Shown piece after piece: positions 1 through 64,000 of a DNA stretch of 64,000 nt. Below the pieces are notes generated by a model that was not told the origin of the DNA, made no database searches, and saw nothing but the letters and a program-made list of their open reading frames with translations. Origin of the DNA: an uncultured Acidovorax sp. (GTDB lineage: Bacteria > Pseudomonadota > Gammaproteobacteria > Burkholderiales > Burkholderiaceae_C); assembly GCA_913774955.1 (NCBI GenBank), contig CAJYKV010000015.1, positions 372,001 through 436,000 of the forward strand. Reading direction: 5' to 3'. A program made the translations under genes and the position numbers. How positions within the stretch are numbered: position 1 is the stretch's first letter; the number at the start of each line of letters is the position of its first letter.

Positions 1-27
1 GCCCCTGTCTTCCCGGAGTGCCCACCC

Positions 28-1716
28 ATGGATTTCCCTGCGCGCGTCCGTGCGCCTTCGACCGCCCCGTCTTCTCCCTGTTCCTCACCGGAGGAGCCAT
101 GTTCTCCGTTGGCCCAGGATTGCGGCCCCTTGCCGGCCGTTCCGCGCCGGAGTTCTCCGCCGCTCGCCGCGGACGGGCTCCGCCCTCGCTCCGCCGCGTG
201 GCCGGGCATTGCGGGAACCGAGGGCGCGGCGGTCGCCACGGCAGGCACGTCTGACACGACCGCCACGGGCTTGGCCACCGCGCACGGAAAGCAGCCGGGA
301 TTGTCCGACGCCGCCTGGGAGCGCATCGCCCAGCTCCCCGCCGCGCAGCGCCTGCGCCTGAATGCCTCCGAGCGCGCGACGGTGGCCGGGGTGGTGCGCG
401 AGCTGCGCCGCCATGTCGAGGCCGCGGGCATCGACTTCGTGCCGGTGTTCGGCCACTGGTCGCTGCGCACCGACAACTACCGCGAACTGGGCCGCGCCAG
501 CCAGGCGGACGTGCAGGAGGGGCGCGACACGCTGCCCGCGCGCATTTCCGGCTACGGCCTGGACTTCGTCGCCAGCACCGAGTACAGGGGGCGCCCGCAG
601 CATCCGGGGGCGGTGGCCTCCATCGCGCCGCTTGCCGGCGGGCAGGTGGCCGGCACGGTGCTCAAGCTGCCCTTCGACCGCGCGGAGGAGTTGCTTTCCG
701 TGCTGCTGGTGCGCGAAATCTGCGCGGAAGCGGACCTGCGCAGTCCTCCGGACGCCGACGGCCGCCCGCGCTCCAGCCTGATGTACCGGCCCGCGGTGCG
801 CCCGGTCACGCTGGGCGACGGCAGCACGCTGCACGCACTGCTCTTCGAGACGCATCCCGAGGGGCCGAAGTCGCTGCGGCGCGTGTTCGGCGACGCGGCC
901 GGGCTCACGGCCGAGCGCCTGGCGTTCTTCATCGCGGCCGAGGGCGGCTTCGTGCGCGACGGCAAGGCCTTCGGCGGGGCCAGCGCCGACTACTGGAAGG
1001 CCGGCATGCAGCGCCTCGTGGATTCGGGCGACACGCCCGACCCGCTGCTGGCCGAGGCCTTCCGCCTCGCTGCGGAGAGCCGCGGCGCCGACGGCACGCT
1101 GTCGCTCGACGCCCTGGCGGGCGCGGCCGTGCCGCGCGGGACATGGCATGGTCATGGGGACTGGCTCGCATCGGCGGAGGCGCGGCTGCCTCACGTCTAT
1201 GCGCGGCCCGCCGGTGCGGACGCGCTGGCGGGGCACCGGCGGCTTCAGGGCGCGATGGACGCGGCCCTGGCGGACTGGCAGGCGGGCGAGGCCGCGCAGA
1301 CGGCGCGTGCCGGAGGCGCAGACCTGCGCGCGGCGCTCGCCGGAGACCTGCCCGCGCTGTTGCGCGAGGCCGGCTTCGATCCTTCCGTCTATGCAGCTTC
1401 CGCGCGGGGGGCGGACGGCTACGGTCGGCACCTGCTCTTCAGTGAATCCAACGCGCGGGCCGGCATGCAGGGCCTCTACAGTGTGCAGGTGGCGGCCTTC
1501 GATGCCCGGCGGCATCCGGCCGCGCTGGCGCATCCCGCGCTGTGCGCCGTGTTCGAGGTGCCGCAGGCCACCGGCGGGGAAACGCAGCGCGGAGGGACAC
1601 CGGACGGCGACACCACCGTGGCGGTCTATCTGCACCGCGATATCGACGGCGTCTCGGGAGGGCTGGAGCGGCCGGCGGACGATCCGTTCGCATCCGCAGC
1701 CCGCGTGCTGCACTGA
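28..1716 (+). CDS. ChaC-like gamma-glutamylcyclotransferase, candidate RipAY-type type III effector
   Basis: The protein has 562 residues. Residues 1 to about 95 are rich in Ser, Pro and Ala and look disordered, as in type III secretion leaders. Residues about 135-335 resemble the ChaC/gamma-glutamylcyclotransferase fold: PVFGHWSL at 139-146 stands where the family has a VFGYGSL loop, followed by a GYGLDF...STEYRG block and LLVREI with Glu230 at the expected catalytic position. Ralstonia RipAY, a ChaC-type effector, degrades host glutathione after activation by plant thioredoxin; a similar role here is inference. About 200 C-terminal residues match no domain I know. The start at 28 has a GGAG at 15-18. 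Any hrp-type promoter would lie outside the window. A plain cytosolic ChaC enzyme is less likely given the long disordered leader and tail. Confidence 0.62.
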   Translation: MDFPARVRAPSTAPSSPCSSPEEPCSPLAQDCGPLPAVPRRSSPPLAADGLRPRSAAWPGIAGTEGAAVATAGTSDTTATGLATAHGKQPGLSDAAWERIAQLPAAQRLRLNASERATVAGVVRELRRHVEAAGIDFVPVFGHWSLRTDNYRELGRASQADVQEGRDTLPARISGYGLDFVASTEYRGRPQHPGAVASIAPLAGGQVAGTVLKLPFDRAEELLSVLLVREICAEADLRSPPDADGRPRSSLMYRPAVRPVTLGDGSTLHALLFETHPEGPKSLRRVFGDAAGLTAERLAFFIAAEGGFVRDGKAFGGASADYWKAGMQRLVDSGDTPDPLLAEAFRLAAESRGADGTLSLDALAGAAVPRGTWHGHGDWLASAEARLPHVYARPAGADALAGHRRLQGAMDAALADWQAGEAAQTARAGGADLRAALAGDLPALLREAGFDPSVYAASARGADGYGRHLLFSESNARAGMQGLYSVQVAAFDARRHPAALAHPALCAVFEVPQATGGETQRGGTPDGDTTVAVYLHRDIDGVSGGLERPADDPFASAARVLH

Positions 1717-1873
1717 CTGGCGGCCGCCGGCCAGCCGGCACCATCGTTCCATCCGCGGGCCGGTGTGTTGCGCGCATGCGCCGTTGGCTGCGGCCGAAGC
1801 GGCCCCATCTGCAGGGTAGACCGGCCGCCGCCCATTCCCGGCTTCCCGCGGCCGCTTCCAGGAGAATCCCGCC

Positions 1874-2923
1874 ATGCCTTCCACTTCGCCCCTGCTCGCC
1901 GTCCAACCGCTGGGACCGCTCTGGCCCACGCTGGACCCGTTCCTGTTCTGCGCCCACCACGACGACGCCTATCCGCGCGGCAACGCCCGGCTGGGGCCGG
2001 ACGCGCCGCTCGCCGGCCGGCAGATCGGCCAGGATTTCTCGCGCAAGGACGGCTGGAGCATGTACCACGGCGACGTGGTGCCGGGCTTCCCGCCGCATCC
2101 GCACCGCGGCTTCGAGACCGTGACCATCGTGCGCACCGGCCTGATCGACCATGCCGATTCGCTGGGCGCGGCCGCGCGCTTCGGGCAGGGCGACGTGCAG
2201 TGGCTCACCGCCGGCAAGGGCGTGGTGCATTCGGAGATGTTCCCGCTGCTCGACCCGGCGCAGCCGAATCCGCTGGAACTGTTCCAGATCTGGCTCAACC
2301 TGCCCGCGGCGGACAAGATGGCGCCGCCGCACTTCACCATGTTCTGGGCCGGCGACGTGCCCCGGGTGGTGCACGACGACGAGGCCGGCCGCCGCACGGA
2401 GGTGACGGTGATCGCGGGCCGCGTGCCCGGCGAGGCGGCCGAACCGCTCGCGCCGCCGCCGCACTCCTGGGCCGCGCGTCCGGAGTCCGACGTGGCGATC
2501 TGGACGCTGCGGCTCGCGCCGGGCGCGCGCTACCGCCTGCCGGCCGCCACTGGCGAGGGCACGCGGCGCATGCTCTACCACTTCGCCGGCGAGGGCGTGC
2601 GCGTGGCGGCCGAGGCCGTGGGCCATGCGGCGATCGAGCTGCGCGCGGGCGAGGCGGTGGAGATCGTCAACGGCAGCGACGCTCAGGCGGCCGAATTCCT
2701 GCTGCTGCAGGGCCGCCCGCTGGGCGAGCCCGTGGTGCAGTACGGCCCGTTCGTGATGAACACCGAGGCGGAGATCCACGCCGCGCTGGCCGATTACCGG
2801 CGCACGGAGTTCGGCGGCTGGCCCTGGGGCGATGGGGCGCCGGTGCACGGGCCCGAGCCGCGCCGTTTCGCGCGCCGGCCGGGCACGGCGGCCGACGAAG
2901 TGCCCGCGCCGCTGCCCGCGTGA
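1874..2923 (+). CDS. Pirin family protein
   Basis: The 349-residue protein is a bicupin of the pirin family. The N-terminal cupin carries the signature HPHRGFET (His75, His77) and GKGVVHSEMF (His119, Glu121), which together form the usual 2-His plus His/Glu metal site. Bacterial pirins are cytosolic metal proteins; some show quercetinase activity and others bind metabolic enzymes, so the exact role is open. A good ribosome site (AGGAGA) lies 9 bases before the ATG. At about 350 residues it is longer than typical pirins (230-290), because of an extended C-terminal cupin. It stands alone on the plus strand between the effector candidate and the SlyD-like gene. Family identity is secure; substrate is not. 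Confidence 0.9.
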   Translation: MPSTSPLLAVQPLGPLWPTLDPFLFCAHHDDAYPRGNARLGPDAPLAGRQIGQDFSRKDGWSMYHGDVVPGFPPHPHRGFETVTIVRTGLIDHADSLGAAARFGQGDVQWLTAGKGVVHSEMFPLLDPAQPNPLELFQIWLNLPAADKMAPPHFTMFWAGDVPRVVHDDEAGRRTEVTVIAGRVPGEAAEPLAPPPHSWAARPESDVAIWTLRLAPGARYRLPAATGEGTRRMLYHFAGEGVRVAAEAVGHAAIELRAGEAVEIVNGSDAQAAEFLLLQGRPLGEPVVQYGPFVMNTEAEIHAALADYRRTEFGGWPWGDGAPVHGPEPRRFARRPGTAADEVPAPLPA

Positions 2924-3067
2924 CGGCCGCCTTGGCAAAGCCCTGGGGCCGTGCCACGGCCGCGCCCGCCGGGTCCGGGGATGCCTGACAATGGGCCCAT
3001 GGCGCGGCCCCGCGGGGCGCGCCTTCGTTTTTCCCGTGCCACCGCACCGCATCGTTTTTTTGCCGCA

Positions 3068-3538
3068 ATGAACATCACCAAGGACTCCGCCGTCACCCTC
3101 AGCTACAAGATCACCAGCCCCCAGGGCAAGCCCCTGGATTCGGGTGACGTGGCGTATCTGCACGGCGGCTACGACAACCTCTTCCCGAAGGTCGAGGCCG
3201 CGCTGGAAGGGCAGGCGCCCGGCTTTTCCACCACCATCGAGCTGGACGTGGCCGATGCCTTCGGCGAGCGCGACGAGAGCCTGGTGCGCACCATCCCGAA
3301 GAGCGAATTCCCGCCCGGCGTGAAGGTGGGCGGCCAGCTGCGCGGCGTCGGCGACGACGGCCAGCCCCAGCTCTTCAACGTGGTGAAGATCAAGGGCCCC
3401 GAGGTACACCTGGACGGCAACCATCCGCTCGCCGGCCAGGCGCTGCGCTTCACCTGCAAGGTGACGGAAGTGCGTCCGGCCACCGCCGACGAGATCGCCC
3501 ACCGCCACGTGCACGGCGGGCACGGCCACCACCACTGA
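3068..3538 (+). CDS. slyD: FKBP-type peptidyl-prolyl isomerase, SlyD-like
   Basis: This 156-residue cytosolic chaperone/isomerase has the SlyD layout. An FKBP half-domain (DSGDVAYLHGGYDNLFPKVE) precedes an insert-in-flap domain (about 70-130). The closing strand contains DGNHPLAGQALRF, the hallmark of SlyD and FkpB proteins. The C-terminus is a short His-rich tail (HVHGGHGHHH), a reduced form of the metal-binding tail that in E. coli SlyD delivers nickel to hydrogenase. The ATG at 3068 is preferred over an upstream in-frame start because it aligns with the family N-terminus (MNITKDSAVTLSYKI). The gene converges with the pilus operon, whose tip gene ends 48 bases further on. Confidence 0.92.
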   Translation: MNITKDSAVTLSYKITSPQGKPLDSGDVAYLHGGYDNLFPKVEAALEGQAPGFSTTIELDVADAFGERDESLVRTIPKSEFPPGVKVGGQLRGVGDDGQPQLFNVVKIKGPEVHLDGNHPLAGQALRFTCKVTEVRPATADEIAHRHVHGGHGHHH

Positions 3539-3585
3539 AACCTGGAGCGCGGGCAGCGACGCCTGAAGGGTTCCGTGTGCTGCTC

Positions 3586-4551
3586 TCAGTACTCCACGTC
3601 CACCACCACGTTGTCCTGGTACACACCGGGCGGCGAGGGGCTCTGGTCGGCGTAGATGCGCGCCGTGTAGGGCAGGACGATGGGCGTGAGCCCGTCGGTG
3701 AGGGCCGAGCCCGCCACGCGCGTGCCCGCCGCCGTGCCCCACACGCTGCCGTCGCCGCGGAACAGGTCGTAGGCGAGGCGGTTGGCGCCGCTCGCCATCT
3801 GCCGCCGGCCGCCCGCCGGATAGGTGCCGGGCCCGAGCCCCACGGTGACGGACAGCCCGCGCGTGCACACCACCGACACGTTGCCCGTCACCGCCGCGAA
3901 GGCCGCCGGCAGCGGCGCGGCGCCGAACTGCACGTTCGGGGCCGAGAAAGTGCAGTCGTTCGTCACCACGAGCTGCACCGTGAGCACCCGGTTCAGGTTG
4001 CCGTTGCGCGGCGTGCCCACGCAGAGTCCACCCACGCCGAGCAGGCCTTCGCAGATGTTCGCGTAGGCCCAGTTCACCGTGATCGTGTCCGTGTACGTGC
4101 CTGCGGGAACGTTCGCACCGACGGCGGTCGTGATGCGCAGCGGCACCGAGGCCGTGTTGTTGCTGAGCAGTGCGACCAGGTTCGCTCCGCTGGCGTTGAT
4201 CACCAGCAGCCCCTGCGTGTAGCCCGCGCCGCCCAGATCGGTGATCTGGTAGGGAATGGGCGGCTTGCTGCCGTCCTTCAGCGTGAGGCCCGTGGTGGTG
4301 CTCACGAACTTGGCCTGCACCGTGGGCGTGCCGAGCGTGGAGAGCACGATGCCACCGCAGCCGAGCGTGAACTGCGCGGTGGTGGAGATGGCCGGGCCCG
4401 AGAGCACGCGCTGCGAAGGCACGGTGCCCAGGGTGCCGCCGGTTTCGCTGTTCACGCAGTCGGCCGCTGCCGGCCGGCACAGGGCGGCGAGCAGCGCGGC
4501 GACGGAGAGCAGGGCGCGGCACCGCCATCGGCTGCGCGCCCTGCGCGGCAT
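3586..4551 (-). CDS. Spore coat U domain protein, two-domain CsuE-like pilus tip adhesin
   Basis: The last gene of the pilus operon encodes about 321 residues. A signal peptide (RALLSVAALLAALCRPAAA) is followed by two Ig-like spore-coat-U (SCPU) domains, about residues 28-170 and 175-321. Each contains the cysteines and the PAGTYTDTITVNW or PPGVYQDNVVVDV strand typical of archaic pilins. The last strand ends in VDVEY, a normal subunit end. A protein with two SCPU domains in this position matches CsuE, the tip adhesin of Acinetobacter Csu pili, which grips hydrophobic surfaces. The ATG at 4551 is chosen; a GTG at 4560 overlapping the usher stop (GTGA) is equally possible and would add three residues. 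Confidence 0.82.
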   Translation of the reverse strand: MPRRARSRWRCRALLSVAALLAALCRPAAADCVNSETGGTLGTVPSQRVLSGPAISTTAQFTLGCGGIVLSTLGTPTVQAKFVSTTTGLTLKDGSKPPIPYQITDLGGAGYTQGLLVINASGANLVALLSNNTASVPLRITTAVGANVPAGTYTDTITVNWAYANICEGLLGVGGLCVGTPRNGNLNRVLTVQLVVTNDCTFSAPNVQFGAAPLPAAFAAVTGNVSVVCTRGLSVTVGLGPGTYPAGGRRQMASGANRLAYDLFRGDGSVWGTAAGTRVAGSALTDGLTPIVLPYTARIYADQSPSPPGVYQDNVVVDVEY

Positions 4552-4556
4552 GCCAC

Positions 4557-7010
4557 TCACAGCGCGGCCCTCCCGGCCGGGCCGGCGGCGGGTGCGGCGG
4601 TGGAGGGGCCTTCGCCCGCGCGGCACACCACCCGCAGATCGCGCAGCGCCGCATGCTCTGCCGCATCGAAGGCGGCGCGGCATTCGCGCCCGTCGGGCAT
4701 GCGGGCGGTGAGCGTGTTGCGCGGGTGCAGGGTGGTCAGGTAGACCACGCCGTCCCATCCGACCACCGTGGGCACCTGGCCCTGCTCGTGCACCACCGCG
4801 CTGCCCGGCGGCAGGGCCGTGCCGCCCTCGTCCACCAGCGTGAGGGTGGCCGTGCGCATGCGCAGCACCGGCATGCGCACCAGCGTACCCGTGCCCCGCG
4901 CGACGGCCGCGCGGCGTTCCAGCGTGGGCGTGTGCACGTCGGCGGGCAGCGAGAGCGGATCGATCGCGTAGCGTGCCGGATAGTAGGCCGGCACGTTGGG
5001 CACCAGCAGGTAGCCCTGCGCATCGGTGCTGCCCACCGGCTGGTGGTTGAAGGTGATCGGCACACCGGGCGTGCCATCGGTGGAGACCAGCGCGAAGCCG
5101 TCGGTGACGCGGTTGGCGGCGAACACGTAGCCGCCCATCGCGCCCAGCGACCCGGAAGCGCCGGCCCAGTGCGTGGTGTCGGCGGACGCGCCGAAGATCC
5201 CGCCCTGCACGAGGCCGTTGCGGCCCTGGTACTGCGCGCTAGCGAGGCGGTAATCGGTGCCCGCGCCGCCGCTCCGGCCGCCGTTGCCGCGCGCCTGGGC
5301 GACGCGCCAGCCGAAGCCGCCATCGCTCGGCAGGCTGCGCTGCAATCCCACCTCGCCCTGCGTGCCCGCGCCGGTGCGCGCGACGGCGGCCTGCGCCGTG
5401 AGCAGGGCGTCGAGCAGGTAGGTCAGCTGGGCACGCACCTGGGTCTCGCCGGTCTCCACCGTGCGGCCCGCCGTGAGCGAGAAGAAGGCGTCGCGGCCCA
5501 CGGGCATGCTGTAGCTCGCGTAGGCGACGCGGCTGCGCTCGGCACCGGTGCCGCGCAGGTCGATCCAGCCCGCGCCGACCGAGGCGCTGCCCAGCACCCA
5601 GCTCGCGTTGACCTGCCGCGTGGAGCGCGCGGACCGCAGCGGGCCGCCGCCGTAGTCGCCCGCATCGCCGAATCCGGAGGCGCGCCGCGTCTCCTGCACC
5701 GAGATGCCGCCGCGGGGCGTCTGGTACTGGTAGCCGGCGCTCCACTGCCAGCCGCCGCGGCGGTCGGCCGACGCCACGTCGCCTGGAGTGGCGCGCCCGC
5801 GCGTGAGCGAGGCATTGAAGATGCCCAGCGTGCCCCAGCGCGCGAGCCCGCCGGCACCCAGCACGGACAGCCCGCGGCCGGCCTGGGCCTGGGCTTCCAC
5901 CGTCACCGCGTCGCTCAGGCCCCGCCGCAGCACGCCCGCCGCGACGGGACGGCCGTAGGCGAAGCTGCGCAGGCCGTAGCCGCGCCGCACCGCACCCAGC
6001 GACAGCGAGTAGTCGGACCATCCGGGGCGCAGCAACTGGCTGCTCACGTAGAACGGCACGGTGGCCACCACCTGCCGGCCCAGCGCGTCGGTGGTGACCA
6101 CCGAAGCCGTGCCCGCGCCGTTCACGGCGGGCAGCTCGCCCAGCGTGAAAGGGCCGGGCTGCACGGTGTGCCGGGCCGCGCGGAAGCCGTTGACGAACAC
6201 GTCCACGGCGGAAGGCACGGCGGCCTGGCCTGCGAATTCGGGCATCGGGTAGGTGACCAGATCGGGCCGCGCGGCGAAATTGCGGGCCCACTGCACGCCG
6301 CCCAGCCGCACGGGCGTGGTCCAGGGCAGCGCGCCGGTGATGAGGTCGCCCGCCGTCCACGACGTGGCGCTGCCGGCGTCGGTGTCCGTCCAGGCGGTGT
6401 CGTAGCGCAGGTAGCCGTTGCCGGTACCGCCGCTGGCGTGCCGCAGCACGCCCGTGTGCGAGACCACGCCGTACGCGCCGAAGAGGCGCTGCTCCGACCA
6501 GACCGACGCCGCCGTGAAGCCGCGCGTGCGCGTGGCGTAGAGGTCGTAGTTCATCAGGAAGCCGGTGCCGCGGGAGAGCGCCACGTCGTCCGCCGGTTCC
6601 GCCGACAGCGTCTGCAGCGGCAGCCAGTCGGGCGGCACGTCGATGCGCAGGCGCTGCGCGAGGCTGTCGTACGCGACCGAGACGCCTGGCAGTGCGTCCA
6701 CGGCCACGGCGGTGCCGTCGGGCTGGTCGGTGCGCACCCGCAGCCGCCGCAGCAGGGCCGCGTCGATGTCGTAGTGGGGCCCGCGCTGGCGCACCGCGAC
6801 GAGTTCGCCGCTGGGCTGGCCGTTCACCTCCACCTCCAGGTAGAGCAGGGTGGATGAACCCACGGCCTCCGCGCCCGCCCTGGGCCCTGGCGGTGGGGGC
6901 AGGTCGCCCGCGGACGGCCCGGCGGGCAGGCAGGCCAGCAGCGCCATCCACCGGCCGGCGCGCAGGCGGGCACGGGCTGCGGCTCGGCGTGCGGGATCAT
7001 GGCGCGGCAC
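4557..7010 (-). CDS. Archaic chaperone-usher pathway outer-membrane usher (CsuD/FimD type)
   Basis: The 817-residue protein is an outer-membrane pore that assembles and exports pilin subunits. After a signal segment (RWMALLACLPAGPSAG) comes the N-terminal periplasmic domain (LYLEVEVNGQPSGEL). A long beta-barrel follows, with usher signatures such as VDVFVNGFRA and PGPFTLGELP. The plug domain and two C-terminal domains (VPITFNHQPVGSTDAQGYLLVPN) complete the family layout. Length fits CsuD (about 830). The GTG start at 7010 overlaps the chaperone stop by 14 bases, indicating translational coupling; the nearby ATG at 7000 is out of frame. The neighbouring chaperone and SCPU subunits place it in the archaic rather than the classical (FimD) clade. 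Confidence 0.92.
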   Translation of the reverse strand: MPRHDPARRAAARARLRAGRWMALLACLPAGPSAGDLPPPPGPRAGAEAVGSSTLLYLEVEVNGQPSGELVAVRQRGPHYDIDAALLRRLRVRTDQPDGTAVAVDALPGVSVAYDSLAQRLRIDVPPDWLPLQTLSAEPADDVALSRGTGFLMNYDLYATRTRGFTAASVWSEQRLFGAYGVVSHTGVLRHASGGTGNGYLRYDTAWTDTDAGSATSWTAGDLITGALPWTTPVRLGGVQWARNFAARPDLVTYPMPEFAGQAAVPSAVDVFVNGFRAARHTVQPGPFTLGELPAVNGAGTASVVTTDALGRQVVATVPFYVSSQLLRPGWSDYSLSLGAVRRGYGLRSFAYGRPVAAGVLRRGLSDAVTVEAQAQAGRGLSVLGAGGLARWGTLGIFNASLTRGRATPGDVASADRRGGWQWSAGYQYQTPRGGISVQETRRASGFGDAGDYGGGPLRSARSTRQVNASWVLGSASVGAGWIDLRGTGAERSRVAYASYSMPVGRDAFFSLTAGRTVETGETQVRAQLTYLLDALLTAQAAVARTGAGTQGEVGLQRSLPSDGGFGWRVAQARGNGGRSGGAGTDYRLASAQYQGRNGLVQGGIFGASADTTHWAGASGSLGAMGGYVFAANRVTDGFALVSTDGTPGVPITFNHQPVGSTDAQGYLLVPNVPAYYPARYAIDPLSLPADVHTPTLERRAAVARGTGTLVRMPVLRMRTATLTLVDEGGTALPPGSAVVHEQGQVPTVVGWDGVVYLTTLHPRNTLTARMPDGRECRAAFDAAEHAALRDLRVVCRAGEGPSTAAPAAGPAGRAAL

Positions 7011-7887
7011 GGGGCAGCGGCGCTTCGCGCCCGTTCACGGTGGCCTGCAGCACCGCCCGCGGCGGCGGGGGCTGGTCCAGCGCCCAGCGGCGCTCGCTGT
7101 TCGGCAGCACGTAGCCGAGCAGGCCCGGAGACACCACCGGCCCCTCGCGCCCATCGGGCCCCTGCCAGCGCACGGCGGTGAGCCGGGCGTGGCCCGGCCC
7201 CGCGTTCTGCACGGCCAATCGCTGCGTGCCGTCGGGAGACCGCTCCACCGTCCACCGCAGCGAGGGCGCCAGCGCGTCGCCCGCGGACAGGCGCGACAGC
7301 AGGTCCGCATGGGTGGCGGGCATGCGCGGCCCCAGCGTGCCGGGGGCGTAGACGAAGAGCGGGATCGCATAGCGGATCTGCAGCCGCACGCCGAACTGGG
7401 CGGGCGGCTGCGAGGGGGCGGACGCCCCTTCGGCCTGCGCCATGGCGGCGGTGGGCGGTGGCAGTTCGTCGAGCAGCACGCGGAAGGCCTGCTCCTGCCC
7501 GGCCGGCACGGGCTGCGTGGCGATGAGCCGCACCATCTGCCGCGCGCCCGCGGGAATCTGGCTGATCGGCGGGCTCGCCACCACCGCCTGCTGCGGCGCG
7601 AACCGGTCTTCGCCGTCCTCCTGCCGCCAGGCGAAGACACGGGCCTGCATCGCCACCGGCTCGCTGCCGCGGTTCTCGATCCAGAGCGCGACCGCGCGCT
7701 GCTCGCCCGCGATGACGGGGTCCACCGGCCAGATCATCAAGGGGGCTGCGGCGTGCAGGACCGTGGGGGCGAGCAGCAGCAGGGCGGCGAGGGCCAGCGC
7801 CCGGAGGCGGCCACCGGGGCCTGGCCCTTGCTGGTGCGGGTACGGGTGCCGGCCCGGGAGTGGAAGGACAGGATCGCCACTCACCAT
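6997..7887 (-). CDS. Periplasmic pilus assembly chaperone (CsuC/FimC type)
   Basis: This 296-residue periplasmic chaperone has a signal peptide (ALALAALLLLAPTVLHAA) and the two Ig-like domains of the PapD superfamily. The N-domain begins LMIWPVDPVIAGEQRAVALW and contains the MVRLIATQPVP edge strand that donates to subunits. The C-domain (about 185-290) ends the protein. It is longer than most chaperones (about 240) because of an acidic, Ala/Pro-rich linker (MAQAEGASAPSQPPAQ) in the N-domain. The ATG at 7887 overlaps the stop codon of the preceding SCPU subunit, and the usher start overlaps its own end, so the three genes form one tightly coupled operon. Confidence 0.88.
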   Translation of the reverse strand: MVSGDPVLPLPGRHPYPHQQGPGPGGRLRALALAALLLLAPTVLHAAAPLMIWPVDPVIAGEQRAVALWIENRGSEPVAMQARVFAWRQEDGEDRFAPQQAVVASPPISQIPAGARQMVRLIATQPVPAGQEQAFRVLLDELPPPTAAMAQAEGASAPSQPPAQFGVRLQIRYAIPLFVYAPGTLGPRMPATHADLLSRLSAGDALAPSLRWTVERSPDGTQRLAVQNAGPGHARLTAVRWQGPDGREGPVVSPGLLGYVLPNSERRWALDQPPPPRAVLQATVNGREAPLPRAAP

Positions 7888-8504
7888 GACAGCGTCACCT
7901 GCACGGTGTCGGTGTAGACGCCCGAAGGCAGCCCGAAGCCGGGAAACGTGACCGTGCCCTGCAGCGGCAGGGCCGCTGCTACCGCGCCGAGCGTGAGACT
8001 GGCCGGCACGTTGGGCGCCAGGGCCGTGGGCGTGCCCGCGGCCAGGGCCAGCGCATAGGGCACGAAGGCGCCGGCGTTGTTGGAGAGCCGGCGCTGGCCG
8101 CCCTGCGCATGCTGGCCCGCGTCGGCCGCCACCTGCACCGCCGTGCCCGGCGTGCACTGGATCAGGGCCTGCCCGCCCGTGCCCGAGCCCGCCAGCCGGG
8201 TTTCGGTGCCCGTGCGCACGGCGGAGTGGGTGCCGAAGTCGATGCGACCGAAGTCCAGGCCCGTGACCTGCCCGGCCGCGCCGGCCACCATGCAGCCGCG
8301 CACGATGGCCGCGTTCACCGCGATGGTCGCCTGGGTGGGAATGGCCGCGGGCGTGGCGGGCGCGGTGTGCAGCAGCGCCCACAGGGGCAGCAGCGGGGTC
8401 AGGAAACGGTGCGGCGCGGGCAGCGCGGCCGGCCATGCGGCAGCGTGCCCACGCCGCACCCGGGGGCGGGCGGCGTGTCGCATGGCTGGAATCTCCCTCG
8501 CCAC
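7881..8504 (-). CDS. Spore coat U domain pilin subunit (Csu-type minor subunit)
   Basis: The 207-residue secreted protein has one SCPU domain after an N-terminal hydrophobic segment (RFLTPLLPLWALLHTAPA). Family features are the first cysteine strand (IVRGCMVAG), the LDFGRIDFGTHSA block, a second cysteine (LIQCTPGT) and the C-terminal beta strand SGVYTDTVQVTLSW. It is predicted to polymerise by donor-strand complementation through the chaperone and usher encoded downstream. An internal ATG at 8483 is an alternative start giving a more compact signal peptide. By position it stands where Csu operons encode CsuA or CsuB. Confidence 0.8.
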   Translation of the reverse strand: MAREIPAMRHAARPRVRRGHAAAWPAALPAPHRFLTPLLPLWALLHTAPATPAAIPTQATIAVNAAIVRGCMVAGAAGQVTGLDFGRIDFGTHSAVRTGTETRLAGSGTGGQALIQCTPGTAVQVAADAGQHAQGGQRRLSNNAGAFVPYALALAAGTPTALAPNVPASLTLGAVAAALPLQGTVTFPGFGLPSGVYTDTVQVTLSW

Positions 8505-8532
8505 CGGCGTGCCGGCGGCCCTCGTCGTCGGT

Positions 8533-9168
8533 TCAGAAGGTGAGCGTGACCTGCAGCTGGTCGGTATAGAGCCCCGCGGGCAGGGCTACCGCACTGGTCT
8601 TGTTGACGAGCCCGTAGATCGGCAGGGTGAACGGGTTGCCCGCCGACGGCACGGCGATGCCGGTGACCGCCGTGGCCGCCGTGTAGGGCACCGTATGGCC
8701 CGGGTCGCGGTACACGTCGTAGGGCAGGAAGGCGCTGCCGTTGGACATCGCGCGCGAGCCCGTGCCGATGCCCGCGCCCTGGCCGGGATGGGTGCCGCCG
8801 TCGATGGTCACGCTGAACGCGGTGATTTCCGGCGAGCAGACGATCTGGGTGGCGCCGGCTCCGCCTTCGCCCCCGCTCGCGGTGGCACTGGCCGTGCCCA
8901 CGAACGTGGCGGGGCGCGATCCGAAATCGAGCGTGCCGAAGTCGGCGCCGGAAACGGTGCCCGGACCGCCGTTGATCACGCAGCCCGAGGTGAGCATCAT
9001 GCGCGCGCCGAGCACGCCGGACAGGGTGGCCGCCTCCAGCGGCGCGGTGACCGCGGCCAGCGCCAGTGCGCAGGCGGCTGCGGCCATCGCCGCGCGGGCC
9101 GGCCGGCCCGGCCGGACGGCAGGGCCCGGGCCCCGGGCGGGACGGGGGGATGGTGACTGGATTTCCAT
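8533..9168 (-). CDS. Spore coat U domain pilin, likely major subunit (CsuA/B-like)
   Basis: The first gene of the pilus operon encodes 211 residues. A basic start is followed by a signal peptide (AAMAAAACALALAAVTAPLEA) and one SCPU domain with cysteines in TSGCVING and QIVCSPEIT, FGTLDFGSRPA, and a final GLYTDQLQVTLTF strand. First place in the operon and the strong ribosome site GGAGGAG just before the ATG at 9168 suit the most abundant subunit. An upstream in-frame start at 9324 would add 52 residues without a signal peptide and is rejected. The next subunit has a similar C-terminal strand, suggesting duplication. Confidence 0.84.
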   Translation of the reverse strand: MEIQSPSPRPARGPGPAVRPGRPARAAMAAAACALALAAVTAPLEAATLSGVLGARMMLTSGCVINGGPGTVSGADFGTLDFGSRPATFVGTASATASGGEGGAGATQIVCSPEITAFSVTIDGGTHPGQGAGIGTGSRAMSNGSAFLPYDVYRDPGHTVPYTAATAVTGIAVPSAGNPFTLPIYGLVNKTSAVALPAGLYTDQLQVTLTF

Positions 9169-9363
9169 CGCGTTCTCCTCCACGGACAAAACCGGTACGG
9201 CGATGGCCCTGGCCAACCCCGGACGTCGTTCAATGCGTTCTGCGCCCTGTGTCATCCTCCTTCCGCTGCCGGGAAGGCCGGGTGGCTTCATCCCACCTCT
9301 GATCGTGTTTGTACCCCATCTCACGGAGCAGTGGAATCCCTGAAAACCAGATGTAACTCCATG

Positions 9364-9388
9364 GAAGAGCAGTGAAAATGCGCTCTTC
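9364..9388. repeat. Short inverted repeat upstream of the pilus operon
   Basis: GAAGAGC (9364-9370) and GCTCTTC (9382-9388) form perfect 7-base arms around an 11-base AT-richer spacer. It lies in the 237-base space between the amidotransferase stop and the first pilin start, about 200 bases before the latter. It could be an operator or a weak terminator for the amidotransferase gene, but there is no T-run on the minus strand. The rest of this space, 9169-9405, holds nothing else I can name. Confidence 0.3.
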
Positions 9389-9405
9389 TGTATTTATTGT
9401 CGAGC

Positions 9406-10329
9406 TCAGCGCCTCAGCAGGGCCTGCCGCAGCAGGCGCGCGGCCCGGTCGCGGATGCGGAACGGGCTGTGGCCGGGTGCGGGGCGGTGCTTGGCCCGGA
9501 TGCAGGCCGCGAGGAAGTCGTCGAGGATGGGCGCGTCGTCCATCGTCTGCGATGCGCCGGGCTTGAAGAATTCCGGGTGCCACTGCGTGGCCGCGATGTA
9601 GCCCCGCCCGGAATGGGCATGCCGGCGGATCGCCTCGGGCACGCCGTCCGGGTGGCTCCACGCCTCGATCTCGAAGCCCGGGGCGAGGTTCTTAATTCCC
9701 TGGTGGTGGATGCTGTTGACCACCACGCGCGACTGCTGCGGGTACATCTGCGCCAGACGCGTTCCCGGCACGATCTCCACTTCATGGAAGTGCTGGTCGT
9801 AGGTGACGGCATTGCGGTGCTGCTGCGCGCCCGGATGCTGGGTCTCGATGTCCTGGTAGAGCGAGCCGCCGAACGCCACGTTGATGAGCTGCAGCCCCCG
9901 GCAGACGCCGAAGATCGGCTTGCCGGCCTGCTCGAACGCCTCCACCACGGCCAGATCGTAGAGGTCGCGGATGCGGTCGCCGAGCCACGCGTCCTTGAGG
10001 GGCACTTCGCCGTAGCTGCCCGGCCACACGTCGGCGCCGCCGTGCATCACCACCCCGTCGAGCCATTCGGCATAGTGCGCGAGCGTCACGTCGCCGCGCG
10101 CCGTCTCGCCCGTGGGGCAGGGCACCATCACCACCATCGCCCCGGCCGACATGATCCAGTGCGCGATCGACTGCTCGACGTACTGCAGCGTCTTGTTGGT
10201 GAACAGCGAGCGGGCGGGGTCGGCGTGCGAGAAGCAGGCCGACAGGCCTATCTTGAGGCGTTGGGCGGAGGGCAACGCCGAGGCACGGCGCGTCGGCGGC
10301 GCGCCGGAAAAGAGGGGAAGATCAGGCAT
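9406..10329 (-). CDS. Class I glutamine amidotransferase-like peptidase C26 (PuuD-like hydrolase)
   Basis: The 307-residue cytosolic enzyme belongs to the gamma-glutamyl-GABA hydrolase family. The nucleophile elbow FGVCRGLQLIN has Cys143, and QWHPEFF supplies His251 and Glu253, so the triad is complete. The oxyanion-side loop MHGGADVWP matches the family GG.D motif. E. coli PuuD cleaves gamma-glutamyl-GABA in putrescine breakdown; no other puu gene is seen here, so the substrate is unknown. The first 25 residues are Ala/Pro-rich and may be partly untranslated. The gene is transcribed away from the HPF-like gene and followed by the pilus operon on the same strand with a 237-base gap. Confidence 0.85.
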   Translation of the reverse strand: MPDLPLFSGAPPTRRASALPSAQRLKIGLSACFSHADPARSLFTNKTLQYVEQSIAHWIMSAGAMVVMVPCPTGETARGDVTLAHYAEWLDGVVMHGGADVWPGSYGEVPLKDAWLGDRIRDLYDLAVVEAFEQAGKPIFGVCRGLQLINVAFGGSLYQDIETQHPGAQQHRNAVTYDQHFHEVEIVPGTRLAQMYPQQSRVVVNSIHHQGIKNLAPGFEIEAWSHPDGVPEAIRRHAHSGRGYIAATQWHPEFFKPGASQTMDDAPILDDFLAACIRAKHRPAPGHSPFRIRDRAARLLRQALLRR

Positions 10330-10565
10330 GCGGAATTTTTAGCACCATCCGCCGCGGCTCTTCTGTAGGAGCCTGCCGCCGGTGTACTTGGCCGCATGTC
10401 CGATCGCCCTGTGCGCGGATCGCGGGTTCCGTCACCCCGGACGCACGATCTGCGGCAAGGGGCTTGTTTTTCTCCGGAGTGCCGCGATCCTCCCAGTAAC
10501 GGGCCGTTTTTCCTCACTGCCTTCCATCCCGCTACCACTTTCGCATACCCAACCAGGAGACTTTC

Positions 10566-10913
10566 ATGCAAGTACAGGTCCGGCACGACGAATACATCCA
10601 GGGCGGCGAATCGCTCGCCCAGTGGATCCAGAGCGAAACCGTGGAGCGCCTGTCGCGGTTCCGCGAGCACCTGACCCGCGTGGAAGTCCATCTGTCGGAC
10701 GTCGACGCCGGCAAGTCCGGCAGCGCCGACAAGCGCTGCGTGGTCGAGGCGCGCCTCGCCGGCCGCCAGCCGATCGCCGTGAACGCCGAAGCGGACAAGC
10801 TGGCCGATGCCTTCACGGCGGCGGTGGACAAGCTCGCCCGCGCCATCGACACCGACCTGGGCCGCCTGAAGGACAAGCACGGCCGCGAGACGATACGCAC
10901 CGCCACGGAATGA
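10566..10913 (+). CDS. HPF/RaiA-like ribosome-associated protein
   Basis: The 115-residue protein has the beta-alpha-beta fold of short HPF/RaiA factors: an opening MQVQVRHDEYIQGGESLAQ strand-helix, a central strand RVEVHLSDVDAGKSG, KRCVVEARLAG, and a C-terminal helix AFTAAVDKLARAIDTDLGRL. Such proteins bind the 30S decoding centre and stabilise idle ribosomes. It is more divergent than the canonical hpf at 49265, so it may be a stress-specific paralogue. A clear ribosome site (CAGGAG) lies 9 bases before the ATG. It is transcribed alone; a long hairpin lies directly after its stop. Confidence 0.75.
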   Translation: MQVQVRHDEYIQGGESLAQWIQSETVERLSRFREHLTRVEVHLSDVDAGKSGSADKRCVVEARLAGRQPIAVNAEADKLADAFTAAVDKLARAIDTDLGRLKDKHGRETIRTATE

Positions 10914-10962
10914 TCGCTGCCGGTGTCTGCCTGCCCTGCGCAGGGCGGCCGGCACCGCGATC
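10912..10962. terminator. Long imperfect hairpin between convergent genes
   Basis: Outer arms GATCGC (10912-10917) and GCGATC (10957-10962) enclose further paired blocks GGTG/CACC and GCC/GGC and a perfect inner palindrome GCCCTGCGCAGGGC. It fills the space between the HPF-like gene (plus) and the DUF4130 gene (minus), so it probably limits read-through in both directions. There is no U-tract, so classical intrinsic termination is uncertain. Confidence 0.45.
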
Positions 10963-10967
10963 GTCCA

Positions 10968-11849
10968 TCACCTGTCATCCGAAGTCGGGGGCTGTTCCCC
11001 GTGGCGCTCCGCCAGCCGGCGGCGCGGCACGGTGCCCGGTGCCTCGACCATGCGGCCGCTGCGCTCCGCGGCGCCCTGCGCGAGTTCGCCGATCAGCGCG
11101 GCCTCGGGCAGGTTCTTCCAGTAGCGCGTGGGCATTTCGCGGCGCATCATGTCCAGCTTCAGGCGGGCGGGATTGAAGGTGTGGCGGTAATAGGTGAGCC
11201 ACAGCGCCTCGCCCGCGTCCGGGCCGGGCGCATCGGCGCGCCGGGCACCCGGCCCTACCTGCAGCGTGCCGCCGTCCCAGCGCAGGCTGCATTCCGGCGT
11301 GAGCACGGCCCAGCGCATCTGCGTGAAGCGCTGCACGAAGAACGCCGCGTTGGCCTGTACGATGAAATGGTCCGGCTCGAACCAGGCCACATGAAGAGGT
11401 TCGGCACCGCCATCCTGCACGGGGCGGAAGCGCACGAACGCCCGCATCTTGTGGATGTCGCGCCGCACGGCCGCCGCCATGCGGTGCAGGCGCGCGATGT
11501 CCGGATCGAGCGGATCGTGCCGCAGCGCCGGTTCGTGCGCCATGCGCCAGAGCGCGCGGTACAGCAGGGCGAAACGGTCGCCCTCGCGGTGCAGGGCGGC
11601 GTGCGCGCACAGGGTGACGAAGGCACGGGGCATGGGCAGGGCCGCGGCCGTGGCCGCCGGTGGGGGCGCCTCCCCGTGCGCGCCATGGTCAGGATCCTCC
11701 TCGGTCGCGCCGAACAGATCGGCCTCCGCCGCCCCCGCCACCTGCCAGTGCACCTGGGCGGGCGCAAGCCCCGCCTGCAGGCAGTCGCGGGCCGAGGCGC
11801 GGAACCCGTGCCAATCGGCCGGATGGGCGAGCGTGATGGTCCGTGCCAT
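10968..11849 (-). CDS. TIGR03915/DUF4130 family putative DNA repair protein, partner of radical SAM gene
   Basis: The 293-residue cytosolic protein belongs to the family always found beside or near the radical SAM repair protein encoded upstream. Seen here are the conserved block HPLDPDIARLHRMAAAVRRD, the RFRPV segment, WFEPDHFIV, the TPECS strand and the signature RYWKNLPEA near the end. In many bacteria this domain is fused to a UdgX-type uracil-DNA-binding domain; here the protein ends soon after the signature, so the UDG part is absent. An acidic, Ala/Pro-rich insert occupies about 48-72. The ATG at 11849 follows the upstream stop by one base, so the two genes are co-translated. No enzymatic activity is established for the family. 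Confidence 0.8.
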   Translation of the reverse strand: MARTITLAHPADWHGFRASARDCLQAGLAPAQVHWQVAGAAEADLFGATEEDPDHGAHGEAPPPAATAAALPMPRAFVTLCAHAALHREGDRFALLYRALWRMAHEPALRHDPLDPDIARLHRMAAAVRRDIHKMRAFVRFRPVQDGGAEPLHVAWFEPDHFIVQANAAFFVQRFTQMRWAVLTPECSLRWDGGTLQVGPGARRADAPGPDAGEALWLTYYRHTFNPARLKLDMMRREMPTRYWKNLPEAALIGELAQGAAERSGRMVEAPGTVPRRRLAERHGEQPPTSDDR

Positions 11850-11850
11850 G

Positions 11851-13158
11851 TCAGGCGAACAGAGAGGCCTGCACCGATGACGTGAGGCGGGCGCGCAGCC
11901 GTACTGGGTCGCGCAGCCGGTCCGCGGGACGGTGGTCGGCCACGGCCACGAAGGGCAGCACCCGGCCCAGGGGCACGTGCAGGCGGCCCAGATCGGCATG
12001 GCAGAGGCGGCGCACCCGGCGCGCGGCCAGCAGCCGTTCGACCGTGCGCACGCCCAGGCCGGGCACGCGCAGCAGCCGCTCGCGCGCGGCGGTGTTCAGG
12101 TCCACCGGGAACTGCTCCGGATGGGCGATCGCCCAGGCCAGCTTCGGGTCCATGTCGAGCGAGAGCATGCCGCTGCCGCCGCCATCCCCCGCCACCGGCT
12201 CCGGCGGCACGATCTCGTCGTGCGTGAAGCCGTAGAAGCGCATCAGCCAGTCGGCCTGGTAGAGGCGGTGTTCACGCACCAGCGGCGGCGCGGCCAGGGG
12301 CAGGGCGCGCGAGGCGTCGGGGATGGGGCTGAAGGCGGAGTAGTACACGCGCCGCAGGCCGTAGCCGCCATAGAGCCGTGCGCTCGCGGCGAGGATGGTG
12401 CGGTCGTCCGCGCCGTCCGCGCCGACGATCATCTGCGTGCTCTGGCCGCCGGGCGCGAAGCGCGGAGCCTCGGCGCGGCGCACGCGGCCGGGCAGGGAGA
12501 TGATCTGCGCATCGCCCGGGCGCTTGCCCTGCTGCTGCACGCGGGCCTGCCGGGCCTCGTCGATGTGCAGCGCCAGCCGGCCCATGGAGCGCTGGATGGC
12601 CGCGCCGTCCTTCTCGGGCGCGAGGGTGGCGAGGCCTTCCGACGTGGGCAGCTCGATGTTGATGCTCAGCCGGTCGGCATAGCGCCCCGCGCGCTCCAGC
12701 AGCTCGGGAGCGGCGTCTGGAATGGTCTTGAGGTGGATGTAGCCGCGGAAGTCGTGGTCCTCGCGCAGCGAACGGGCCACCTCCACCACGCGCTCCATGG
12801 TGTAGTCGGGGCTCTGGATGATGCCGCTGGAGAGGAACAGCCCCTCGATGCAGTTGCGCCGGTAGAAGTCGAGCGTGAGGTCGACCACCTCGCGCACCGC
12901 GAAGCGTGCGCGCGGCACGTTGCTGCTCACGCGGTTCACGCAGTAGAGGCAGTCGTAGCGGCAGTAGTTGGTGAGCAGGATCTTCAGCAGCGATATGCAG
13001 CGGCCGTCCGGTGCATAGCTGTGGCAGATGCCCATGCCCTCGGTGGAGCCGATGCCCCGGCCGCCCACCGAATTGCGTGCGGACGTGCCGCTGGATGCGC
13101 AGGACGCATCGTATTTGGCGGCGTCCGCCAGGATCGCGAGCTTGGAAGTGGTGTTCAC
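11851..13158 (-). CDS. TIGR03916 family putative DNA modification/repair radical SAM protein
   Basis: The 435-residue protein carries the radical SAM cluster motif CRYDCLYC (Cys66, Cys70, Cys73), then GLFLSSG and a TIM-barrel-like core. A helix-hairpin-helix DNA-binding motif follows at about 354-381 (LLRVPGLGVRTVERLLAARR). The last residues contain QASLF (430-434), close to the beta-clamp-binding consensus QL[S/D]LF. Start: GTG at 13158, because an in-frame TAA lies 12 bases upstream and the N-terminus (LAILADAAKYDASC) matches the family. No ribosome site precedes it. A perfect LexA box touches the start codon, so SOS control is predicted. The reaction is unknown; family knowledge and context point to DNA lesion processing. 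Confidence 0.86.
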   Translation of the reverse strand: MNTTSKLAILADAAKYDASCASSGTSARNSVGGRGIGSTEGMGICHSYAPDGRCISLLKILLTNYCRYDCLYCVNRVSSNVPRARFAVREVVDLTLDFYRRNCIEGLFLSSGIIQSPDYTMERVVEVARSLREDHDFRGYIHLKTIPDAAPELLERAGRYADRLSINIELPTSEGLATLAPEKDGAAIQRSMGRLALHIDEARQARVQQQGKRPGDAQIISLPGRVRRAEAPRFAPGGQSTQMIVGADGADDRTILAASARLYGGYGLRRVYYSAFSPIPDASRALPLAAPPLVREHRLYQADWLMRFYGFTHDEIVPPEPVAGDGGGSGMLSLDMDPKLAWAIAHPEQFPVDLNTAARERLLRVPGLGVRTVERLLAARRVRRLCHADLGRLHVPLGRVLPFVAVADHRPADRLRDPVRLRARLTSSVQASLFA

Positions 13159-13173
13159 TGTATTAATTTACAG
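13158..13173 (-). promoter_or_regulatory. LexA-binding SOS box
   Basis: CTGTATTAATTTACAG fits the LexA consensus CTGT-N8-ACAG exactly, with an AT-only core. Its last base on the minus strand is the first base of the GTG start codon of the radical SAM gene. It is the only such site I noticed in the window. If the -10 element is TGTAAA inside the box, transcription would begin at or next to the start codon, which would give a leaderless message; this last step is inference. Confidence 0.85.
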
Positions 13174-13229
13174 TGTTTGCCGCCTTCGGGGGCTAAAACC
13201 TTGCTCTTGCCGCGCCTTTGCGCTCCCCG

Positions 13230-13769
13230 TCAGAAGGAGCTGCCCGGTTGCTTCAAAAACTCCGCTTCTTCCGGCGTGCTCTCGCGCCCCAGCACCGCAT
13301 TGCGGTGAGGAAAGCGCCCGAAGCGGTCCACGATCACCTGGTGCTGCCGCGCATAGTCCAGGTTGTGGGCCTGCCCGAGCCCCGTGAACAGCCGCACCGA
13401 TTCCGCCTGGATGGCCGCGGATTCACTGTGCATGAACGGCATGTAGAGGAACGCGCGCTGCTCGGGTGGCAGTTCCGCATCCAGCCCCTGGGCGATGGCT
13501 TCCTGGGCGAGCACGAGGGCCATGCCGTCCTGAGCGAACGATTGCGGGCTGCCGCGCAGCAGGTTGCGGGAGAACTGGTCGAGCACGATCACTTCGGCCA
13601 GCCGTCCCGCGGCATCCGTGCGCCAGGCCCACAGCTCGCCCCGGGCGGCCCGCGCATGCCACGCGTCGAAGCGCTTGCGGATGGCTTCGTCGAACGCATC
13701 GTCCTTCCGGAACCACTGTTCGGAGGTGGATTGGCGGAACCAGAAATCGAGCACGTCGTGGGCAGTCAT
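13230..13769 (-). CDS. DUF924 family protein
   Basis: The 179-residue all-helical protein matches the DUF924 (YPO1306-like) family, which folds like a TPR array. The hallmark start VLDFWF, the WFRKDDAFDEAIRKRF segment, IVLDQFSRNLLRG and the FLYMPFMHSE motif are all present. The function of the family is unknown. The ATG at 13769 is chosen because the family begins with this VLDFWF block; a longer frame upstream lacks similarity. It lies upstream of the LexA-controlled repair pair on the same strand with a 71-base gap, and the LexA box within that gap suggests separate transcription. Confidence 0.88.
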   Translation of the reverse strand: MTAHDVLDFWFRQSTSEQWFRKDDAFDEAIRKRFDAWHARAARGELWAWRTDAAGRLAEVIVLDQFSRNLLRGSPQSFAQDGMALVLAQEAIAQGLDAELPPEQRAFLYMPFMHSESAAIQAESVRLFTGLGQAHNLDYARQHQVIVDRFGRFPHRNAVLGRESTPEEAEFLKQPGSSF

Positions 13770-13880
13770 GGCAGGCAGTATCCGGCAGGCGGGCGGGGGG
13801 CGCAAAAAAGGCCCTGGCCGCGCGGGCGCGGTGCAGGGCCACCAGAGAGACATGAGGACGGATGCAGGGAGGGCTGGCGG

Positions 13881-14771
13881 TCAGCGGCCGCGCAGGTTGC
13901 CCTTGTCGTCGGCGATCACGATTTCCACCCGGCGGTTCATCGCGCGGCCTTCGGGCGATGCGTTGTCGGCCACCGGGTAGGTCTTGCCGTAGCCGCGTGC
14001 GGTGATGCGGTCGGGCGCCACGCCGCGCTGCACCAGCGCGTTCTGCACGGCTTGTGCGCGGCGTTCCGACAGCTCCTGGTTGTAGGCGTCGCCGCCGACG
14101 CTGTCGGTGTGGCCTTCGATGATCAGCTTGCGGTCGGGGAACTGGCGCAGGAAGTTGGCCAGCTTGTCCAGGCGCGGAGCGGCCTGTGCCGAGAGTTCGG
14201 CCTTGTTGAAGGCGAACAGCACGTCGCCCAGCGTCACCAGCAGGCCGCGTTCGGTCTGCTGGGCTTCGATGTCGCGCAGCTGGGCTTCCAGCGCACGCAC
14301 GCGGGCGGCGTTGTCGGCGGCGCGCTGCTCGGCGCTCGCAGCCTGCAGCTGCGCCTGCTGGGCGCTGCGGGCGTTGGCTTCGGCCTGCATGCGGGCGCGG
14401 TCGGCTTCGCTCATCAGGCGGATGCGCTCGGCCTCGGTGCCGGCCTTCTTGATGTCGGCGTCCAGAACGCGGGCTCGGGCCGTGTTGGCGGCGATGTCGG
14501 CGCGCTGCGTGGCCAGATAGGCCAGGTGGTTGGCCTCGGCGGCGTCGTGGTCCTCGCTCCAGGCGCGGTCGGCGCGGGCCAGGGTGTCGGTGGCGGCCTT
14601 CAGCTCCAGCGGGGCGTTCTGCACCACGGCCGGATCGCGGGCGGTGCGGTCCACGGCGGAGCGGGCGGTTTCGACGGCGTCGAGCGGTGCGCGCGTGGCG
14701 CAGGCGGCCAGCAGGCCGGCTGCGACGAGGGCGGTGGCGAGGGTGGTGGTGCGGCGGAGGATGTGGCGCAT
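13881..14771 (-). CDS. OmpA family lipoprotein with N-terminal DUF4398 domain
   Basis: The 296-residue envelope protein has a lipoprotein signal (LLAAC, Cys24), then a DUF4398 helical region (about 30-110). A long Ala/Gln/Arg-rich coiled coil (about 110-185) leads to a C-terminal OmpA peptidoglycan-binding domain (about 190-290). The latter shows DVLFAFNKAELS, IIEGHTDSVGGDAYNQELSERRA and GYGKTYPVADNASPEGRAMNRRVEI, with the Asp and Arg that bind diaminopimelate. It likely tethers the outer membrane to the cell wall. It follows a second DUF4398 lipoprotein gene by 52 bases on the same strand. Confidence 0.9.
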   Translation of the reverse strand: MRHILRRTTTLATALVAAGLLAACATRAPLDAVETARSAVDRTARDPAVVQNAPLELKAATDTLARADRAWSEDHDAAEANHLAYLATQRADIAANTARARVLDADIKKAGTEAERIRLMSEADRARMQAEANARSAQQAQLQAASAEQRAADNAARVRALEAQLRDIEAQQTERGLLVTLGDVLFAFNKAELSAQAAPRLDKLANFLRQFPDRKLIIEGHTDSVGGDAYNQELSERRAQAVQNALVQRGVAPDRITARGYGKTYPVADNASPEGRAMNRRVEIVIADDKGNLRGR

Positions 14772-14823
14772 GGTGTGTTTCTCCCTGTCGGGTGGTCGTT
14801 CGTTCGGTCGGTCGTTCCGGGGC

Positions 14824-15345
14824 TCAGCGGGCGGGCGCCGGGTTGGACGGGACCGGCATGCCGGGGACGGCGCCCGGGGCCACGGCGGCGGGGCGGGGCG
14901 CCATCGCCGGAGCGGGCATCGGCGCAGCCATCGGGGCGGGCACGGCGGCGGCGCCCGGTGCCACGGCGGGCGCGGGGTCGCGGCGGGTGATTTCGGTCTG
15001 CAGCGACTGGATGCTGGTGCGCACCTGCTGCAGCGTGGCGGCGTTGTTCGCGGCTTCGGCCTTGGTCTCGGCGACACGGGCGTCGGCTTCGGCCTCGGCG
15101 GCGTAGCGGCGGGCCAGTTCGTAGTCCTTGTCGGTCATCGCCTTCTCGGCGGCCACCAGTTTCTCGCGGGCGCGCTGCAGTTCCACGGGCGCATTCGCGG
15201 CCACCTGCGGCTCCCCGGCCACGCGGTTGACGGTGGTGCGCGTCACCGCCATCTGATCGACCGGGGGCGGGGTGGACGAGCACGCCGCGAGCGCTCCCAG
15301 AGCCAGAACGGCCGTGGCGGTGCGGAGAAGGGTGGCAGTCTGCAT
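14824..15345 (-). CDS. DUF4398 domain lipoprotein
   Basis: The 173-residue protein has a lipobox (ALAAC, Cys22) and a DUF4398 region with PVELQRAREKLVAAEKAM followed by a helical, Ala-rich coil. The last 50 residues are a low-complexity Ala/Pro/Met tail (repeats of PAPMAAP type) that may span the periplasm. The DUF4398 part resembles that of the downstream OmpA lipoprotein, so the pair probably arose by duplication, with one copy losing or the other gaining the OmpA domain. Function unknown; structural envelope role inferred. Confidence 0.82.
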   Translation of the reverse strand: MQTATLLRTATAVLALGALAACSSTPPPVDQMAVTRTTVNRVAGEPQVAANAPVELQRAREKLVAAEKAMTDKDYELARRYAAEAEADARVAETKAEAANNAATLQQVRTSIQSLQTEITRRDPAPAVAPGAAAVPAPMAAPMPAPAMAPRPAAVAPGAVPGMPVPSNPAPAR

Positions 15346-15506
15346 GGCGGGAACTCCTGTGTATGGGGGAACGGTAACCGCGCGCTGTGAGCGCGGCGGT
15401 TGGGGTAAGCAAGGTCTCCGATTGTTCGCAACGCTCCCTGCCTGTCGCGTAGGCCCAGCGCAGCAGGCGCCGTGGGCGGTTTCTTACGGTTACGTCCATG
15501 GCGCGG

Positions 15507-15540
15507 TGCGGAAAACGCGTTTGCTTATGCGGTTTCCGCA
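15507..15540. repeat. Inverted repeat, candidate operator upstream of M20 hydrolase gene
   Basis: TGCGGAAA (15507-15514) and TTTCCGCA (15533-15540) are perfect 8-base arms with an 18-base spacer. They lie in the 296-base divergent space 15346-15641, about 100 bases before the hydrolase start. A dimeric regulator site is possible. Apart from a GC hairpin near 15375-15400, the rest of this space shows nothing recognisable. Confidence 0.35.
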
Positions 15541-15641
15541 GTTGGCCGCGGGCGCCGGTCTTCCCAGAATCGACGGTTTTTGCCCGACGACATGGCGGCC
15601 TCGCCAAGGGGCGCCGCCGCTGCGCTCTGCTGCCGGGCGCC

Positions 15642-16877
15642 ATGTCCCGGATGGAGATGCCCGCCTTGCCGACCGACCTCGATGAAAGCTTTGCCGACAT
15701 GGCCCCGTTCGTGGCCCTGCGGCGCGATCTGCATGCCCACCCGGAACTGGGCTTCGAAGAACACCGCACCGCGGGCATCGTGGCTGCACGGCTGCGCGAG
15801 TGGGGCGTGGACGCCGTGCACGAAGGCATCGCAGGCACCGGCGTGGTGGGCGTGCTGCGCGGGCGCCATGCGGGCCGCGGCACCATCGGTTTGCGCGCCG
15901 ACATGGACGCCCTGCCGCTCGACGAGGAAAACCGCTTCGCCCACCGTTCGCTCCATGCCGGGCGCATGCATGCCTGCGGTCACGACGGCCACACGGCCAT
16001 GCTCCTGGCGGCCGCCTGGCATCTGGCCCGCACGCGCGACTTCGCGGGCACCGTCCACCTGATCTTCCAGCCCGCCGAAGAGATGGGCAAGGCCGGCGCG
16101 CGCCGCATGATCGAAGAGGGCCTTTTCGAGCGGTTTCCGTGCGATGCGGTCTTCGCGCTGCACAACTTCGCGCTCGAGCAAGTGGGCGCTTTCGCCCTCA
16201 ATCCCGGCGCGCTCATGGCGTCGAGCAATACCTGGCGCGTCACCATGACCGGGCGCGGCGCCCATGCCTCGCAGCCGCACACCGGCATCGATCCGGTGGC
16301 CGCCACCATCGATCTCGCGCAGCAACTGCAGACGCTGGTGGCGCGGCATGTGGACGGACGCGACCGGGCGCTGCTCGCGGTCACGCAGATCCAGGGTTCC
16401 GACGCTCCCAACGTCATTCCCGACACGGCCTGGATGGGCGGCACGGTGCGCACGTTTTCCCTGGACGCGCTCGACCGCATCGAGGCCGCGCTGCGCCGCC
16501 AGGCGGAACACACCGCGCTGGCGCACGGCTGCACGGCCGACGTGCGCTTCACGCGCGCCTCGCCACCGCTCGTCAACCACCCGGCCGAGGCCGCCTTCGC
16601 GGCGGAGGCGATGCGCGAGATCGCCGGGCCGGATGCCGTGGACGACGCCTTCCCTGCCGTGCTCGCCGCGGAGGATTTCGCCCACATGCTGCGCGTGCGC
16701 CCCGGCTGCTACGCCTTCATCGGCAATGGCCCGGGCGACCACCGGCTGCCGGGCCACGGCGACGGGCCGTGCCTGATCCACAACCGCTCGTTCGATTTCA
16801 ACGACGGCATCCTCGCCACCGGCGCCCGCTACTTCGTGCGGCTGGCCGAACGGTGGCTCCACCCCGACCGGACCTGA
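15642..16877 (+). CDS. M20 family amidohydrolase (hippurate hydrolase/carboxypeptidase-like)
   Basis: This 411-residue cytosolic metalloenzyme is of the amidohydrolase (IAL-ILR) type in peptidase family M20D. Seen are the start RRDLHAHPELGFEEHRTA, GLRADMDALPLDE, the metal-binding HACGHDGHTAML, FQPAEE with the catalytic Glu pair, and the lid domain from about 185 to 300 (GRGAHASQPHTGIDPV). Relatives cleave N-acyl amino acids, hippurate or auxin conjugates; the substrate here cannot be told. ATGs at 15651 and 15657 are equally plausible starts. A Bug-type solute-binding protein gene follows after 5 bases, so the two may handle the same carboxylate. Confidence 0.88.
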   Translation: MSRMEMPALPTDLDESFADMAPFVALRRDLHAHPELGFEEHRTAGIVAARLREWGVDAVHEGIAGTGVVGVLRGRHAGRGTIGLRADMDALPLDEENRFAHRSLHAGRMHACGHDGHTAMLLAAAWHLARTRDFAGTVHLIFQPAEEMGKAGARRMIEEGLFERFPCDAVFALHNFALEQVGAFALNPGALMASSNTWRVTMTGRGAHASQPHTGIDPVAATIDLAQQLQTLVARHVDGRDRALLAVTQIQGSDAPNVIPDTAWMGGTVRTFSLDALDRIEAALRRQAEHTALAHGCTADVRFTRASPPLVNHPAEAAFAAEAMREIAGPDAVDDAFPAVLAAEDFAHMLRVRPGCYAFIGNGPGDHRLPGHGDGPCLIHNRSFDFNDGILATGARYFVRLAERWLHPDRT

Positions 16878-16882
16878 ACGCC

Positions 16883-17869
16883 ATGGCTTCTTCCTTCCCT
16901 TTCCCTTCGCAACGCCGGCGCCTGCTGGCCGCGGCAACCGCCACCGCCGTGCTGGCAGCGTTCTCCGGCACCGTGCACGCCGAGCGCGTGATCCGCATCG
17001 TCGTGCCGTTCGGCGCTGGCGCCACGCAGGACACCGTGGCCCGCACCTTCAGCAACGAACTGGGCCAGGCGCTCGGCGCCACTGTGATCGTGGACAACCG
17101 CGCGGGCGCGGGCGGCACCGTGGGTACGGCCCAGGTCGCCCGGGCCGCACCCGACGGCAACACCCTGGTGCTCGCCGCAGCGAGCCACCACCTGGCCAGC
17201 CATCTGTACGCGCGGCTGCCCTACGATCCGGTGAAAGACTTCACGGGCGTGTCGTTCCTGGGCCGCACGGGCTACGTGGTGGGCGTGCCGGCGGCCTCGG
17301 GCATCACCTCCGTCGCGGACCTGATCGCGAAGGCCCGGGCGCAGCCGGGGGTGCTGAACTACGCATCGGCCGGCAACGGCAGCGCGTCGCACCTCGCCAC
17401 CGCGTCACTGGCCGCGCAGGCGGGCGTGCAACTGCAGCACATCCCGTTCAAGTCCACGGGCGACGCCACCACCGAACTGCTGGCCGGCCGAGTGCAGGTG
17501 GTGACGGGCGCGACCATCGGCATGCTGCCCCTGCGCAGCGATCCGCGCGTGAAGCTGCTGGCCTATTCCGGCACGGCCCGCTCGCGTTTCCTGCCCGACC
17601 TGCCCACCGTGGCCGAGTCCGGCTTGCCGGGCTATGCGTTCGATTCCTGGCTCGGGTTGCTGGCGCCGGCCGGCACGCCGCCCGCCGAGGTGGACCGCAT
17701 CAACGCCGCCGTGCGCAAGGTGCTGGCCGACCCGGTCGTGCAGGAGCGCCTGGCACGCGTGGGCGTGGAGGCCGGCGCCCTGCCCGTGGCCGAGTTCCAG
17801 CAGTTGCTGCGGGAAGATGCCGAAGCGGCCGGACGGACCGTGCGGGCTGCGGGGGGGCGGATCGAGTGA
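16883..17869 (+). CDS. Tripartite tricarboxylate transporter substrate-binding protein (Bug family)
   Basis: The 328-residue periplasmic binding protein has a signal peptide (LLAAATATAVLAAFSGTVHA). Bug-family landmarks follow: VPFGAGATQDTVAR, IVDNRAGAGGTVGTAQVARA, the YDPVKDF block, YASAGNGSASHLA, PFKSTGDATTELLAGRV and PTVAESGLPGY. Such proteins bind carboxylates for TctAB-type transport or sensing. No tctA or tctB is nearby, which is common in Burkholderiales, where orphan Bug genes are many. It lies 5 bases after the M20 hydrolase gene and is co-transcribed with it. Ligand unknown. Confidence 0.92.
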   Translation: MASSFPFPSQRRRLLAAATATAVLAAFSGTVHAERVIRIVVPFGAGATQDTVARTFSNELGQALGATVIVDNRAGAGGTVGTAQVARAAPDGNTLVLAAASHHLASHLYARLPYDPVKDFTGVSFLGRTGYVVGVPAASGITSVADLIAKARAQPGVLNYASAGNGSASHLATASLAAQAGVQLQHIPFKSTGDATTELLAGRVQVVTGATIGMLPLRSDPRVKLLAYSGTARSRFLPDLPTVAESGLPGYAFDSWLGLLAPAGTPPAEVDRINAAVRKVLADPVVQERLARVGVEAGALPVAEFQQLLREDAEAAGRTVRAAGGRIE

Positions 17870-17903
17870 CGCGCGGAGTAATGCGACGAGCGGCGTTCCC
17901 ATG

Positions 17904-17935
17904 AAAAAGCCCGGCGGCCGCAAGGCCCCGGGCTT
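17904..17935 (-). terminator. Intrinsic terminator of gap
   Basis: On the minus strand AAGCCCGGGGCC, loop TTGC, GGCCGCCGGGCTT form a strong imperfect stem followed by TTTTT. It lies about 50 bases after the gap stop codon, and its base is A-rich on the other side, so it may also stop read-through from the Bug-type gene. Confidence 0.8.
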
Positions 17936-17983
17936 CGATGGTGCCCGGCCCCCCTCGCGGCGGCCGGGCATGTGGCTGGCGGA

Positions 17984-21176
<3,193 letters not shown>

Positions 21177-21282
21177 CAGGGGCGGCTCCGGAAGGGGCTG
21201 GGGGAGGGAAAACCGCGCATTTTACCGGGCCACCCCCTGGTTTGCCCACGGCATGCCCGAGCCCTGCACTACAGTGCGGGCG

Positions 21283-21717
21283 ATGCAAGGCCTGCACCTC
21301 ACCGCCGATCTCCACGGTTGCCGCTGCGCGCCGCACTGGCTGCTTGATGCCGACGCGCTGGGGCAAGCCTGCCTGGACGCCGTGCGGGCGGCCGGCCTGC
21401 AGGCCGTCGGCCGGCTGTTCCACGCCTTTCCGGCCACGCGGCACGGGCCCGGCGGCGTCACCGCCACGGTGCTGCTGGCCGAATCGCACCTGTGCCTGCA
21501 CACCTGGCCGGAGCGCCAGGCGGTCACGCTCGACGTGTACGTGTGCAACTTCGGCGGCGACCATTCCGCGCGGGCCCATGCGCTGATGGATGCGCTGCTG
21601 GCGCTCTTCGAGCCGGCCGGCGTGCAGCGGCACGCGCTGCGGCGCGGAGAGCCCGCGACGCCCGGCGATGGCGGCCCTGGGGCCCCGTCGCTGCCTGACG
21701 AACCGGTTTCCGCATGA
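21283..21717 (+). CDS. speH: S-adenosylmethionine decarboxylase, small bacterial type (1B)
   Basis: The 144-residue pyruvoyl proenzyme supplies decarboxylated AdoMet for spermidine synthesis. The self-cleavage site lies in LAESHLCLHTWPE, where the Ser becomes the pyruvoyl group; the Cys in the VCNFGGDH block is the usual proton-donor position. The ATG at 21283 fits the family start (MQGLHLTADLHGC). A Pro/Gly-rich tail of about 20 residues is unusual. The stop is followed one base later by the start of the nucleotidyltransferase gene. No speE is in the window. Confidence 0.88.
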   Translation: MQGLHLTADLHGCRCAPHWLLDADALGQACLDAVRAAGLQAVGRLFHAFPATRHGPGGVTATVLLAESHLCLHTWPERQAVTLDVYVCNFGGDHSARAHALMDALLALFEPAGVQRHALRRGEPATPGDGGPGAPSLPDEPVSA

Positions 21718-21718
21718 C

Positions 21719-22516
21719 ATGACGACTCCACCTACGACACCCTCCGCACCGTCCCGTGCCGCCGCCGGCGCGCAGCCCCCCGCCATGCTGCTGGCCGCGG
21801 GCCGGGGCGAGCGCATGCGCCCCCTGACCGATGCCACTCCCAAACCGCTGCTCACCGTGCAGGGACGTCCGCTGCTGCAGTGGCACCTGCAGGCCCTGGC
21901 CGCGGCCGGCGTGCGCACGGCCGTGGTCAACACCGCCTGGCTCGGCGAGCAGATCGGCGAGCGGTTCGGCGACCGCTTCACCGGGGCCGATGGGGCCGCG
22001 GACGGTACCGATGCCCTGTCGATCGCGTATTCCCATGAAGGCCGCGACTTCGGCGGCGCGCTGGAGACGGCGGGCGGCATCGCGCGTGCGCTGCCGCAGC
22101 TGGGGGGCTTGTTCTGGCTCGCGGCCGGCGACGTGTTCGCGCCCGACTTCAACTTCGCGGCGGAAGACGCCGCGGCCTTCGCGGCCGGCGATGCGCTGGC
22201 CCACCTCTGGCTCGTGCCCAACCCGCCGCACCACCCGCGCGGCGATTTCGGTCTCTCGCCCGAGGGCCTCGCGCTCGACCTGCCGGCGCACGACCCTGGC
22301 CCACGCTACACCTACAGCACGCTCGCGCTGCTGCGGGCGGAACTGTTCTCGGCCCCCTGGTGCGACATCCCCGCCGGCAACCCCGGCGGCGTGGCGGCAC
22401 CGCTCGCGCCGCTGCTGCGCCGGGCGATGGCCGAGGGGCGCGTCACGGCGTCGCTCTATACCCGGCGGTGGACCGACGTGGGGACGCCCGAGCGGCTGGC
22501 GGCGTTGAACCGCTGA
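21719..22516 (+). CDS. Sugar-phosphate nucleotidyltransferase (MurU-like)
   Basis: The 265-residue enzyme has the nucleotidyltransferase signature MLLAAGRGERMRPLTDATPKPLL, with the catalytic Arg and Lys, then a GALETAGGI block and a metal Asp in LAAGDVF. Size and sequence fit MurU, the N-acetylmuramate 1-phosphate uridylyltransferase of the cell-wall recycling route that bypasses de novo synthesis, but the usual kinase partner AmgK is not next to it. It is a short single-domain enzyme without a left-handed beta-helix. The first 20 residues are Pro/Ala-rich. It is translationally close to speH, with which it has no obvious pathway link. Confidence 0.8.
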   Translation: MTTPPTTPSAPSRAAAGAQPPAMLLAAGRGERMRPLTDATPKPLLTVQGRPLLQWHLQALAAAGVRTAVVNTAWLGEQIGERFGDRFTGADGAADGTDALSIAYSHEGRDFGGALETAGGIARALPQLGGLFWLAAGDVFAPDFNFAAEDAAAFAAGDALAHLWLVPNPPHHPRGDFGLSPEGLALDLPAHDPGPRYTYSTLALLRAELFSAPWCDIPAGNPGGVAAPLAPLLRRAMAEGRVTASLYTRRWTDVGTPERLAALNR

Positions 22517-22697
22517 AATGCCGCGTGCCGCGCGGCATGCCGACCAGGGCGGCTGGCATGCGCCGTGCAAGGCCCCGCCTGAGCCGGGGCGGCCGCGTCG
22601 GTGGTAGAACCTGGCTTTGTGCGAAGGCCATGCGGGGCGTCACCCCCGATCCGCCGGCATTTCCCGATCCGCATCCAAGCACCAGGCAGACCGAACG

Positions 22698-24089
22698 ATG
22701 ACCGCCCTTATCCTCCCCTACGCCCGCCGCCGCGCCCACCTCGCCTCCCTGCTGGGCGAGGGCGGCATCGCCATCGTGCCCACGGCACCCGAGCGCCTGC
22801 GCAACCGGGACACCGACTACCTCTACCGCCACGACAGCTACTTCCATTACCTCACCGGCTTCACCGAGCCGCAGGCCTGGCTGGTGCTGACGTCCGAGGG
22901 GCAGGCCACGCTGTTCTGCCAGCCCAAGGACCTGGAGCGCGAAATCTGGGACGGCTACCGCCTGGGGCCCGATGCGGCCGTGGAGGCGCTGGGCGTGGAT
23001 GCGGCCCATCCGGTCACGCAGCTGGAGGTGCTGCTGCCGCGGCTGCTGGAGAACCGCGAGCGGGTGTGGTTCCCGTTCGCCACGCACGAGGGCCTGGCCG
23101 CGCGCGTGGAGGGCTGGCTGCAGAAGGTGCGGGCCCGCGTGCGCTTCGGCGCGCTGTGTCCGGCGCAGCAGGGGGATCTCTGCACGCTGCTCGACGAGAT
23201 GCGGCTCGTGAAGGACGCGCACGAGCAGGACGTGATGCGCCGCGCCGCCCGCATCAGCGCCGGCGCCCACATCCGCGCCATGCAGTGCAGCGCGCGCATG
23301 CTGCGGGCCGGCGAGGACGTGCGCGAATACCATCTCGACGCCGAACTGCTGCACGAATTCCGCCGCCACGGCTCGCAGGCGGTGGCGTACAACTCCATCG
23401 TCGCGGCCGGCGCCAATGCCTGCGTGCTGCACTACCGCGCCGACGCCGCGCCCGTGCGCGCGGGCGAGCTGGTGCTGATCGACGCGGGCTGCGAACTTCA
23501 TGGCTACGCCAGCGACATCACCCGCACCTTCCCGGCCGACGGCCGCTTCACGGGGCCGCAGCGCGACCTGTACGACCTGGTGCTCGCGAGCCAGCACGCG
23601 GCCGTGGCCGCCACGAAGGCGGGAGCACGCTTCAACGACCCGCACGACGCCACCGTGGCCGTGCTTTCGCAGGGCCTGCTGGACCTGGGGCTGCTCGACA
23701 CATCGAAGTACGGCTCCGCGCAGGACGTGATCGAGCAGCGCGCGTATTTCCCGTTCTACATGCACCGCACCGGCCACTGGCTGGGCATGGACGTGCACGA
23801 CTGCGGCAGCTACGTGGAGCCGTCGGAAGTGGGCGGGGAGAGCGAGCGCCGCGACCCGCTCTCGGGCGAAACCATCACCCACCGCCCCAGCCGCATCCTG
23901 CGCCCCGGCATGGTGCTCACCATCGAGCCGGGCCTCTACATCCGTCCGGCGCCCGGCGTGCCGCAGGCGTTCCACCACATCGGCATCCGCATCGAAGACG
24001 ACGCGATCGTCACCGAAGGCGGCTGCGAGCTGATCACGCGCGACGTGCCGGTCGAGGCGGACGAGATCGAGGCGCTGATGCGCGGCTGA
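22698..24089 (+). CDS. pepP: Xaa-Pro aminopeptidase (aminopeptidase P), M24 family
   Basis: The 463-residue cytosolic metallopeptidase removes N-terminal residues before proline. An N-terminal creatinase-like domain (RNRDTDYLYRHDSYFHYLTGF) precedes the pita-bread domain. The two-metal ligands are seen in LVLIDAGCEL, SDITRTFP, HRTGHWLGMDVHD, TIEPGLYI and TEGGCELIT. The ATG at 22698 fits the family N-terminus. In many Betaproteobacteria pepP precedes ubiquinone genes; here pyk follows after 125 bases instead. Length matches E. coli PepP (about 440). Confidence 0.95.
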   Translation: MTALILPYARRRAHLASLLGEGGIAIVPTAPERLRNRDTDYLYRHDSYFHYLTGFTEPQAWLVLTSEGQATLFCQPKDLEREIWDGYRLGPDAAVEALGVDAAHPVTQLEVLLPRLLENRERVWFPFATHEGLAARVEGWLQKVRARVRFGALCPAQQGDLCTLLDEMRLVKDAHEQDVMRRAARISAGAHIRAMQCSARMLRAGEDVREYHLDAELLHEFRRHGSQAVAYNSIVAAGANACVLHYRADAAPVRAGELVLIDAGCELHGYASDITRTFPADGRFTGPQRDLYDLVLASQHAAVAATKAGARFNDPHDATVAVLSQGLLDLGLLDTSKYGSAQDVIEQRAYFPFYMHRTGHWLGMDVHDCGSYVEPSEVGGESERRDPLSGETITHRPSRILRPGMVLTIEPGLYIRPAPGVPQAFHHIGIRIEDDAIVTEGGCELITRDVPVEADEIEALMRG

Positions 24090-24214
24090 GCGGTGCCCGG
24101 GACCGGAGCGGAGCGGCCGACGGGGTCAGGCCCGCATGAAACCGCCATGTAACCGCATCCATGCCAGAATTGAAACCGGATTACATCGAACGCATTCAAC
24201 AAGGAGACCCACCC

Positions 24215-25651
24215 ATGCGCATCCGCCGAGCCACCAAGATCGTCGCCACCCTGGGGCCCGCGTCGAGCGATCCGGTCCTGCTGGAGCGGATGATCGCCAT
24301 GGGCGTGAACGTGGTGCGGCTCAACTTCAGCCACGGCACGGCGCAGGACCACATCGACCGCGCCGAGAAGGTGCGCGCCGCGGCCCAGCGCGCGGGCCGC
24401 GAGGTGGCGATCATGGCGGACCTGCAGGGCCCCAAGATCCGCGTGGGCAAGTTCGCCGAGGGCAAGGTCTGGCTGGAGCCCGGCGCGGCCTTCGTGCTCG
24501 ATGCCTCGCGCACCGAGCTGGGCGACGGGGCCGGCGTGGGCCTGGACTACAAGGAGCTGCCCCGCGACGTGCGGCCCGGCGACGTGCTGCTGCTCAATGA
24601 CGGCCTCATCGTGCTCACGGTGAATGCGGTGCGTGGCGAACAGGTGCTCACCACCGTGCGCGTGGGCGGCGAGCTGTCGAACAACAAGGGCATCAACAAG
24701 CAGGGCGGCGGCCTCACGGCGCCCGCGCTCACGGCCAAGGACATGGAGGACATCAAGACCGCCATGGGCTTCCAGGCCGACTACGTGGCCGTGAGCTTCC
24801 CCAAGAACGCCACCGACATGGAGATGGCGCGCCAGCTCTGCAACGTCGCCGCGGCCGAGTTCCGCCACAAGCCGGGCCTGATCGCGAAGATCGAGCGCGC
24901 CGAGGCCGTGCCGCGCCTGGAGGAGATCCTGCGCGTGTCCGACGGCATCATGGTCGCGCGCGGCGACCTTGCCGTCGAAGTGGGCAACGCCGCCGTGCCC
25001 GCGCTGCAGAAGAAGATGATCCGCATGGCGCGCGACATGGACAAGGTCGTCATCACCGCCACGCAGATGATGGAGAGCATGATCACCAACCCGGTGCCCA
25101 CGCGGGCCGAGGTGAGCGATGTGGCCAACGCGGTGCTCGACGGAACCGACGCCGTGATGCTCAGCGCCGAGACCGCCGCCGGCCGCTATCCGCTGGAGAC
25201 AGTGGAGGAAATGGCCAAGATCTGCGCCGCCGCCGAGGCCGCCGAAGACCCCGAGCGCGATTCGGACTTCACGGGGCAGACGCTGGGCCGCATCGACCAG
25301 TCCATCGCCATGGGCGCGCTGTTCACGGCGCACCACCTGGGCGCCAAGGCGCTGGTGGCCCTGACGGACAGTGGCTCCACCGCGCTCTGGATGAGCCGCC
25401 ACCGCATCCACATCCCGATCTACGCGCTCACCCCCAAGGTGGCGACGCAGCGCAAGATGGCGATGTACCGCAACGTGCGCCCGCTGCTCATGGACACGAG
25501 CGTGGACCGCGACACGGCTCTGGAGCAGGCCGAGGGCCACCTCAAGAGCCGCAACATCGTGCAGCAGGGCGACCTCTACGTGATCACCTGCGGAGAGCCG
25601 ATGGGCGCGCCCGGCGGAACCAATATGCTGAAGATCTGCCGCGCCGGCTGA
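24215..25651 (+). CDS. pyk: Pyruvate kinase
   Basis: The 478-residue enzyme makes ATP and pyruvate from phosphoenolpyruvate and ADP. Landmarks are TKIVATLGPASS, NFSHGT, the signature IAKIERAEAV with the catalytic Lys, MVARGDLAVEV, ITATQMMESM and a C-terminal allosteric domain ending in the strand YVITCGEP. An AAGGAG ribosome site at 24201 sets the ATG at 24215; a 54-base in-frame extension upstream is rejected. Its 3' end overlaps the convergent PAP2 gene by 68 bases. Confidence 0.97.
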   Translation: MRIRRATKIVATLGPASSDPVLLERMIAMGVNVVRLNFSHGTAQDHIDRAEKVRAAAQRAGREVAIMADLQGPKIRVGKFAEGKVWLEPGAAFVLDASRTELGDGAGVGLDYKELPRDVRPGDVLLLNDGLIVLTVNAVRGEQVLTTVRVGGELSNNKGINKQGGGLTAPALTAKDMEDIKTAMGFQADYVAVSFPKNATDMEMARQLCNVAAAEFRHKPGLIAKIERAEAVPRLEEILRVSDGIMVARGDLAVEVGNAAVPALQKKMIRMARDMDKVVITATQMMESMITNPVPTRAEVSDVANAVLDGTDAVMLSAETAAGRYPLETVEEMAKICAAAEAAEDPERDSDFTGQTLGRIDQSIAMGALFTAHHLGAKALVALTDSGSTALWMSRHRIHIPIYALTPKVATQRKMAMYRNVRPLLMDTSVDRDTALEQAEGHLKSRNIVQQGDLYVITCGEPMGAPGGTNMLKICRAG

Positions 25652-26174
25652 TCCACGCCCGCACCATCCGCTGGGCGGGCCAGGCGCAGGCCACGCCCAC
25701 CAGCGCACCGGCCACCACGTCCGACGGCATGTGCACGCCCAGGCACAGGCGGCTCCAGGCGATGGACGCCGCCACCCCGTAGGCCAGCCACCGCCAGACG
25801 GGCGGCGTGCCGCGTCCCAGGCCCCGCACGAAGCCGCGCGCCAGCGCGAAGGCCGCGGCCGCATGCATGCTCGGGAAGCCCGGGCGGGCCCCGTGCTCGA
25901 TCCACTGCATCCCCAGGCCGAGCGCGGCCGGCCGTGGAATGTGCACCAGCTCGCGGAAGCCCCGCACGGCGCACCACGCCAGCAGCATCGACAGCAGCCC
26001 GCAGGCGGCGGCGCGGCGCGTGGCCGGCACCCCGCGCGCGAGTTCCAGCAGCAGCAACAGGCCGGCGAACACGGGCAGGTCCTCCGACAGCCAGCGCGCG
26101 GCGGCGATGACGCCCGCCGGCGTGGCGGCCGTGGCGTTCAGCGCCAGGAAGAGGGTGGTGTCGAGGCCGTCCAT
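25584..26174 (-). CDS. PAP2 family phosphatase (undecaprenyl-PP or lipid phosphatase-like)
   Basis: The 196-residue membrane protein has about five hydrophobic segments and the PAP2 motifs: RELVHIPRP (Arg replacing the first Lys of KX6RP), GFPSMHAAAAFAL, and SRLCLGVHMPSD, the SRX5HX3D block, complete. The active site faces the periplasm in the family, where such enzymes remove phosphate from lipid carriers or lipid A. Its start ATG overlaps the stop of the preceding PAP2 gene (TGATG). Its basic C-terminal end is encoded across the last 68 bases of pyk on the other strand, so the final residues may vary among relatives. Confidence 0.82.
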   Translation of the reverse strand: MDGLDTTLFLALNATAATPAGVIAAARWLSEDLPVFAGLLLLLELARGVPATRRAAACGLLSMLLAWCAVRGFRELVHIPRPAALGLGMQWIEHGARPGFPSMHAAAAFALARGFVRGLGRGTPPVWRWLAYGVAASIAWSRLCLGVHMPSDVVAGALVGVACAWPAQRMVRAWISRRGRSSAYWFRRARPSALRR

Positions 26175-26929
26175 CACCGGCCCGCGTCGATGCCGTCGGG
26201 CAGCGGAGCGCCCGGCTGCGCGCGCAGGCGCCGCAGCGCGGCCATCGCCAGATCGCAGGCCCAGCCCGTGGTCCAGCACAGCCAGGCCGTCCACAGCGTG
26301 TGGCTCATGAAGTGCGCACCGCGCGCCTGCTGCGCCAGGCCGAGCGTGAAGCCCGCGGCGAGCGAGGCGGCCAGCCACCAGCGGGCCACGCGCGGCAGGC
26401 GGCGGCGCAGCGGAAAGTAGCCGCCGAGGAATGCGAAGCCGGCCGCGGCATGGCCCGCCGGGAAGCAATGGCCGCCGCCGCCGTCGAACACGCCGTGCGA
26501 CCAGTGCGAGACGTACCGGGCCACGCCGCCGAACTCGGCCAGGTCCCACGGGCAGCTGGTGGCGCTGGCCCGCTTGAAGACCGCGATCACGGCGAGCGCG
26601 AGCAGGGCGCTGGCCGCCATCTGCATGCGGTCCGCGGTGGCGAGCCGGCGCATCCAGCCCACCGGCCACCACACCGAGGCGGCCAGCAGCACCATCAGCA
26701 CCCAGCCCGCGCGCCGCGCGTCCTCGTGCATCACGGCCACGAAGAACCAGTCGTCGCGCAGCGGGAACCCGCCGGCGTTGCCGAAGATGCGCGCGAGCGC
26801 GGTATCGAACGCGGTGGCGTCCCAGGCGGCTATGAGGCCCAGGCAGGCCAGGGTCCAGAACAGGGTGCCCGCGGACCCCCGGAGGGTGGTGGGGGGCAGC
26901 GGGGCGGTGGAGGGGTGCGCGGAAAGCAT
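26174..26929 (-). CDS. PAP2 family membrane phosphatase (LpxE/LpxT-like group)
   Basis: The 251-residue integral membrane protein has six predicted helices and a second-type PAP2 site: FKRASATSCPWDL, FPAGHAAAGFAFLGGYF and QQARGAHFMSHTLW. This HFMSH form is typical of the PAP2 enzymes found beside PmrAB-like regulators and lipid A phosphoethanolamine transferases; no transferase gene is present here. It heads a two-gene operon and faces the response regulator gene divergently across a 139-base space containing a PmrA-like direct repeat. A role in outer-membrane lipid remodelling is inference. Confidence 0.85.
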   Translation of the reverse strand: MLSAHPSTAPLPPTTLRGSAGTLFWTLACLGLIAAWDATAFDTALARIFGNAGGFPLRDDWFFVAVMHEDARRAGWVLMVLLAASVWWPVGWMRRLATADRMQMAASALLALAVIAVFKRASATSCPWDLAEFGGVARYVSHWSHGVFDGGGGHCFPAGHAAAGFAFLGGYFPLRRRLPRVARWWLAASLAAGFTLGLAQQARGAHFMSHTLWTAWLCWTTGWACDLAMAALRRLRAQPGAPLPDGIDAGR

Positions 26930-26952
26930 GGAGCGCGACCTTAGGGAGCGCG

Positions 26953-26971
26953 CATTAACGCCGTCTTAATG
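26953..26971. promoter_or_regulatory. PmrA-like response regulator box (TTAA pairs spaced 11 bases)
   Basis: CATTAACGCCGTCTTAATG holds two TTAA cores at 26955-26958 and 26966-26969, exactly one helical turn (11 bases) apart, matching the PmrA/BasR box pattern CTTAA-N6-CTTAA. The arms CATTAA and TTAATG are also mutually inverted, so the site reads alike on both strands. It lies 24 bases before the first PAP2 start and about 100 bases before the regulator gene. Confidence 0.6.
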
Positions 26972-27068
26972 ACCCCACGGCACGCTCCGCTTCGGCTGCC
27001 GGGGCGATCGCAGCACCACGACCTGCGGACGGGTGGCGCCGCGCCTCGGGCACCGCCACAATCACGCC

Positions 27069-27764
27069 ATGAGAATCCTCGTAGTCGAAGACGATGACGG
27101 CATCGCCGCGGGCCTGCGGGCCAACCTGCAGCAGCGCGGCTATGCGGTGGACGTGTGCGGCGGCATCGCCCCGGCCTGGAGCGCGCTGCGGACCGAGCGG
27201 TTCGACGCCGTCCTGCTGGACCTGGGCCTGCCCGACGGCGACGGCGGCGAACTGCTCACGCGCCTGCGCGCGGCGCCGCCCGCCGCGCCGGGCCAGCCCG
27301 GCAAGCTGCCGGACCCGGCCACGCCCGTGCTCATCCTGACCGCGCGCGACCAGGTGCGCCAGCGCATCGCGGGACTGGACCAGGGCGCGGACGACTACCT
27401 GGCCAAGCCGTTCGACGTGGACGAACTGGAAGCGCGCCTGCGCGCCCTGCTGCGCCGCGCCGCGGGGCGCGCCTCGCCCGTCATCCGCGTGCACGACATC
27501 GAACTCGACCCGGCGGCCCGCACCGTGCGGCGTGCCGGGCAGCCGGTGGAGATGTCGCCGCGCGAATTCTCCGTGCTGCTGGTGCTGCTCGACGCCCGCG
27601 GGCGCGTGCTCTCGCGCCAGCAGATCGAGGAGCGCCTCTACAACTGGCAGAGCGGGGTGGAGAGCAACGCCATCGAGGTGCACATCCACCACCTGCGCAA
27701 GAAGCTCGGCAGCGAGCGCATCCAGACCATGCGCGGCGTGGGCTACTTCGTTCCGTGGGAGTGA
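27069..27764 (+). CDS. OmpR/PmrA-family response regulator
   Basis: The 231-residue DNA-binding regulator has a receiver domain with phosphorylation site Asp51 (VLLDLGLPDGDG), acidic pocket EDDD, the switch Thr in LILTARD and the Lys in DYLAKPF. A winged-helix domain ends with SNAIEVHIHHLRKKLG and IQTMRGVGYF. The receiver has an Ala/Pro-rich insert (RAAPPAAPGQPGKLPDP), common in Comamonadaceae regulators. It is followed by the sensor kinase gene with a possible GTGA overlap. The divergent PAP2 genes and the TTAA box suggest it controls envelope lipid genes, like PmrA/BasR; QseB-like is the alternative. Confidence 0.92.
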   Translation: MRILVVEDDDGIAAGLRANLQQRGYAVDVCGGIAPAWSALRTERFDAVLLDLGLPDGDGGELLTRLRAAPPAAPGQPGKLPDPATPVLILTARDQVRQRIAGLDQGADDYLAKPFDVDELEARLRALLRRAAGRASPVIRVHDIELDPAARTVRRAGQPVEMSPREFSVLLVLLDARGRVLSRQQIEERLYNWQSGVESNAIEVHIHHLRKKLGSERIQTMRGVGYFVPWE

Positions 27765-27772
27765 CCGGCGCC

Positions 27773-29200
27773 ATGGCCCCCGCACCGCCGCGCGCTGCCG
27801 CGCGCATCCCCTCCCTCACGCGCCGGCTGGTGCTCTGGACGCTCGGCGCGCTGCTGGTCGTGTGGGCCACCTTCGTCGGCATGGCCTACCTCACCGGCAT
27901 CGAGGAAGCCGACGAGCTCACCGACGGCCATCTCGCCAGCGTCGCGGCCCTGCTGCTCAACCTGCGCCCCGGCGAGACGGTGGACCCGGCCGATGCCATC
28001 CAGCGCGCCCCCACGCCCTGGCTGCGGGCGCACGACTACCAGCAGTCGCTGAAAGTCGTGCAGTGGGATGCCGACGGCCGCATGCTCTCGCACAGCGGCG
28101 AGGCCCCGCTGCCGCCGTTCGACGTGCCCGAGGGCTTCGCCACCCTGCACCTGGGGCAGAAGTCCACGCCCTGGCGCAGCTTCTCGCAATGGGACGGCCC
28201 GCGCTCCCGCAAGGTGGCCGTGCTGCTCGACATGGAGGAGCGCGACGACCTCGCCGAGGACATCGCCGCGCAGATGGTGCAGCCCGGCCTGTGGCTGCTG
28301 CCCGTGGTGATGCTGGTGCTGGGCTTCGCGGTGCGGCGCGGCCTGCGGCCGCTCTACACCCTGTCGCACGACGTGGCCGCGCTGGACGTGGCCGGCGCCG
28401 GGCGCCTGTCCACCGGCGAGACGCCGCGCGAGTTCGAATCGGTCGTCGCATCGATCAATACGCTGCTCGACCGCCAGCAGGAGGCACTGGTGCGCGAGCG
28501 CCGCCTGGCCAACGAGGTGGCGCACGAATTGCGCACGCCGCTGTCGTCCATCGTGCTGCAGGCCCGGGCGCTGGGCGGCGGCCTGGACGGCCCGGCCCAG
28601 GCGGAGGCGCTCGCGCGCATCGGCCAGGACGCCCTGCGCGCCGGCCACGTGCTCAACCAGCTGCTGGCGCTGGCGCGGGCCAGCCGCACGCGGCTGCACG
28701 AGCTGGAGGCGGAGGTCGACCTCGCCGAGCTCGCGCGCGCCGTCGCCGCCGATTTCGCGCAGGCCGCCTGGCAGCACGGCGCCGCGCTGGGCGTGGCGGC
28801 CGACGTGCCCGTGCCCGTGCGCGGCAACGCCGTGCTGCTCGACATGGCGCTGCGCAACCTGGTGGAGAACGCGCTGCGCCACACGCCCGCCGGCACGCGC
28901 GTGGAGATCCAGGCCGGCCCCCTGGGCGCGGGCGGCGGCTGGCTGCAGGTCTGCGACGACGGCCGGCGTGCCCCGGACGCCGTGCCCGCCTCCCGCCCGC
29001 CGGATGCGTCGGACGACAAGGCCCGCGGCGCCGGCCACGCCCGCGCGCCGGTGGACAGCCTGCACCTGGGCCACGAGATCATTGCGCGCGTGGCCGAGGC
29101 GCACGGCGGCCGCTTCGCGGAAGCGTCGGCGCCCCCGCCTTTCACGACGTGTTACCGGGTGGATCTGCGCACCGCCGCGGGGGCGGGTGCCCCCGGCTAA
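27773..29200 (+). CDS. Sensor histidine kinase with atypical ATP-binding lid
   Basis: The 475-residue inner-membrane kinase has one membrane segment near 20-42, a periplasmic region of about 120 residues, a second membrane segment near 170-188, a HAMP-like stretch, and a HisKA domain with NEVAHELRTPLSS (His251). The catalytic domain keeps the N-box NLVENALRHTPAG. However, the usual DNGPG motif reads CDDGRRAP, no F-box is seen, and the glycine-rich G2 box reads SLHLGHEI (from 429), lacking the GLGLG glycines. It ends with a normal VAEAHGG strand. ATP binding may be weak, or the protein may act mainly as a phosphatase; this is inference. It is paired with the response regulator gene upstream. 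Confidence 0.87.
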   Translation: MAPAPPRAAARIPSLTRRLVLWTLGALLVVWATFVGMAYLTGIEEADELTDGHLASVAALLLNLRPGETVDPADAIQRAPTPWLRAHDYQQSLKVVQWDADGRMLSHSGEAPLPPFDVPEGFATLHLGQKSTPWRSFSQWDGPRSRKVAVLLDMEERDDLAEDIAAQMVQPGLWLLPVVMLVLGFAVRRGLRPLYTLSHDVAALDVAGAGRLSTGETPREFESVVASINTLLDRQQEALVRERRLANEVAHELRTPLSSIVLQARALGGGLDGPAQAEALARIGQDALRAGHVLNQLLALARASRTRLHELEAEVDLAELARAVAADFAQAAWQHGAALGVAADVPVPVRGNAVLLDMALRNLVENALRHTPAGTRVEIQAGPLGAGGGWLQVCDDGRRAPDAVPASRPPDASDDKARGAGHARAPVDSLHLGHEIIARVAEAHGGRFAEASAPPPFTTCYRVDLRTAAGAGAPG

Positions 29201-29314
29201 AATGTTGCGGTTACGAAGCGGTTACCACCGCCGGCCCGCCGAGAATGCCCCGGCCCGCCGTGCGCTCTGCACGGGCCGGGCGCTCCATCCCCACCCTTGA
29301 ATGGAACCACCCCC

Positions 29315-30379
29315 ATGCCTCTCGTCTCGATGCGCGAAATGCTCGACCATGCCGCGGAAAACCGCTATGGCATCCCCGCCTTCAACGTCAACAACCTGGA
29401 GCAGGTACAGGCGGTGATGGCGGCGGCCGACGAAGTCGGCGCCCCGGTGATCCTGCAGGCCAGCGCGGGCGCACGCAAGTACGCCGGCGAACCCTTCATC
29501 AAGCATCTGATCCTGGCCGCCACCGAGATGTACCCCCACATCCCCCTGGTGATGCACCAGGACCACGGCACCAGCCCCGAGGTCTGCCAGGGCGCGCTGA
29601 ACCTGGGCTTCGGCTCGGTGATGATGGACGGCTCCCTGATGTCCGACGGCAAGACGCCGTCCTCGTTCGACTACAACGTCGACGTCACGCAGAAGGTCGT
29701 GGCCATGGCCCACAAGGTCGGCGCGACGGTGGAAGGCGAACTCGGCTGCCTGGGCAACCTGGAAACCGGCGATGCCGGCGAGGAAGACGGCATCGGCGCC
29801 GAGGGCAAGCTGGACCACAGCCAGATGCTGACCGACCCCGAGGAGGCCGCGCAGTTCGTGCAGGCCACGCAGCTCGACGCGCTGGCGATCGCCATCGGCA
29901 CCAGCCACGGCGCCTACAAGTTCAGCCGCCCGCCCACGGGCGACATCCTGGCGATCAGCCGCGTGAAGGAAATCCACGCCCGCATCCCCAACACCCACCT
30001 GGTGATGCACGGCTCGTCCTCGGTGCCGCAGGAACTGCTGGCCATCATCAACCAGTACGGCGGCAAGATCAAGGAAACCTACGGCGTGCCGGTGCAGGAG
30101 ATCCAGGAAGCCATCAAGTACGGCGTGCGCAAGATCAACATCGACACCGACATCCGCCTCGCGATGACCGGCGCGGTGCGCAAGTTCCTGGCCGAGAACC
30201 CCGACAAGTTCGACGCGCGCGAGTGGCTCAAGCCCGCCCGCGAGGCCGCCAAGCAGATCTGCAAGCAGCGCTACGTCGAGTTCGGCTGCGAAGGCCAGGG
30301 CGCGAAGATCAAGGGCCGCAGCCTGCAGGACATGGCCGGCCTCTACGCCTCGGGCGCGCTGGCCCAGGTCGTGAACTGA
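29315..30379 (+). CDS. fba: Class II fructose-bisphosphate aldolase, Calvin-cycle subtype
   Basis: The 354-residue zinc aldolase splits fructose 1,6-bisphosphate into triose phosphates. Seen are NVNNLEQ, the metal-binding MHQDHG (His81, Asp83, His84), [21 protein letters not shown] and MHGSSSVP, then NIDTDIRLA. This is the CbbA/FbaA class II type with the extended C-terminal helix. The ATG at 29315 is chosen over an in-frame one 18 bases earlier because it fits the start [10 protein letters not shown]. With gap, tkt and pyk it forms a loose glycolysis cluster separated by the PAP2/two-component block. Confidence 0.96.
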
Positions 30380-30539
30380 CCCGCGCCGGCTCGGCATCCG
30401 GCCGGGCGGGGCCGGTGCGGCGGGTTCGGGTTAAGCTTCCGTTTCTGCCGCCGGGCCCGGGCCGCGACAACGCCGCCCCGGTGCCCGGGCCGGTCCGCGG
30501 TCCTTCCGCTTTCCTTTCTTTTCCGAGCCGCCCGTCCCC

Positions 30540-31421
30540 GTGAAAAAGCCGTCCTTCCCGTCCCTGCCCGCGCGCGCGGGCCGGTGCCTTCCGATCGCCG
30601 CCGCTGCCGCCGTGCTGCTGACCCTCGCGGCCTGCGCCCCGGTGCAGCCTTCGCTTCCGCAGGTGGGCCGTGCCCAGGTCGACATGCCGGCCGGCGACTG
30701 GGAAGTGCTGCAGCGCGGCCACTTCGTCGTCGACGTGCTGCCGGACGACGTCGCCGACGACCTGCCCATGGACAGCACCGTGCTGGGCCTGCGCGGCCCC
30801 GGCAAGGACCGGCCGCTGCTGGCCCTGGTCTTCGTGCAGACCAATGCCACCAACTACCCGCGCGACACCACGCTCTGGACGCTGCCCTGCCGGCCGCAGG
30901 ACGGGGTGTTCGTCGAGGACTTCACCCGCGGCAGCCCGGCCCGCGCCGACTGCCTGCGCTACCGGCGCCGCGCCGACACGGACGACTACCTCGCGCGCAA
31001 CCGCCCCGCCGTGTCGCAATGGATGGTGCAGCAGAAGTTCTCGCCGGGCGTGCCGTATTCGCACGTCCTGTACCGCTACGCCAACGACGGCGGCGCCTTC
31101 ATCTCGGTGGACGTGGTGGCCTCCCAGAGCCTGCTGCGCCCCGAGACGCGCAACAACGACGAATTCCTCGTGGCCGGACGCCCGGCCTTCCAATGGAGCC
31201 GCCAGCTGGCGGACGCCGCGCGCCTGAGCGTATCGATGATGGACGGCCGCTTCGTGTTCCCGGCGTTCCCCGTGCCCATCAAGAACCCTGCAGCGCCTGC
31301 CACGGGCAAGGCCACCGCCGCTGCCGCCACCCCTGCGATGCCCGTGGTGCCGCCCGTCCCTGCGGTCCCGGTGGTCCCGGCTGCTCCGGCGGCTGCTCCC
31401 GCGACCCCCGCGGCGCAGTGA
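30540..31421 (+). CDS. Hypothetical lipoprotein with Ala/Pro/Val-rich tail
   Basis: The 293-residue protein begins at GTG with a basic start and lipobox (LAAC, Cys32). The body (about 45-245) has no domain I recognise; it is rich in aromatic and charged residues and holds two Cys in CRPQDGVFVEDF and RADCLRY that could pair in the periplasm. The last 45 residues are a low-complexity Pro/Ala/Val segment (VVPPVPAVPVVPAAPAAAP) likely to span or contact peptidoglycan. It stands alone between fba and fadD. Probably an outer-membrane lipoprotein; function unknown. Confidence 0.72.
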   Translation: MKKPSFPSLPARAGRCLPIAAAAAVLLTLAACAPVQPSLPQVGRAQVDMPAGDWEVLQRGHFVVDVLPDDVADDLPMDSTVLGLRGPGKDRPLLALVFVQTNATNYPRDTTLWTLPCRPQDGVFVEDFTRGSPARADCLRYRRRADTDDYLARNRPAVSQWMVQQKFSPGVPYSHVLYRYANDGGAFISVDVVASQSLLRPETRNNDEFLVAGRPAFQWSRQLADAARLSVSMMDGRFVFPAFPVPIKNPAAPATGKATAAAATPAMPVVPPVPAVPVVPAAPAAAPATPAAQ

Positions 31422-31611
31422 GGGCCCACTGAGGCGGCGCCGTGCGGAGCGGCGCATGCGCAGCGCGCCGCCCGGTGCCCCGAAGGCCCCGTACGCGATG
31501 GTCCCGTACAGGAATTCCCTAGGGGTAAGCCCAGTCACGCGCCGGCGGCCCGGGCGACGAGAATGCGAATTCTTTTTTTCCGTGTAACAGCAGGTTCTGG
31601 AGACATACAGC

Positions 31612-33297
31612 ATGAACGACCGTCCGTGGCTTGCCGCGTACCCCGAGGGTGTGCCGGCCGACATCGATCCGGCGCAGTACCCGTCGCTCGTCGCCCTGAT
31701 GGAAGAAGCCTTCCAGAAGCATGCGGACCGCACCGCCTACAGCTTCATGGGCAAGGACATCAGCTTCGCCCAGACCGAGGTGCAGAGCCGCCAGCTGGCC
31801 GCCTACCTGCAGGGGCTCGGGCTCGCCCGCGGCGACCGCGTGGCGGTCATGATGCCCAACGTGCCGCAGTACCCGGTCGCCATCGCGGCCATCCTGCGCG
31901 CCGGTTTCGTGGCCGTGAACGTGAACCCGCTCTACACGCCGCGTGAGCTCGAGCACCAGCTCAAGGACTCGGGCGCGAAGGCGATCATCATCGTCGAGAA
32001 CTTCGCCGCCACGCTGCAGGCCTGCATCGGCGCGACGCAGGTGCAGCACGTGGTGCTCTGCGCCATGGGCGACCAGCTGGGCCTGCTCAAGGGCCTGGTC
32101 GTGAACTACGTGGTGCGCAAGGTGAAGAAACTGGTGCCGGCGTTCTCCCTGCCGGGCGCCGTGCGCTTCAACGACGCGGTCGCCAAGGGCGCGCGCGGCA
32201 CCCTGCAGAAGCCCGACCTGCGGCCCGACGACGTCGCGCTGCTGCAGTACACGGGCGGCACCACGGGGGTGTCCAAGGGCGCCGTGCTGCTGCACCGCAA
32301 CCTGATCGCCAACGTGCTGCAGTCGGAGGCCTGGAACGAGCCCGCGATGCGCAAGATCCCCGAGGGCGTGCAGCCCGCGAGCGTCTGCGCCCTGCCGCTC
32401 TACCATATCTTCGCGTTCACCGCGAACATGATGCTGGCGATGCGCACCGGCGCCAAGACCATCCTGATCCCGAATCCGCGCGACCTCGCCGCGGTGCTCA
32501 AAGAGCTCTCGAACCACACCTTCCACAGTTTCCCGGCCGTGAACACGCTCTTCAACGGGCTGGCCAACCACCCGGACTTCAACACGGTGGACTGGAAGAA
32601 CCTGAAGGTGTCCGTCGGCGGCGGCATGGCCGTGCAGAGCGCGGTGGCGCGGCTGTGGCTCGACAAGACCGGCTGCCCCATCTGCGAGGGCTACGGCCTG
32701 TCGGAGACCAGCCCCTCGGCGAGCTGCAATCCCGTCACCACGAAGGAGTACACCGGCACCATCGGCGTGCCCCTCCCGAGCACGCGCATGAAGCTCATCG
32801 ACGACGAAGGCCGCACGGTGACCGAGCCCGGCCGCGCCGGCGAGATCGTCATCCACGGCCCGCAGGTCATGGCCGGCTACTGGCAGCGCCCCGACGAGAC
32901 GGCCAAGGTCATGACAGAGGACGGCTATTTCAAGACCGGCGACATCGGCACCATGGACGAGCGCGGCTTCTTCAAGATCGTGGACCGCAAGAAGGACATG
33001 GTGCTGGTCAGCGGCTTCAACGTCTACCCGAACGAAGTGGAGGACGTGGTGGCCGCGCTGCCCGGCGTGATGGAATGCGCGGTGGTGGGCGTGCCCGACG
33101 AGAAGACCGGCGAGGCCGTGAAGCTCGTGATCGTCAAGAAGGACCCGGAGCTGACCGAGGCCCAGGTGCGCGAGTTCTGCAAGTCCAACCTCACCGGCTA
33201 CAAGCAGCCGCGCCTGATCGAGTTCCGCGAATCGCTGCCCAAGACGCCCGTGGGCAAGATCCTGCGCCGCGAACTGCGCGACAGCAGGAAGGCCTGA
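31612..33297 (+). CDS. fadD: Long-chain fatty acid-CoA ligase
   Basis: The 561-residue AMP-forming acyl-CoA synthetase activates fatty acids for beta-oxidation or phospholipid synthesis. The P-loop-like motif YTGGTTGVSKGAV, YGLSETSP, TGDIGTMDERGFF and the C-terminal hinge DRKKDMVLVSGFNVYPNEVE with the catalytic Lys near PKTPVGKILRREL are all present. A TCTGGAGA ribosome site lies before the ATG. A strong terminator follows the gene. Length and motif order match E. coli FadD, peripheral to the inner membrane. Confidence 0.95.
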   Translation: MNDRPWLAAYPEGVPADIDPAQYPSLVALMEEAFQKHADRTAYSFMGKDISFAQTEVQSRQLAAYLQGLGLARGDRVAVMMPNVPQYPVAIAAILRAGFVAVNVNPLYTPRELEHQLKDSGAKAIIIVENFAATLQACIGATQVQHVVLCAMGDQLGLLKGLVVNYVVRKVKKLVPAFSLPGAVRFNDAVAKGARGTLQKPDLRPDDVALLQYTGGTTGVSKGAVLLHRNLIANVLQSEAWNEPAMRKIPEGVQPASVCALPLYHIFAFTANMMLAMRTGAKTILIPNPRDLAAVLKELSNHTFHSFPAVNTLFNGLANHPDFNTVDWKNLKVSVGGGMAVQSAVARLWLDKTGCPICEGYGLSETSPSASCNPVTTKEYTGTIGVPLPSTRMKLIDDEGRTVTEPGRAGEIVIHGPQVMAGYWQRPDETAKVMTEDGYFKTGDIGTMDERGFFKIVDRKKDMVLVSGFNVYPNEVEDVVAALPGVMECAVVGVPDEKTGEAVKLVIVKKDPELTEAQVREFCKSNLTGYKQPRLIEFRESLPKTPVGKILRRELRDSRKA

Positions 33298-33316
33298 CCG
33301 GGCCATTCGCCCAGCG

Positions 33317-33346
33317 GCCGGCGGCGCATGGCTGCCGGCTTTTTTT
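33317..33346 (+). terminator. Intrinsic terminator of fadD
   Basis: GCCGGCGGC (33317-33325), loop GCATG and GCTGCCGGC (33331-33339) form a 9-base stem with one G-U pair, followed by seven T. It starts 20 bases after the fadD stop and ends 40 bases before the mtnN start. Confidence 0.85.
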
Positions 33347-33385
33347 CGTCTTTCGTTGTCTCCGCCAGCCACGGCGTCGCTCTCC

Positions 33386-34159
33386 ATGCTCCGAACCGCC
33401 ATCCTCAGCGCCCTGCCCGAAGAGCAGGCCGGCCTCTCCTCCGCCCTGCAGGCGCCTGAGCGCATCGTGCTCGCCGGCAGGACGTTCCACTGCGGCATGC
33501 TGGAAGGGCAGGAGGTGGTGCTGGCCCTGTCCGGCATCGGCAAGGTGGCGGCGGCCACCACCGCCACGGCGCTGATCGAGCGCTTCGGCGCGGCGCGCAT
33601 CGTGTTCACGGGCGTGGCGGGCGGCCTCGGGGACGGCGTGCAGGTGGGCGACGTGGTGGTCGCGCACGACTACCTGCAGCACGACATGGACGCCTCGCCG
33701 CTCTTCCCGCGCTGGGAGCTGCCCGGCTATGGCCGCGCCCGGCTGGCGTGCGATCCGCACCTCACCGGCCTGCTTTCGGTGGCGGTGGACACTTGCCTTC
33801 AGGCGTTGGACCTGGACACGGGCCTGGGCACGCCGGCCGGCAGCACGCAAAGCGCCCCGCGTGCGCCCCGGCGCCACACCGGCCTCGTCGCCAGCGGCGA
33901 CCTGTTCGTTTCCACCGCCACGGGCGCCAGGGCCTTGTGCGATGCCCTGCGCGCGGCGAGCCACGACGTGCTGGCCGTGGAGATGGAAGGCGCCGCGGTC
34001 GCCCAGGTCTGCGCGGATTACCGTGTTCCCTTCGCCGCCGTGCGCACCATCTCCGACCGCGCCGACGACACCGCCCACGTGGACTTCGCCCGCTTCGTCG
34101 AGACCGTGGCCGCGCGCTACGCCGACCGCATCGTCCGCCGCTTCCTGCGGATGCTTTAA
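33386..34159 (+). CDS. mtnN: 5'-methylthioadenosine/S-adenosylhomocysteine nucleosidase
   Basis: The 257-residue enzyme cleaves MTA and SAH for sulfur salvage and detoxification. Family marks: LSALPEEQAGL, the ALSGIGKVAAATTATALI block with the base-binding Glu context, VFTGVAGGL, GDVVVAHDYLQHDMDAS, VASGDLFVS, VEMEGAAVAQVC and RTISDRADDTA with the catalytic Asp. About 25 extra residues (LGTPAGSTQSAPRAPRRHT) interrupt the domain near 150, making it longer than E. coli Pfs (232). The ATG at 33386 fits the family start. Both speH products (MTA after spermidine synthesis) and methyltransferases would feed it. Confidence 0.92.
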   Translation: MLRTAILSALPEEQAGLSSALQAPERIVLAGRTFHCGMLEGQEVVLALSGIGKVAAATTATALIERFGAARIVFTGVAGGLGDGVQVGDVVVAHDYLQHDMDASPLFPRWELPGYGRARLACDPHLTGLLSVAVDTCLQALDLDTGLGTPAGSTQSAPRAPRRHTGLVASGDLFVSTATGARALCDALRAASHDVLAVEMEGAAVAQVCADYRVPFAAVRTISDRADDTAHVDFARFVETVAARYADRIVRRFLRML

Positions 34160-34226
34160 ACAAGAGGACTGCCACCCCACAGCGTGATGCGACAGCCTTC
34201 GATGCTTCCCCGCATCATGCAGAAGG

Positions 34227-34319
34227 CGCGGCCCAGGCCAGCAGACGCCGTGGAACCGGCTCCGCCGGGCCACCGGCGTCGTCCCCCCTGGGGGGAAGGC
34301 GCGAAGCGGCTCAGGGGGG
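34227..34319 (-). repeat. Dispersed intergenic hairpin element, copy A (after corA)
   Basis: Read on the minus strand, this 93-base element starts 2 bases after the corA stop with CCCCCCTGAG. It continues through a C-run/G-run hairpin (TTCCCCCCAGGGGGGA) and a long hairpin (34244-34280) closed by GACGCC/GGCGTC with inner CCGGC/GCCGG. It aligns over its whole length with the element at 59062-59165, in the same orientation relative to the upstream gene. No coding potential or T-run is seen. Confidence 0.85.
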
Positions 34320-34321
34320 AT

Positions 34322-35308
34322 TCATTTCAACCAGCCGCGCTTGCGGAAGTACCACATCGGCCCCACGGCGCTCGCCACCATCAGCGCGATGCCGTAGGCA
34401 TAGCCGTAGGTCCACTGCAGCTCCGGCATGAACTGGAAGTTCATCCCGTACACGCTCGCGATCAGCGTGGGCGGCAGCAGCGCGACGCTCGCCACCGAGA
34501 AGATCTTGATGATCTTGTTCTGGTTGATGTTGATGAAGCCGACCGTGGCGTCCATCAGGAAGTTGATCTTGTCGAAGAGGAAGGCCGTGTGGTTGTCCAG
34601 CGACTCGATGTCGCGCAGGATCTGGCGCGCGTCCTCGAACTGCTCGGCGTTGAGCATCTTGCTGCGCATCATGAAGCTCACGGCGCGGCGCGTGTCCATC
34701 ACGTTGCGGCGGATGCGGCCGTTCAGGTCCTCCTGGCGCGCGATGGCCGCCAGCACCTCGCCGGCGCGCGCGTCGGTCACATCGCCCGAGAGCACCTGGG
34801 TGCTCACTTCCTTCAACTCGTCGTAGATGCCTTCGAGCGTGTCGGCGGAGTATTCCGCGTCCAGGTCGAACAGCTTGAGCAGCACTTCCTTCGCATCCTC
34901 GATCAGGCCCGGGGCGCGGCGCGCGCGCATGCGCAGCAGGCGGAAGACGGGCAGGTCTTCGTCGTGGATGGAGAACAGCACGCCCTTGCTCTTGAGCGTG
35001 TCGTTGACGAGGTTGAGGATGAAGGCCACGCGCACCGAGCGCGGGTTGTCCTCGTCGTCGATCAGGAAGTCGCTGCGGATGTGCAGCTCGCCGTTGTCTT
35101 CCTCGTAGAAGCGGGCGGATTCCTCGATGTCCTCGTCCATCGCGTCCGCGGGGATCTGCAGGCCGTAGTGCTGCTTGATCCAGCGCTTTTCTTCAAGCGT
35201 GGGCGATTCGAGGTCCACCCAGATCGGCTGGAAGCGGGCCAGCTCCTCCAGGGATTCGATCTCTTCCTGGACGAGGCGGCCGTTGGCGAGCGTGAAGATG
35301 TTGAGCAT
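34322..35308 (-). CDS. corA: Magnesium/cobalt transporter CorA
   Basis: The 328-residue inner-membrane channel has a large cytosolic N-terminal funnel (about 1-265) and two C-terminal helices with the family signature SVYGMNFQFMPE in the first loop. The acidic patch DEDIEESARFYEEDNGE in the funnel may bind regulatory Mg. Length is slightly above E. coli CorA (316). It ends with the basic FRKRGWLK. The 5' leader contains several competing pairing segments (see 35368-35444), and a conserved hairpin element follows the stop codon. It is transcribed alone. Confidence 0.96.
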   Translation of the reverse strand: MLNIFTLANGRLVQEEIESLEELARFQPIWVDLESPTLEEKRWIKQHYGLQIPADAMDEDIEESARFYEEDNGELHIRSDFLIDDEDNPRSVRVAFILNLVNDTLKSKGVLFSIHDEDLPVFRLLRMRARRAPGLIEDAKEVLLKLFDLDAEYSADTLEGIYDELKEVSTQVLSGDVTDARAGEVLAAIARQEDLNGRIRRNVMDTRRAVSFMMRSKMLNAEQFEDARQILRDIESLDNHTAFLFDKINFLMDATVGFININQNKIIKIFSVASVALLPPTLIASVYGMNFQFMPELQWTYGYAYGIALMVASAVGPMWYFRKRGWLK

Positions 35309-35367
35309 GGGCTCGTTCCCGGTGGGGTGGCGCGGGTGCGCCGTGGGCGAAGGGAGGACGGAAGGGT

Positions 35368-35444
35368 GCTTTCAACCCCCCGAAGGCCCTGGGCATGCCG
35401 GGAGTTGAAAGCTACCGACTGGGGTAGGTTTCCACGGAGCTTTC
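35368..35444 (-). promoter_or_regulatory. Candidate structured leader of corA with alternative pairings
   Basis: On the minus strand, segment A (GAAAGCT, 35444-35438) can pair with segment B (AGCTTTC, 35413-35407), and B extended (GCTTTCAAC, 35412-35404) can pair instead with segment C (GTTGAAAGC, 35376-35368) over nine perfect bases. A small hairpin CTACC/GGTAG lies between A and B. The arrangement lies 60-136 bases before the corA ATG and resembles attenuator or riboswitch logic. A GATAAT at about 35472-35467 could be the -10 box. It matches no riboswitch class I know. Confidence 0.4.
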
Positions 35445-35578
35445 TCCAAAAAAGCAAGCCTCGAATTATCGCACCGCAGCAGAGCCGCCGTGTGACTGCG
35501 GCATGTCAGACACGGACGCGGGACGGCGTGGCGCGGCGGGCCTGAAGCCTCGGCCAGGCCCGGTCCGCAGCCTTCGGA

Positions 35579-36433
35579 TCAGTCGTCGCCGGCGGCTTCC
35601 GGCGCGGAGGGCGGCACCGTGCCCGCAGCGGCGTTGCGCACCTGCGCGAGCGCCCGGCACAGGTCGGCCCAGGCGGCGGCCTTGGCGTCGGGCGCGCGCA
35701 GCAGGTAGGCCGGGTCGTAGGTGACCACCGCGGGCGTGCCGTCCGGCAACCGGTGCACGGTGGCGCGCAGCCGCCCGAGCGGCTCGCGGCTGCCCAGCAC
35801 CGCGCGCGCGGCGGACAGGCCCAGCACCAGCACCATCGCGGGCCGCAGCGTGGCGATGGCGTCCTGCAGCGCCTCGGCAGCCTCCTGCGCATCTGGCGAG
35901 GCACCGGGTGCCGCGCGCTCGACGGCGGCGAAATGCGTGCGCGGATGCCGGTGCAGCCGCATCGCGCGCAGCATGTTGTCCAGCAGCTTGCCGGCATCGC
36001 CCGTGAGCGGCGCCTCGGGTGCCGCGCTCTCGGCCACCACGAGCCACCCGGAACCCAGTTCGACCGGCGTGGCGCCAGGATCGGCCTGCGGATAGAGCGG
36101 CAGCGGCGCATGCAGCCGCAGGGCGGGGGCCGCCGTGGCGTCCGACGGCCTGTGCCCCGGCACGGGCGGGGCCGGGTTGGTGGCAGCCGTGGCAGGCACC
36201 GAGGGAGACGGGCCGCGCGTCGGGGCTGCCCCGGCCGGGGCGGGCGGAACGGCCACGGGCGCCGCCACCGCGCCGGCCTGCGGACGGGCAGGGGCCGCCG
36301 GGACCGCAGGCGCCGCGGAAGGCGCGGTCGCGGGCGCATGCGAGGGCTCCGCGGCCGGTGCGGCCGGCTGCCACACGGTGATGCCCATTTCGGCCAGCAT
36401 GGCACGCTGGCGGGCGTCGAGGTCGAGGCTCAT
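35579..36433 (-). CDS. Uracil-DNA glycosylase-superfamily protein, apparently degenerate
   Basis: The 284-residue protein lies where Burkholderiales encode a family-4-like UDG after tsaB and rimI. After a long Ala/Pro linker (25-105) the core shows LVVAESAAPEAP, TGDAGKLLDNMLRAM, ALRPAMVLVLGLSAARAVLG-like strands and TYDPAYLLR. Two features look eroded: the conserved His of the HPAYLLR motif is Asp (GAC), and only one cysteine exists, so the Fe-S cluster of family 4 enzymes is impossible. It may bind uracil or DNA ends without cutting. Its ATG overlaps the rimI stop (ATGA). Confidence 0.75.
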   Translation of the reverse strand: MSLDLDARQRAMLAEMGITVWQPAAPAAEPSHAPATAPSAAPAVPAAPARPQAGAVAAPVAVPPAPAGAAPTRGPSPSVPATAATNPAPPVPGHRPSDATAAPALRLHAPLPLYPQADPGATPVELGSGWLVVAESAAPEAPLTGDAGKLLDNMLRAMRLHRHPRTHFAAVERAAPGASPDAQEAAEALQDAIATLRPAMVLVLGLSAARAVLGSREPLGRLRATVHRLPDGTPAVVTYDPAYLLRAPDAKAAAWADLCRALAQVRNAAAGTVPPSAPEAAGDD

Positions 36434-36903
36434 AGGGGGCGGCTCATCACGATGGCGTCTTCGCGGCCGCCGTCCGCGGCGGGGTAGTAGCGCTTGCGTT
36501 CACCCACGACGCGGAAGCCGTGGGCCAGGTACACGTCGCGGGCGCGCTGGTTGCTCACGCGCACTTCCAGCCAGAGCCACTGGGCCCGCTGGCCGCGCGC
36601 CCAGAGCGCCAGCGCGTCGAGCAGCAAGCGTGCCCAGCCCTGGCGCTGATGGACGGGCGCGACGGTCAGGTTGAGCAGGTGCACCTCGTCCACGCCGCGC
36701 ATGGCCACGAAGTAGCCGATCAGCTCGCCGTCGCCCGCCACCAGCAGCGGCGCCTCGTAGCCCGCGGCGAGCGCGTCGGTGAAATTGCCGCGCGTCCAGG
36801 GGTGGGAATAGGCCTGCTGCTCCACGTCCAGCAGCGCATCGAGCCGCCCGAGCGTGAGCGGCTCGAAACGGACCTCGTCCGGGGCATGCAAGGGAGCGCT
36901 CAT
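36430..36903 (-). CDS. rimI: Ribosomal protein S18-alanine N-acetyltransferase
   Basis: The 157-residue GNAT-fold enzyme acetylates the N-terminal alanine of ribosomal protein S18. The acetyl-CoA-binding segment LTVAPVHQRQGWARLLLDAL (with the QRQGWA P-loop variant of Q/RxxGxG/A), the WLEVRVSNQRARDVYLAHGF block and the closing YYP.....EDAIVMSR motif fit RimI. It overlaps tsaB by four bases upstream and the UDG-like gene by four bases downstream, forming one operon. TsaB-RimI linkage is widespread in Proteobacteria. Confidence 0.93.
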   Translation of the reverse strand: MSAPLHAPDEVRFEPLTLGRLDALLDVEQQAYSHPWTRGNFTDALAAGYEAPLLVAGDGELIGYFVAMRGVDEVHLLNLTVAPVHQRQGWARLLLDALALWARGQRAQWLWLEVRVSNQRARDVYLAHGFRVVGERKRYYPAADGGREDAIVMSRPL

Positions 36904-37682
36904 GCCTGCGAGGATACGGAAGACGGCCCGCCGGCGGAAGGGGGCGCGGTCGCCGCCGCGGCTTCGCGCGCGGCGGCCCGCTCGGCCGTGGTCTGGGCCA
37001 CCTTGTCGCGCACGTAGCGCGGCAGCGCGCCGGCGGCCGGCACCGCGCCGCCCGCCGCGAGCAGTGCCGGTGCGAGGCGCAGCAGGGCCGCCGCGGTGGG
37101 CAGCGCGGCCACGTGGGCGGCCGCAGGCACGCCGGGCGCCAGGCGCTCGCCATAGGCGGCGCGGGCATTGCCGGCCACGGCGTAGCCTTCCGGCACCACC
37201 AGGGCCTCGGGCGCGTACAGGCCGAACGCGTCGCCGTCCTGCGCCGCCTGCCATCCCGTGCCGGCCTGCCATGCATAGCGCGCCGCGTAGACCTCGTCCA
37301 TGCGGGCGTCGAGCACCGCCACCACGCGCGTGCAGCCGTGCGCGGCGCGCGCCTCCTCGGCCACCGCGAGCAGCGTGTCCACCGGCAGCACGGGCACGCC
37401 CTGGCCGCCGCGCGCGCCGAACGCGAGCCCCTGGGCCACCGAGCAGGCGGTGCGCAGCCCGGTGAACGAACCGGGGCCCCGGCCGAACACGATCGCATCC
37501 AGGGTGTCGAACGACAGCCCGGCCTCCGCCAGCAGGCCCCGGATCGCCGGCAGCAGCCCGGCGGATGCCTGGGCGCCGCCGGGCGCGCTGCGCTCCCAGG
37601 TCTGCGCGGCGCCGTCCGCCGCCGGCCGCTGGACGGCGATGGACAGGGTATCGGTGCTGGTATCGAAGGCGAGCAGGTGCAT
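36900..37682 (-). CDS. tsaB: tRNA t6A biosynthesis protein TsaB
   Basis: The 260-residue ASKHA-fold protein is the partner of TsaD in adding threonylcarbamoyl to A37 of ANN-decoding tRNAs. The start LLAFDTSTDTLSIAVQ and the motif GRGPGSFTGLRTACSVAQGLAFG are intact; the C-terminal half is Ala-rich and variable as usual. The Sua5-type enzyme for the first step of the same pathway is encoded at 43465-44475. It heads the operon tsaB-rimI-UDG-like, each gene overlapping the next. Confidence 0.93.
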   Translation of the reverse strand: MHLLAFDTSTDTLSIAVQRPAADGAAQTWERSAPGGAQASAGLLPAIRGLLAEAGLSFDTLDAIVFGRGPGSFTGLRTACSVAQGLAFGARGGQGVPVLPVDTLLAVAEEARAAHGCTRVVAVLDARMDEVYAARYAWQAGTGWQAAQDGDAFGLYAPEALVVPEGYAVAGNARAAYGERLAPGVPAAAHVAALPTAAALLRLAPALLAAGGAVPAAGALPRYVRDKVAQTTAERAAAREAAAATAPPSAGGPSSVSSQA

Positions 37683-37903
37683 GGCGTGGGGGCGGGGGAA
37701 ATCTCCGAACGGCCTGCGCGGGCGGTCATGGCGGATGCGCCGCCCGTGTCATCGACGACACGGCCGTCAGCGCCATCGGCAGGAGGCGCGGCGGAAGCCT
37801 GGGCAGGACGCGCGGGCAGGAGGACCGGCATTATCCGCCCAGCGCCATGGCCAGGCGCGTGCCGGGACATGTCTTCGGGTGCCGCCGCTCTAGACTTCCT
37901 CCC

Positions 37904-39508
37904 ATGCCATCGCCGAACTCCCTCGTTCCCCGCCCCGACTGCCTCCTTCCATCTCCCTCCCGCGGCCTGCCTGCACCTGACGCTTTCCACGGACCGCAGC
38001 GCGCGAGCGCCGGCCTGCTGCGGCGGCTCGCCTGCGCGGCCGGCTGGGCGCTGTGCCTGGCGCCGGCCCTCGTGCACGCGCAAGCCGCGGAGCCCGCCCG
38101 AAAAGCCGCGCCCGCCGCGCGCCCGGCCCTCGTGGTGCGCGCGGCGGACAATGCACTGCCGCCCGCTGTGGCCGCCGCCCTGCAGCGTGCCAAGGTTCCG
38201 CCGGAAGCCGTGTCCTTCGTGGTGGCGGATGCCGATGCGCGCCAGCCCGCCCGCCTCGCCTGGCGCGCGCAGGAGCCCATGAACCCCGCCTCGGTGATGA
38301 AGCTCGTCACCACCTATGCGGCCCTGGAACTGCTGGGCCCGGCCTACACCTGGGACACGCCCGTCTACCTCGACGCGCGCCCGCAGGCCGGCGCGCTGCG
38401 CGGCAACGTCTACCTCCGCGGCGTGGGCGATCCGCAACTGGTGGTGGAGCGCCTCTGGCTGCTGCTGCGTCGCCTGCAGGCCCAGGGCGTGCAGGTCATC
38501 CTGGGCGACATCGTGCTCGACCGCAGCGCTTTCGAACTGCCCGCGCACGATGCCGCGCAGTTCGACGGCGAGCCCCTGCGGCCCTACAACGCATCGCCCG
38601 ACGCGCTGCTCGTCAACTTCAAATCGGTCGCGCTGACCTTCGTGCCCGACGCGGCGGCCGGTGTGGCGCGTATGCACGCCGAGCCGCCGCTCGCTGGATC
38701 GCCGTGGCCGGAGACGGTGCCCCTGGCAGCCCCCGGCACCGAGTGCGGCGACTGGCGCGCGGCGCTCCGGCCCGAGACCCCCGCGGGCGCCGAAGCCGGG
38801 CGCGTGGTGTTCCAGGGCGTCTATCCCGCGTCCTGCGGGGAGCGCACCTGGTCGGTGGCACCGCCCGATCCGCAGGGCTTCGCCGCCCGGGCGATCGAAG
38901 GCCTCTGGCGCGACCTGGGGGGCAAGATCACGGGCAGCGTGCGCGACGGCCGCGTGCCGCCGGGGCTCGCGCCCGCGTTCACCGTGCCGTCTCCGCCGCT
39001 CGCGGAGGCGGTGCGCGCGATCAACAAATACAGCAACAACGTGATGACGCAGCAGGTCTTCCTGACCATCGCCCTGCAGAAGAACGGCACCGGCACGTTC
39101 GACGGCGCGCGCAATGCGGTGGACCAGTGGTGGCGCCAGCGCGTGCCCGGCACCGAGCCCCCGGTGCTGGACAACGGCGCCGGCCTGAGCCGCGAGGCGC
39201 GCGTGAGCGCGGCGTCGCTGGCGCGCATGCTGCAGGCGGCCTGGGCGTCGCCGGTCATGCCGGAGCTGCTGTCGTCCCTGCCGATCGCCGGCGCGGACGG
39301 CACGCTGCGCCGCTCCGCCATGGGCCGCGCCACCCGGGCGGCGCACCTCAAGACCGGCACGCTGCGCGATGCCTCGGCGCTCGCCGGATTCGTGCATGCA
39401 GCGGGCGGCCGGCGCTACGTGGTCGTGGCCATCGCCAACCACCCGAATGCCGCGGCGGCCCGCCCGGCGATGGAGGCGCTGGTGGAATGGGCCGCGTCGG
39501 AGCGCTGA
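37904..39508 (+). CDS. dacB: D-alanyl-D-alanine carboxypeptidase/endopeptidase (PBP4), S13 family
   Basis: The 534-residue periplasmic enzyme trims peptidoglycan cross-links. A signal peptide (WALCLAPALVHAQA after about 45 residues) leads to the penicillin-binding fold with NPASVMK (Ser130, Lys133), YSNNVMTQQ (Ser377-Asn-Asn) and LKTGTL (Lys483). The large insert between the first two motifs, with the DIVLDRSAF block, is typical of S13 enzymes. The N-terminus is long before the hydrophobic core, so a later start is possible, but no better ribosome site is seen. It is divergent from tsaB. Confidence 0.93.
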   Translation: MPSPNSLVPRPDCLLPSPSRGLPAPDAFHGPQRASAGLLRRLACAAGWALCLAPALVHAQAAEPARKAAPAARPALVVRAADNALPPAVAAALQRAKVPPEAVSFVVADADARQPARLAWRAQEPMNPASVMKLVTTYAALELLGPAYTWDTPVYLDARPQAGALRGNVYLRGVGDPQLVVERLWLLLRRLQAQGVQVILGDIVLDRSAFELPAHDAAQFDGEPLRPYNASPDALLVNFKSVALTFVPDAAAGVARMHAEPPLAGSPWPETVPLAAPGTECGDWRAALRPETPAGAEAGRVVFQGVYPASCGERTWSVAPPDPQGFAARAIEGLWRDLGGKITGSVRDGRVPPGLAPAFTVPSPPLAEAVRAINKYSNNVMTQQVFLTIALQKNGTGTFDGARNAVDQWWRQRVPGTEPPVLDNGAGLSREARVSAASLARMLQAAWASPVMPELLSSLPIAGADGTLRRSAMGRATRAAHLKTGTLRDASALAGFVHAAGGRRYVVVAIANHPNAAAARPAMEALVEWAASER

Positions 39509-39669
39509 GGCGGCGGGACGAGGCGGGCAGGCGCCAGCGGGATACCATCTGCACGGCCGAGTTTCGTGAGCGGGTTTCCGACGCGGCCGTTCCCCGGAAA
39601 CCGGGGATGCGGTATCGGTGATTCCCCTGCCCTGTGCGCAATGGTCACGGGATTACCATGAGTCTCCAT

Positions 39670-39692
39670 AAAGCGCACGACCGTGCTTTTTT
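39670..39692 (+). terminator. Weak intrinsic terminator-like hairpin
   Basis: AAAGCGCAC, loop GACC and GTGCTTT form a short bulged stem followed by six T. It lies 160 bases after dacB and only 25 bases before the GTG start of the next gene, so it could end dacB transcription or act as an attenuator in the leader of the SGNH gene. Confidence 0.4.
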
Positions 39693-39716
39693 CCCAACTA
39701 CCTTGACGGAGCGAAC

Positions 39717-40868
39717 GTGATCTCTAGAACCATTTACAACAGAGCGTCCTGGTCCGTGGTGGCCGCGGCCTGCATGCTCGCGGCCTGCGGCGGCGGCGGT
39801 TCCGACACCACGCCGGCGGCTCGCGTGACCTCTGTGAAGGTCATGGGCGACAGCCTCGCCGACAGCGGTACCTTCGGCTACAAGTTCACCGTGCAGGGCT
39901 CTGCGGCCACCGGCACCGGCTCCTCGCAGATCTGGCCCGAGCGCGTCGCCACGAACTACGACCAGTCGCTGTGCGCGCATTACCGGTTCAACGGCGCCTC
40001 GTTCGCTGTCAATGCCGCCTGCACCAACTACGCGGTCGGCGGCGGCCGCATCAACAACCCCACGGCGGCCACCGCGCCCACCTCGATCACGCAGCAGATC
40101 AAGGATGCCGGCACCGCCGGCTACTCCGACGGCGATCTGGTCCTGATCGACGGCGGCGGCAACGACGCCGCCGATCTGGTCGGCGCCTACCTGCGCATCT
40201 CCTCCGACCGCGGTGCCTCCTACCGCGCGCTGCTGCTCACGCTGCTCGATGCCACCACCGTCACGAACGCCTTCGCGGGCGGCTCGGCGGGGCTGGCGCA
40301 GGCGGGCGGCCTCTACATGCAGGCCCTGGCCACGCAGTTCGCGGGCACCATCCGCGCCAACACCCTCGACAAGGGCGCCAAGCGCGTGGCCGTGCTCAAC
40401 GCCCCCGGCATCACGCTCACGCCGCGCTTCCGCTTCGTGCTGGCCAGCATCTCCGCTGCCAACGGCGCCGCCGCCGCCACGCAGGCCGAAGCCGTGTTCG
40501 ACGGCTGGGTGCAGGCCTTCAACGCCCGCCTCGGCGCTTCGCTGAGCGGCGACGCCCGCGTCACGGTGGTGGACTTCTACAGCTCCTTCAAGGACCAGGC
40601 CGTCAACCCGGCGGGCTACCAGCTCACCAACGTGACCACGCCGGCCTGCCCGGTCACCGGCCGCGGCAGCGATGGCCTGCCCACCTACGACTTCCCGACC
40701 TGCACCGCCGCCGCGCTCTCGGCCGCCACGCCGCCCGCCGGTGCCACCGGCGGCGCCGACTGGTGGAAGAGCTACGGCTTCGCCGACAGCTTCCATCCCA
40801 CCCCCTACGGGCACCAGCTGATCGCCCAGCTGGTGGCACGTTCGCTCGCCCAGGCGGGCTGGCTGTGA
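39717..40868 (+). CDS. SGNH/GDSL-family esterase-like lipoprotein, intact active site
   Basis: The 383-residue protein has a lipobox (LAAC, Cys24) followed by a Gly-rich linker. The SGNH hydrolase fold shows block I VMGDSLADSG (nucleophile Ser46), block III DGGGNDAADL with the oxyanion Asn, and block V FADSFHPTPYGHQL (Asp357, His360). All catalytic residues are present, so it is a likely periplasmic or surface lipase/esterase. Cys pairs such as CPVTGRGSDG and PTCTA suggest disulfides. It starts at GTG with an ACGGAG ribosome site. An OmpW gene follows after 20 bases. A paralogue without active residues lies on the other strand at 42418. Confidence 0.88.
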   Translation: MISRTIYNRASWSVVAAACMLAACGGGGSDTTPAARVTSVKVMGDSLADSGTFGYKFTVQGSAATGTGSSQIWPERVATNYDQSLCAHYRFNGASFAVNAACTNYAVGGGRINNPTAATAPTSITQQIKDAGTAGYSDGDLVLIDGGGNDAADLVGAYLRISSDRGASYRALLLTLLDATTVTNAFAGGSAGLAQAGGLYMQALATQFAGTIRANTLDKGAKRVAVLNAPGITLTPRFRFVLASISAANGAAAATQAEAVFDGWVQAFNARLGASLSGDARVTVVDFYSSFKDQAVNPAGYQLTNVTTPACPVTGRGSDGLPTYDFPTCTAAALSAATPPAGATGGADWWKSYGFADSFHPTPYGHQLIAQLVARSLAQAGWL

Positions 40869-40888
40869 AGCAGGCAGGAGCACATTCC

Positions 40889-41581
40889 ATGGCACGGTTC
40901 ATTCCTTCCGCACCCTCCGCCGCCGCGCTCGCCGCAGGCGCCCTCGCACTGCTCGCCTGCGGCAGCGCCTCCGCGCAGGTCGCCGGCACCTGGAGCGTGC
41001 GCCTCGGCGCCACGCACATCGCGCCGCAGGTCAAGAGCGGCAACCTCTCGGCGCCGAGCTTCCCCGGCACCACGGTGGATGTCCACTCCGCTTCCGCGCT
41101 CACGGGCGGCATCAACTACATGGTGACCGACAACTGGGCGATCGACGTGCCGGTCGGCCTGCCGTTCAAGCACAAGTTCTACGGCGACGGCGCCATCTCG
41201 GGCGTGGGCCAGGTCGGCGAGACCAAGGTCATTCCCGCCACCGTGTTCGCGCAGTACCGCTTCGGCGAGGCGAACGCCACCTTCCGCCCCTACGTGGGCC
41301 TGGGCGTCACCTATGCCAAGTTCTTCAAGGAGCGCACCACCGCGCCGCTGAACGGCCTGACCGGCGGCACGCCCGCCAATCCCACCACCGCGTCCATCGA
41401 CGACAAGTGGGGCATCACGCCGCAGATCGGCTTCGTGTGGAACATCAACGAGAAGTGGTTCGTCGATGCGGCCTACTACAAGAGCTTCCTGAAGACCAAG
41501 ACCCATCTCTCGAGCGGGCAGAGCATCGACATCCGCCTGAATCCCAACGTCTTCGCCGTGGGCGTGGGCTACCGGTTCTGA
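40889..41581 (+). CDS. ompW: OmpW family outer-membrane protein
   Basis: The 230-residue protein has a signal peptide (AAALAAGALALLACGSASA) and an eight-strand barrel of the OmpW type. Characteristic pieces are WSVRLGATHIAPQVKSG, the YMVTDNWAIDVPVGLPFKHKF block, AQYRFGEANATFRPYVGLGVTYAKFF and the closing NPNVFAVGVGYRF with terminal Phe for Bam recognition. OmpW proteins form small hydrophobic channels. It follows the SGNH lipoprotein gene by 20 bases and ends at a strong terminator, so the two form one unit. Confidence 0.93.
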   Translation: MARFIPSAPSAAALAAGALALLACGSASAQVAGTWSVRLGATHIAPQVKSGNLSAPSFPGTTVDVHSASALTGGINYMVTDNWAIDVPVGLPFKHKFYGDGAISGVGQVGETKVIPATVFAQYRFGEANATFRPYVGLGVTYAKFFKERTTAPLNGLTGGTPANPTTASIDDKWGITPQIGFVWNINEKWFVDAAYYKSFLKTKTHLSSGQSIDIRLNPNVFAVGVGYRF

Positions 41582-41641
41582 GCGCGGACTCCGGCGGTCG
41601 GACAGGGCCCCGAGGGCATCCGATCGAAAGGGCATCAAAAG

Positions 41642-41673
41642 AAAAGGCGGCGTGTGCGACACGCCGCCTTTTT
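41642..41673. terminator. Strong bidirectional intrinsic terminator
   Basis: A perfect 12-base stem, AAGGCGGCGTGT and its complement, encloses the loop GCG; A-rich and T-rich flanks on either side give a U-tract in both directions. It lies between the convergent ompW (stop at 41581) and thioesterase (stop at 41753) genes and serves both. Confidence 0.92.
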
Positions 41674-41752
41674 GCTTTGTTGGCGTCTGTATCCGCAGTC
41701 GCTAGACCGCCGGATCGGGATGTGCGGTCCGCTGCCGCCTCAGGTTCGGAAA

Positions 41753-42160
41753 TCAGCCGGCAGGGACAACCGTCCCCTGGGCCAGGGCACAGAGCTTGCG
41801 GGTCTCTCCGTCCTCCGCATGGATCTCGCACTGGCAAATCGCCATCCGTTTGCCGGTGCTGCGGGCCTGGGCGCTGGCGACGAGCCGTGTGCCCATGCCG
41901 GGGCGGAGGTAGTTGATCTTGAATTCGACCGTCAGCGCGTTGCCTCCCAACGCAATCCCACCCGCGAAGGTAATGGCGTTGTCCGCGAGGTAGCTGATGA
42001 CGCCGCCATGCACGAAACCGTGCTGCTGCAAATGGTGCTCCTGGATGGCGAGGGAAAGCTCTGCGCTGTCTCCCGTGGTCGCCGTCAGCTCCGCGCCGAC
42101 GAAACGGCTGAAGGGCTGGCTGGCGAATAGCTGCTGTGCGAATTCCTGAATGTCGGTCAT
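41753..42160 (-). CDS. PaaI/hotdog-fold thioesterase
   Basis: The 135-residue protein has the hotdog fold with HGFVHGGVISYLADNAITFAG, the helix bearing the Asp of the 4HBT-II active site, followed by TVEFKINYLRPGMG and an ARSTGKRMAICQCEI strand. Family members hydrolyse aromatic or acyl-CoA thioesters; the substrate is unknown. The ATG at 42160 is the family-like start (MTDIQEFAQQLF); a longer frame to 42301 is rejected. It is a single gene ending at the shared terminator. Confidence 0.9.
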   Translation of the reverse strand: MTDIQEFAQQLFASQPFSRFVGAELTATTGDSAELSLAIQEHHLQQHGFVHGGVISYLADNAITFAGGIALGGNALTVEFKINYLRPGMGTRLVASAQARSTGKRMAICQCEIHAEDGETRKLCALAQGTVVPAG

Positions 42161-42306
42161 GGCCTGTTTCCTGAAGGGGGCTGGGGGGCTCCACGGGTCC
42201 CTGGCCGGATCCGCGCAGCAAGTGATCCCTGCCGTAGATTCTCTAGGGGAGTCTCCATGTCTTCGCATGTCCGGATTCGGACACAGTATGCATCCATGCA
42301 CCCGAC

Positions 42307-42339
42307 AAAAAAAAGCCAGTCAGCGGCGCACTGACTGGC
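42307..42339 (-). terminator. Intrinsic terminator of the degenerate SGNH gene
   Basis: On the minus strand GCCAGTCAG, a 7-base loop and CTGACTGGC form a perfect 9-base stem followed by eight T. It lies 79 bases after the stop at 42418. A gene with such a clean terminator is likely transcribed. Confidence 0.9.
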
Positions 42340-42417
42340 ATCGGACCCGAAGGTCGGCCTTCCATGGGGCCCTGCCCGAGGCAAGGCGGCACCGGCTCCG
42401 GCCGGTGCGCCTTTGCA

Positions 42418-43368
42418 TCACCAACGGGCGCGCAGGCGGTCGTAGGCGTAGGTGCCGAACTGGCGGTGGGCCGAGGGCGCCATGTAGATGCTGTCGGCGA
42501 ACACGTAGCGGTTCTGGTCCGCGCCGCTCACCAGCGTGGACGTGTTGCAACGCAGGGAGCTGACCTGGCCCGTGCCGATGCCGATGTCGTTGCCGGAGGA
42601 GACCGACGTGCAGACCGGGTTGTCCTTGTTGGTGAAGTTGTAGCCGCCCGGCGAGCCGATGAACAGGTTGGAGTAGTACTCCAGGTCGACGTACAGCACG
42701 GTCTTGCCCAGGTCTTCGATGCTCACGAGCAGCGCCTGGTTGAAGCGAGTGCTCGCGGAGCTCAGCAGGCTCTGCTGGCCGAGCGCCACGGCCCAGGGGC
42801 TCTTGCCCAGGTCGTACGTGCCGATGACCACCACGTGCTTGGCGCCCGCGTCCGAGAGGCGGCGCACCTGGGCGGCCATTTCCTTGCCGGCGGTGGTGGC
42901 GGAGGCGAGGAAGTCGTCGGTCGACAGCGTACCGGCCGTGACGGCGTTCATGCCGGCCACGATGTCGCTGATGCCGCCGTTCATGAGCACCAGGTTGCTG
43001 TCGCCCAGCGTGTTCGAGGCGAGGAATTTCGTGACCTGCTGCGTGATGGAAGGCGCCGAGCCGCCGGCGGCGTCGGTCGTGGCCGTCACGCGCGCATTGC
43101 CCTGGGCATAGGCCGTGCCGCCCGAGGCCGACGGCGTGATCGTGCTGCCGTAGTTGCTGGCGATCTGCAGCGTCCAGTTGTTGATGGAGCCGTCATTGAC
43201 CGTGTAGCGCGCACCGTTCTGGCCGATGTCGGTGAAACCGTCGCCGAACGTGACGATGCGGTCCGGCGTCAGCGCAGATTCCGTGGTGCTGGATCCGCAG
43301 GCGGCCACGAGGGCGGCCGATGCGCAGGCGGCGATCAGGAACGAGCGGCGCATCCAATTTGCTGCCAT
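42418..43368 (-). CDS. SGNH-like lipoprotein with catalytic residues replaced
   Basis: The 316-residue lipoprotein (VAAC, Cys24) shares the SGNH layout with the intact protein at 39717. Each key residue differs: block I reads TFGDGFTDIG, with Gly44 for the nucleophile Ser; block III reads NGGISDIV, with Ser134 for the oxyanion Asn; block V reads FADSIYMAPSAH, with Tyr295 for the catalytic His. The reading frame is intact throughout, with a normal start and terminator, so this is not a decaying pseudogene. A binding or structural role at the cell surface is inferred. GDSL-like folding rather than hydrolysis is the safest description. Confidence 0.85.
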   Translation of the reverse strand: MAANWMRRSFLIAACASAALVAACGSSTTESALTPDRIVTFGDGFTDIGQNGARYTVNDGSINNWTLQIASNYGSTITPSASGGTAYAQGNARVTATTDAAGGSAPSITQQVTKFLASNTLGDSNLVLMNGGISDIVAGMNAVTAGTLSTDDFLASATTAGKEMAAQVRRLSDAGAKHVVVIGTYDLGKSPWAVALGQQSLLSSASTRFNQALLVSIEDLGKTVLYVDLEYYSNLFIGSPGGYNFTNKDNPVCTSVSSGNDIGIGTGQVSSLRCNTSTLVSGADQNRYVFADSIYMAPSAHRQFGTYAYDRLRARW

Positions 43369-43464
43369 AGGGAAATTCTCCAGAAAAATTGAGCAAGAGT
43401 GTAACGACTGGCGTTGTAAGGCTTTGCAACCGGCGGGGCGGTCCGTGGACGGCGGAAAACGGCG

Positions 43465-44475
43465 TCACGCCGCAGCGGCACGCTGCAGCCGGTCCCGCAC
43501 GCCTTCCCACTCCGGGGTGCCGGGCGGGGTTTCGATCCAGATGAGTTTCACACCCGCGTCATCGAAGTCCCGCAAAGCGGCGAAAAGTTCCTGCGCCGCC
43601 GCCGCCGCATCCCGGGGCATGGCGCGCTGCAGCACCCGCGGCGACGGCGAGCGCAGCGCCGTGCGCGCATACACCGCCAGATGCGCGGCGTCGGCGCCCA
43701 GCAGGTCCAGTCCCGTCTGCAGTGCCTTCGCGTCCATGAGCCGCACCTTGGCGCTGGGCGCGTAGTGCGCCTCCAGCGTGCCGGAGGCCCGCGGCGTATG
43801 GGAGGGCAGGTCTTCCTTCGACAGCGGGGCGAGCCCGCAGGCATCGGCGATCTGCGCGCGCGTGATCGCGCCGGGGCGCAGCAGCACCGGCACGCCGCGC
43901 GTGCAGTCGATGATGGTCGATTCGATGCCCACCTCGCAGGCCCCGCCGTCGAGCACCAGCAGGTCATCGCCGAATTCGCCGCGCACGTGCTGCGCGGTGG
44001 TGGGGCTCACGCGGCCGAAGCGGTTGGCGCTGGGTGCGGCCACGCCGTGCACCGGCCTGCCTTCCAGCTCCGGACCGTCCGATGCGCAGGCCCGCAGCAC
44101 CGCCTGCGCCACCGGGTGGGCGGGGCAGCGCAGGCCGACGCTGTCCTGGCCGCCGGCAGCGGCCGCCGCAACGTCGGGGCGGCGCGGCAGGATCAGGGTC
44201 AGCGGCCCGGGCCAGAACGCGCGCACCAGGGCGTCCGCGAACGGCGGCACCGAGGCCGCGAAATGCGTGATGCCCTCCGGCCCGGCCACATGCACGATCA
44301 GCGGGTGGTCGCTCGGCCGGCCCTTGGCCTGGAAGATCCGCGCCACGGCGGCATCGCTCGCGGCGTCCGCCGCGAGGCCGTACACCGTCTCGGTGGGCAG
44401 GCCCAGCAGGTGCCCGGTGCGCAGGGCCGTGGCCGCCGCGGCGATGGAGGAGGGCTGCCGGCCGTCGAGGATCAT
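43465..44475 (-). CDS. L-threonylcarbamoyladenylate synthase (Sua5 type)
   Basis: The 336-residue enzyme makes threonylcarbamoyl-AMP from threonine, bicarbonate and ATP, the first step of t6A tRNA modification. The YrdC domain (LGLPTETVYGLAADA, KGRPSDHPLIVHV, FWPGPLTLILPR, GVAAPSANRFGRVSPT) is followed by a Sua5 C-terminal domain from about 215 (PRASGTLEAHYAP). The long two-domain form distinguishes Sua5 from TsaC. It is 10 bases after purK on the same strand, so it is probably part of the purEK operon. TsaB of the same pathway is at 36900. Confidence 0.95.
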   Translation of the reverse strand: MILDGRQPSSIAAAATALRTGHLLGLPTETVYGLAADAASDAAVARIFQAKGRPSDHPLIVHVAGPEGITHFAASVPPFADALVRAFWPGPLTLILPRRPDVAAAAAGGQDSVGLRCPAHPVAQAVLRACASDGPELEGRPVHGVAAPSANRFGRVSPTTAQHVRGEFGDDLLVLDGGACEVGIESTIIDCTRGVPVLLRPGAITRAQIADACGLAPLSKEDLPSHTPRASGTLEAHYAPSAKVRLMDAKALQTGLDLLGADAAHLAVYARTALRSPSPRVLQRAMPRDAAAAAQELFAALRDFDDAGVKLIWIETPPGTPEWEGVRDRLQRAAAA

Positions 44476-44485
44476 GGCGGCGGCC

Positions 44486-45664
44486 TCAGAACGGCGCGAT
44501 GCCGAGCAGCGCGGCGGCCTGCAGCGCCGTGGCGCGCGCGGCCTCCGCGGTGGGCGCGGTGACGTTGAGGTGGCCCATCTTGCGCCCGGGCTTGGCCTGC
44601 GCCTTGCCGTACAGATGCAGGTGCGTGCCGGGCAGCGCCAGTACGGCCTCCCAGGCCGGCGTGCGCTCCTGCGGTCCCTGCGCGAACCACAGGTCGCCCA
44701 GCAGGTTCAGCATCACGGCGGCACTGTGCTGGCGCGGCTGCACGAGCGGCAGCCGCGCCATCGTGCGCACCTGCAGCTCGAACTGCGACACGTCGCAGGC
44801 GTTCTGGCTGTAATGGCCGCTGTTGTGGGGGCGCGGGGCGATCTCGTTCACCACCAGCGAGCCGTCTTCCAGCACGAAGAACTCCACGCACAGCACGCCC
44901 ATATAGGCCACACCGTCCGCGATCGATTTCGCCGCCGCTACCGCCTGCTGCGCGACGTCAGCTGGCACGTTCCCCGCATGCACCTCGGTCACCGCGAGGA
45001 TGCCGTCCCGGTGCAGGTTGCGCTGCACCGGCAGGTGCACGCAGGCGCCGTCGTGGCCGCGCGCCACGATCACCGAGCACTCGAAGGCGAGCGGCAGGCG
45101 CTTTTCCAGCACGCAGGGCACGCGGCCCATCGCCTCCCAGGCGGCGGCGAGTTCCGCGGGCGTGGCCACGCGCGCCTGCCCCTTGCCGTCGTAGCCCATC
45201 CGCGACGTCTTCAGGATGCCCGGCAGCAGCGCGGGCGGCACGGCCTCCATCTGGCCGGGCGTCTCGATCACCGCGTAGGGCGCGCAGGGCACGCCGCAGG
45301 CTCCGAAATGCGCCTTCTCGCGGGCGCGGTCCTGGGCGATCGCCACGGCGTCCGCCGCGGGCGCCACGGGCCGTTCGGCGCCGAGCGTGCGCAGCGCCTG
45401 CGCCGGCACGTTCTCGAACTCGGTGGTGACGGCGTCCGACAGCGCGGCGAGGCGCGCCAGGCCGTCCGGGTCCTCGTAGGCCGTGCGGACGTGGTGGTGG
45501 CTGATGCGGCCGGCCGGGCTGTCCCCGTCGGGATCGAGCACCGCCGTGAAGTAGCCCATGGCCTGCGCGGCATGCGCGAACATGCGGCCCAGTTGCCCGC
45601 CGCCCAGCACGCCCAGGGTGGCGCCCGGCAGGATCGGGCGCTGCGTGGCGTCCGGCGCGCTCAT
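44486..45664 (-). CDS. purK: 5-(carboxyamino)imidazole ribonucleotide synthase
   Basis: The 392-residue ATP-grasp enzyme converts AIR, ATP and bicarbonate to N5-CAIR in purine synthesis. Seen are [18 protein letters not shown], the TTEFENVPA motif, [12 protein letters not shown], the [26 protein letters not shown] block and a C-terminal GHLNVTAPT segment. The start ATG overlaps the purE stop (ATGA). PurE and PurK act consecutively, so coupling keeps the unstable intermediate flowing. Length is typical of bacterial PurK. Confidence 0.97.
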
Positions 45665-46158
45665 GGCGCGGCGGGCGGCAGCGCCATCGCGCGGGCCGCC
45701 TCGGTCTGTTCCTGGCGGAAGGCCTCCAGCCGCTCGCGCAGGGCCGGGTCGTCGCCGGCCAGCAGGGCGACCGCGAAGAGCGCCGCATTGGCCGCGCCCG
45801 CCGTGCCGATCGCGAAGGTGGCCACCGGGATGCCCTTGGGCATCTGCACGATGCTGTGCAGCGAATCCACGCCCTGCAGGTGGCGGCTCGCCACCGGCAC
45901 GCCGAGCACGGGGACCGTGGTCTTGGCCGCGATCATGCCGGGCAGGTGGGCGGCGCCGCCCGCGCCGGCGATGATGGCGCGCAGCCCGCGCGGCACGGCG
46001 GATTCCGCGTACGCGAACATGTCGTCGGGCATGCGGTGGGCCGAGACCACGCGTGCTTCGTGGGCGATGCCGAATTGCTGGAGAATCTGCACTGCGTGCT
46101 GCATGGTCTCCCAGTCGCTGCTGGAGCCCATGACAACGCCGATCTGGATGGGTTTCAT
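45661..46158 (-). CDS. purE: N5-carboxyaminoimidazole ribonucleotide mutase (class I)
   Basis: The 165-residue enzyme rearranges N5-CAIR to CAIR. The signature [13 protein letters not shown] with the active-site Ser-Asp, VVSAHRMPD with the catalytic His, and [12 protein letters not shown] are intact, and the class I type agrees with the presence of purK. It overlaps purK by four bases. On its other side the plus-strand thioredoxin gene begins 104 bases upstream; purC is on the same strand but 1.9 kb away. Confidence 0.97.
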
Positions 46159-46261
46159 GTGGAGTGGGGCCGCGCGCCGTGCGTGCCCGCCGAAGTGGAA
46201 CCCGTGATTTTACTTTTGGTGCGCCGCGTGTTGCGGGGCGCGCCACCGCTGCCTGCACACA

Positions 46262-47170
46262 ATGATCGACGTCACCGTAGAGAATTTCGAAACCGAGGTC
46301 ATCGCCGCCTCGATGGAAGTGCCCGTCCTGGTGGATTTCTGGGCCCCCTGGTGCGGGCCCTGCAAATCCCTCGGCCCCATCCTCGAGAAGCTGGAAACCG
46401 AGTACGCGGGCCGCTTCAAGCTCGTCAAGATCGATTCCGACCAGGAGCAGCAGATCGCCGCGATGTTCGGCATCCGCAGCATTCCCACCTGCGTGCTGCT
46501 GATCAACGGCCAGCCCGTGGACGGCTTCATGGGCGCGCAGCCCGAGGGCCAGGTCCGCGCCTTCCTCGACAAGCATGTGCCCAGCGCCGACGAACTGCTC
46601 GCCGAGGAAGAGGAAGAGGCCGCCCAGGAAGCCCTGGAAGACGGCGACACCGACACCGCGCTGGAAAAGCTCCAGCACGCCGTGGCCACCGATCCGGCCA
46701 ACGACGACGCGCGCTTCGACTACGTGAAGCTGCTGCTGCAGCTCGGGCGCGTGGACGACGCCAAGGTCGCTTTCGCGCCCGTCATCGCCAAGGCGGCCGG
46801 CTCGCGCCGCCTGGGCGCCCTGCAGGTCTGGATGGATGCGATCGACGCCGCCGATGCCGCCCCGGACGACGCTGCCGCCGAGGCCGAATTCGCCGCGAAG
46901 ATCGCCGCCAGCAAGCGCGATTTCGATGCGCGCTTTGCCCGCGCCCGGCGGCTCATCGCCCGCCAGCGCTGGACGGACGCCATGGACGAACTGCTGGAGA
47001 TCCTCATGCGCGACAAGGCCTGGAACGACGAGGCCGCCCGCAAAACCTACGTGGCCGTGCTGGAGATCATCGAGCCGCCGCGCGCCAAAGTCGCCGAGGG
47101 GCAGATCCCGCCCGAAGACCCCGTCGTGGCCACCTACCGGCGCCGCCTCTCCAGCGTGGTGCTGAGCTGA
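46262..47170 (+). CDS. Thioredoxin-TPR fusion protein (CnoX/YbbN family) with active CGPC site
   Basis: The 302-residue cytosolic protein has a thioredoxin domain (1-108) with FWAPWCGPCK (Cys31, Cys34) and the cis-Pro in RSIPT. An acidic linker (EEEEEAAQEALEDGD) leads to a helical TPR region to the end (YVKLLLQLGRVDDA, ARARRLIARQRWTDAMDELLEIL). E. coli CnoX lacks the redox pair (SXXC) and works as a holdase; here the full CXXC suggests a working reductase plus chaperone. The next lipoprotein gene starts one base after its stop. Confidence 0.92.
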   Translation: MIDVTVENFETEVIAASMEVPVLVDFWAPWCGPCKSLGPILEKLETEYAGRFKLVKIDSDQEQQIAAMFGIRSIPTCVLLINGQPVDGFMGAQPEGQVRAFLDKHVPSADELLAEEEEEAAQEALEDGDTDTALEKLQHAVATDPANDDARFDYVKLLLQLGRVDDAKVAFAPVIAKAAGSRRLGALQVWMDAIDAADAAPDDAAAEAEFAAKIAASKRDFDARFARARRLIARQRWTDAMDELLEILMRDKAWNDEAARKTYVAVLEIIEPPRAKVAEGQIPPEDPVVATYRRRLSSVVLS

Positions 47171-47171
47171 T

Positions 47172-48038
47172 GTGACCCGCGCGGCGCGCACCGCGCGCGC
47201 ACCCTGGGCGTCCGCACGCCGGGCAGGGCGCTCCGCCCGTGCGGCGGCCTGGATCGGGGCGGCCCTGCTGGCGCTCTGCGCCGCCGGCTGTTCGATCCTG
47301 CCCGCGCCGGCCGATGCCGAGGTCACGGGCGTGGCCTATTCCCGGCAGCGGTTCTTCATTCCTTCCGGCGGCACTTTCGAGGCGTTGCTGCTCGACGTGA
47401 CGGACGAGGGCGCCCCGCCCCTGATTGTGGGTCGGCAGGGCTTCGAGACGTTCGAGCGGCTGCCCGTGGCGCTGCACATTCCCTACCGCACCGCGCTGGT
47501 CGCGCCCGACGGCAAGTACGTGGTGCGCGCCGTGGTGTCGGTGAACGGCATCGCCTGGATGGCGAGCGAGGGCACGCATCCGCTGCAGCGCGACCCGGCC
47601 TACCGCCACGTCGACGTGCCGCTGCTCCCCCTGCCGCGCGGCGCGGCCACCGCGGAGGCCGCGGTGCCGCTGGCGCAGACCTACTGGCGGCTCGTCGAGA
47701 TCGACGGCATGCCCATGCCGCCCACGCCGGCAGGCCGCCCCGAAGCGCACCTGGTGGTGCTGCCGGACGAGGGCCGGCTCGCGGGGACGGGCGGCTGCAA
47801 CCGCTTCATCGGCGCCTACGAGATCGCGGGCAACGACCTGCGCGTCGGCCCGATCGATACCGGCCTGCAGCTGTGCTTCGACACCGGGCTCGCCGAGGGG
47901 CTCTACCTCGAGGCGCTGCGCGCCGTGGAGCACTACCGCATCGAGGGCCGGCAGCTGCTGCTCACCCGGCCCGGCGAGCGGGGCCGGGAGCGGGTGCTGC
48001 TGCGCTTCGAGGCGCCCGAGCTGCGCTTCGCCCGCTGA
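47172..48038 (+). CDS. Lipoprotein fusing a YbaY-like domain to a META (HslJ-like) domain
   Basis: The 288-residue protein starts at GTG with a basic leader and probable lipobox (AAGC, Cys40). Residues about 48-155 form a YbaY-like beta domain (FEALLLDVTDEGAPPLIVGRQ, ALHIPYRTALVAPDGKYVV). Residues about 165-280 form a META domain (TYWRLVEIDGMPM, GTGGCNRFIGAYEI, QLCFDTGLAEGLYLEAL). META proteins such as HslJ are linked to heat and novobiocin tolerance; the biochemical role is unknown. It is coupled to the thioredoxin-TPR gene and converges on purC 16 bases away. Confidence 0.88.
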   Translation: MTRAARTARAPWASARRAGRSARAAAWIGAALLALCAAGCSILPAPADAEVTGVAYSRQRFFIPSGGTFEALLLDVTDEGAPPLIVGRQGFETFERLPVALHIPYRTALVAPDGKYVVRAVVSVNGIAWMASEGTHPLQRDPAYRHVDVPLLPLPRGAATAEAAVPLAQTYWRLVEIDGMPMPPTPAGRPEAHLVVLPDEGRLAGTGGCNRFIGAYEIAGNDLRVGPIDTGLQLCFDTGLAEGLYLEALRAVEHYRIEGRQLLLTRPGERGRERVLLRFEAPELRFAR

Positions 48039-48054
48039 CCGCTCCCGCCACGGC

Positions 48055-48975
48055 TCAGTCGACGAGCCGTTCCAGGGCCTCGCGGTACTTGGCCGCCGTC
48101 TTCTCGACCACCTCGCGCGGCAGGCGCGGCGCGGGTGCGGACTTGTTCCAGGGGGCGCCGTTCACCTGCGCCTGCTCCAGCCAGTCGCGCACGAACTGCT
48201 TGTCGTAGCTGGGCGGGTTCTCGCCGGCCGCCAGGGCCGCCTCGTAGCCCTCGACGGGCCAGTAGCGGGAACTGTCCGGCGTGAGCACTTCGTCCATCAG
48301 CACCAGCGTGCCGTCGGGCGCGAGGCCGAACTCGAACTTGGTGTCGGCGATGATCATGCCCTTCTCGAGCGCGATCGCCGCGGCGGCCTCGTAGAGCGCG
48401 ATGCTGGTGTCGCGGATCTTCTTGGCCAGCTCGATGCCGATCATCTCCACCGTGCGCTCGAAGGTGATGTTCTCGTCGTGCTCGCCCATGGCGGCCTTGG
48501 CGGCCGGCGTGTAGATCGGCTGCGGCAGGCGCGCCGCGTTCGTCAGGCCCTCGGGCAGCTGCACGCCGCAGACCGAGCGCGTGGCCTGGTATTCCTTCCA
48601 GCCGCTGCCGGCCAGGTAGCCGCGCACCACCGCCTCCACGGGGATGGGGCGCAGGCGCTGCACGAGCATCGAGCGCCCGCGCACCTGCGGGGCTTCCTCG
48701 GGGGAGACCACGCTCTCCGGTGATTCGCCCGTCAGGTGGTTGGGGCACAGGTGGCCGAGCTTGTCGAACCAGAACAGCGCCATCTTCGTCAGCAGCTCGC
48801 CCTTGCCGGGAATCGGCTCGCCCATGATGACGTCGAATGCCGAGATGCGGTCGCTCGCCACCATCAGGATGCGGTCGTCGCCCACGGCGTAGTTGTCGCG
48901 AACCTTGCCGCGCGCGAGCAGCGGCAGCGAGGCCAGGGACGAGGTGTGCAGGGCGGTGGGGCTGGGCAGGGTCAT
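48055..48975 (-). CDS. purC: Phosphoribosylaminoimidazole-succinocarboxamide synthase (SAICAR synthase)
   Basis: The 306-residue enzyme joins aspartate to CAIR, the step after Pur[29 protein letters not shown], the [14 protein letters not shown] motif and ITFERT...DTKFEFGL fit the longer yeast-like PurC group usual in Betaproteobacteria. The ATG at 48975 is preferred to a TTG at 48993. It lies upstream of purE on the same strand, but the thioredoxin and META genes on the other strand separate them. Confidence 0.97.
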
Positions 48976-49138
48976 GGTGTGGAAGGGTTGCAAACGTAAA
49001 TCCGGAGCCGCCGCGCAAGGACACGGGGCGATGGCCGGATTCTAGGGCGCACCCTGCCGCAAAGCCGGCCCATTTTGCGCCGCTCCGGCGGCCCGGTCAT
49101 CTGTAACGGCAGTATCCCCGGCCCGGCCGCGGTCGGGA

Positions 49139-49167
49139 TTGCATTTCCCGGCAGCGGGGCGCATAGT
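49139..49167 (+). promoter_or_regulatory. Candidate sigma-70 promoter for hpf
   Basis: TTGCAT and CATAGT are separated by 17 bases, about 97 bases before the hpf ATG. The match is moderate (3 and 4 of 6). The 289-base space 48976-49264 between the divergent purC and hpf holds no gene; I see no sigma-54 site in it. Confidence 0.35.
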
Positions 49168-49264
49168 GGATTCGACAGCGCATGCATGAGCTCCCATCCG
49201 TAGGGCCGGTGCCTCGAACCCCGAGGCGACGGCGTTTGTGTCAACGTGCCATGGAGACTTGTTT

Positions 49265-49606
49265 ATGAACCTGACGATCAGCGGCCATCACCTCGAAGTC
49301 ACCCCTGCCCTGCGCAGCTATGTGACGGGCAAGCTGGACCGGATCAGCCGGCATTTCGACCAGGTGGTCGATGTCAAGGTGCTGCTCACCGTTGAAAAGC
49401 AAAAGGAAAAGGAAAAGCGCCAGCGGGCCGAGTGCAACGTGCACGTGAAGGGCAACGACCTGTTCGCCGAAAGCTCCCATTCCGACCTGTATGCCGCCGT
49501 CGATGAACTCGTGGACAAGCTCGATCGCCAGGTCGTGCGCCACAAGGACCGCCTGCAGGACCACCACTGCCCCCTCAAGCGCGACCAGCCGGCCATGGAG
49601 GCCTGA
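49265..49606 (+). CDS. hpf: Ribosome hibernation-promoting factor (short form)
   Basis: The 113-residue protein begins [20 protein letters not shown] and has the basic helix [19 protein letters not shown], a charged [12 protein letters not shown] strand, [16 protein letters not shown] and a C-terminal helix ending HKDRLQDHH. It binds the 30S subunit and promotes 100S ribosome dimers in stationary phase. The genes ptsN and hprK follow, as in the rpoN-hpf-ptsN-hprK arrangement of many Proteobacteria, but rpoN is absent here and a terminator separates hpf from ptsN. A second, divergent HPF-like gene is at 10566. Confidence 0.94.
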
Positions 49607-49655
49607 AGTTTCCGCCTTGCGGGAATGATCGGACGCCATCCTGGTGTTTCCCCGT

Positions 49656-49681
49656 AAAGCCGCCATGAAAGGCGGCTTTTT
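49656..49681 (+). terminator. Intrinsic terminator of hpf
   Basis: AAAGCCGCC (49656-49664), loop ATGAAA and GGCGGCTTT form a 9-base stem running into five T. It lies 50 bases after hpf and 62 bases before ptsN, whose transcription must therefore begin at or beyond this point or by read-through. A CATAAT at 49723 is a possible -10 box for ptsN. Confidence 0.88.
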
Positions 49682-49742
49682 CATGCACCCACGGAGGGGC
49701 TCAGGGTTTATGCTAGGGGGTGCATAATTGCGACCCTTCACC

Positions 49743-50213
49743 ATGAACCGTCTAGCTTCCATATTGCCGGCCGCTCAAGTGCTCGTGAGCGTCGATGCCA
49801 CCAGCAAAAAGCGTGCTTTCGAGGAGGCGGGGCTGTTGTTCGAGAGCCAGCACGGCCTCTCTCGCGCGCTCATCACCGACAGCCTGTTCGCCCGCGAGCG
49901 CCTGGGGTCCACCGGCCTCGGGCACGGCGTGGCGATTCCCCACGGCCGCATCAAGGGCCTGAAGGCGCCGATGGCGGCCGTGTTCCAGCTCGCGCACCCC
50001 ATCGGTTTCGACGCGCCCGACGAACAGCCCGTCGGCCTGCTGATCTTCCTGCTCGTGCCGGAAGCCGCCACGCAGAAGCACCTGGAGATCCTCTCCGAGA
50101 TCGCCGAGCTGCTGAGCGACGGCCCGCTGCGCGAACGCATCAAGTCCTCCGGCGACGCCGCCGAACTCCACGGCCTCATCGCCGGCTGGCAGTCGGCCCA
50201 GGCTCCCGCCTGA
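49743..50213 (+). CDS. ptsN: PTS IIA-Ntr regulatory protein
   Basis: The 156-residue phosphocarrier of the nitrogen-related PTS has [11 protein letters not shown] with the phosphorylated His67, the [19 protein letters not shown] helix and the [24 protein letters not shown] block. In the unphosphorylated form such proteins tune potassium uptake (binding TrkA in E. coli) and sensor kinases; trkA is encoded 11 kb further on. It is followed by hprK after 43 bases. Confidence 0.95.
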
Positions 50214-50256
50214 ACGCCGCCCCGCTCCCCTCCGCCCGAGACCGAGACCGCACCGC

Positions 50257-51210
50257 GTGAAACCCAACGTCATCAGCGCCGACGTCGTCTTCGAGGAATT
50301 CCGCGCCGCCCTCAAATGGGAATGGGTGGCCGGCCTGGGGGCTTCCGAGCGCCGCTTCGACGAGGTCGCCGTGCGCTCCGCGCGCTCCGGCGCCGACCTG
50401 GTCGGCTACCTGAACTACATCCATCCCTACCGGGTGCAGATCCTGGGCGAGCGCGAAATCGCCTACCTCACCAACGCCACGCCGGAAGACTGCAAGCGCC
50501 GCATCGCGCGCATCGTGACACTGGAGCCCCCGGTGCTCGTGCTGGCCGACAGCCAGGTGGCGCCCGATGCGCTGCTCTCCATGTGCGAGCGTGCGCAGAT
50601 CCCGATGTTCGCCACGCACGAATCGTCGGCCTTCGTCATCGATGTGCTGCGCGCCTACCTGTCCAAGCACTTCGCCGACCGCACCACCATGCACGGCGTC
50701 TTCATGGACATCCTGGGCCTGGGCGTGCTGATCACCGGCGAATCGGGCCTGGGCAAGAGCGAGCTGGGGCTGGAGCTCATCTCGCGCGGCAACGGCCTGG
50801 TGGCCGATGACGCGGTGGACTTCTTCCGCATCAACCAGACCACCATCGAGGGCAAGTGCCCCGACCTGCTGCAGAACCTGCTGGAGGTGCGCGGCATCGG
50901 CCTGCTGGACATCCGCGCGATCTTCGGAGAGACGGCGGTGCGCCGCAAGATGCGCCTGCGCCTCATCGTGCACCTCGTGCGCAAGGAGACGTTGGAGCGC
51001 GAATACGAACGCCTGCCCTACGAGCCCCTCACCCAGGACGTGCTGGGCGTGCCCGTGCTGAAGGTGGTGATCCAGGTGGTGGCGGGCCGCAACATCGCCG
51101 TGCTGGTGGAGGCGGCGGTGCGCAACACCATCCTCAACCTGCGCGGCATCGACACCTACCAGGAATTCGTCGAGCGCCACCGCCGTGCGATGGAGCGCGA
51201 CGGCGGTTGA
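50257..51210 (+). CDS. hprK: HPr kinase/phosphorylase
   Basis: The 317-residue bifunctional enzyme phosphorylates HPr on serine and reverses it. An N-terminal domain (1-125) precedes the kinase domain with Walker [10 protein letters not shown] (161-169), the LVADDAVDF strand, the signature [20 protein letters not shown] and [11 protein letters not shown]. In Proteobacteria it works with ptsN and HPr for regulation rather than sugar import. It starts at GTG with a weak ribosome site. It converges with fur. Confidence 0.96.
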
Positions 51211-51256
51211 GGCGGCAACGGAGGCAACGGCGCCGGCAGGGCCGTGCCAGCCGCCT

Positions 51257-51688
51257 TCAGCGCCCGGTGGTGGCCTTGGCGGCGCAGACGGCGCACTGGC
51301 CGTAGAGCGCCATGGCGTGGTCCTGCACCACCCAGCCCTTGGCCTTGGCCACGATCTGCTGGCGCTTCTCGATCTCGGGGTCGAAGAACTCCTCGACCTT
51401 GCCGCAGACCGTGCAGATGAAGTGGTCGTGGTGCTGGCCTTCGTTCAGCTCGTACACCGCCTTGCCGCTCTCGAAGTTGCTGCGGATCAGGATGCCGGCC
51501 TGCTCGAACTGGGTGAGCACGCGGTAGACGGTGGCCAGCCCGATGTCGGAGCGTTCCTCCAGCAGCACGCGGAACACGTCTTCGGCCGTCATGTGGCGCT
51601 GCGCACCCTTCTGGAAGATCTCGAGGATCTTCAGGCGGGGCAGGGTGGCCTTGAGCCCGGTGCTCTTGAGTTCGTCGATGTTCGTCAT
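51257..51688 (-). CDS. fur: Ferric uptake regulator
   Basis: The 143-residue dimeric repressor has a winged helix ([21 protein letters not shown]...[24 protein letters not shown]) and a metal-binding domain with [16 protein letters not shown] and CAVC, giving the two CXXC pairs for structural zinc. It controls iron acquisition genes when loaded with Fe(II). The ATG at 51688 fits the family start ([18 protein letters not shown]). It is divergent from bamE, the usual Burkholderiales arrangement. No convincing Fur box was found in front of it. Confidence 0.97.
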
Positions 51689-51743
51689 GACAGGGTCTTT
51701 CGTGTGCCAGGGGGCGCGCGCCAAGGCCTGGGAGACCAGCCGC

Positions 51744-51761
51744 TACAATGGTCCGATCATA
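51744..51761. promoter_or_regulatory. Candidate divergent -10 elements between fur and bamE
   Basis: TACAAT (51744-51749) on the plus strand and TATGAT (complement of 51756-51761) on the minus strand each match the -10 consensus in 5 of 6 positions, and face bamE and fur respectively. Neither has a good -35 box at the right distance, so the assignment is tentative. Confidence 0.3.
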
Positions 51762-51779
51762 TCGTTTATGCCAATTTCC

Positions 51780-52343
51780 ATGTCCGTCCACGCCCATCGC
51801 AGCGCCCGCATCGGCCTGATCCTGTTGCTCGGCGCGGGCCTCTCGGCCTGCGGCAGCTTCGACAGCGCCAGCAACCGCATCGCGGGCATGGTCACGCCCT
51901 ACAAGGTCGAAGTGGTGCAGGGCAACGTCGTCACCCGCGAACAGGTCGAGGCGCTGCAGCCCGGCATGTCGCGCCAGCAGGTCAAGGAGGTCCTGGGCAC
52001 GCCGCTCATGACCAGCCTGTTCCACGCAGACCGCTGGGATTACGTCTTCACGCTCAAGCGCCCCGGCATCGAGGCCCAGTCGCGCAAGCTCACCGTGTTC
52101 TTCAAGGGCGACACCTTCGACCGGGTCGAGGGCGACGAGATGCCCTCCGAAGCCGAGTTCGTCGCCACGCTCGGCCTCTCGCGCAGGAGCAAGGTCACGT
52201 CCAAGGTGCCTCCGCTCGAAGCCACGCCCGAGCAGCTCGCCAAATACCCCAAGGCCTCCACGGCGACGCTGCCCCAGCCGGCCGATTCCGCGGTGCCGCC
52301 CCCGCCGTCGAGCTACCCGCCGCTGGAATCCACCACCCGCTGA
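51780..52343 (+). CDS. bamE: Outer membrane protein assembly factor BamE
   Basis: The 187-residue lipoprotein (LSAC, Cys24) has the SmpA/OmlA fold: [23 protein letters not shown], the [10 protein letters not shown] helix-turn and [11 protein letters not shown]. It is a BamA partner in inserting outer-membrane proteins. The last 60 residues are a low-complexity Pro/Ser tail ([15 protein letters not shown]), longer than in E. coli (113 residues). An alternative ATG lies 12 bases upstream. It is followed by dapB after about 100 bases. Confidence 0.95.
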
Positions 52344-52440
52344 CGGTGCCGCGGCGCGCAGGTCCGGCCGCCGGGCCGCGCCGCCGCCCGCCGCCACGCC
52401 GGCCCGAGCACTTCCGTCCGATCCTTCTGCCCTTCGCGCC

Positions 52441-53298
52441 ATGACCGTGCCTGCCTCCCCGTCTTCGCTCCCGCCCTCCGCTGGTGCCGCCGCTCCGTGC
52501 CGCGTCGCCGTCGCGGGTGCTTCCGGCCGCATGGGCCGCATGCTCATCGAAGCCATCCGCGCCAGCGACGACCTGGTCCTCGCGGGTGCGCTCGACGTCG
52601 AGGGCAGCACCTGCCTCGGCAATGACGCCACCGCATTCCTCGGCCATGCCAGCGGGGTGGCCATCACCGCCGACGTGCAGGAGGGACTGGCCGGCGCCGA
52701 CGTCCTGATCGACTTCACCCGCCCGGAGGGCACGCTCGCGCACCTCGCCGTGTGCGCCGACCGCGGCGTGAAGGCCGTGATCGGCACGACCGGCTTCACC
52801 GGCGTGCAGAAGGCCGAGATCGCGTCCTTCGCGCAGCGCACCGCCGTCGTCATGGCGCCCAATATGAGCGTGGGCGTGAACGTCACCTTCAAGCTGCTGG
52901 AGATGGCCGCGAAGGCGCTGTCCACCGGCTACGACATCGAGATCATCGAGGCCCACCACCGCCACAAGGTGGATGCGCCCTCGGGCACCGCGCTCAAGAT
53001 GGGCGAGGTCATCGCCGACGCGCTCGGCCGCGACCTCAAGGACTGCGCCGTGTACGGCCGCGAAGGCGTGACCGGCGAGCGCGATCCCTCCACCATCGGC
53101 TTCGCCACCGTGCGCGGCGGCGACATCGTGGGCGACCACACCGTGCTGTTCGCCGGCACGGGCGAGCGCATCGAGATCTCGCACCGCTCCTCGAGCCGCG
53201 CCGGCTACGCACAGGGCAGCCTGCGCGCCGCGCGCTTCCTGGCGGCGCACCGCACGGGCCTGTTCGACATGTTCGACGTGCTGGGGCTGCACGGCTGA
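52441..53298 (+). CDS. dapB: 4-hydroxy-tetrahydrodipicolinate reductase
   Basis: The 285-residue enzyme reduces HTPA in the lysine/diaminopimelate pathway, feeding peptidoglycan synthesis. The Rossmann motif [40 protein letters not shown] and the catalytic [21 protein letters not shown] (with His-His and Lys) are intact. An Ala/Pro-rich N-terminus of about 20 residues precedes the fold. The MotA/TolQ/ExbB gene follows after 77 bases. Confidence 0.97.
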
Positions 53299-53375
53299 GG
53301 GCTTCCTGCCCGAGGCACGGCACCCGCGTCCGGCACCCCTTTCCTTTCCGTCATATTCCCCGCGGCGGCGCATCC

Positions 53376-54044
53376 ATGAACGCTTGGCACTGGTGGCATC
53401 AGGGCGACATGGTCACCCGCGTCTCGGCCGTGCTGCTGCTGGCCATGTCCGTGGCGAGCTGGGTGGTCATCCTCTGGAAGGCCTGGCTGCTGCGGCGTGC
53501 CGTGGCCGGGGTGGGGCGGGGCACCGCCGCGTTCTGGCAGTCGCCGTCGGTGGCGGCCGCGGCCCGTGATCTCGCCGCATCCGACCGCGACCGGCTCGTG
53601 CTGCCCCTGGTCGAGGCCGCTGCCGGCATCGCGCAGGGCGCGCCGCCCGGCACCCTCGCCGCAGGCGGGCAGCGCGGCCAGCAGCTCACGCGCGTGCTGC
53701 GGGATGCCCTGCACCGCGTGCTCGGCCGGCTGCAGTTCGGGCAGGTGCTGCTCGCCACCGTCGGCTCCACCGCGCCCTTCGTCGGCCTGCTGGGCACCGT
53801 GTGGGGCATCTACCATGCGCTCACCGCCCTGGCCGGCGGCGGCCCGGTGTCGATCGACCGCGTGGCCGGCCCCGTCGGCGAGGCGCTCGTGATGACGGCC
53901 GCCGGCCTGGCCGTGGCCATCCCGGCCGTCCTGGCCTACAACCTCTTCGGGCGCTGGATCGGGCGCGTGGAAGCCGATCTCGAAGGCTTCGCGCTGGACC
54001 TGCGCGAACTCCTGCTGGACGCGCCTGCGTCCCCCGGCGGCTGA
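53376..54044 (+). CDS. exbB: MotA/TolQ/ExbB proton channel family protein
   Basis: The 222-residue inner-membrane protein has one hydrophobic helix near the start (VSAVLLLAMSVASWVVILW), a cytosolic domain, and two helices containing the family signature LLATVGSTAPFVGLLGTVWGIY and ALVMTAAGLAVAIPAVLAYN. With the ExbD-like protein encoded 66 bases downstream it forms a proton-driven motor that energises TonB or a related system. No tonB is next to it, so a TolQ-like or other role cannot be excluded. Confidence 0.9.
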   Translation: MNAWHWWHQGDMVTRVSAVLLLAMSVASWVVILWKAWLLRRAVAGVGRGTAAFWQSPSVAAAARDLAASDRDRLVLPLVEAAAGIAQGAPPGTLAAGGQRGQQLTRVLRDALHRVLGRLQFGQVLLATVGSTAPFVGLLGTVWGIYHALTALAGGGPVSIDRVAGPVGEALVMTAAGLAVAIPAVLAYNLFGRWIGRVEADLEGFALDLRELLLDAPASPGG

Positions 54045-54110
54045 TCCGGCAGCGTCGGTCGCTCCGCCCGCGCACGGCCCGCACCCGTCCCCAGCCCACT
54101 CCACCGCGCC

Positions 54111-54560
<450 letters not shown>

Positions 54561-54698
54561 GAGCGTCCGGAACGCCCGGGCCGGAGCGCGGCCGCGGGAT
54601 GCCGCCCCATCGCGCCTAAAATCCACGGCCAATCCCTGTTCCTCTTCTTCCTCCTGCGAACCGCCGGCGCCCGCGCGCGGCCCGGTCCGATTTTTTCC

Positions 54699-57392
54699 AT
54701 GCAAGACAAATACACCCCTGCCGAGGTCGAGCGCGCCGCGCACAGCCACTGGACCGCCCGCGATGCCTACCGCGTGACCGAAGACGCGGGCAAGAAGAAG
54801 TTCTATGCCTGCTCCATGCTGCCGTACCCCAGCGGCAAGCTGCACATGGGCCACGTGCGCAACTACACGATCAACGACATGCTCACGCGCTACCTGCGCA
54901 TGAACGGCCAGAACGTGCTGATGCCCATGGGCTGGGATGCCTTCGGCCTGCCGGCCGAGAACGCGGCGCTGAAGAACGGCGTGCCGCCCGCGCAGTGGAC
55001 CTACGACAACATCGCCTACATGAAGAAGCAGATGCAGGCGATGGGGCTGGCCATCGACTGGTCGCGCGAGGTCGCCACCTGCGACCCGGACTACTACCGC
55101 TGGAACCAGTGGCTGTTCCTCAAGATGCTCGAGAAGGGCATCGCCTACCGCAAGACCCAGGTCGTGAACTGGGACCCGGTGGACCAGACCGTGCTCGCCA
55201 ACGAGCAGGTCATCGACGGCCGCGGCTGGCGCACCGGCGCGCCCGTGGAAAAGCGCGAGATCCCCGGCTACTACCTGAAGATCACCGACTACGCGCAGGA
55301 GTTGCTCGACCACGTGCAGGTGGGCAACCCGAACGCCACGCTCACCGGCTGGCCCGACAAGGTGCGGCTGATGCAGGAGAACTGGATCGGCAAGAGCGAG
55401 GGCGTGCGCTTCGCCTTCACGCACGGCATCCGCGGCGACGACGGCCTGCTGATCGGCGACGGCCGCATGTACGTCTTCACGACGCGCGCCGACACCATCA
55501 TGGGCGTCACCTTCTGCGCCGTGGCGCCCGAGCATCCGCTGGCCGTCCATGCCGCGCGCTCCAACCCCGAGCTGGCCGCCTTCATCGAAGAGTGCAAGAC
55601 CGGCGGCACCACCGAGGCCGAACTGGCCACGCAGGAGAAGAAGGGCGTGCGCACGGGCCTGACCGTCACGCACCCGATCACCGAAGAGCCCGTCGAAGTC
55701 TGGGTGGGCAACTACGTGCTCATGGGCTACGGCGACGGCGCCGTCATGGGCGTGCCCGCGCACGACGAGCGCGATTTCGCCTTCGCGCTCAAGTACGGCA
55801 TCGAGATCAAGCAGGTCGTGCTCGTCGACGGCGAGACCTTCGACTACCACCGCTGGCAGGACTGGTACGGCGACAAGCAGAACGGCGTCACCATCAACTC
55901 CGACAGCTTCAGCGGCCTGTCCCACCTGGAGGCCGTCTCGGCCGTGGCGCATGCGCTGCAGGAAAAGGGCCTGGGCGAGAAGAAGACCACCTGGCGCCTG
56001 CGCGACTGGGGCGTCTCGCGCCAGCGCTACTGGGGCACGCCGATCCCGATCATCCACTGCGACGAGCACGGCGCGGTGCCGGTCCCCGAAAAGGACCTGC
56101 CCGTGGTGCTGCCGCAGGACTGCATCCCGGACGGCTCCGGCAACCCGCTGCACAAGCACGAGGGCTTCCATGCCGGCGTGAAGTGCCCCATCTGCGGCAA
56201 GGCCGCTCGGCGCGAGACCGACACCATGGACACGTTCGTGGATTCGTCGTGGTACTTCATGCGCTACTGCGACCCGAAGAACCCCGACGCCATGGTGGCC
56301 GGCGGCGCCGACTACTGGATGCCGATGGACCAGTACATCGGCGGCATCGAGCACGCGATCCTGCACCTGCTGTATGCGCGCTTCTGGACCAAGGTCATGC
56401 GCGACCTGGGCCTGGTGAAGGTGGACGAGCCCTTCACCAAGCTGCTCACGCAAGGCATGGTGCTCAACCACATCTATTCGCGGCGCACCGAGAAGGGCGG
56501 CAAGGAATACTTCTGGCCGCACGACGTCGAGCACGTCGTCGACGAGACCGGCAAGATCACCGGCGCGCGCCTCAAGAACGCCGTCGGGGACCTGCCCGTG
56601 GGCACGCCGATCGACTACGAGGGCGTGGGCACCATGTCCAAGTCCAAGAACAACGGCGTCGATCCCCAGGAGCTGATCGAGAAGTACGGCGCCGACACGG
56701 CCCGCCTCTACACCATGTTCACCGCGCCGCCCGAGGCCACGCTGGAGTGGAACGACGCCGCCGTGGAAGGCAGCTACCGCTTCCTGCGCCGCGTCTGGAA
56801 CTTCGGCGTGAAGCTCACGGGCATCGATGCCGCGGCCACCGAGGCCGCCATCCAGGGCGCCCAGAGCCTGCAGGACGTGCAGTTCGGCAAGGAGGCCAAG
56901 GCGCTGCGGCTGGAGATCCACACCGTGCTCAAGCAGGTGGACTACGACTACCAGCGCATGCAGTACAACACCGTGGTCTCCGGCGCGATGAAGATGCTCA
57001 ACGCGCTGGAGGACTTCAAGGCGGTGGATGCGCCCGGCGGCCTCGTCGCGCTGATCGAGGGCTTCGGCATCCTGCTGCGCGCGATCTACCCGGCCACGCC
57101 CCACATCGCCCACGGCCTCTGGAATTCGCTGGGCTATGCCGGCGCGCTCGGCGACCTGCTGGACGCGCCGTGGCCCCGGGTCGATGCCGCCGCGCTGGTG
57201 CAGGACGAGATCGAACTGATGCTGCAGATCAACGGCAAGCTGCGCGGCGCGATCCGCGTGCCGGCCGGCGCCGACAAGGCGGAGATCGAGCGCATCGCCC
57301 TCGCGAGCGAGGACTTCCACAAGCACGCCGCCGGCGCCGCGCCCAAGAAGGTCGTGGTCGTGCCGGGCCGGCTGGTGAACGTGGTCGTCTGA
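54699..57392 (+). CDS. leuS: Leucyl-tRNA synthetase
   Basis: The 897-residue class I synthetase has the HIGH motif as [12 protein letters not shown], the editing (CP1) domain, and KMSKS as [11 protein letters not shown] starting at Met646. Anticodon-binding and C-terminal domains ([16 protein letters not shown]) close it. A zinc-type CPICGK module is present near 490. Length is typical (860-900). lptE and holA follow closely, the standard leuS-lptE-holA string. Confidence 0.98.
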
Positions 57393-57451
57393 CCGCCCCG
57401 CCCGCCGCCACGCCGCCCGTTCCGTACCCACCGCACCCGAGAGCCCGCACC

Positions 57452-57970
57452 ATGCTGCAGCGCAAACGCTCGTTCCTGACCCTGCTGGCGGCAGCGCCGC
57501 TGGCCGCCGGCCTCACCGCCTGCGGCTTCCGCCTGCGCGGCGCGCCGGAGTTCCAGTTCCGCACCCTCTACATCCAGGCCGCGGGCGGCTCGCAGCTCGG
57601 GCGCGAACTCGAGCGCACGCTCAAGGGCGCGGGCGGCAACCTCACGGTGCTGCGCGATCCCGCCGACCTGCCCAAGGCCGAGGCGGTGTTCGAACTGCTG
57701 TCCGAGCAGCGCGAGCGCGTGGTGGTGGGCTACAACGCCTCCGGCCAGGTGCGCGAGCTGCAGCTGCGCCTGCGCATCCGCTTCCGGCTGCGCAACCAGC
57801 AGGGCGTGGAACTGATCCCGCCGACCGAGCTCCTGCAGCAGCGCGACGTGAGCTACAACGAAAGCATCGCCCTCGCCAAGGAGGCCGAAGAGGCGCTGCT
57901 CTACCGCAACATGCAGACCGACCTCGTGCAGCAACTGCTGCGCCGCCTGGCCGCGGCGCGCCCGCAGTGA
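57452..57970 (+). CDS. lptE: LPS assembly lipoprotein LptE
   Basis: The 172-residue outer-membrane lipoprotein (LTAC, Cys24) plugs the LptD barrel and helps place LPS on the cell surface. The family marks are CGFRLRG just after the lipid Cys, RTLYIQA, and a C-terminal LQQRDVSYNESIALAKEAEEALLYRNMQ helix. The position between leuS and holA confirms the call. The gene ends 37 bases before holA. Confidence 0.95.
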   Translation: MLQRKRSFLTLLAAAPLAAGLTACGFRLRGAPEFQFRTLYIQAAGGSQLGRELERTLKGAGGNLTVLRDPADLPKAEAVFELLSEQRERVVVGYNASGQVRELQLRLRIRFRLRNQQGVELIPPTELLQQRDVSYNESIALAKEAEEALLYRNMQTDLVQQLLRRLAAARPQ

Positions 57971-58007
57971 CGCTGCGCCACGGGGCCCGGGCGGACCAGG
58001 CGGTGCC

Positions 58008-59060
58008 ATGCAGGTCGCGCTGAACCAGTTGGCCGCGCACCTCCAGAAGGGGGTGCGCCCGCTCTACGTCCTGCACGGCGACGAGCCGCTGCTGCAGCAG
58101 GAGGCCGCCGACGCGGTGCGGGCCGCCGCGCGCGCCGAGGGCTACACCGAGCGCAGCAGCCACACCGTCGCCGGCGCGCACTTCGACTGGAGCGCGGTGC
58201 TCGCCGCTGGCGGGTCGCTCTCGCTCTTCGCCGACAAGCAGATCGTGGAGATCCGCATCCCCTCCGGCAAGCCCGGCAAGGACGGCGGCGCCGCGCTGCA
58301 GCAGATCGCCGCCGCGGCGGCCGGCAACGACAGCACGCTGACGCTCGTCCTGCTGCCGCGCCTGGACAAGGCCACCCGGACCGGCGCCTGGTTCTCGGCG
58401 CTCGACCGCGACGGCGTGAGCGTGCAGATCGACCCCGTCGAGCGCGGCGCACTGCCGCAATGGATCGCCCAGCGCCTCGCGGCCCAGGGCCAGCGCGTGG
58501 CCTCGGGCGAGGAGGGGCAGCGCACGCTGCAGTTCTTCGCCGACCGCGTGGAAGGCAACCTGCTGGCCGCCCACCAGGAAATCCAGAAACTCGCGCTGCT
58601 GCACCCGCCCGGAGAACTCTCCTGGAGCCAGGTCGAGGCCGCCGTGCTCAACGTGGCGCGCTACGACGTGTTCAAGCTCTCCGAGGCGGTGCTCTCCGGC
58701 CAGGTGGCGCGCATGCAGCGCATGCTCGACGGCCTGCAGGCCGAGGGCGAGGCCGAGGTGCTCGTGCACTGGACGCTGGCCGAAGACATCCGCTCCCTCA
58801 AGCGCGTGAAGGACGCCGTCAACGCCGGCAAGCCGCTGCCCATGGCCCTGCGCGAGAACCGCGTCTGGGGTCCGAAGGAGCGCCTGTTCGAGCGCATCGT
58901 CCCGCGGTTCTCCGATGCCGCCGCCTCCCGGCTGCTGCAGTCCGCGCATGCCGTGGACGGCATCGTCAAGGGCCTCAAGGTGCCGGACTGGCCCTCGAAC
59001 GGCTGGCAGGCGCTGCACCGGCTCGCATTGCAGCTCTGCAAAGCCTGTGCTGGGACGTGA
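58008..59060 (+). CDS. holA: DNA polymerase III subunit delta
   Basis: The 350-residue clamp-loader subunit opens the beta clamp. It begins MQVALNQLAAHLQKGVRPLYVLHGDEPLL, followed by an AAA+-like fold without Walker A, the RTGAWFSALDRDGVSVQ region, a FADRVEGNLLAAHQEIQKLAL helix and a collar domain. Length equals E. coli HolA (343). The stop is followed directly by the dispersed hairpin element. Confidence 0.95.
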   Translation: MQVALNQLAAHLQKGVRPLYVLHGDEPLLQQEAADAVRAAARAEGYTERSSHTVAGAHFDWSAVLAAGGSLSLFADKQIVEIRIPSGKPGKDGGAALQQIAAAAAGNDSTLTLVLLPRLDKATRTGAWFSALDRDGVSVQIDPVERGALPQWIAQRLAAQGQRVASGEEGQRTLQFFADRVEGNLLAAHQEIQKLALLHPPGELSWSQVEAAVLNVARYDVFKLSEAVLSGQVARMQRMLDGLQAEGEAEVLVHWTLAEDIRSLKRVKDAVNAGKPLPMALRENRVWGPKERLFERIVPRFSDAAASRLLQSAHAVDGIVKGLKVPDWPSNGWQALHRLALQLCKACAGT

Positions 59061-59061
59061 A

Positions 59062-59165
59062 CACCCCCTGAGTCGCCTGCGGCGCCTTCCCCCTGGAAGG
59101 GGGACGACGCCAGCAGCCCGGCAAAGCCGGTTCTGCGGCGTCCGCTGGTGTGGCCTGCTCCGCGG
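59062..59165 (+). repeat. Dispersed intergenic hairpin element, copy B (after holA)
   Basis: This 104-base element begins 3 bases after the holA stop with CCCCCTGAG. It has a CGCC/GGCG hairpin, a TTCCCCC/GGGGGA hairpin and a long hairpin (59106-59142) closed by GACGCC/GGCGTC. Compared with copy A at 34227-34319, the inner stem GTGG/CCAC has become GCAG/CTGC: both strands changed together at two positions, which keeps the pairing. Orientation relative to the upstream stop is the same in both copies. Confidence 0.85.
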
Positions 59166-59230
59166 CCATCGGACGGGTGGCGCCGTCGGCGGCTTGCAGG
59201 CCTTGGTTTTTGCTCTACGACCGGCGCAGG

Positions 59231-59536
59231 TCAGCCTGCCATGGCGCCGATCTGGCCCCGTGCCTTGTCCACCCAGGTCTGCAGGCTGTCGATCAGCCCC
59301 CCCTGGCTGAACGAGCAGCTTTCCTCCGAGAACAGCGCCGAGGATTCGAGCCGGTCCAGCACGTCCGCCAGCACCTGGGCATAGCGCGGCGGCAGCGCCT
59401 GCAGCAGGGCCGCCTGTGCGCGCGCCAGTTCGCTGAAGGCGTGCGGCGCCAGGCGCGCGGCGCGCAGATCGGCCAGGGCCGTGGCGAGCGCCGTCAACTG
59501 GTCTGCAGGCGATGAGGGAGTCGGTGTCGTCGTCAT
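59231..59536 (-). CDS. Small hypothetical protein between holA and proA
   Basis: The 101-residue protein is mostly helical (DQLTALATALADLRAARL, ELARAQAALLQALPPRY, ADVLDRLESSALF) with a Cys in EESCSFSQGGL near the end. I recognise no domain or motif. Support comes from an ATG with a family-like Thr/Pro leader, a compact size, and a location between convergent holA and divergent proA that is not explained by another gene; long open frames continuing upstream on this strand are antisense artefacts. Probably a lineage-specific cytosolic protein. Confidence 0.62.
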   Translation of the reverse strand: MTTTPTPSSPADQLTALATALADLRAARLAPHAFSELARAQAALLQALPPRYAQVLADVLDRLESSALFSEESCSFSQGGLIDSLQTWVDKARGQIGAMAG

Positions 59537-59626
59537 GGCGCGCGAGGGTAGCAAAACCGGCGCGCAGGACCCGGCGGGGAAACCCGCCCCGGGCGGGTGC
59601 CGCGGCGATGCGTCAAAATCACGCCC

Positions 59627-60907
59627 ATGAACGCGCAGCACATCGCCGAAACCCTCCATGCCCTCGGTTCCCAGGCCAAGGCCGCCTCCGCACTGATGGC
59701 CCGGGCGCCGGCCGCCGTCAAGAACCGCGCGCTGCTCGCGCTGGCCCGCCGCCTGCGCGAAAGCACCGAGGCGCTGCAGGCCGACAACGCCCGCGATCTC
59801 GACCGTGCCCGCGCCGCCGGCCTCGCCGAGCCCATGGTGGACCGGCTCAAGCTCACCCCCAAGGTGCTGGACACCTGCGCGCTCGGCTGCGAGCAGCTCG
59901 CCGCCATGGGCGACGTGATCGGCGAGATCTCCGGCATGCGACAGCAGCCCAGCGGCATCCGCGTGGGCCAGATGCGCGTGCCGATCGGCGTCTTCGGCAT
60001 GATCTACGAGAGCCGCCCGAACGTGACCATCGAAGCCGCCAGCCTCAGCATCAAGAGCGGCAACGCCTGCATCCTGCGCGGCGGCTCCGAGGCGATCGAC
60101 TCCAACCGCGCGCTGGCCCGCATCGTCCAGGAGGCGCTCGAGGAAGCCGGCCTGCCGGCCGACGCCGTGCAGCTCGTGCAGACCACCGACCGCGAGGCCG
60201 TGGGCCACCTCATCGCCATGCCGCAGTACGTGGACGTCGTCATCCCGCGCGGCGGCAAGGGCCTCATCGAGCGCATCAGCCGCGAGGCCAAGGTGCCCGT
60301 CATCAAGCACCTGGACGGCAACTGCCACACCTACGTCGACGATCCCTGCGACGTCGCCATGGCCGTGAAGGTGGCCGACAACGCCAAAACCCAGAAATAC
60401 AGCCCCTGCAACGCGAGCGAGGGCCTGCTCGTCGCGCGCGGCGTGGCCGCCGAATTCCTGCCGCAGATCGGTGTCGTATATGCCGCCAAGGGCGTCGAGA
60501 TGCGCGGCTGCCCCGAGGCGCTGGCCCTGCTGGCCGACGTGCCCGGCGCGCTGCTGGTGCCCGCCACCGAGCAGGACTGGTCCGAGGAATACCTCGCGCC
60601 GGTCATCAGCATCAAGGTGGTGGACGGCCTCGATGAAGCCATCGCCCACATCAACCGCTACGGCAGCCACCACACCGACGCGATCCTCACGCGCGACCAC
60701 ATGCACGCCCAGCGCTTCCTGCGCGAGGTGGATTCGGCCAGCGTGATGGTGAATGCCAGCACGCGCTTCGCCGACGGCTTCGAATACGGCCTCGGCGCCG
60801 AAATCGGCATCAGCACCGACAAGTTCCACGCCCGCGGTCCCGTGGGCATCGAAGGCCTCACCTCGCTCAAGTGGGTGGTGCTCGGCGACGGCGACATCCG
60901 CGGCTGA
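59627..60907 (+). CDS. proA: Gamma-glutamyl phosphate reductase
   Basis: The 426-residue aldehyde-dehydrogenase-fold enzyme reduces gamma-glutamyl phosphate to the semialdehyde in proline synthesis. [20 protein letters not shown], the ILRGGSEA block, [11 protein letters not shown] and the active-site [11 protein letters not shown] with Cys261 are intact; the end is [16 protein letters not shown]. The ATG at 59627 fits the family. proB is not in the window. trkA follows after 60 bases. Confidence 0.97.
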
Positions 60908-60967
60908 GCCCCTGCCGGCCGCGCAGTCGCCCGGTCGGCGTCCCGATCCCTCCATCGTTCCCTCCGC

Positions 60968-62446
60968 ATGAAGATCATCATCCTGGGCGCGGGCCGCGTG
61001 GGCGAGAGCGTGGCCGACAGCCTCGTCTCCGAGAAGAACGACATCACCGTCATCGACACCGATGCGCGCCGGCTGCGCGATCTGGAGTCGCGCTTCGACC
61101 TGCGCGGCGTCGTGGGCAGCGGCATCGATCCCGAAGTGCTGGCCGAGGCCGGCGCCGCCGACACCGACCTGCTCATCGCCTGCGCCGCGCTCGACGAGAC
61201 GAACCTCGTCTGCTGCAAGATCGCGCAGCTGCTCTTCAACATCCCCACGCGCATCGCCCGCGTGCGCTCCTCCGGCTTCGATACCGGCGATGGCCGCGGC
61301 CGCTCGCTGCTCGGCAAGGAAGGCTTCGCGGTCGACCGCGTCATCTGCCCCGAGGAATCGCTCACGCGCTACATCGGCAAGCTCGTGCAATACCCCGAGG
61401 CCCTGCAGGTGCGCGAATTCGCGGGCGGCCGTGCCTGCCTCGCCTCGGTCCGCGCGCGCGGCGGCGCCCCGGTGGTGGGCATGCGCATCGCCGACATGCG
61501 CGCCAGCGCGCCCCAGGTCGCCATGCGCGTGGTGGCCATCTACCGGCGCTTCCCCGAAGAGCCCGACCGCTTCATCGCCTGCGACGGCGCCACGCGCATC
61601 GAGGCGGGCGACGAAGTCTTCGTGCTCGCCGCCCGCGACCAGATCCCGGGGGTGCTCGCGGCGCTGCACCAGCGCGGCGGCCTTCCGCAGCACCCCGTGC
61701 GCCGCATCATGATCGCGGGCGGCGGCCGCGTGGGCCTGCGGCTCGCGCGCCAACTGGCGGAGCAGGGCGGCTTCCACATCAAGATCCTCGAATCGGACGC
61801 CGACCGCTGCACGGAGCTGGCCTCGGTGCTGCCCGCGGACGTGCTCGTGCTGCACGGCGACGCCACCGACGAAGACCTGCTCGGCGACGAATGCATCGAG
61901 GAGGTGGACCTGTTCCTCGCCATCACCGACGACGACGAGGACAACATCATGGCCTGCCTGCTCGCCAAGCGCATGGGCGCGAGCCGTGTGCTCTCGCTCA
62001 TCAACCGCCGCTCCTATGCCGACCTGATGCACGGCACCCAGATCGACATCGCGCTCTCGCCCGCGCAGGCCATGCTGGGCGAACTGCTCGCCTACGTGCG
62101 CCGCGGCGACGTGCAGGCCGTCCACAGCCTGCGCCGGGGCGTGGCCGAAGCGCTGGAGATCGTCGCGCGCGGCGACCGCAAGAGCTCGCGCGTGGTCGGC
62201 CGCCGCGTGAGCGAGATCCACCTGCCGCACGACGTGCACATGGGCCTGATCGTGCGCGGCCTCGCCGACCGCGCCATGGCCGATGCGGGCGAGGGCGCCT
62301 CGGTGCCCGCCGGCGAGCCCGAGGTCATCATCCCGCAGAGCCATACGGTGATCGAGAGCGGCGACCACGTCGTCTTCTTCCTGCCGCACAAGCGGCTGGT
62401 GCGCGAGGTCGAGAAGGCCTTCCGCGTGAGCGCCACCTTCTTCTGA
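60968..62446 (+). CDS. trkA: Trk system potassium uptake protein TrkA
   Basis: The 492-residue cytosolic gating ring has two repeats, each an NAD-binding RCK_N domain (IIILGAGRVGESVADSL at the start and IMIAGGGRVGLRLARQL near 250) followed by a small RCK_C domain. The second RCK_C holds an unusual insert (ADAGEGASVPAGEPE), which accounts for the extra 35 residues over E. coli TrkA. It gates the channel TrkH, encoded 12 bases downstream. PtsN, known to bind TrkA in E. coli, is also in the window. Confidence 0.95.
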   Translation: MKIIILGAGRVGESVADSLVSEKNDITVIDTDARRLRDLESRFDLRGVVGSGIDPEVLAEAGAADTDLLIACAALDETNLVCCKIAQLLFNIPTRIARVRSSGFDTGDGRGRSLLGKEGFAVDRVICPEESLTRYIGKLVQYPEALQVREFAGGRACLASVRARGGAPVVGMRIADMRASAPQVAMRVVAIYRRFPEEPDRFIACDGATRIEAGDEVFVLAARDQIPGVLAALHQRGGLPQHPVRRIMIAGGGRVGLRLARQLAEQGGFHIKILESDADRCTELASVLPADVLVLHGDATDEDLLGDECIEEVDLFLAITDDDEDNIMACLLAKRMGASRVLSLINRRSYADLMHGTQIDIALSPAQAMLGELLAYVRRGDVQAVHSLRRGVAEALEIVARGDRKSSRVVGRRVSEIHLPHDVHMGLIVRGLADRAMADAGEGASVPAGEPEVIIPQSHTVIESGDHVVFFLPHKRLVREVEKAFRVSATFF

Positions 62447-62458
62447 CCCGGGCCGCGC

Positions 62459-63955
62459 ATGTCCGTGTCCTCCGCCATCTCCGAAGCCGTGCCCGACCTG
62501 CTGCCGGTGCTGCGCGTGTTCGGGGCGCTGCTGGCCATGTTCTCGTTCGCCCTCGGCGTGCCGCTCGCCGCCTCCATCTGGGCCGCCGAGGGCCTGTGGC
62601 CGGTCTATGCGGGCAGCCTCGTGCTCACGCTCGCGTGCGGTGCCGGCCTGTGGTCCGGCCTCCGGCACCATGCCCGCGAACTGCAGCCCCGCCACGGCGT
62701 CATGCTGGTGTCGCTCGTCTGGCTGGTGATGCCCTTTTTCGCCTCGCTGCCGCTCATGCTGGCACTGCACGCGGTGGGGCGGCCGACCGGGTTCACGCAC
62801 GCCTACTTCGAGGCGGTCTCCGGGCTCACCACCACCGGTGCCACGGTGCTCGCCGGGCTCGACACGCTCCCGCTGTCGGTCAACCTCTGGCGCACCTTCA
62901 TGCAGTGGATCGGCGGCATGGGCATCCTGATCCTGGCCGTCGCCGTGCTGCCGCTGCTCGGCGTGGGCGGCAGCCAGCTCTTCAAGGCCGAGGCCGCCGG
63001 CCCCGTCAAGGACACCAAGCTCACTCCGCGCATGACGCAGACGGCCAAGGGCCTCTGGGGCGTCTACGCCGTCTTCTCCCTCGCCTGCGCGCTCGCGTTC
63101 TGGGCCGGCGGCATGTCGGTGCCCGACGCGCTCATGCACATGTTCACCACGGTGAGCCTGGGCGGCCTCTCCTCCTACGACGCGAGCTTCGGCCACTTCC
63201 GGTCCCCGCTGCTGGAGGCGATCGCCATCGTCTTCATGGTGCTTGCCAGCTGCAATTTCGCCCTCTACTTCGTCGCGCTGCGCAAGGGCCACTGGCGCAC
63301 CTGCTGGCGCGACCCGGAACTGCGCGCCACCGTCTGCACCCTGCTCGGCAGCGGCCTCTTCGTGTCGCTGCTGCTCTGGGCCAAGGGCGTCTACGGCCCG
63401 CTGGACGCGCTGCGCCACGGCCTCTTCCACACCGTCTCCGTCGCCACCACCACGGGCTTCGCCACCACCGACTACCTCGGCTGGCCGGTGTTCGCTCCCG
63501 TCTTCCTGCTGATGCTCTCGGGCGTCGCCACCAGCGCGGGCTCCACGGGCGGCGGCATCAAGATGGTGCGCGTGCTCATCCTGCTGCAGCAGGCGCGCCG
63601 CGAGATGACGCGGCTCGTGCATCCCCGCGCGGTGCAGCCCGTGCGCCTGGGCGCGGCTGTGGTCGAGAACCGGATGATCTTCGCCGTGCTCGCCTACATG
63701 CTGGTCTACGGCGCCACCGTCACCGTGCTCAGCATGGTGCTGCTGCTCACCGACCTCGATGTCGTCACCGCCTTCAGCGCCGTGATCGCCAGCGTCCACT
63801 GCACCGGCCCGGGGCTCGGCCTGATCGGTCCGGCCGCCAACTACGCGGTGCTCACCGATTTCCAGCTCTGGGTCTGCACGCTCGCCATGCTGCTCGGCCG
63901 CCTGGAAATCCTCAGCTTCATGGCGCTGCTCACGCCCGCCTTCTGGCGCCGCTGA
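62459..63955 (+). CDS. trkH: Trk potassium uptake channel subunit TrkH
   Basis: The 498-residue inner-membrane protein has 10-12 hydrophobic helices and four pore loops, each recognisable by a TTTG- or CTGPG-like selectivity segment: SGLTTTGATVL, TVSLGGLSSYD, TTTGFATTDY and HCTGPGLGLIG. The end GRLEILSFMALLTPAFWRR is the TrkH consensus. It forms the K+ path and is gated by TrkA from the gene just upstream. The remaining 45 bases to the window end hold nothing recognisable. Confidence 0.96.
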   Translation: MSVSSAISEAVPDLLPVLRVFGALLAMFSFALGVPLAASIWAAEGLWPVYAGSLVLTLACGAGLWSGLRHHARELQPRHGVMLVSLVWLVMPFFASLPLMLALHAVGRPTGFTHAYFEAVSGLTTTGATVLAGLDTLPLSVNLWRTFMQWIGGMGILILAVAVLPLLGVGGSQLFKAEAAGPVKDTKLTPRMTQTAKGLWGVYAVFSLACALAFWAGGMSVPDALMHMFTTVSLGGLSSYDASFGHFRSPLLEAIAIVFMVLASCNFALYFVALRKGHWRTCWRDPELRATVCTLLGSGLFVSLLLWAKGVYGPLDALRHGLFHTVSVATTTGFATTDYLGWPVFAPVFLLMLSGVATSAGSTGGGIKMVRVLILLQQARREMTRLVHPRAVQPVRLGAAVVENRMIFAVLAYMLVYGATVTVLSMVLLLTDLDVVTAFSAVIASVHCTGPGLGLIGPAANYAVLTDFQLWVCTLAMLLGRLEILSFMALLTPAFWRR

Positions 63956-64000
63956 CGGTCGGGCAGGGGGCCTGCCGTCCGGCCTTGCGAACCCGGCCCG

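Follow-up and report, generated by a model that had tools for sequence, protein, structure and literature searches.

Organization of the locus

Two adjoining genes on the minus strand of the window (the whole stretch of DNA that was analysed, 64,000 nucleotides) encode a radical SAM protein and a DUF4130 protein, which match the families TIGR03916 and TIGR03915, respectively (Table 1). The second gene begins 1 nt past the stop codon of the first. The start of the radical SAM gene is overlapped by a palindrome, CTGTATTAATTTACAG (CTGTAAATTAATACAG when read on the coding strand), which matches CTGT-N8-ACAG exactly and reaches out to CACTG...CAGTG. It fits the betaproteobacterial LexA consensus of this form as cited in PMC6595937. 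The coding strand reads CTG TAA ATT AAT ACA GTG AAC ACC: the final base of the box, 13158, is the G of the GTG codon, and a TAA lies in frame with this codon at 13170-13168. The exact box, its fusion to the start codon and the in-frame stop just upstream had all been described in an earlier note on this DNA, and our analysis confirms them, including the sequence and coordinates of the site. With base 13158 taken as +1, the hexamer TAAATT inside the box occupies positions -12 to -7. On the same strand, a gene for a DUF924 protein ends 56 bp upstream of the box. The genome is probably Paracidovorax-like, its first named relative in a sequence comparison being Paracidovorax wautersii, with 88% identity over the best segment.

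Table 1. Features at the start of the radical SAM gene and around it, with positions in the window.
Feature	Position	Strand	Basis and remarks
TIGR03915/DUF4130 gene, 293 aa	10968..11849	-	221.8 bits, cut-off 112.25; Pfam PF13566
TIGR03916 radical SAM gene, 435 aa	11851..13158	-	NCBIfam, 534.5 bits, cut-off 343.5
GTG start codon, also the predicted start of transcription (putatively leaderless)	13156..13158	-	
Putative LexA operator	13158..13173	-	exact CTGT-N8-ACAG; conserved in relatives
TAAATT, predicted -10 hexamer within the operator	13165..13170	-	position counted from the sequence
DUF924 gene, upstream, outside the predicted operon	13230..13853	-	Pfam PF06041

TIGR03916 was the sole NCBIfam match of the radical SAM protein at an E value of 0.001, and TIGR04070 (spore photoproduct lyase) was absent from its hits at this threshold. 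The protein carries a CX3CX2C motif at residues 66/70/73, whose three cysteines are invariant in 35 aligned proteins (its own sequence included). A PDB profile search with TIGR03916 returned weak matches, the best of them at an E value of 0.057, to a helix-hairpin-helix protein, radical SAM cores and one dehydrogenase. Spore photoproduct lyase, or SplB, resembles the protein in being a radical SAM enzyme with a link to the SOS response (for splB, see the available text of PMC3323433 and PMC8565304). SplB and PA0069-type radical SAM proteins differ from the TIGR03916 protein by family model.

Conservation of the putative operator

By chance alone, the bare CTGT-N8-ACAG motif is without significance. 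It matches once in the window against 0.61 matches expected, and 45 of 100 shuffles of the window contained at least one match. The whole genome (4.78 Mb) holds 15 exact sites, and the reversed pattern occurs in it 7 times. By hand estimate from these genome-wide counts, chance would place about 1.5e-4 sites in each upstream region of 100 bp. Since the motif is unremarkable in itself, the case for a function has to come from its position and its conservation.

The earlier note had proposed a comparison of upstream regions in related genomes, and in the genus this comparison found the box wherever the gene occurs. The TIGR03916 gene is present in 16 of 17 same-genus genomes (its own included), all 16 of which have the box with the attached GTG; G010, the genome without the gene, has no such box-GTG element either. 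Pairwise identity across these 16 loci averages 0.94 in the box, 0.33 upstream (76 bp starting 80 bp upstream) and 0.73 downstream (first 44 bases past the box, ungapped). Of the 16 columns of the box, 13 do not vary at all, and these include AAATT, which lies outside CTGT and ACAG. The sequence CTGTANATTNNNACAGTG occurs 19 times in 40 relatives (own genome included), 16 of these at the TIGR03916 gene, while its reversed control occurs once. By eye, a rough inverted repeat, TGCTAT...ATAGCA, can also be seen upstream of the box in seven loci of congeners (L006, L007, L008, L015, L016, L022 and L023), and was not noticed upstream of the gene in the window.

We then compared the 160 bp that precede an invariant Lys codon in orthologs from a wider range, excluding L024 throughout (a weak match and non-ortholog), L042, L045 and L075 (duplicates of L018, L020 and L009), and L083, whose upstream stretch has 16 bases. 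In its own family, all 22 orthologs, whose membership in the Comamonadaceae is inferred, have the box, 19 of them perfectly and three with one mismatch. Among 24 further distinct named Burkholderiales, 13 boxes are perfect (that of L051 being distant, at -82) and eight have one mismatch, including a doubtful one in L090, for which two scans choose different one-mismatch places; in the other three, L047, L048 and L062, the box is absent at one mismatch. Altogether the box is found at no more than one mismatch in 43 of 46 Burkholderiales orthologs, a count that comes, as do the other ortholog counts, from related sequences and not from independent events. The reversed pattern gave 0/46 perfect and 3/46 one-mismatch sites.

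The operator type changes outside this order. Exact GTTC-N7-GTTC or GAAC-N7-GAAC, which we take to be the alphaproteobacterial LexA site, precedes the gene in 31 of 34 Alphaproteobacteria, a group made up, by record title, of all named loci outside Burkholderiales, Methylovorus and Xanthomonadales and including L107, which is titled Pseudomonadota only. The remaining three (L093, L098 and L119) have neither pattern in exact form. The two Methylovorus loci, L001 and L064, were kept separate; they lack CTGT-N8-ACAG, and both contain the stretch CTGAACGA.CGTAC, presumably a noncanonical betaproteobacterial LexA site. None of the 17 Xanthomonadales has an exact CTGT-N8-ACAG, GTTC-N7-GTTC or GAAC-N7-GAAC.

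That the palindrome arose by chance and has no function would agree with the number of copies expected per window, and chance may indeed account for about half of the 15 exact sites in the genome. However, the box was conserved while its flanks diverged, it was kept across genera, and an alphaproteobacterial site replaces it before the same gene. This conservation among congeners, genera and classes contradicts a chance match, to which we give next to no credence. A function of the box is best supported by the finding that the gene keeps a damage-type operator specific to the class in both Burkholderiales and Alphaproteobacteria; the same operator-swap argument has been made for splB (PMC3323433). 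Because the type of operator differs from class to class, with the gene retaining one each time, the SOS link does not depend on a single motif, and a widespread radical SAM repair pair appears to be tied to the SOS response by more than one of them. We therefore regard LexA/SOS control of the TIGR03916-TIGR03915 pair as very likely, and since the box on the start codon is kept in relatives, the gene is very probably induced by DNA damage. The SOS induction predicted in the earlier note is thereby strongly supported by comparison within the genus, the Burkholderiales and the Alphaproteobacteria.

The partner protein and UdgX

The partner protein matched TIGR03915 without a match to TIGR03914 (UdgX), and in the rest of its own genome TIGR03914 matched only below the cut-off (52.9 bits). 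A DUF4130 match was found in all 103 loci (three of them duplicates), directly after the radical SAM gene wherever the following reading frame was examined. In 63 of 80 named loci the same frame also contains a UdgX-type domain: 34/34 Alphaproteobacteria, 15/18 Xanthomonadales, 14/27 Burkholderiales and 0/1 Methylovorus, L083 being kept in the DUF4130 and UdgX counts. UdgX and DUF4130 form one fused chain in the four such proteins that were scanned. The genome of Caulobacter vibrioides, used as a control, gave matches to TIGR03916 as well as to TIGR03914. Among 23 further loci, whose flank spans 1.5 kb only, two have UdgX. The UdgX part of the partner alignment, and that part only, gave profile matches to PDB 6ail and its relatives, which are of the uracil-DNA glycosylase type.

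Lineages lacking UdgX retain both the box and the gene pair, so the radical SAM-DUF4130 pair most likely functions without UdgX. Such lineages separate the roles of the parts. DUF4130 has previously been linked to SplB-like and UDG proteins, with modified thymines as a guess at the substrate (PMC3765255). The earlier note had called the pair still uncharacterised. This stands for its biochemistry, no tested function having been found in the literature searched, but not for its regulation, as LexA control had already been predicted.

Start codon and promoter

No Shine-Dalgarno sequence precedes the GTG: pairing with a 9-mer of the anti-Shine-Dalgarno sequence reaches +0.9 kcal/mol at best, in line with the earlier claim that a ribosome site is missing. 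In a comparison of seven hand-picked starts, three neighbouring genes gave -7.4, -8.2 (a start entered one base off) and -6.9 kcal/mol, and the values for three others were +1.5 (second gene of the pair), -3.3 and -2.8 kcal/mol. Pairing of -4 kcal/mol or better before the codon at -15 from the invariant Lys was found in 0/22 loci of the own family, 3/24 further Burkholderiales, 0/17 Xanthomonadales and 28/34 Alphaproteobacteria. The absence of such pairing is not specific to genes with a fused box, since all 17 Xanthomonadales lack it as well and nothing is fused there.

The codon at -15 is GTG or ATG in 41/46 Burkholderiales (GTG in 31, ATG in 10, the other five starting elsewhere), 17/17 Xanthomonadales and 32/34 Alphaproteobacteria, which marks the GTG as the probable true start as far as the comparison goes. 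An in-frame GTG begins on the last G of the box in 31 of 46 Burkholderiales as well, a set of 31 different from that with GTG at -15. Four proteins (from L004, L009, L022 and L023) have a longer N-terminus, yet in these the GTG remains the box's own.

The box also has a direction that a LexA palindrome does not need. TANATT lies at a fixed position of the box on the coding strand in 37 of 43 boxes and on the opposite strand in none (17 and 0 among the 23 distinct boxes), and where the box is fused to GTG, it falls at -12 to -7. Among seven further boxes listed from the own genome, four read TANATT towards their gene, and those of recA, lexA and dinG do not. On the other hand, a consensus scan found no sigma-70 promoter, the -35 region is poor, and a -35 element with at least four of six matches accompanies only 11 of 43 boxes, against 8.6% in shuffles.

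These observations bear on where transcription starts. LexA control may be real and the mRNA may nonetheless have a short ordinary leader, with the promoter upstream, the box acting as a downstream roadblock and the GTG being merely the nearest start. The in-box -10 element without a good -35 and the failure of the consensus scan would fit such an arrangement, as would 10 of 46 Burkholderiales orthologs in which an ATG at -15 lies 15-40 nt past the box, a layout that counts against a leaderless start. However, in fused genes the box occupies the very position of a Shine-Dalgarno sequence, TANATT keeps to one strand and to the spacing given above, the GTG remains attached to the box in orthologs with a shifted protein start, and congeners share, besides CTGT and ACAG, an unvarying AAATT. 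We consider a short leader rather doubtful. A start at the ATT at 13167-13165, with the GTG internal, would account for the in-frame ATT that 30 of 31 fused loci have 9 nt before the GTG. ATT is very rare as a start codon, and the distance from GTG to Lys equals that of the ATG and GTG starts of Xanthomonadales and Alphaproteobacteria, which makes the ATT start highly improbable. Of the two readings of the transcript we favour, with fair confidence, a leaderless start at the G of GTG. The possibly leaderless operon of the earlier note thus gains indirect support from the fused GTG (31/46), the missing Shine-Dalgarno sequence and a -10-like hexamer at the right distance, and is weakened by the general lack of a good -35.

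Taken as a whole, the site is likely to function as a LexA operator through which a two-gene repair operon is repressed, and to coincide with a leaderless start at the G of GTG. From established LexA biology we infer that LexA would repress the operon of TIGR03916 radical SAM and DUF4130/TIGR03915 genes and that DNA damage would induce it. When bound, LexA would overlie the start codon, the start of transcription and the -10 element together. Upon DNA damage, RecA-triggered cleavage of LexA would free RNA polymerase to start at the G of GTG and to produce a leaderless mRNA, from which the second gene would be translated by coupling. Co-transcription, the -10 element, the start site and leaderless translation are predictions drawn from the sequence. 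Direct observation covers the box sequence, its place and its conservation, the change of operator type from class to class, and the order of the two genes with their 1-nt gap.

We also considered whether the LexA operator, the -10 hexamer, the start of transcription and the GTG are merged in the 18-bp CTGTANATTNNNACAGTG, a single element that would serve repression, promoter and translation start alike and would make leaderless SOS mRNAs a class of their own in Comamonadaceae, with the radical SAM-DUF4130 pair acting without UdgX; for this wider proposal we find the balance even. Three more CTGTANATTNNNACAGTG sites open reading frames (L187, L198 and L199). They were rejected as independent support: a random GTG in the window stays open for at least 137 codons 43% of the time, so three open frames out of three are not significant. 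The proteins of L198 and L199 are 47% identical from residue 1, the sole point in favour of the extra sites. The frame of L199 (L031/L199, G000:C20:91210-91635, minus strand) is small, is divergent from an SRAP-like gene and has its GTG fused to CTGTATATTTAAACAG; the similar protein of L198 (G004) has the same GTG-CTGTATATTTAAACAG fusion, and the frame occurs in 2 of 30 genomes.

Other LexA-type sites in the genome

The genome contains one lexA match, which has its own box, CTGTTTAAAAATACAG, upstream. Other exact sites precede recA, imuA and a PA0069-family radical SAM gene, the last of these boxes (L025, G000:C1:9618-9633) lying just 5' of the start. An exact CTGT-N8-ACAG covers the start region of a dinG-like gene (L027, G000:C15:79604-79619), a gene cut by the locus and scoring 460 bits, below the model cut-off of 598. 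Another exact site separates the SRAP-like gene, so labelled from a reading of MCNRY and without a good model match, from the small reading frame. Some of the 15 exact sites are probably due to chance. One of the matches lies in repeats with GTCGCGCCCCGTGCGGGCGCGTGGGTTGAAAC that resemble a CRISPR array (L035, G000:C24 near 239882), and this LexA-like match is probably one of chance.

Relation to known systems

SOS control of the pair is mostly foreseen in other phyla, where predictions for Clostridium and Bacteroidetes precede ours. COG4277, which appears in one of them, we take to be the TIGR03916 radical SAM family. An operon of COG1573 and COG4277, named 'UDG base excision repair', has been placed under LexA in Bacteroidetes, with Verrucomicrobia and Alphaproteobacteria also cited (PMC8565304). 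It resembles the present operon in its SOS control and in what is believed to be the same radical SAM family; it differs in that the partner here lacks UDG/UdgX and the operator is of the CTGT-N8-ACAG type. A LexA-regulated operon, CAC3343-CAC3344, was predicted in Clostridium acetobutylicum (PMC3828012). This is likewise a LexA-predicted pair, its TIGR03916 identity following from the name only, but its LexA site is that of another phylum and a fusion of box and start is not mentioned in the accessible parts of that paper. Closer to home, CTGT-N8-ACAG boxes were reported in Acidovorax citrulli M6 before repair and 'radical SAM' genes, with details 'not shown', and a plasmid umuD box there extends into the coding sequence; in the passages available, the radical SAM gene is unnamed and neither conservation nor start codons are analysed (PMC6595937). 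LexA-linked radical SAM genes are also mentioned in PMC7739468 and PMC9380542, and the available portions of PMC13384398 and PMC1839093 contain no mention of the TIGR03916-TIGR03915 pair.

Less expected than LexA control is the layout, in which the box is fused to the GTG, there is no ribosome site and TANATT lies inside. Within the open-licence literature, we found no report of a TIGR03916 gene whose start codon is fused to a LexA box, and the arrangement looks like a conserved variant of the regulation predicted elsewhere. Leaderless genes of B. cenocepacia have a TA-rich promoter motif directly upstream that replaces the Shine-Dalgarno sequence (PMC4603805), and leaderless mRNAs of Cupriavidus metallidurans are enriched in replication, recombination and repair genes (PMC7563307); LexA is absent from both main texts. 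The present operon offers a simple test case for the existence of leaderless SOS genes in Burkholderiales.

A further palindrome in Xanthomonadaceae

Upstream of TIGR03916, Xanthomonadales have a different palindrome, GTCTCA-N5-TGAGAC, which is exact in 10 of 17 loci and has one mismatch in four, at position -53 or -54 (L063, L065, L068, L070-L072, L076, L079, L087, L092, L108, L111, L115 and L117). The other three (L067, L110 and L112) have neither this palindrome nor a LexA-type site. At least one exact copy is present in 41 of 60 Xanthomonadaceae genomes, against 0 of 60 for the reversed control. Further sites, among L122-L137 and L149-L178, precede matches to recA (L156), dnaB (L174) and a PA0069 radical SAM gene (L128), as well as uvrA (L124) and a TIGR03817-like helicase (L158 and L161), whose matches are below the cut-off in genes cut by the locus. 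More such helicases, mraZ and rmuC were assigned by reading only, L178 being without a model match, and other sites adjoin unrelated or unidentified genes (for example L126, L130, L172 and L173). Seven lexA matches above the cut-off were found in four genomes: the site at the start is of the TTAG type in four and TGTACAAATGTACA in two, and the remaining one (L140), like a UmuD-like gene below the cut-off (L147), has a GTCTC site with one mismatch. GTCTCA-N5-TGAGAC looks like a previously unrecognised site and a candidate for a further DNA-damage operator.
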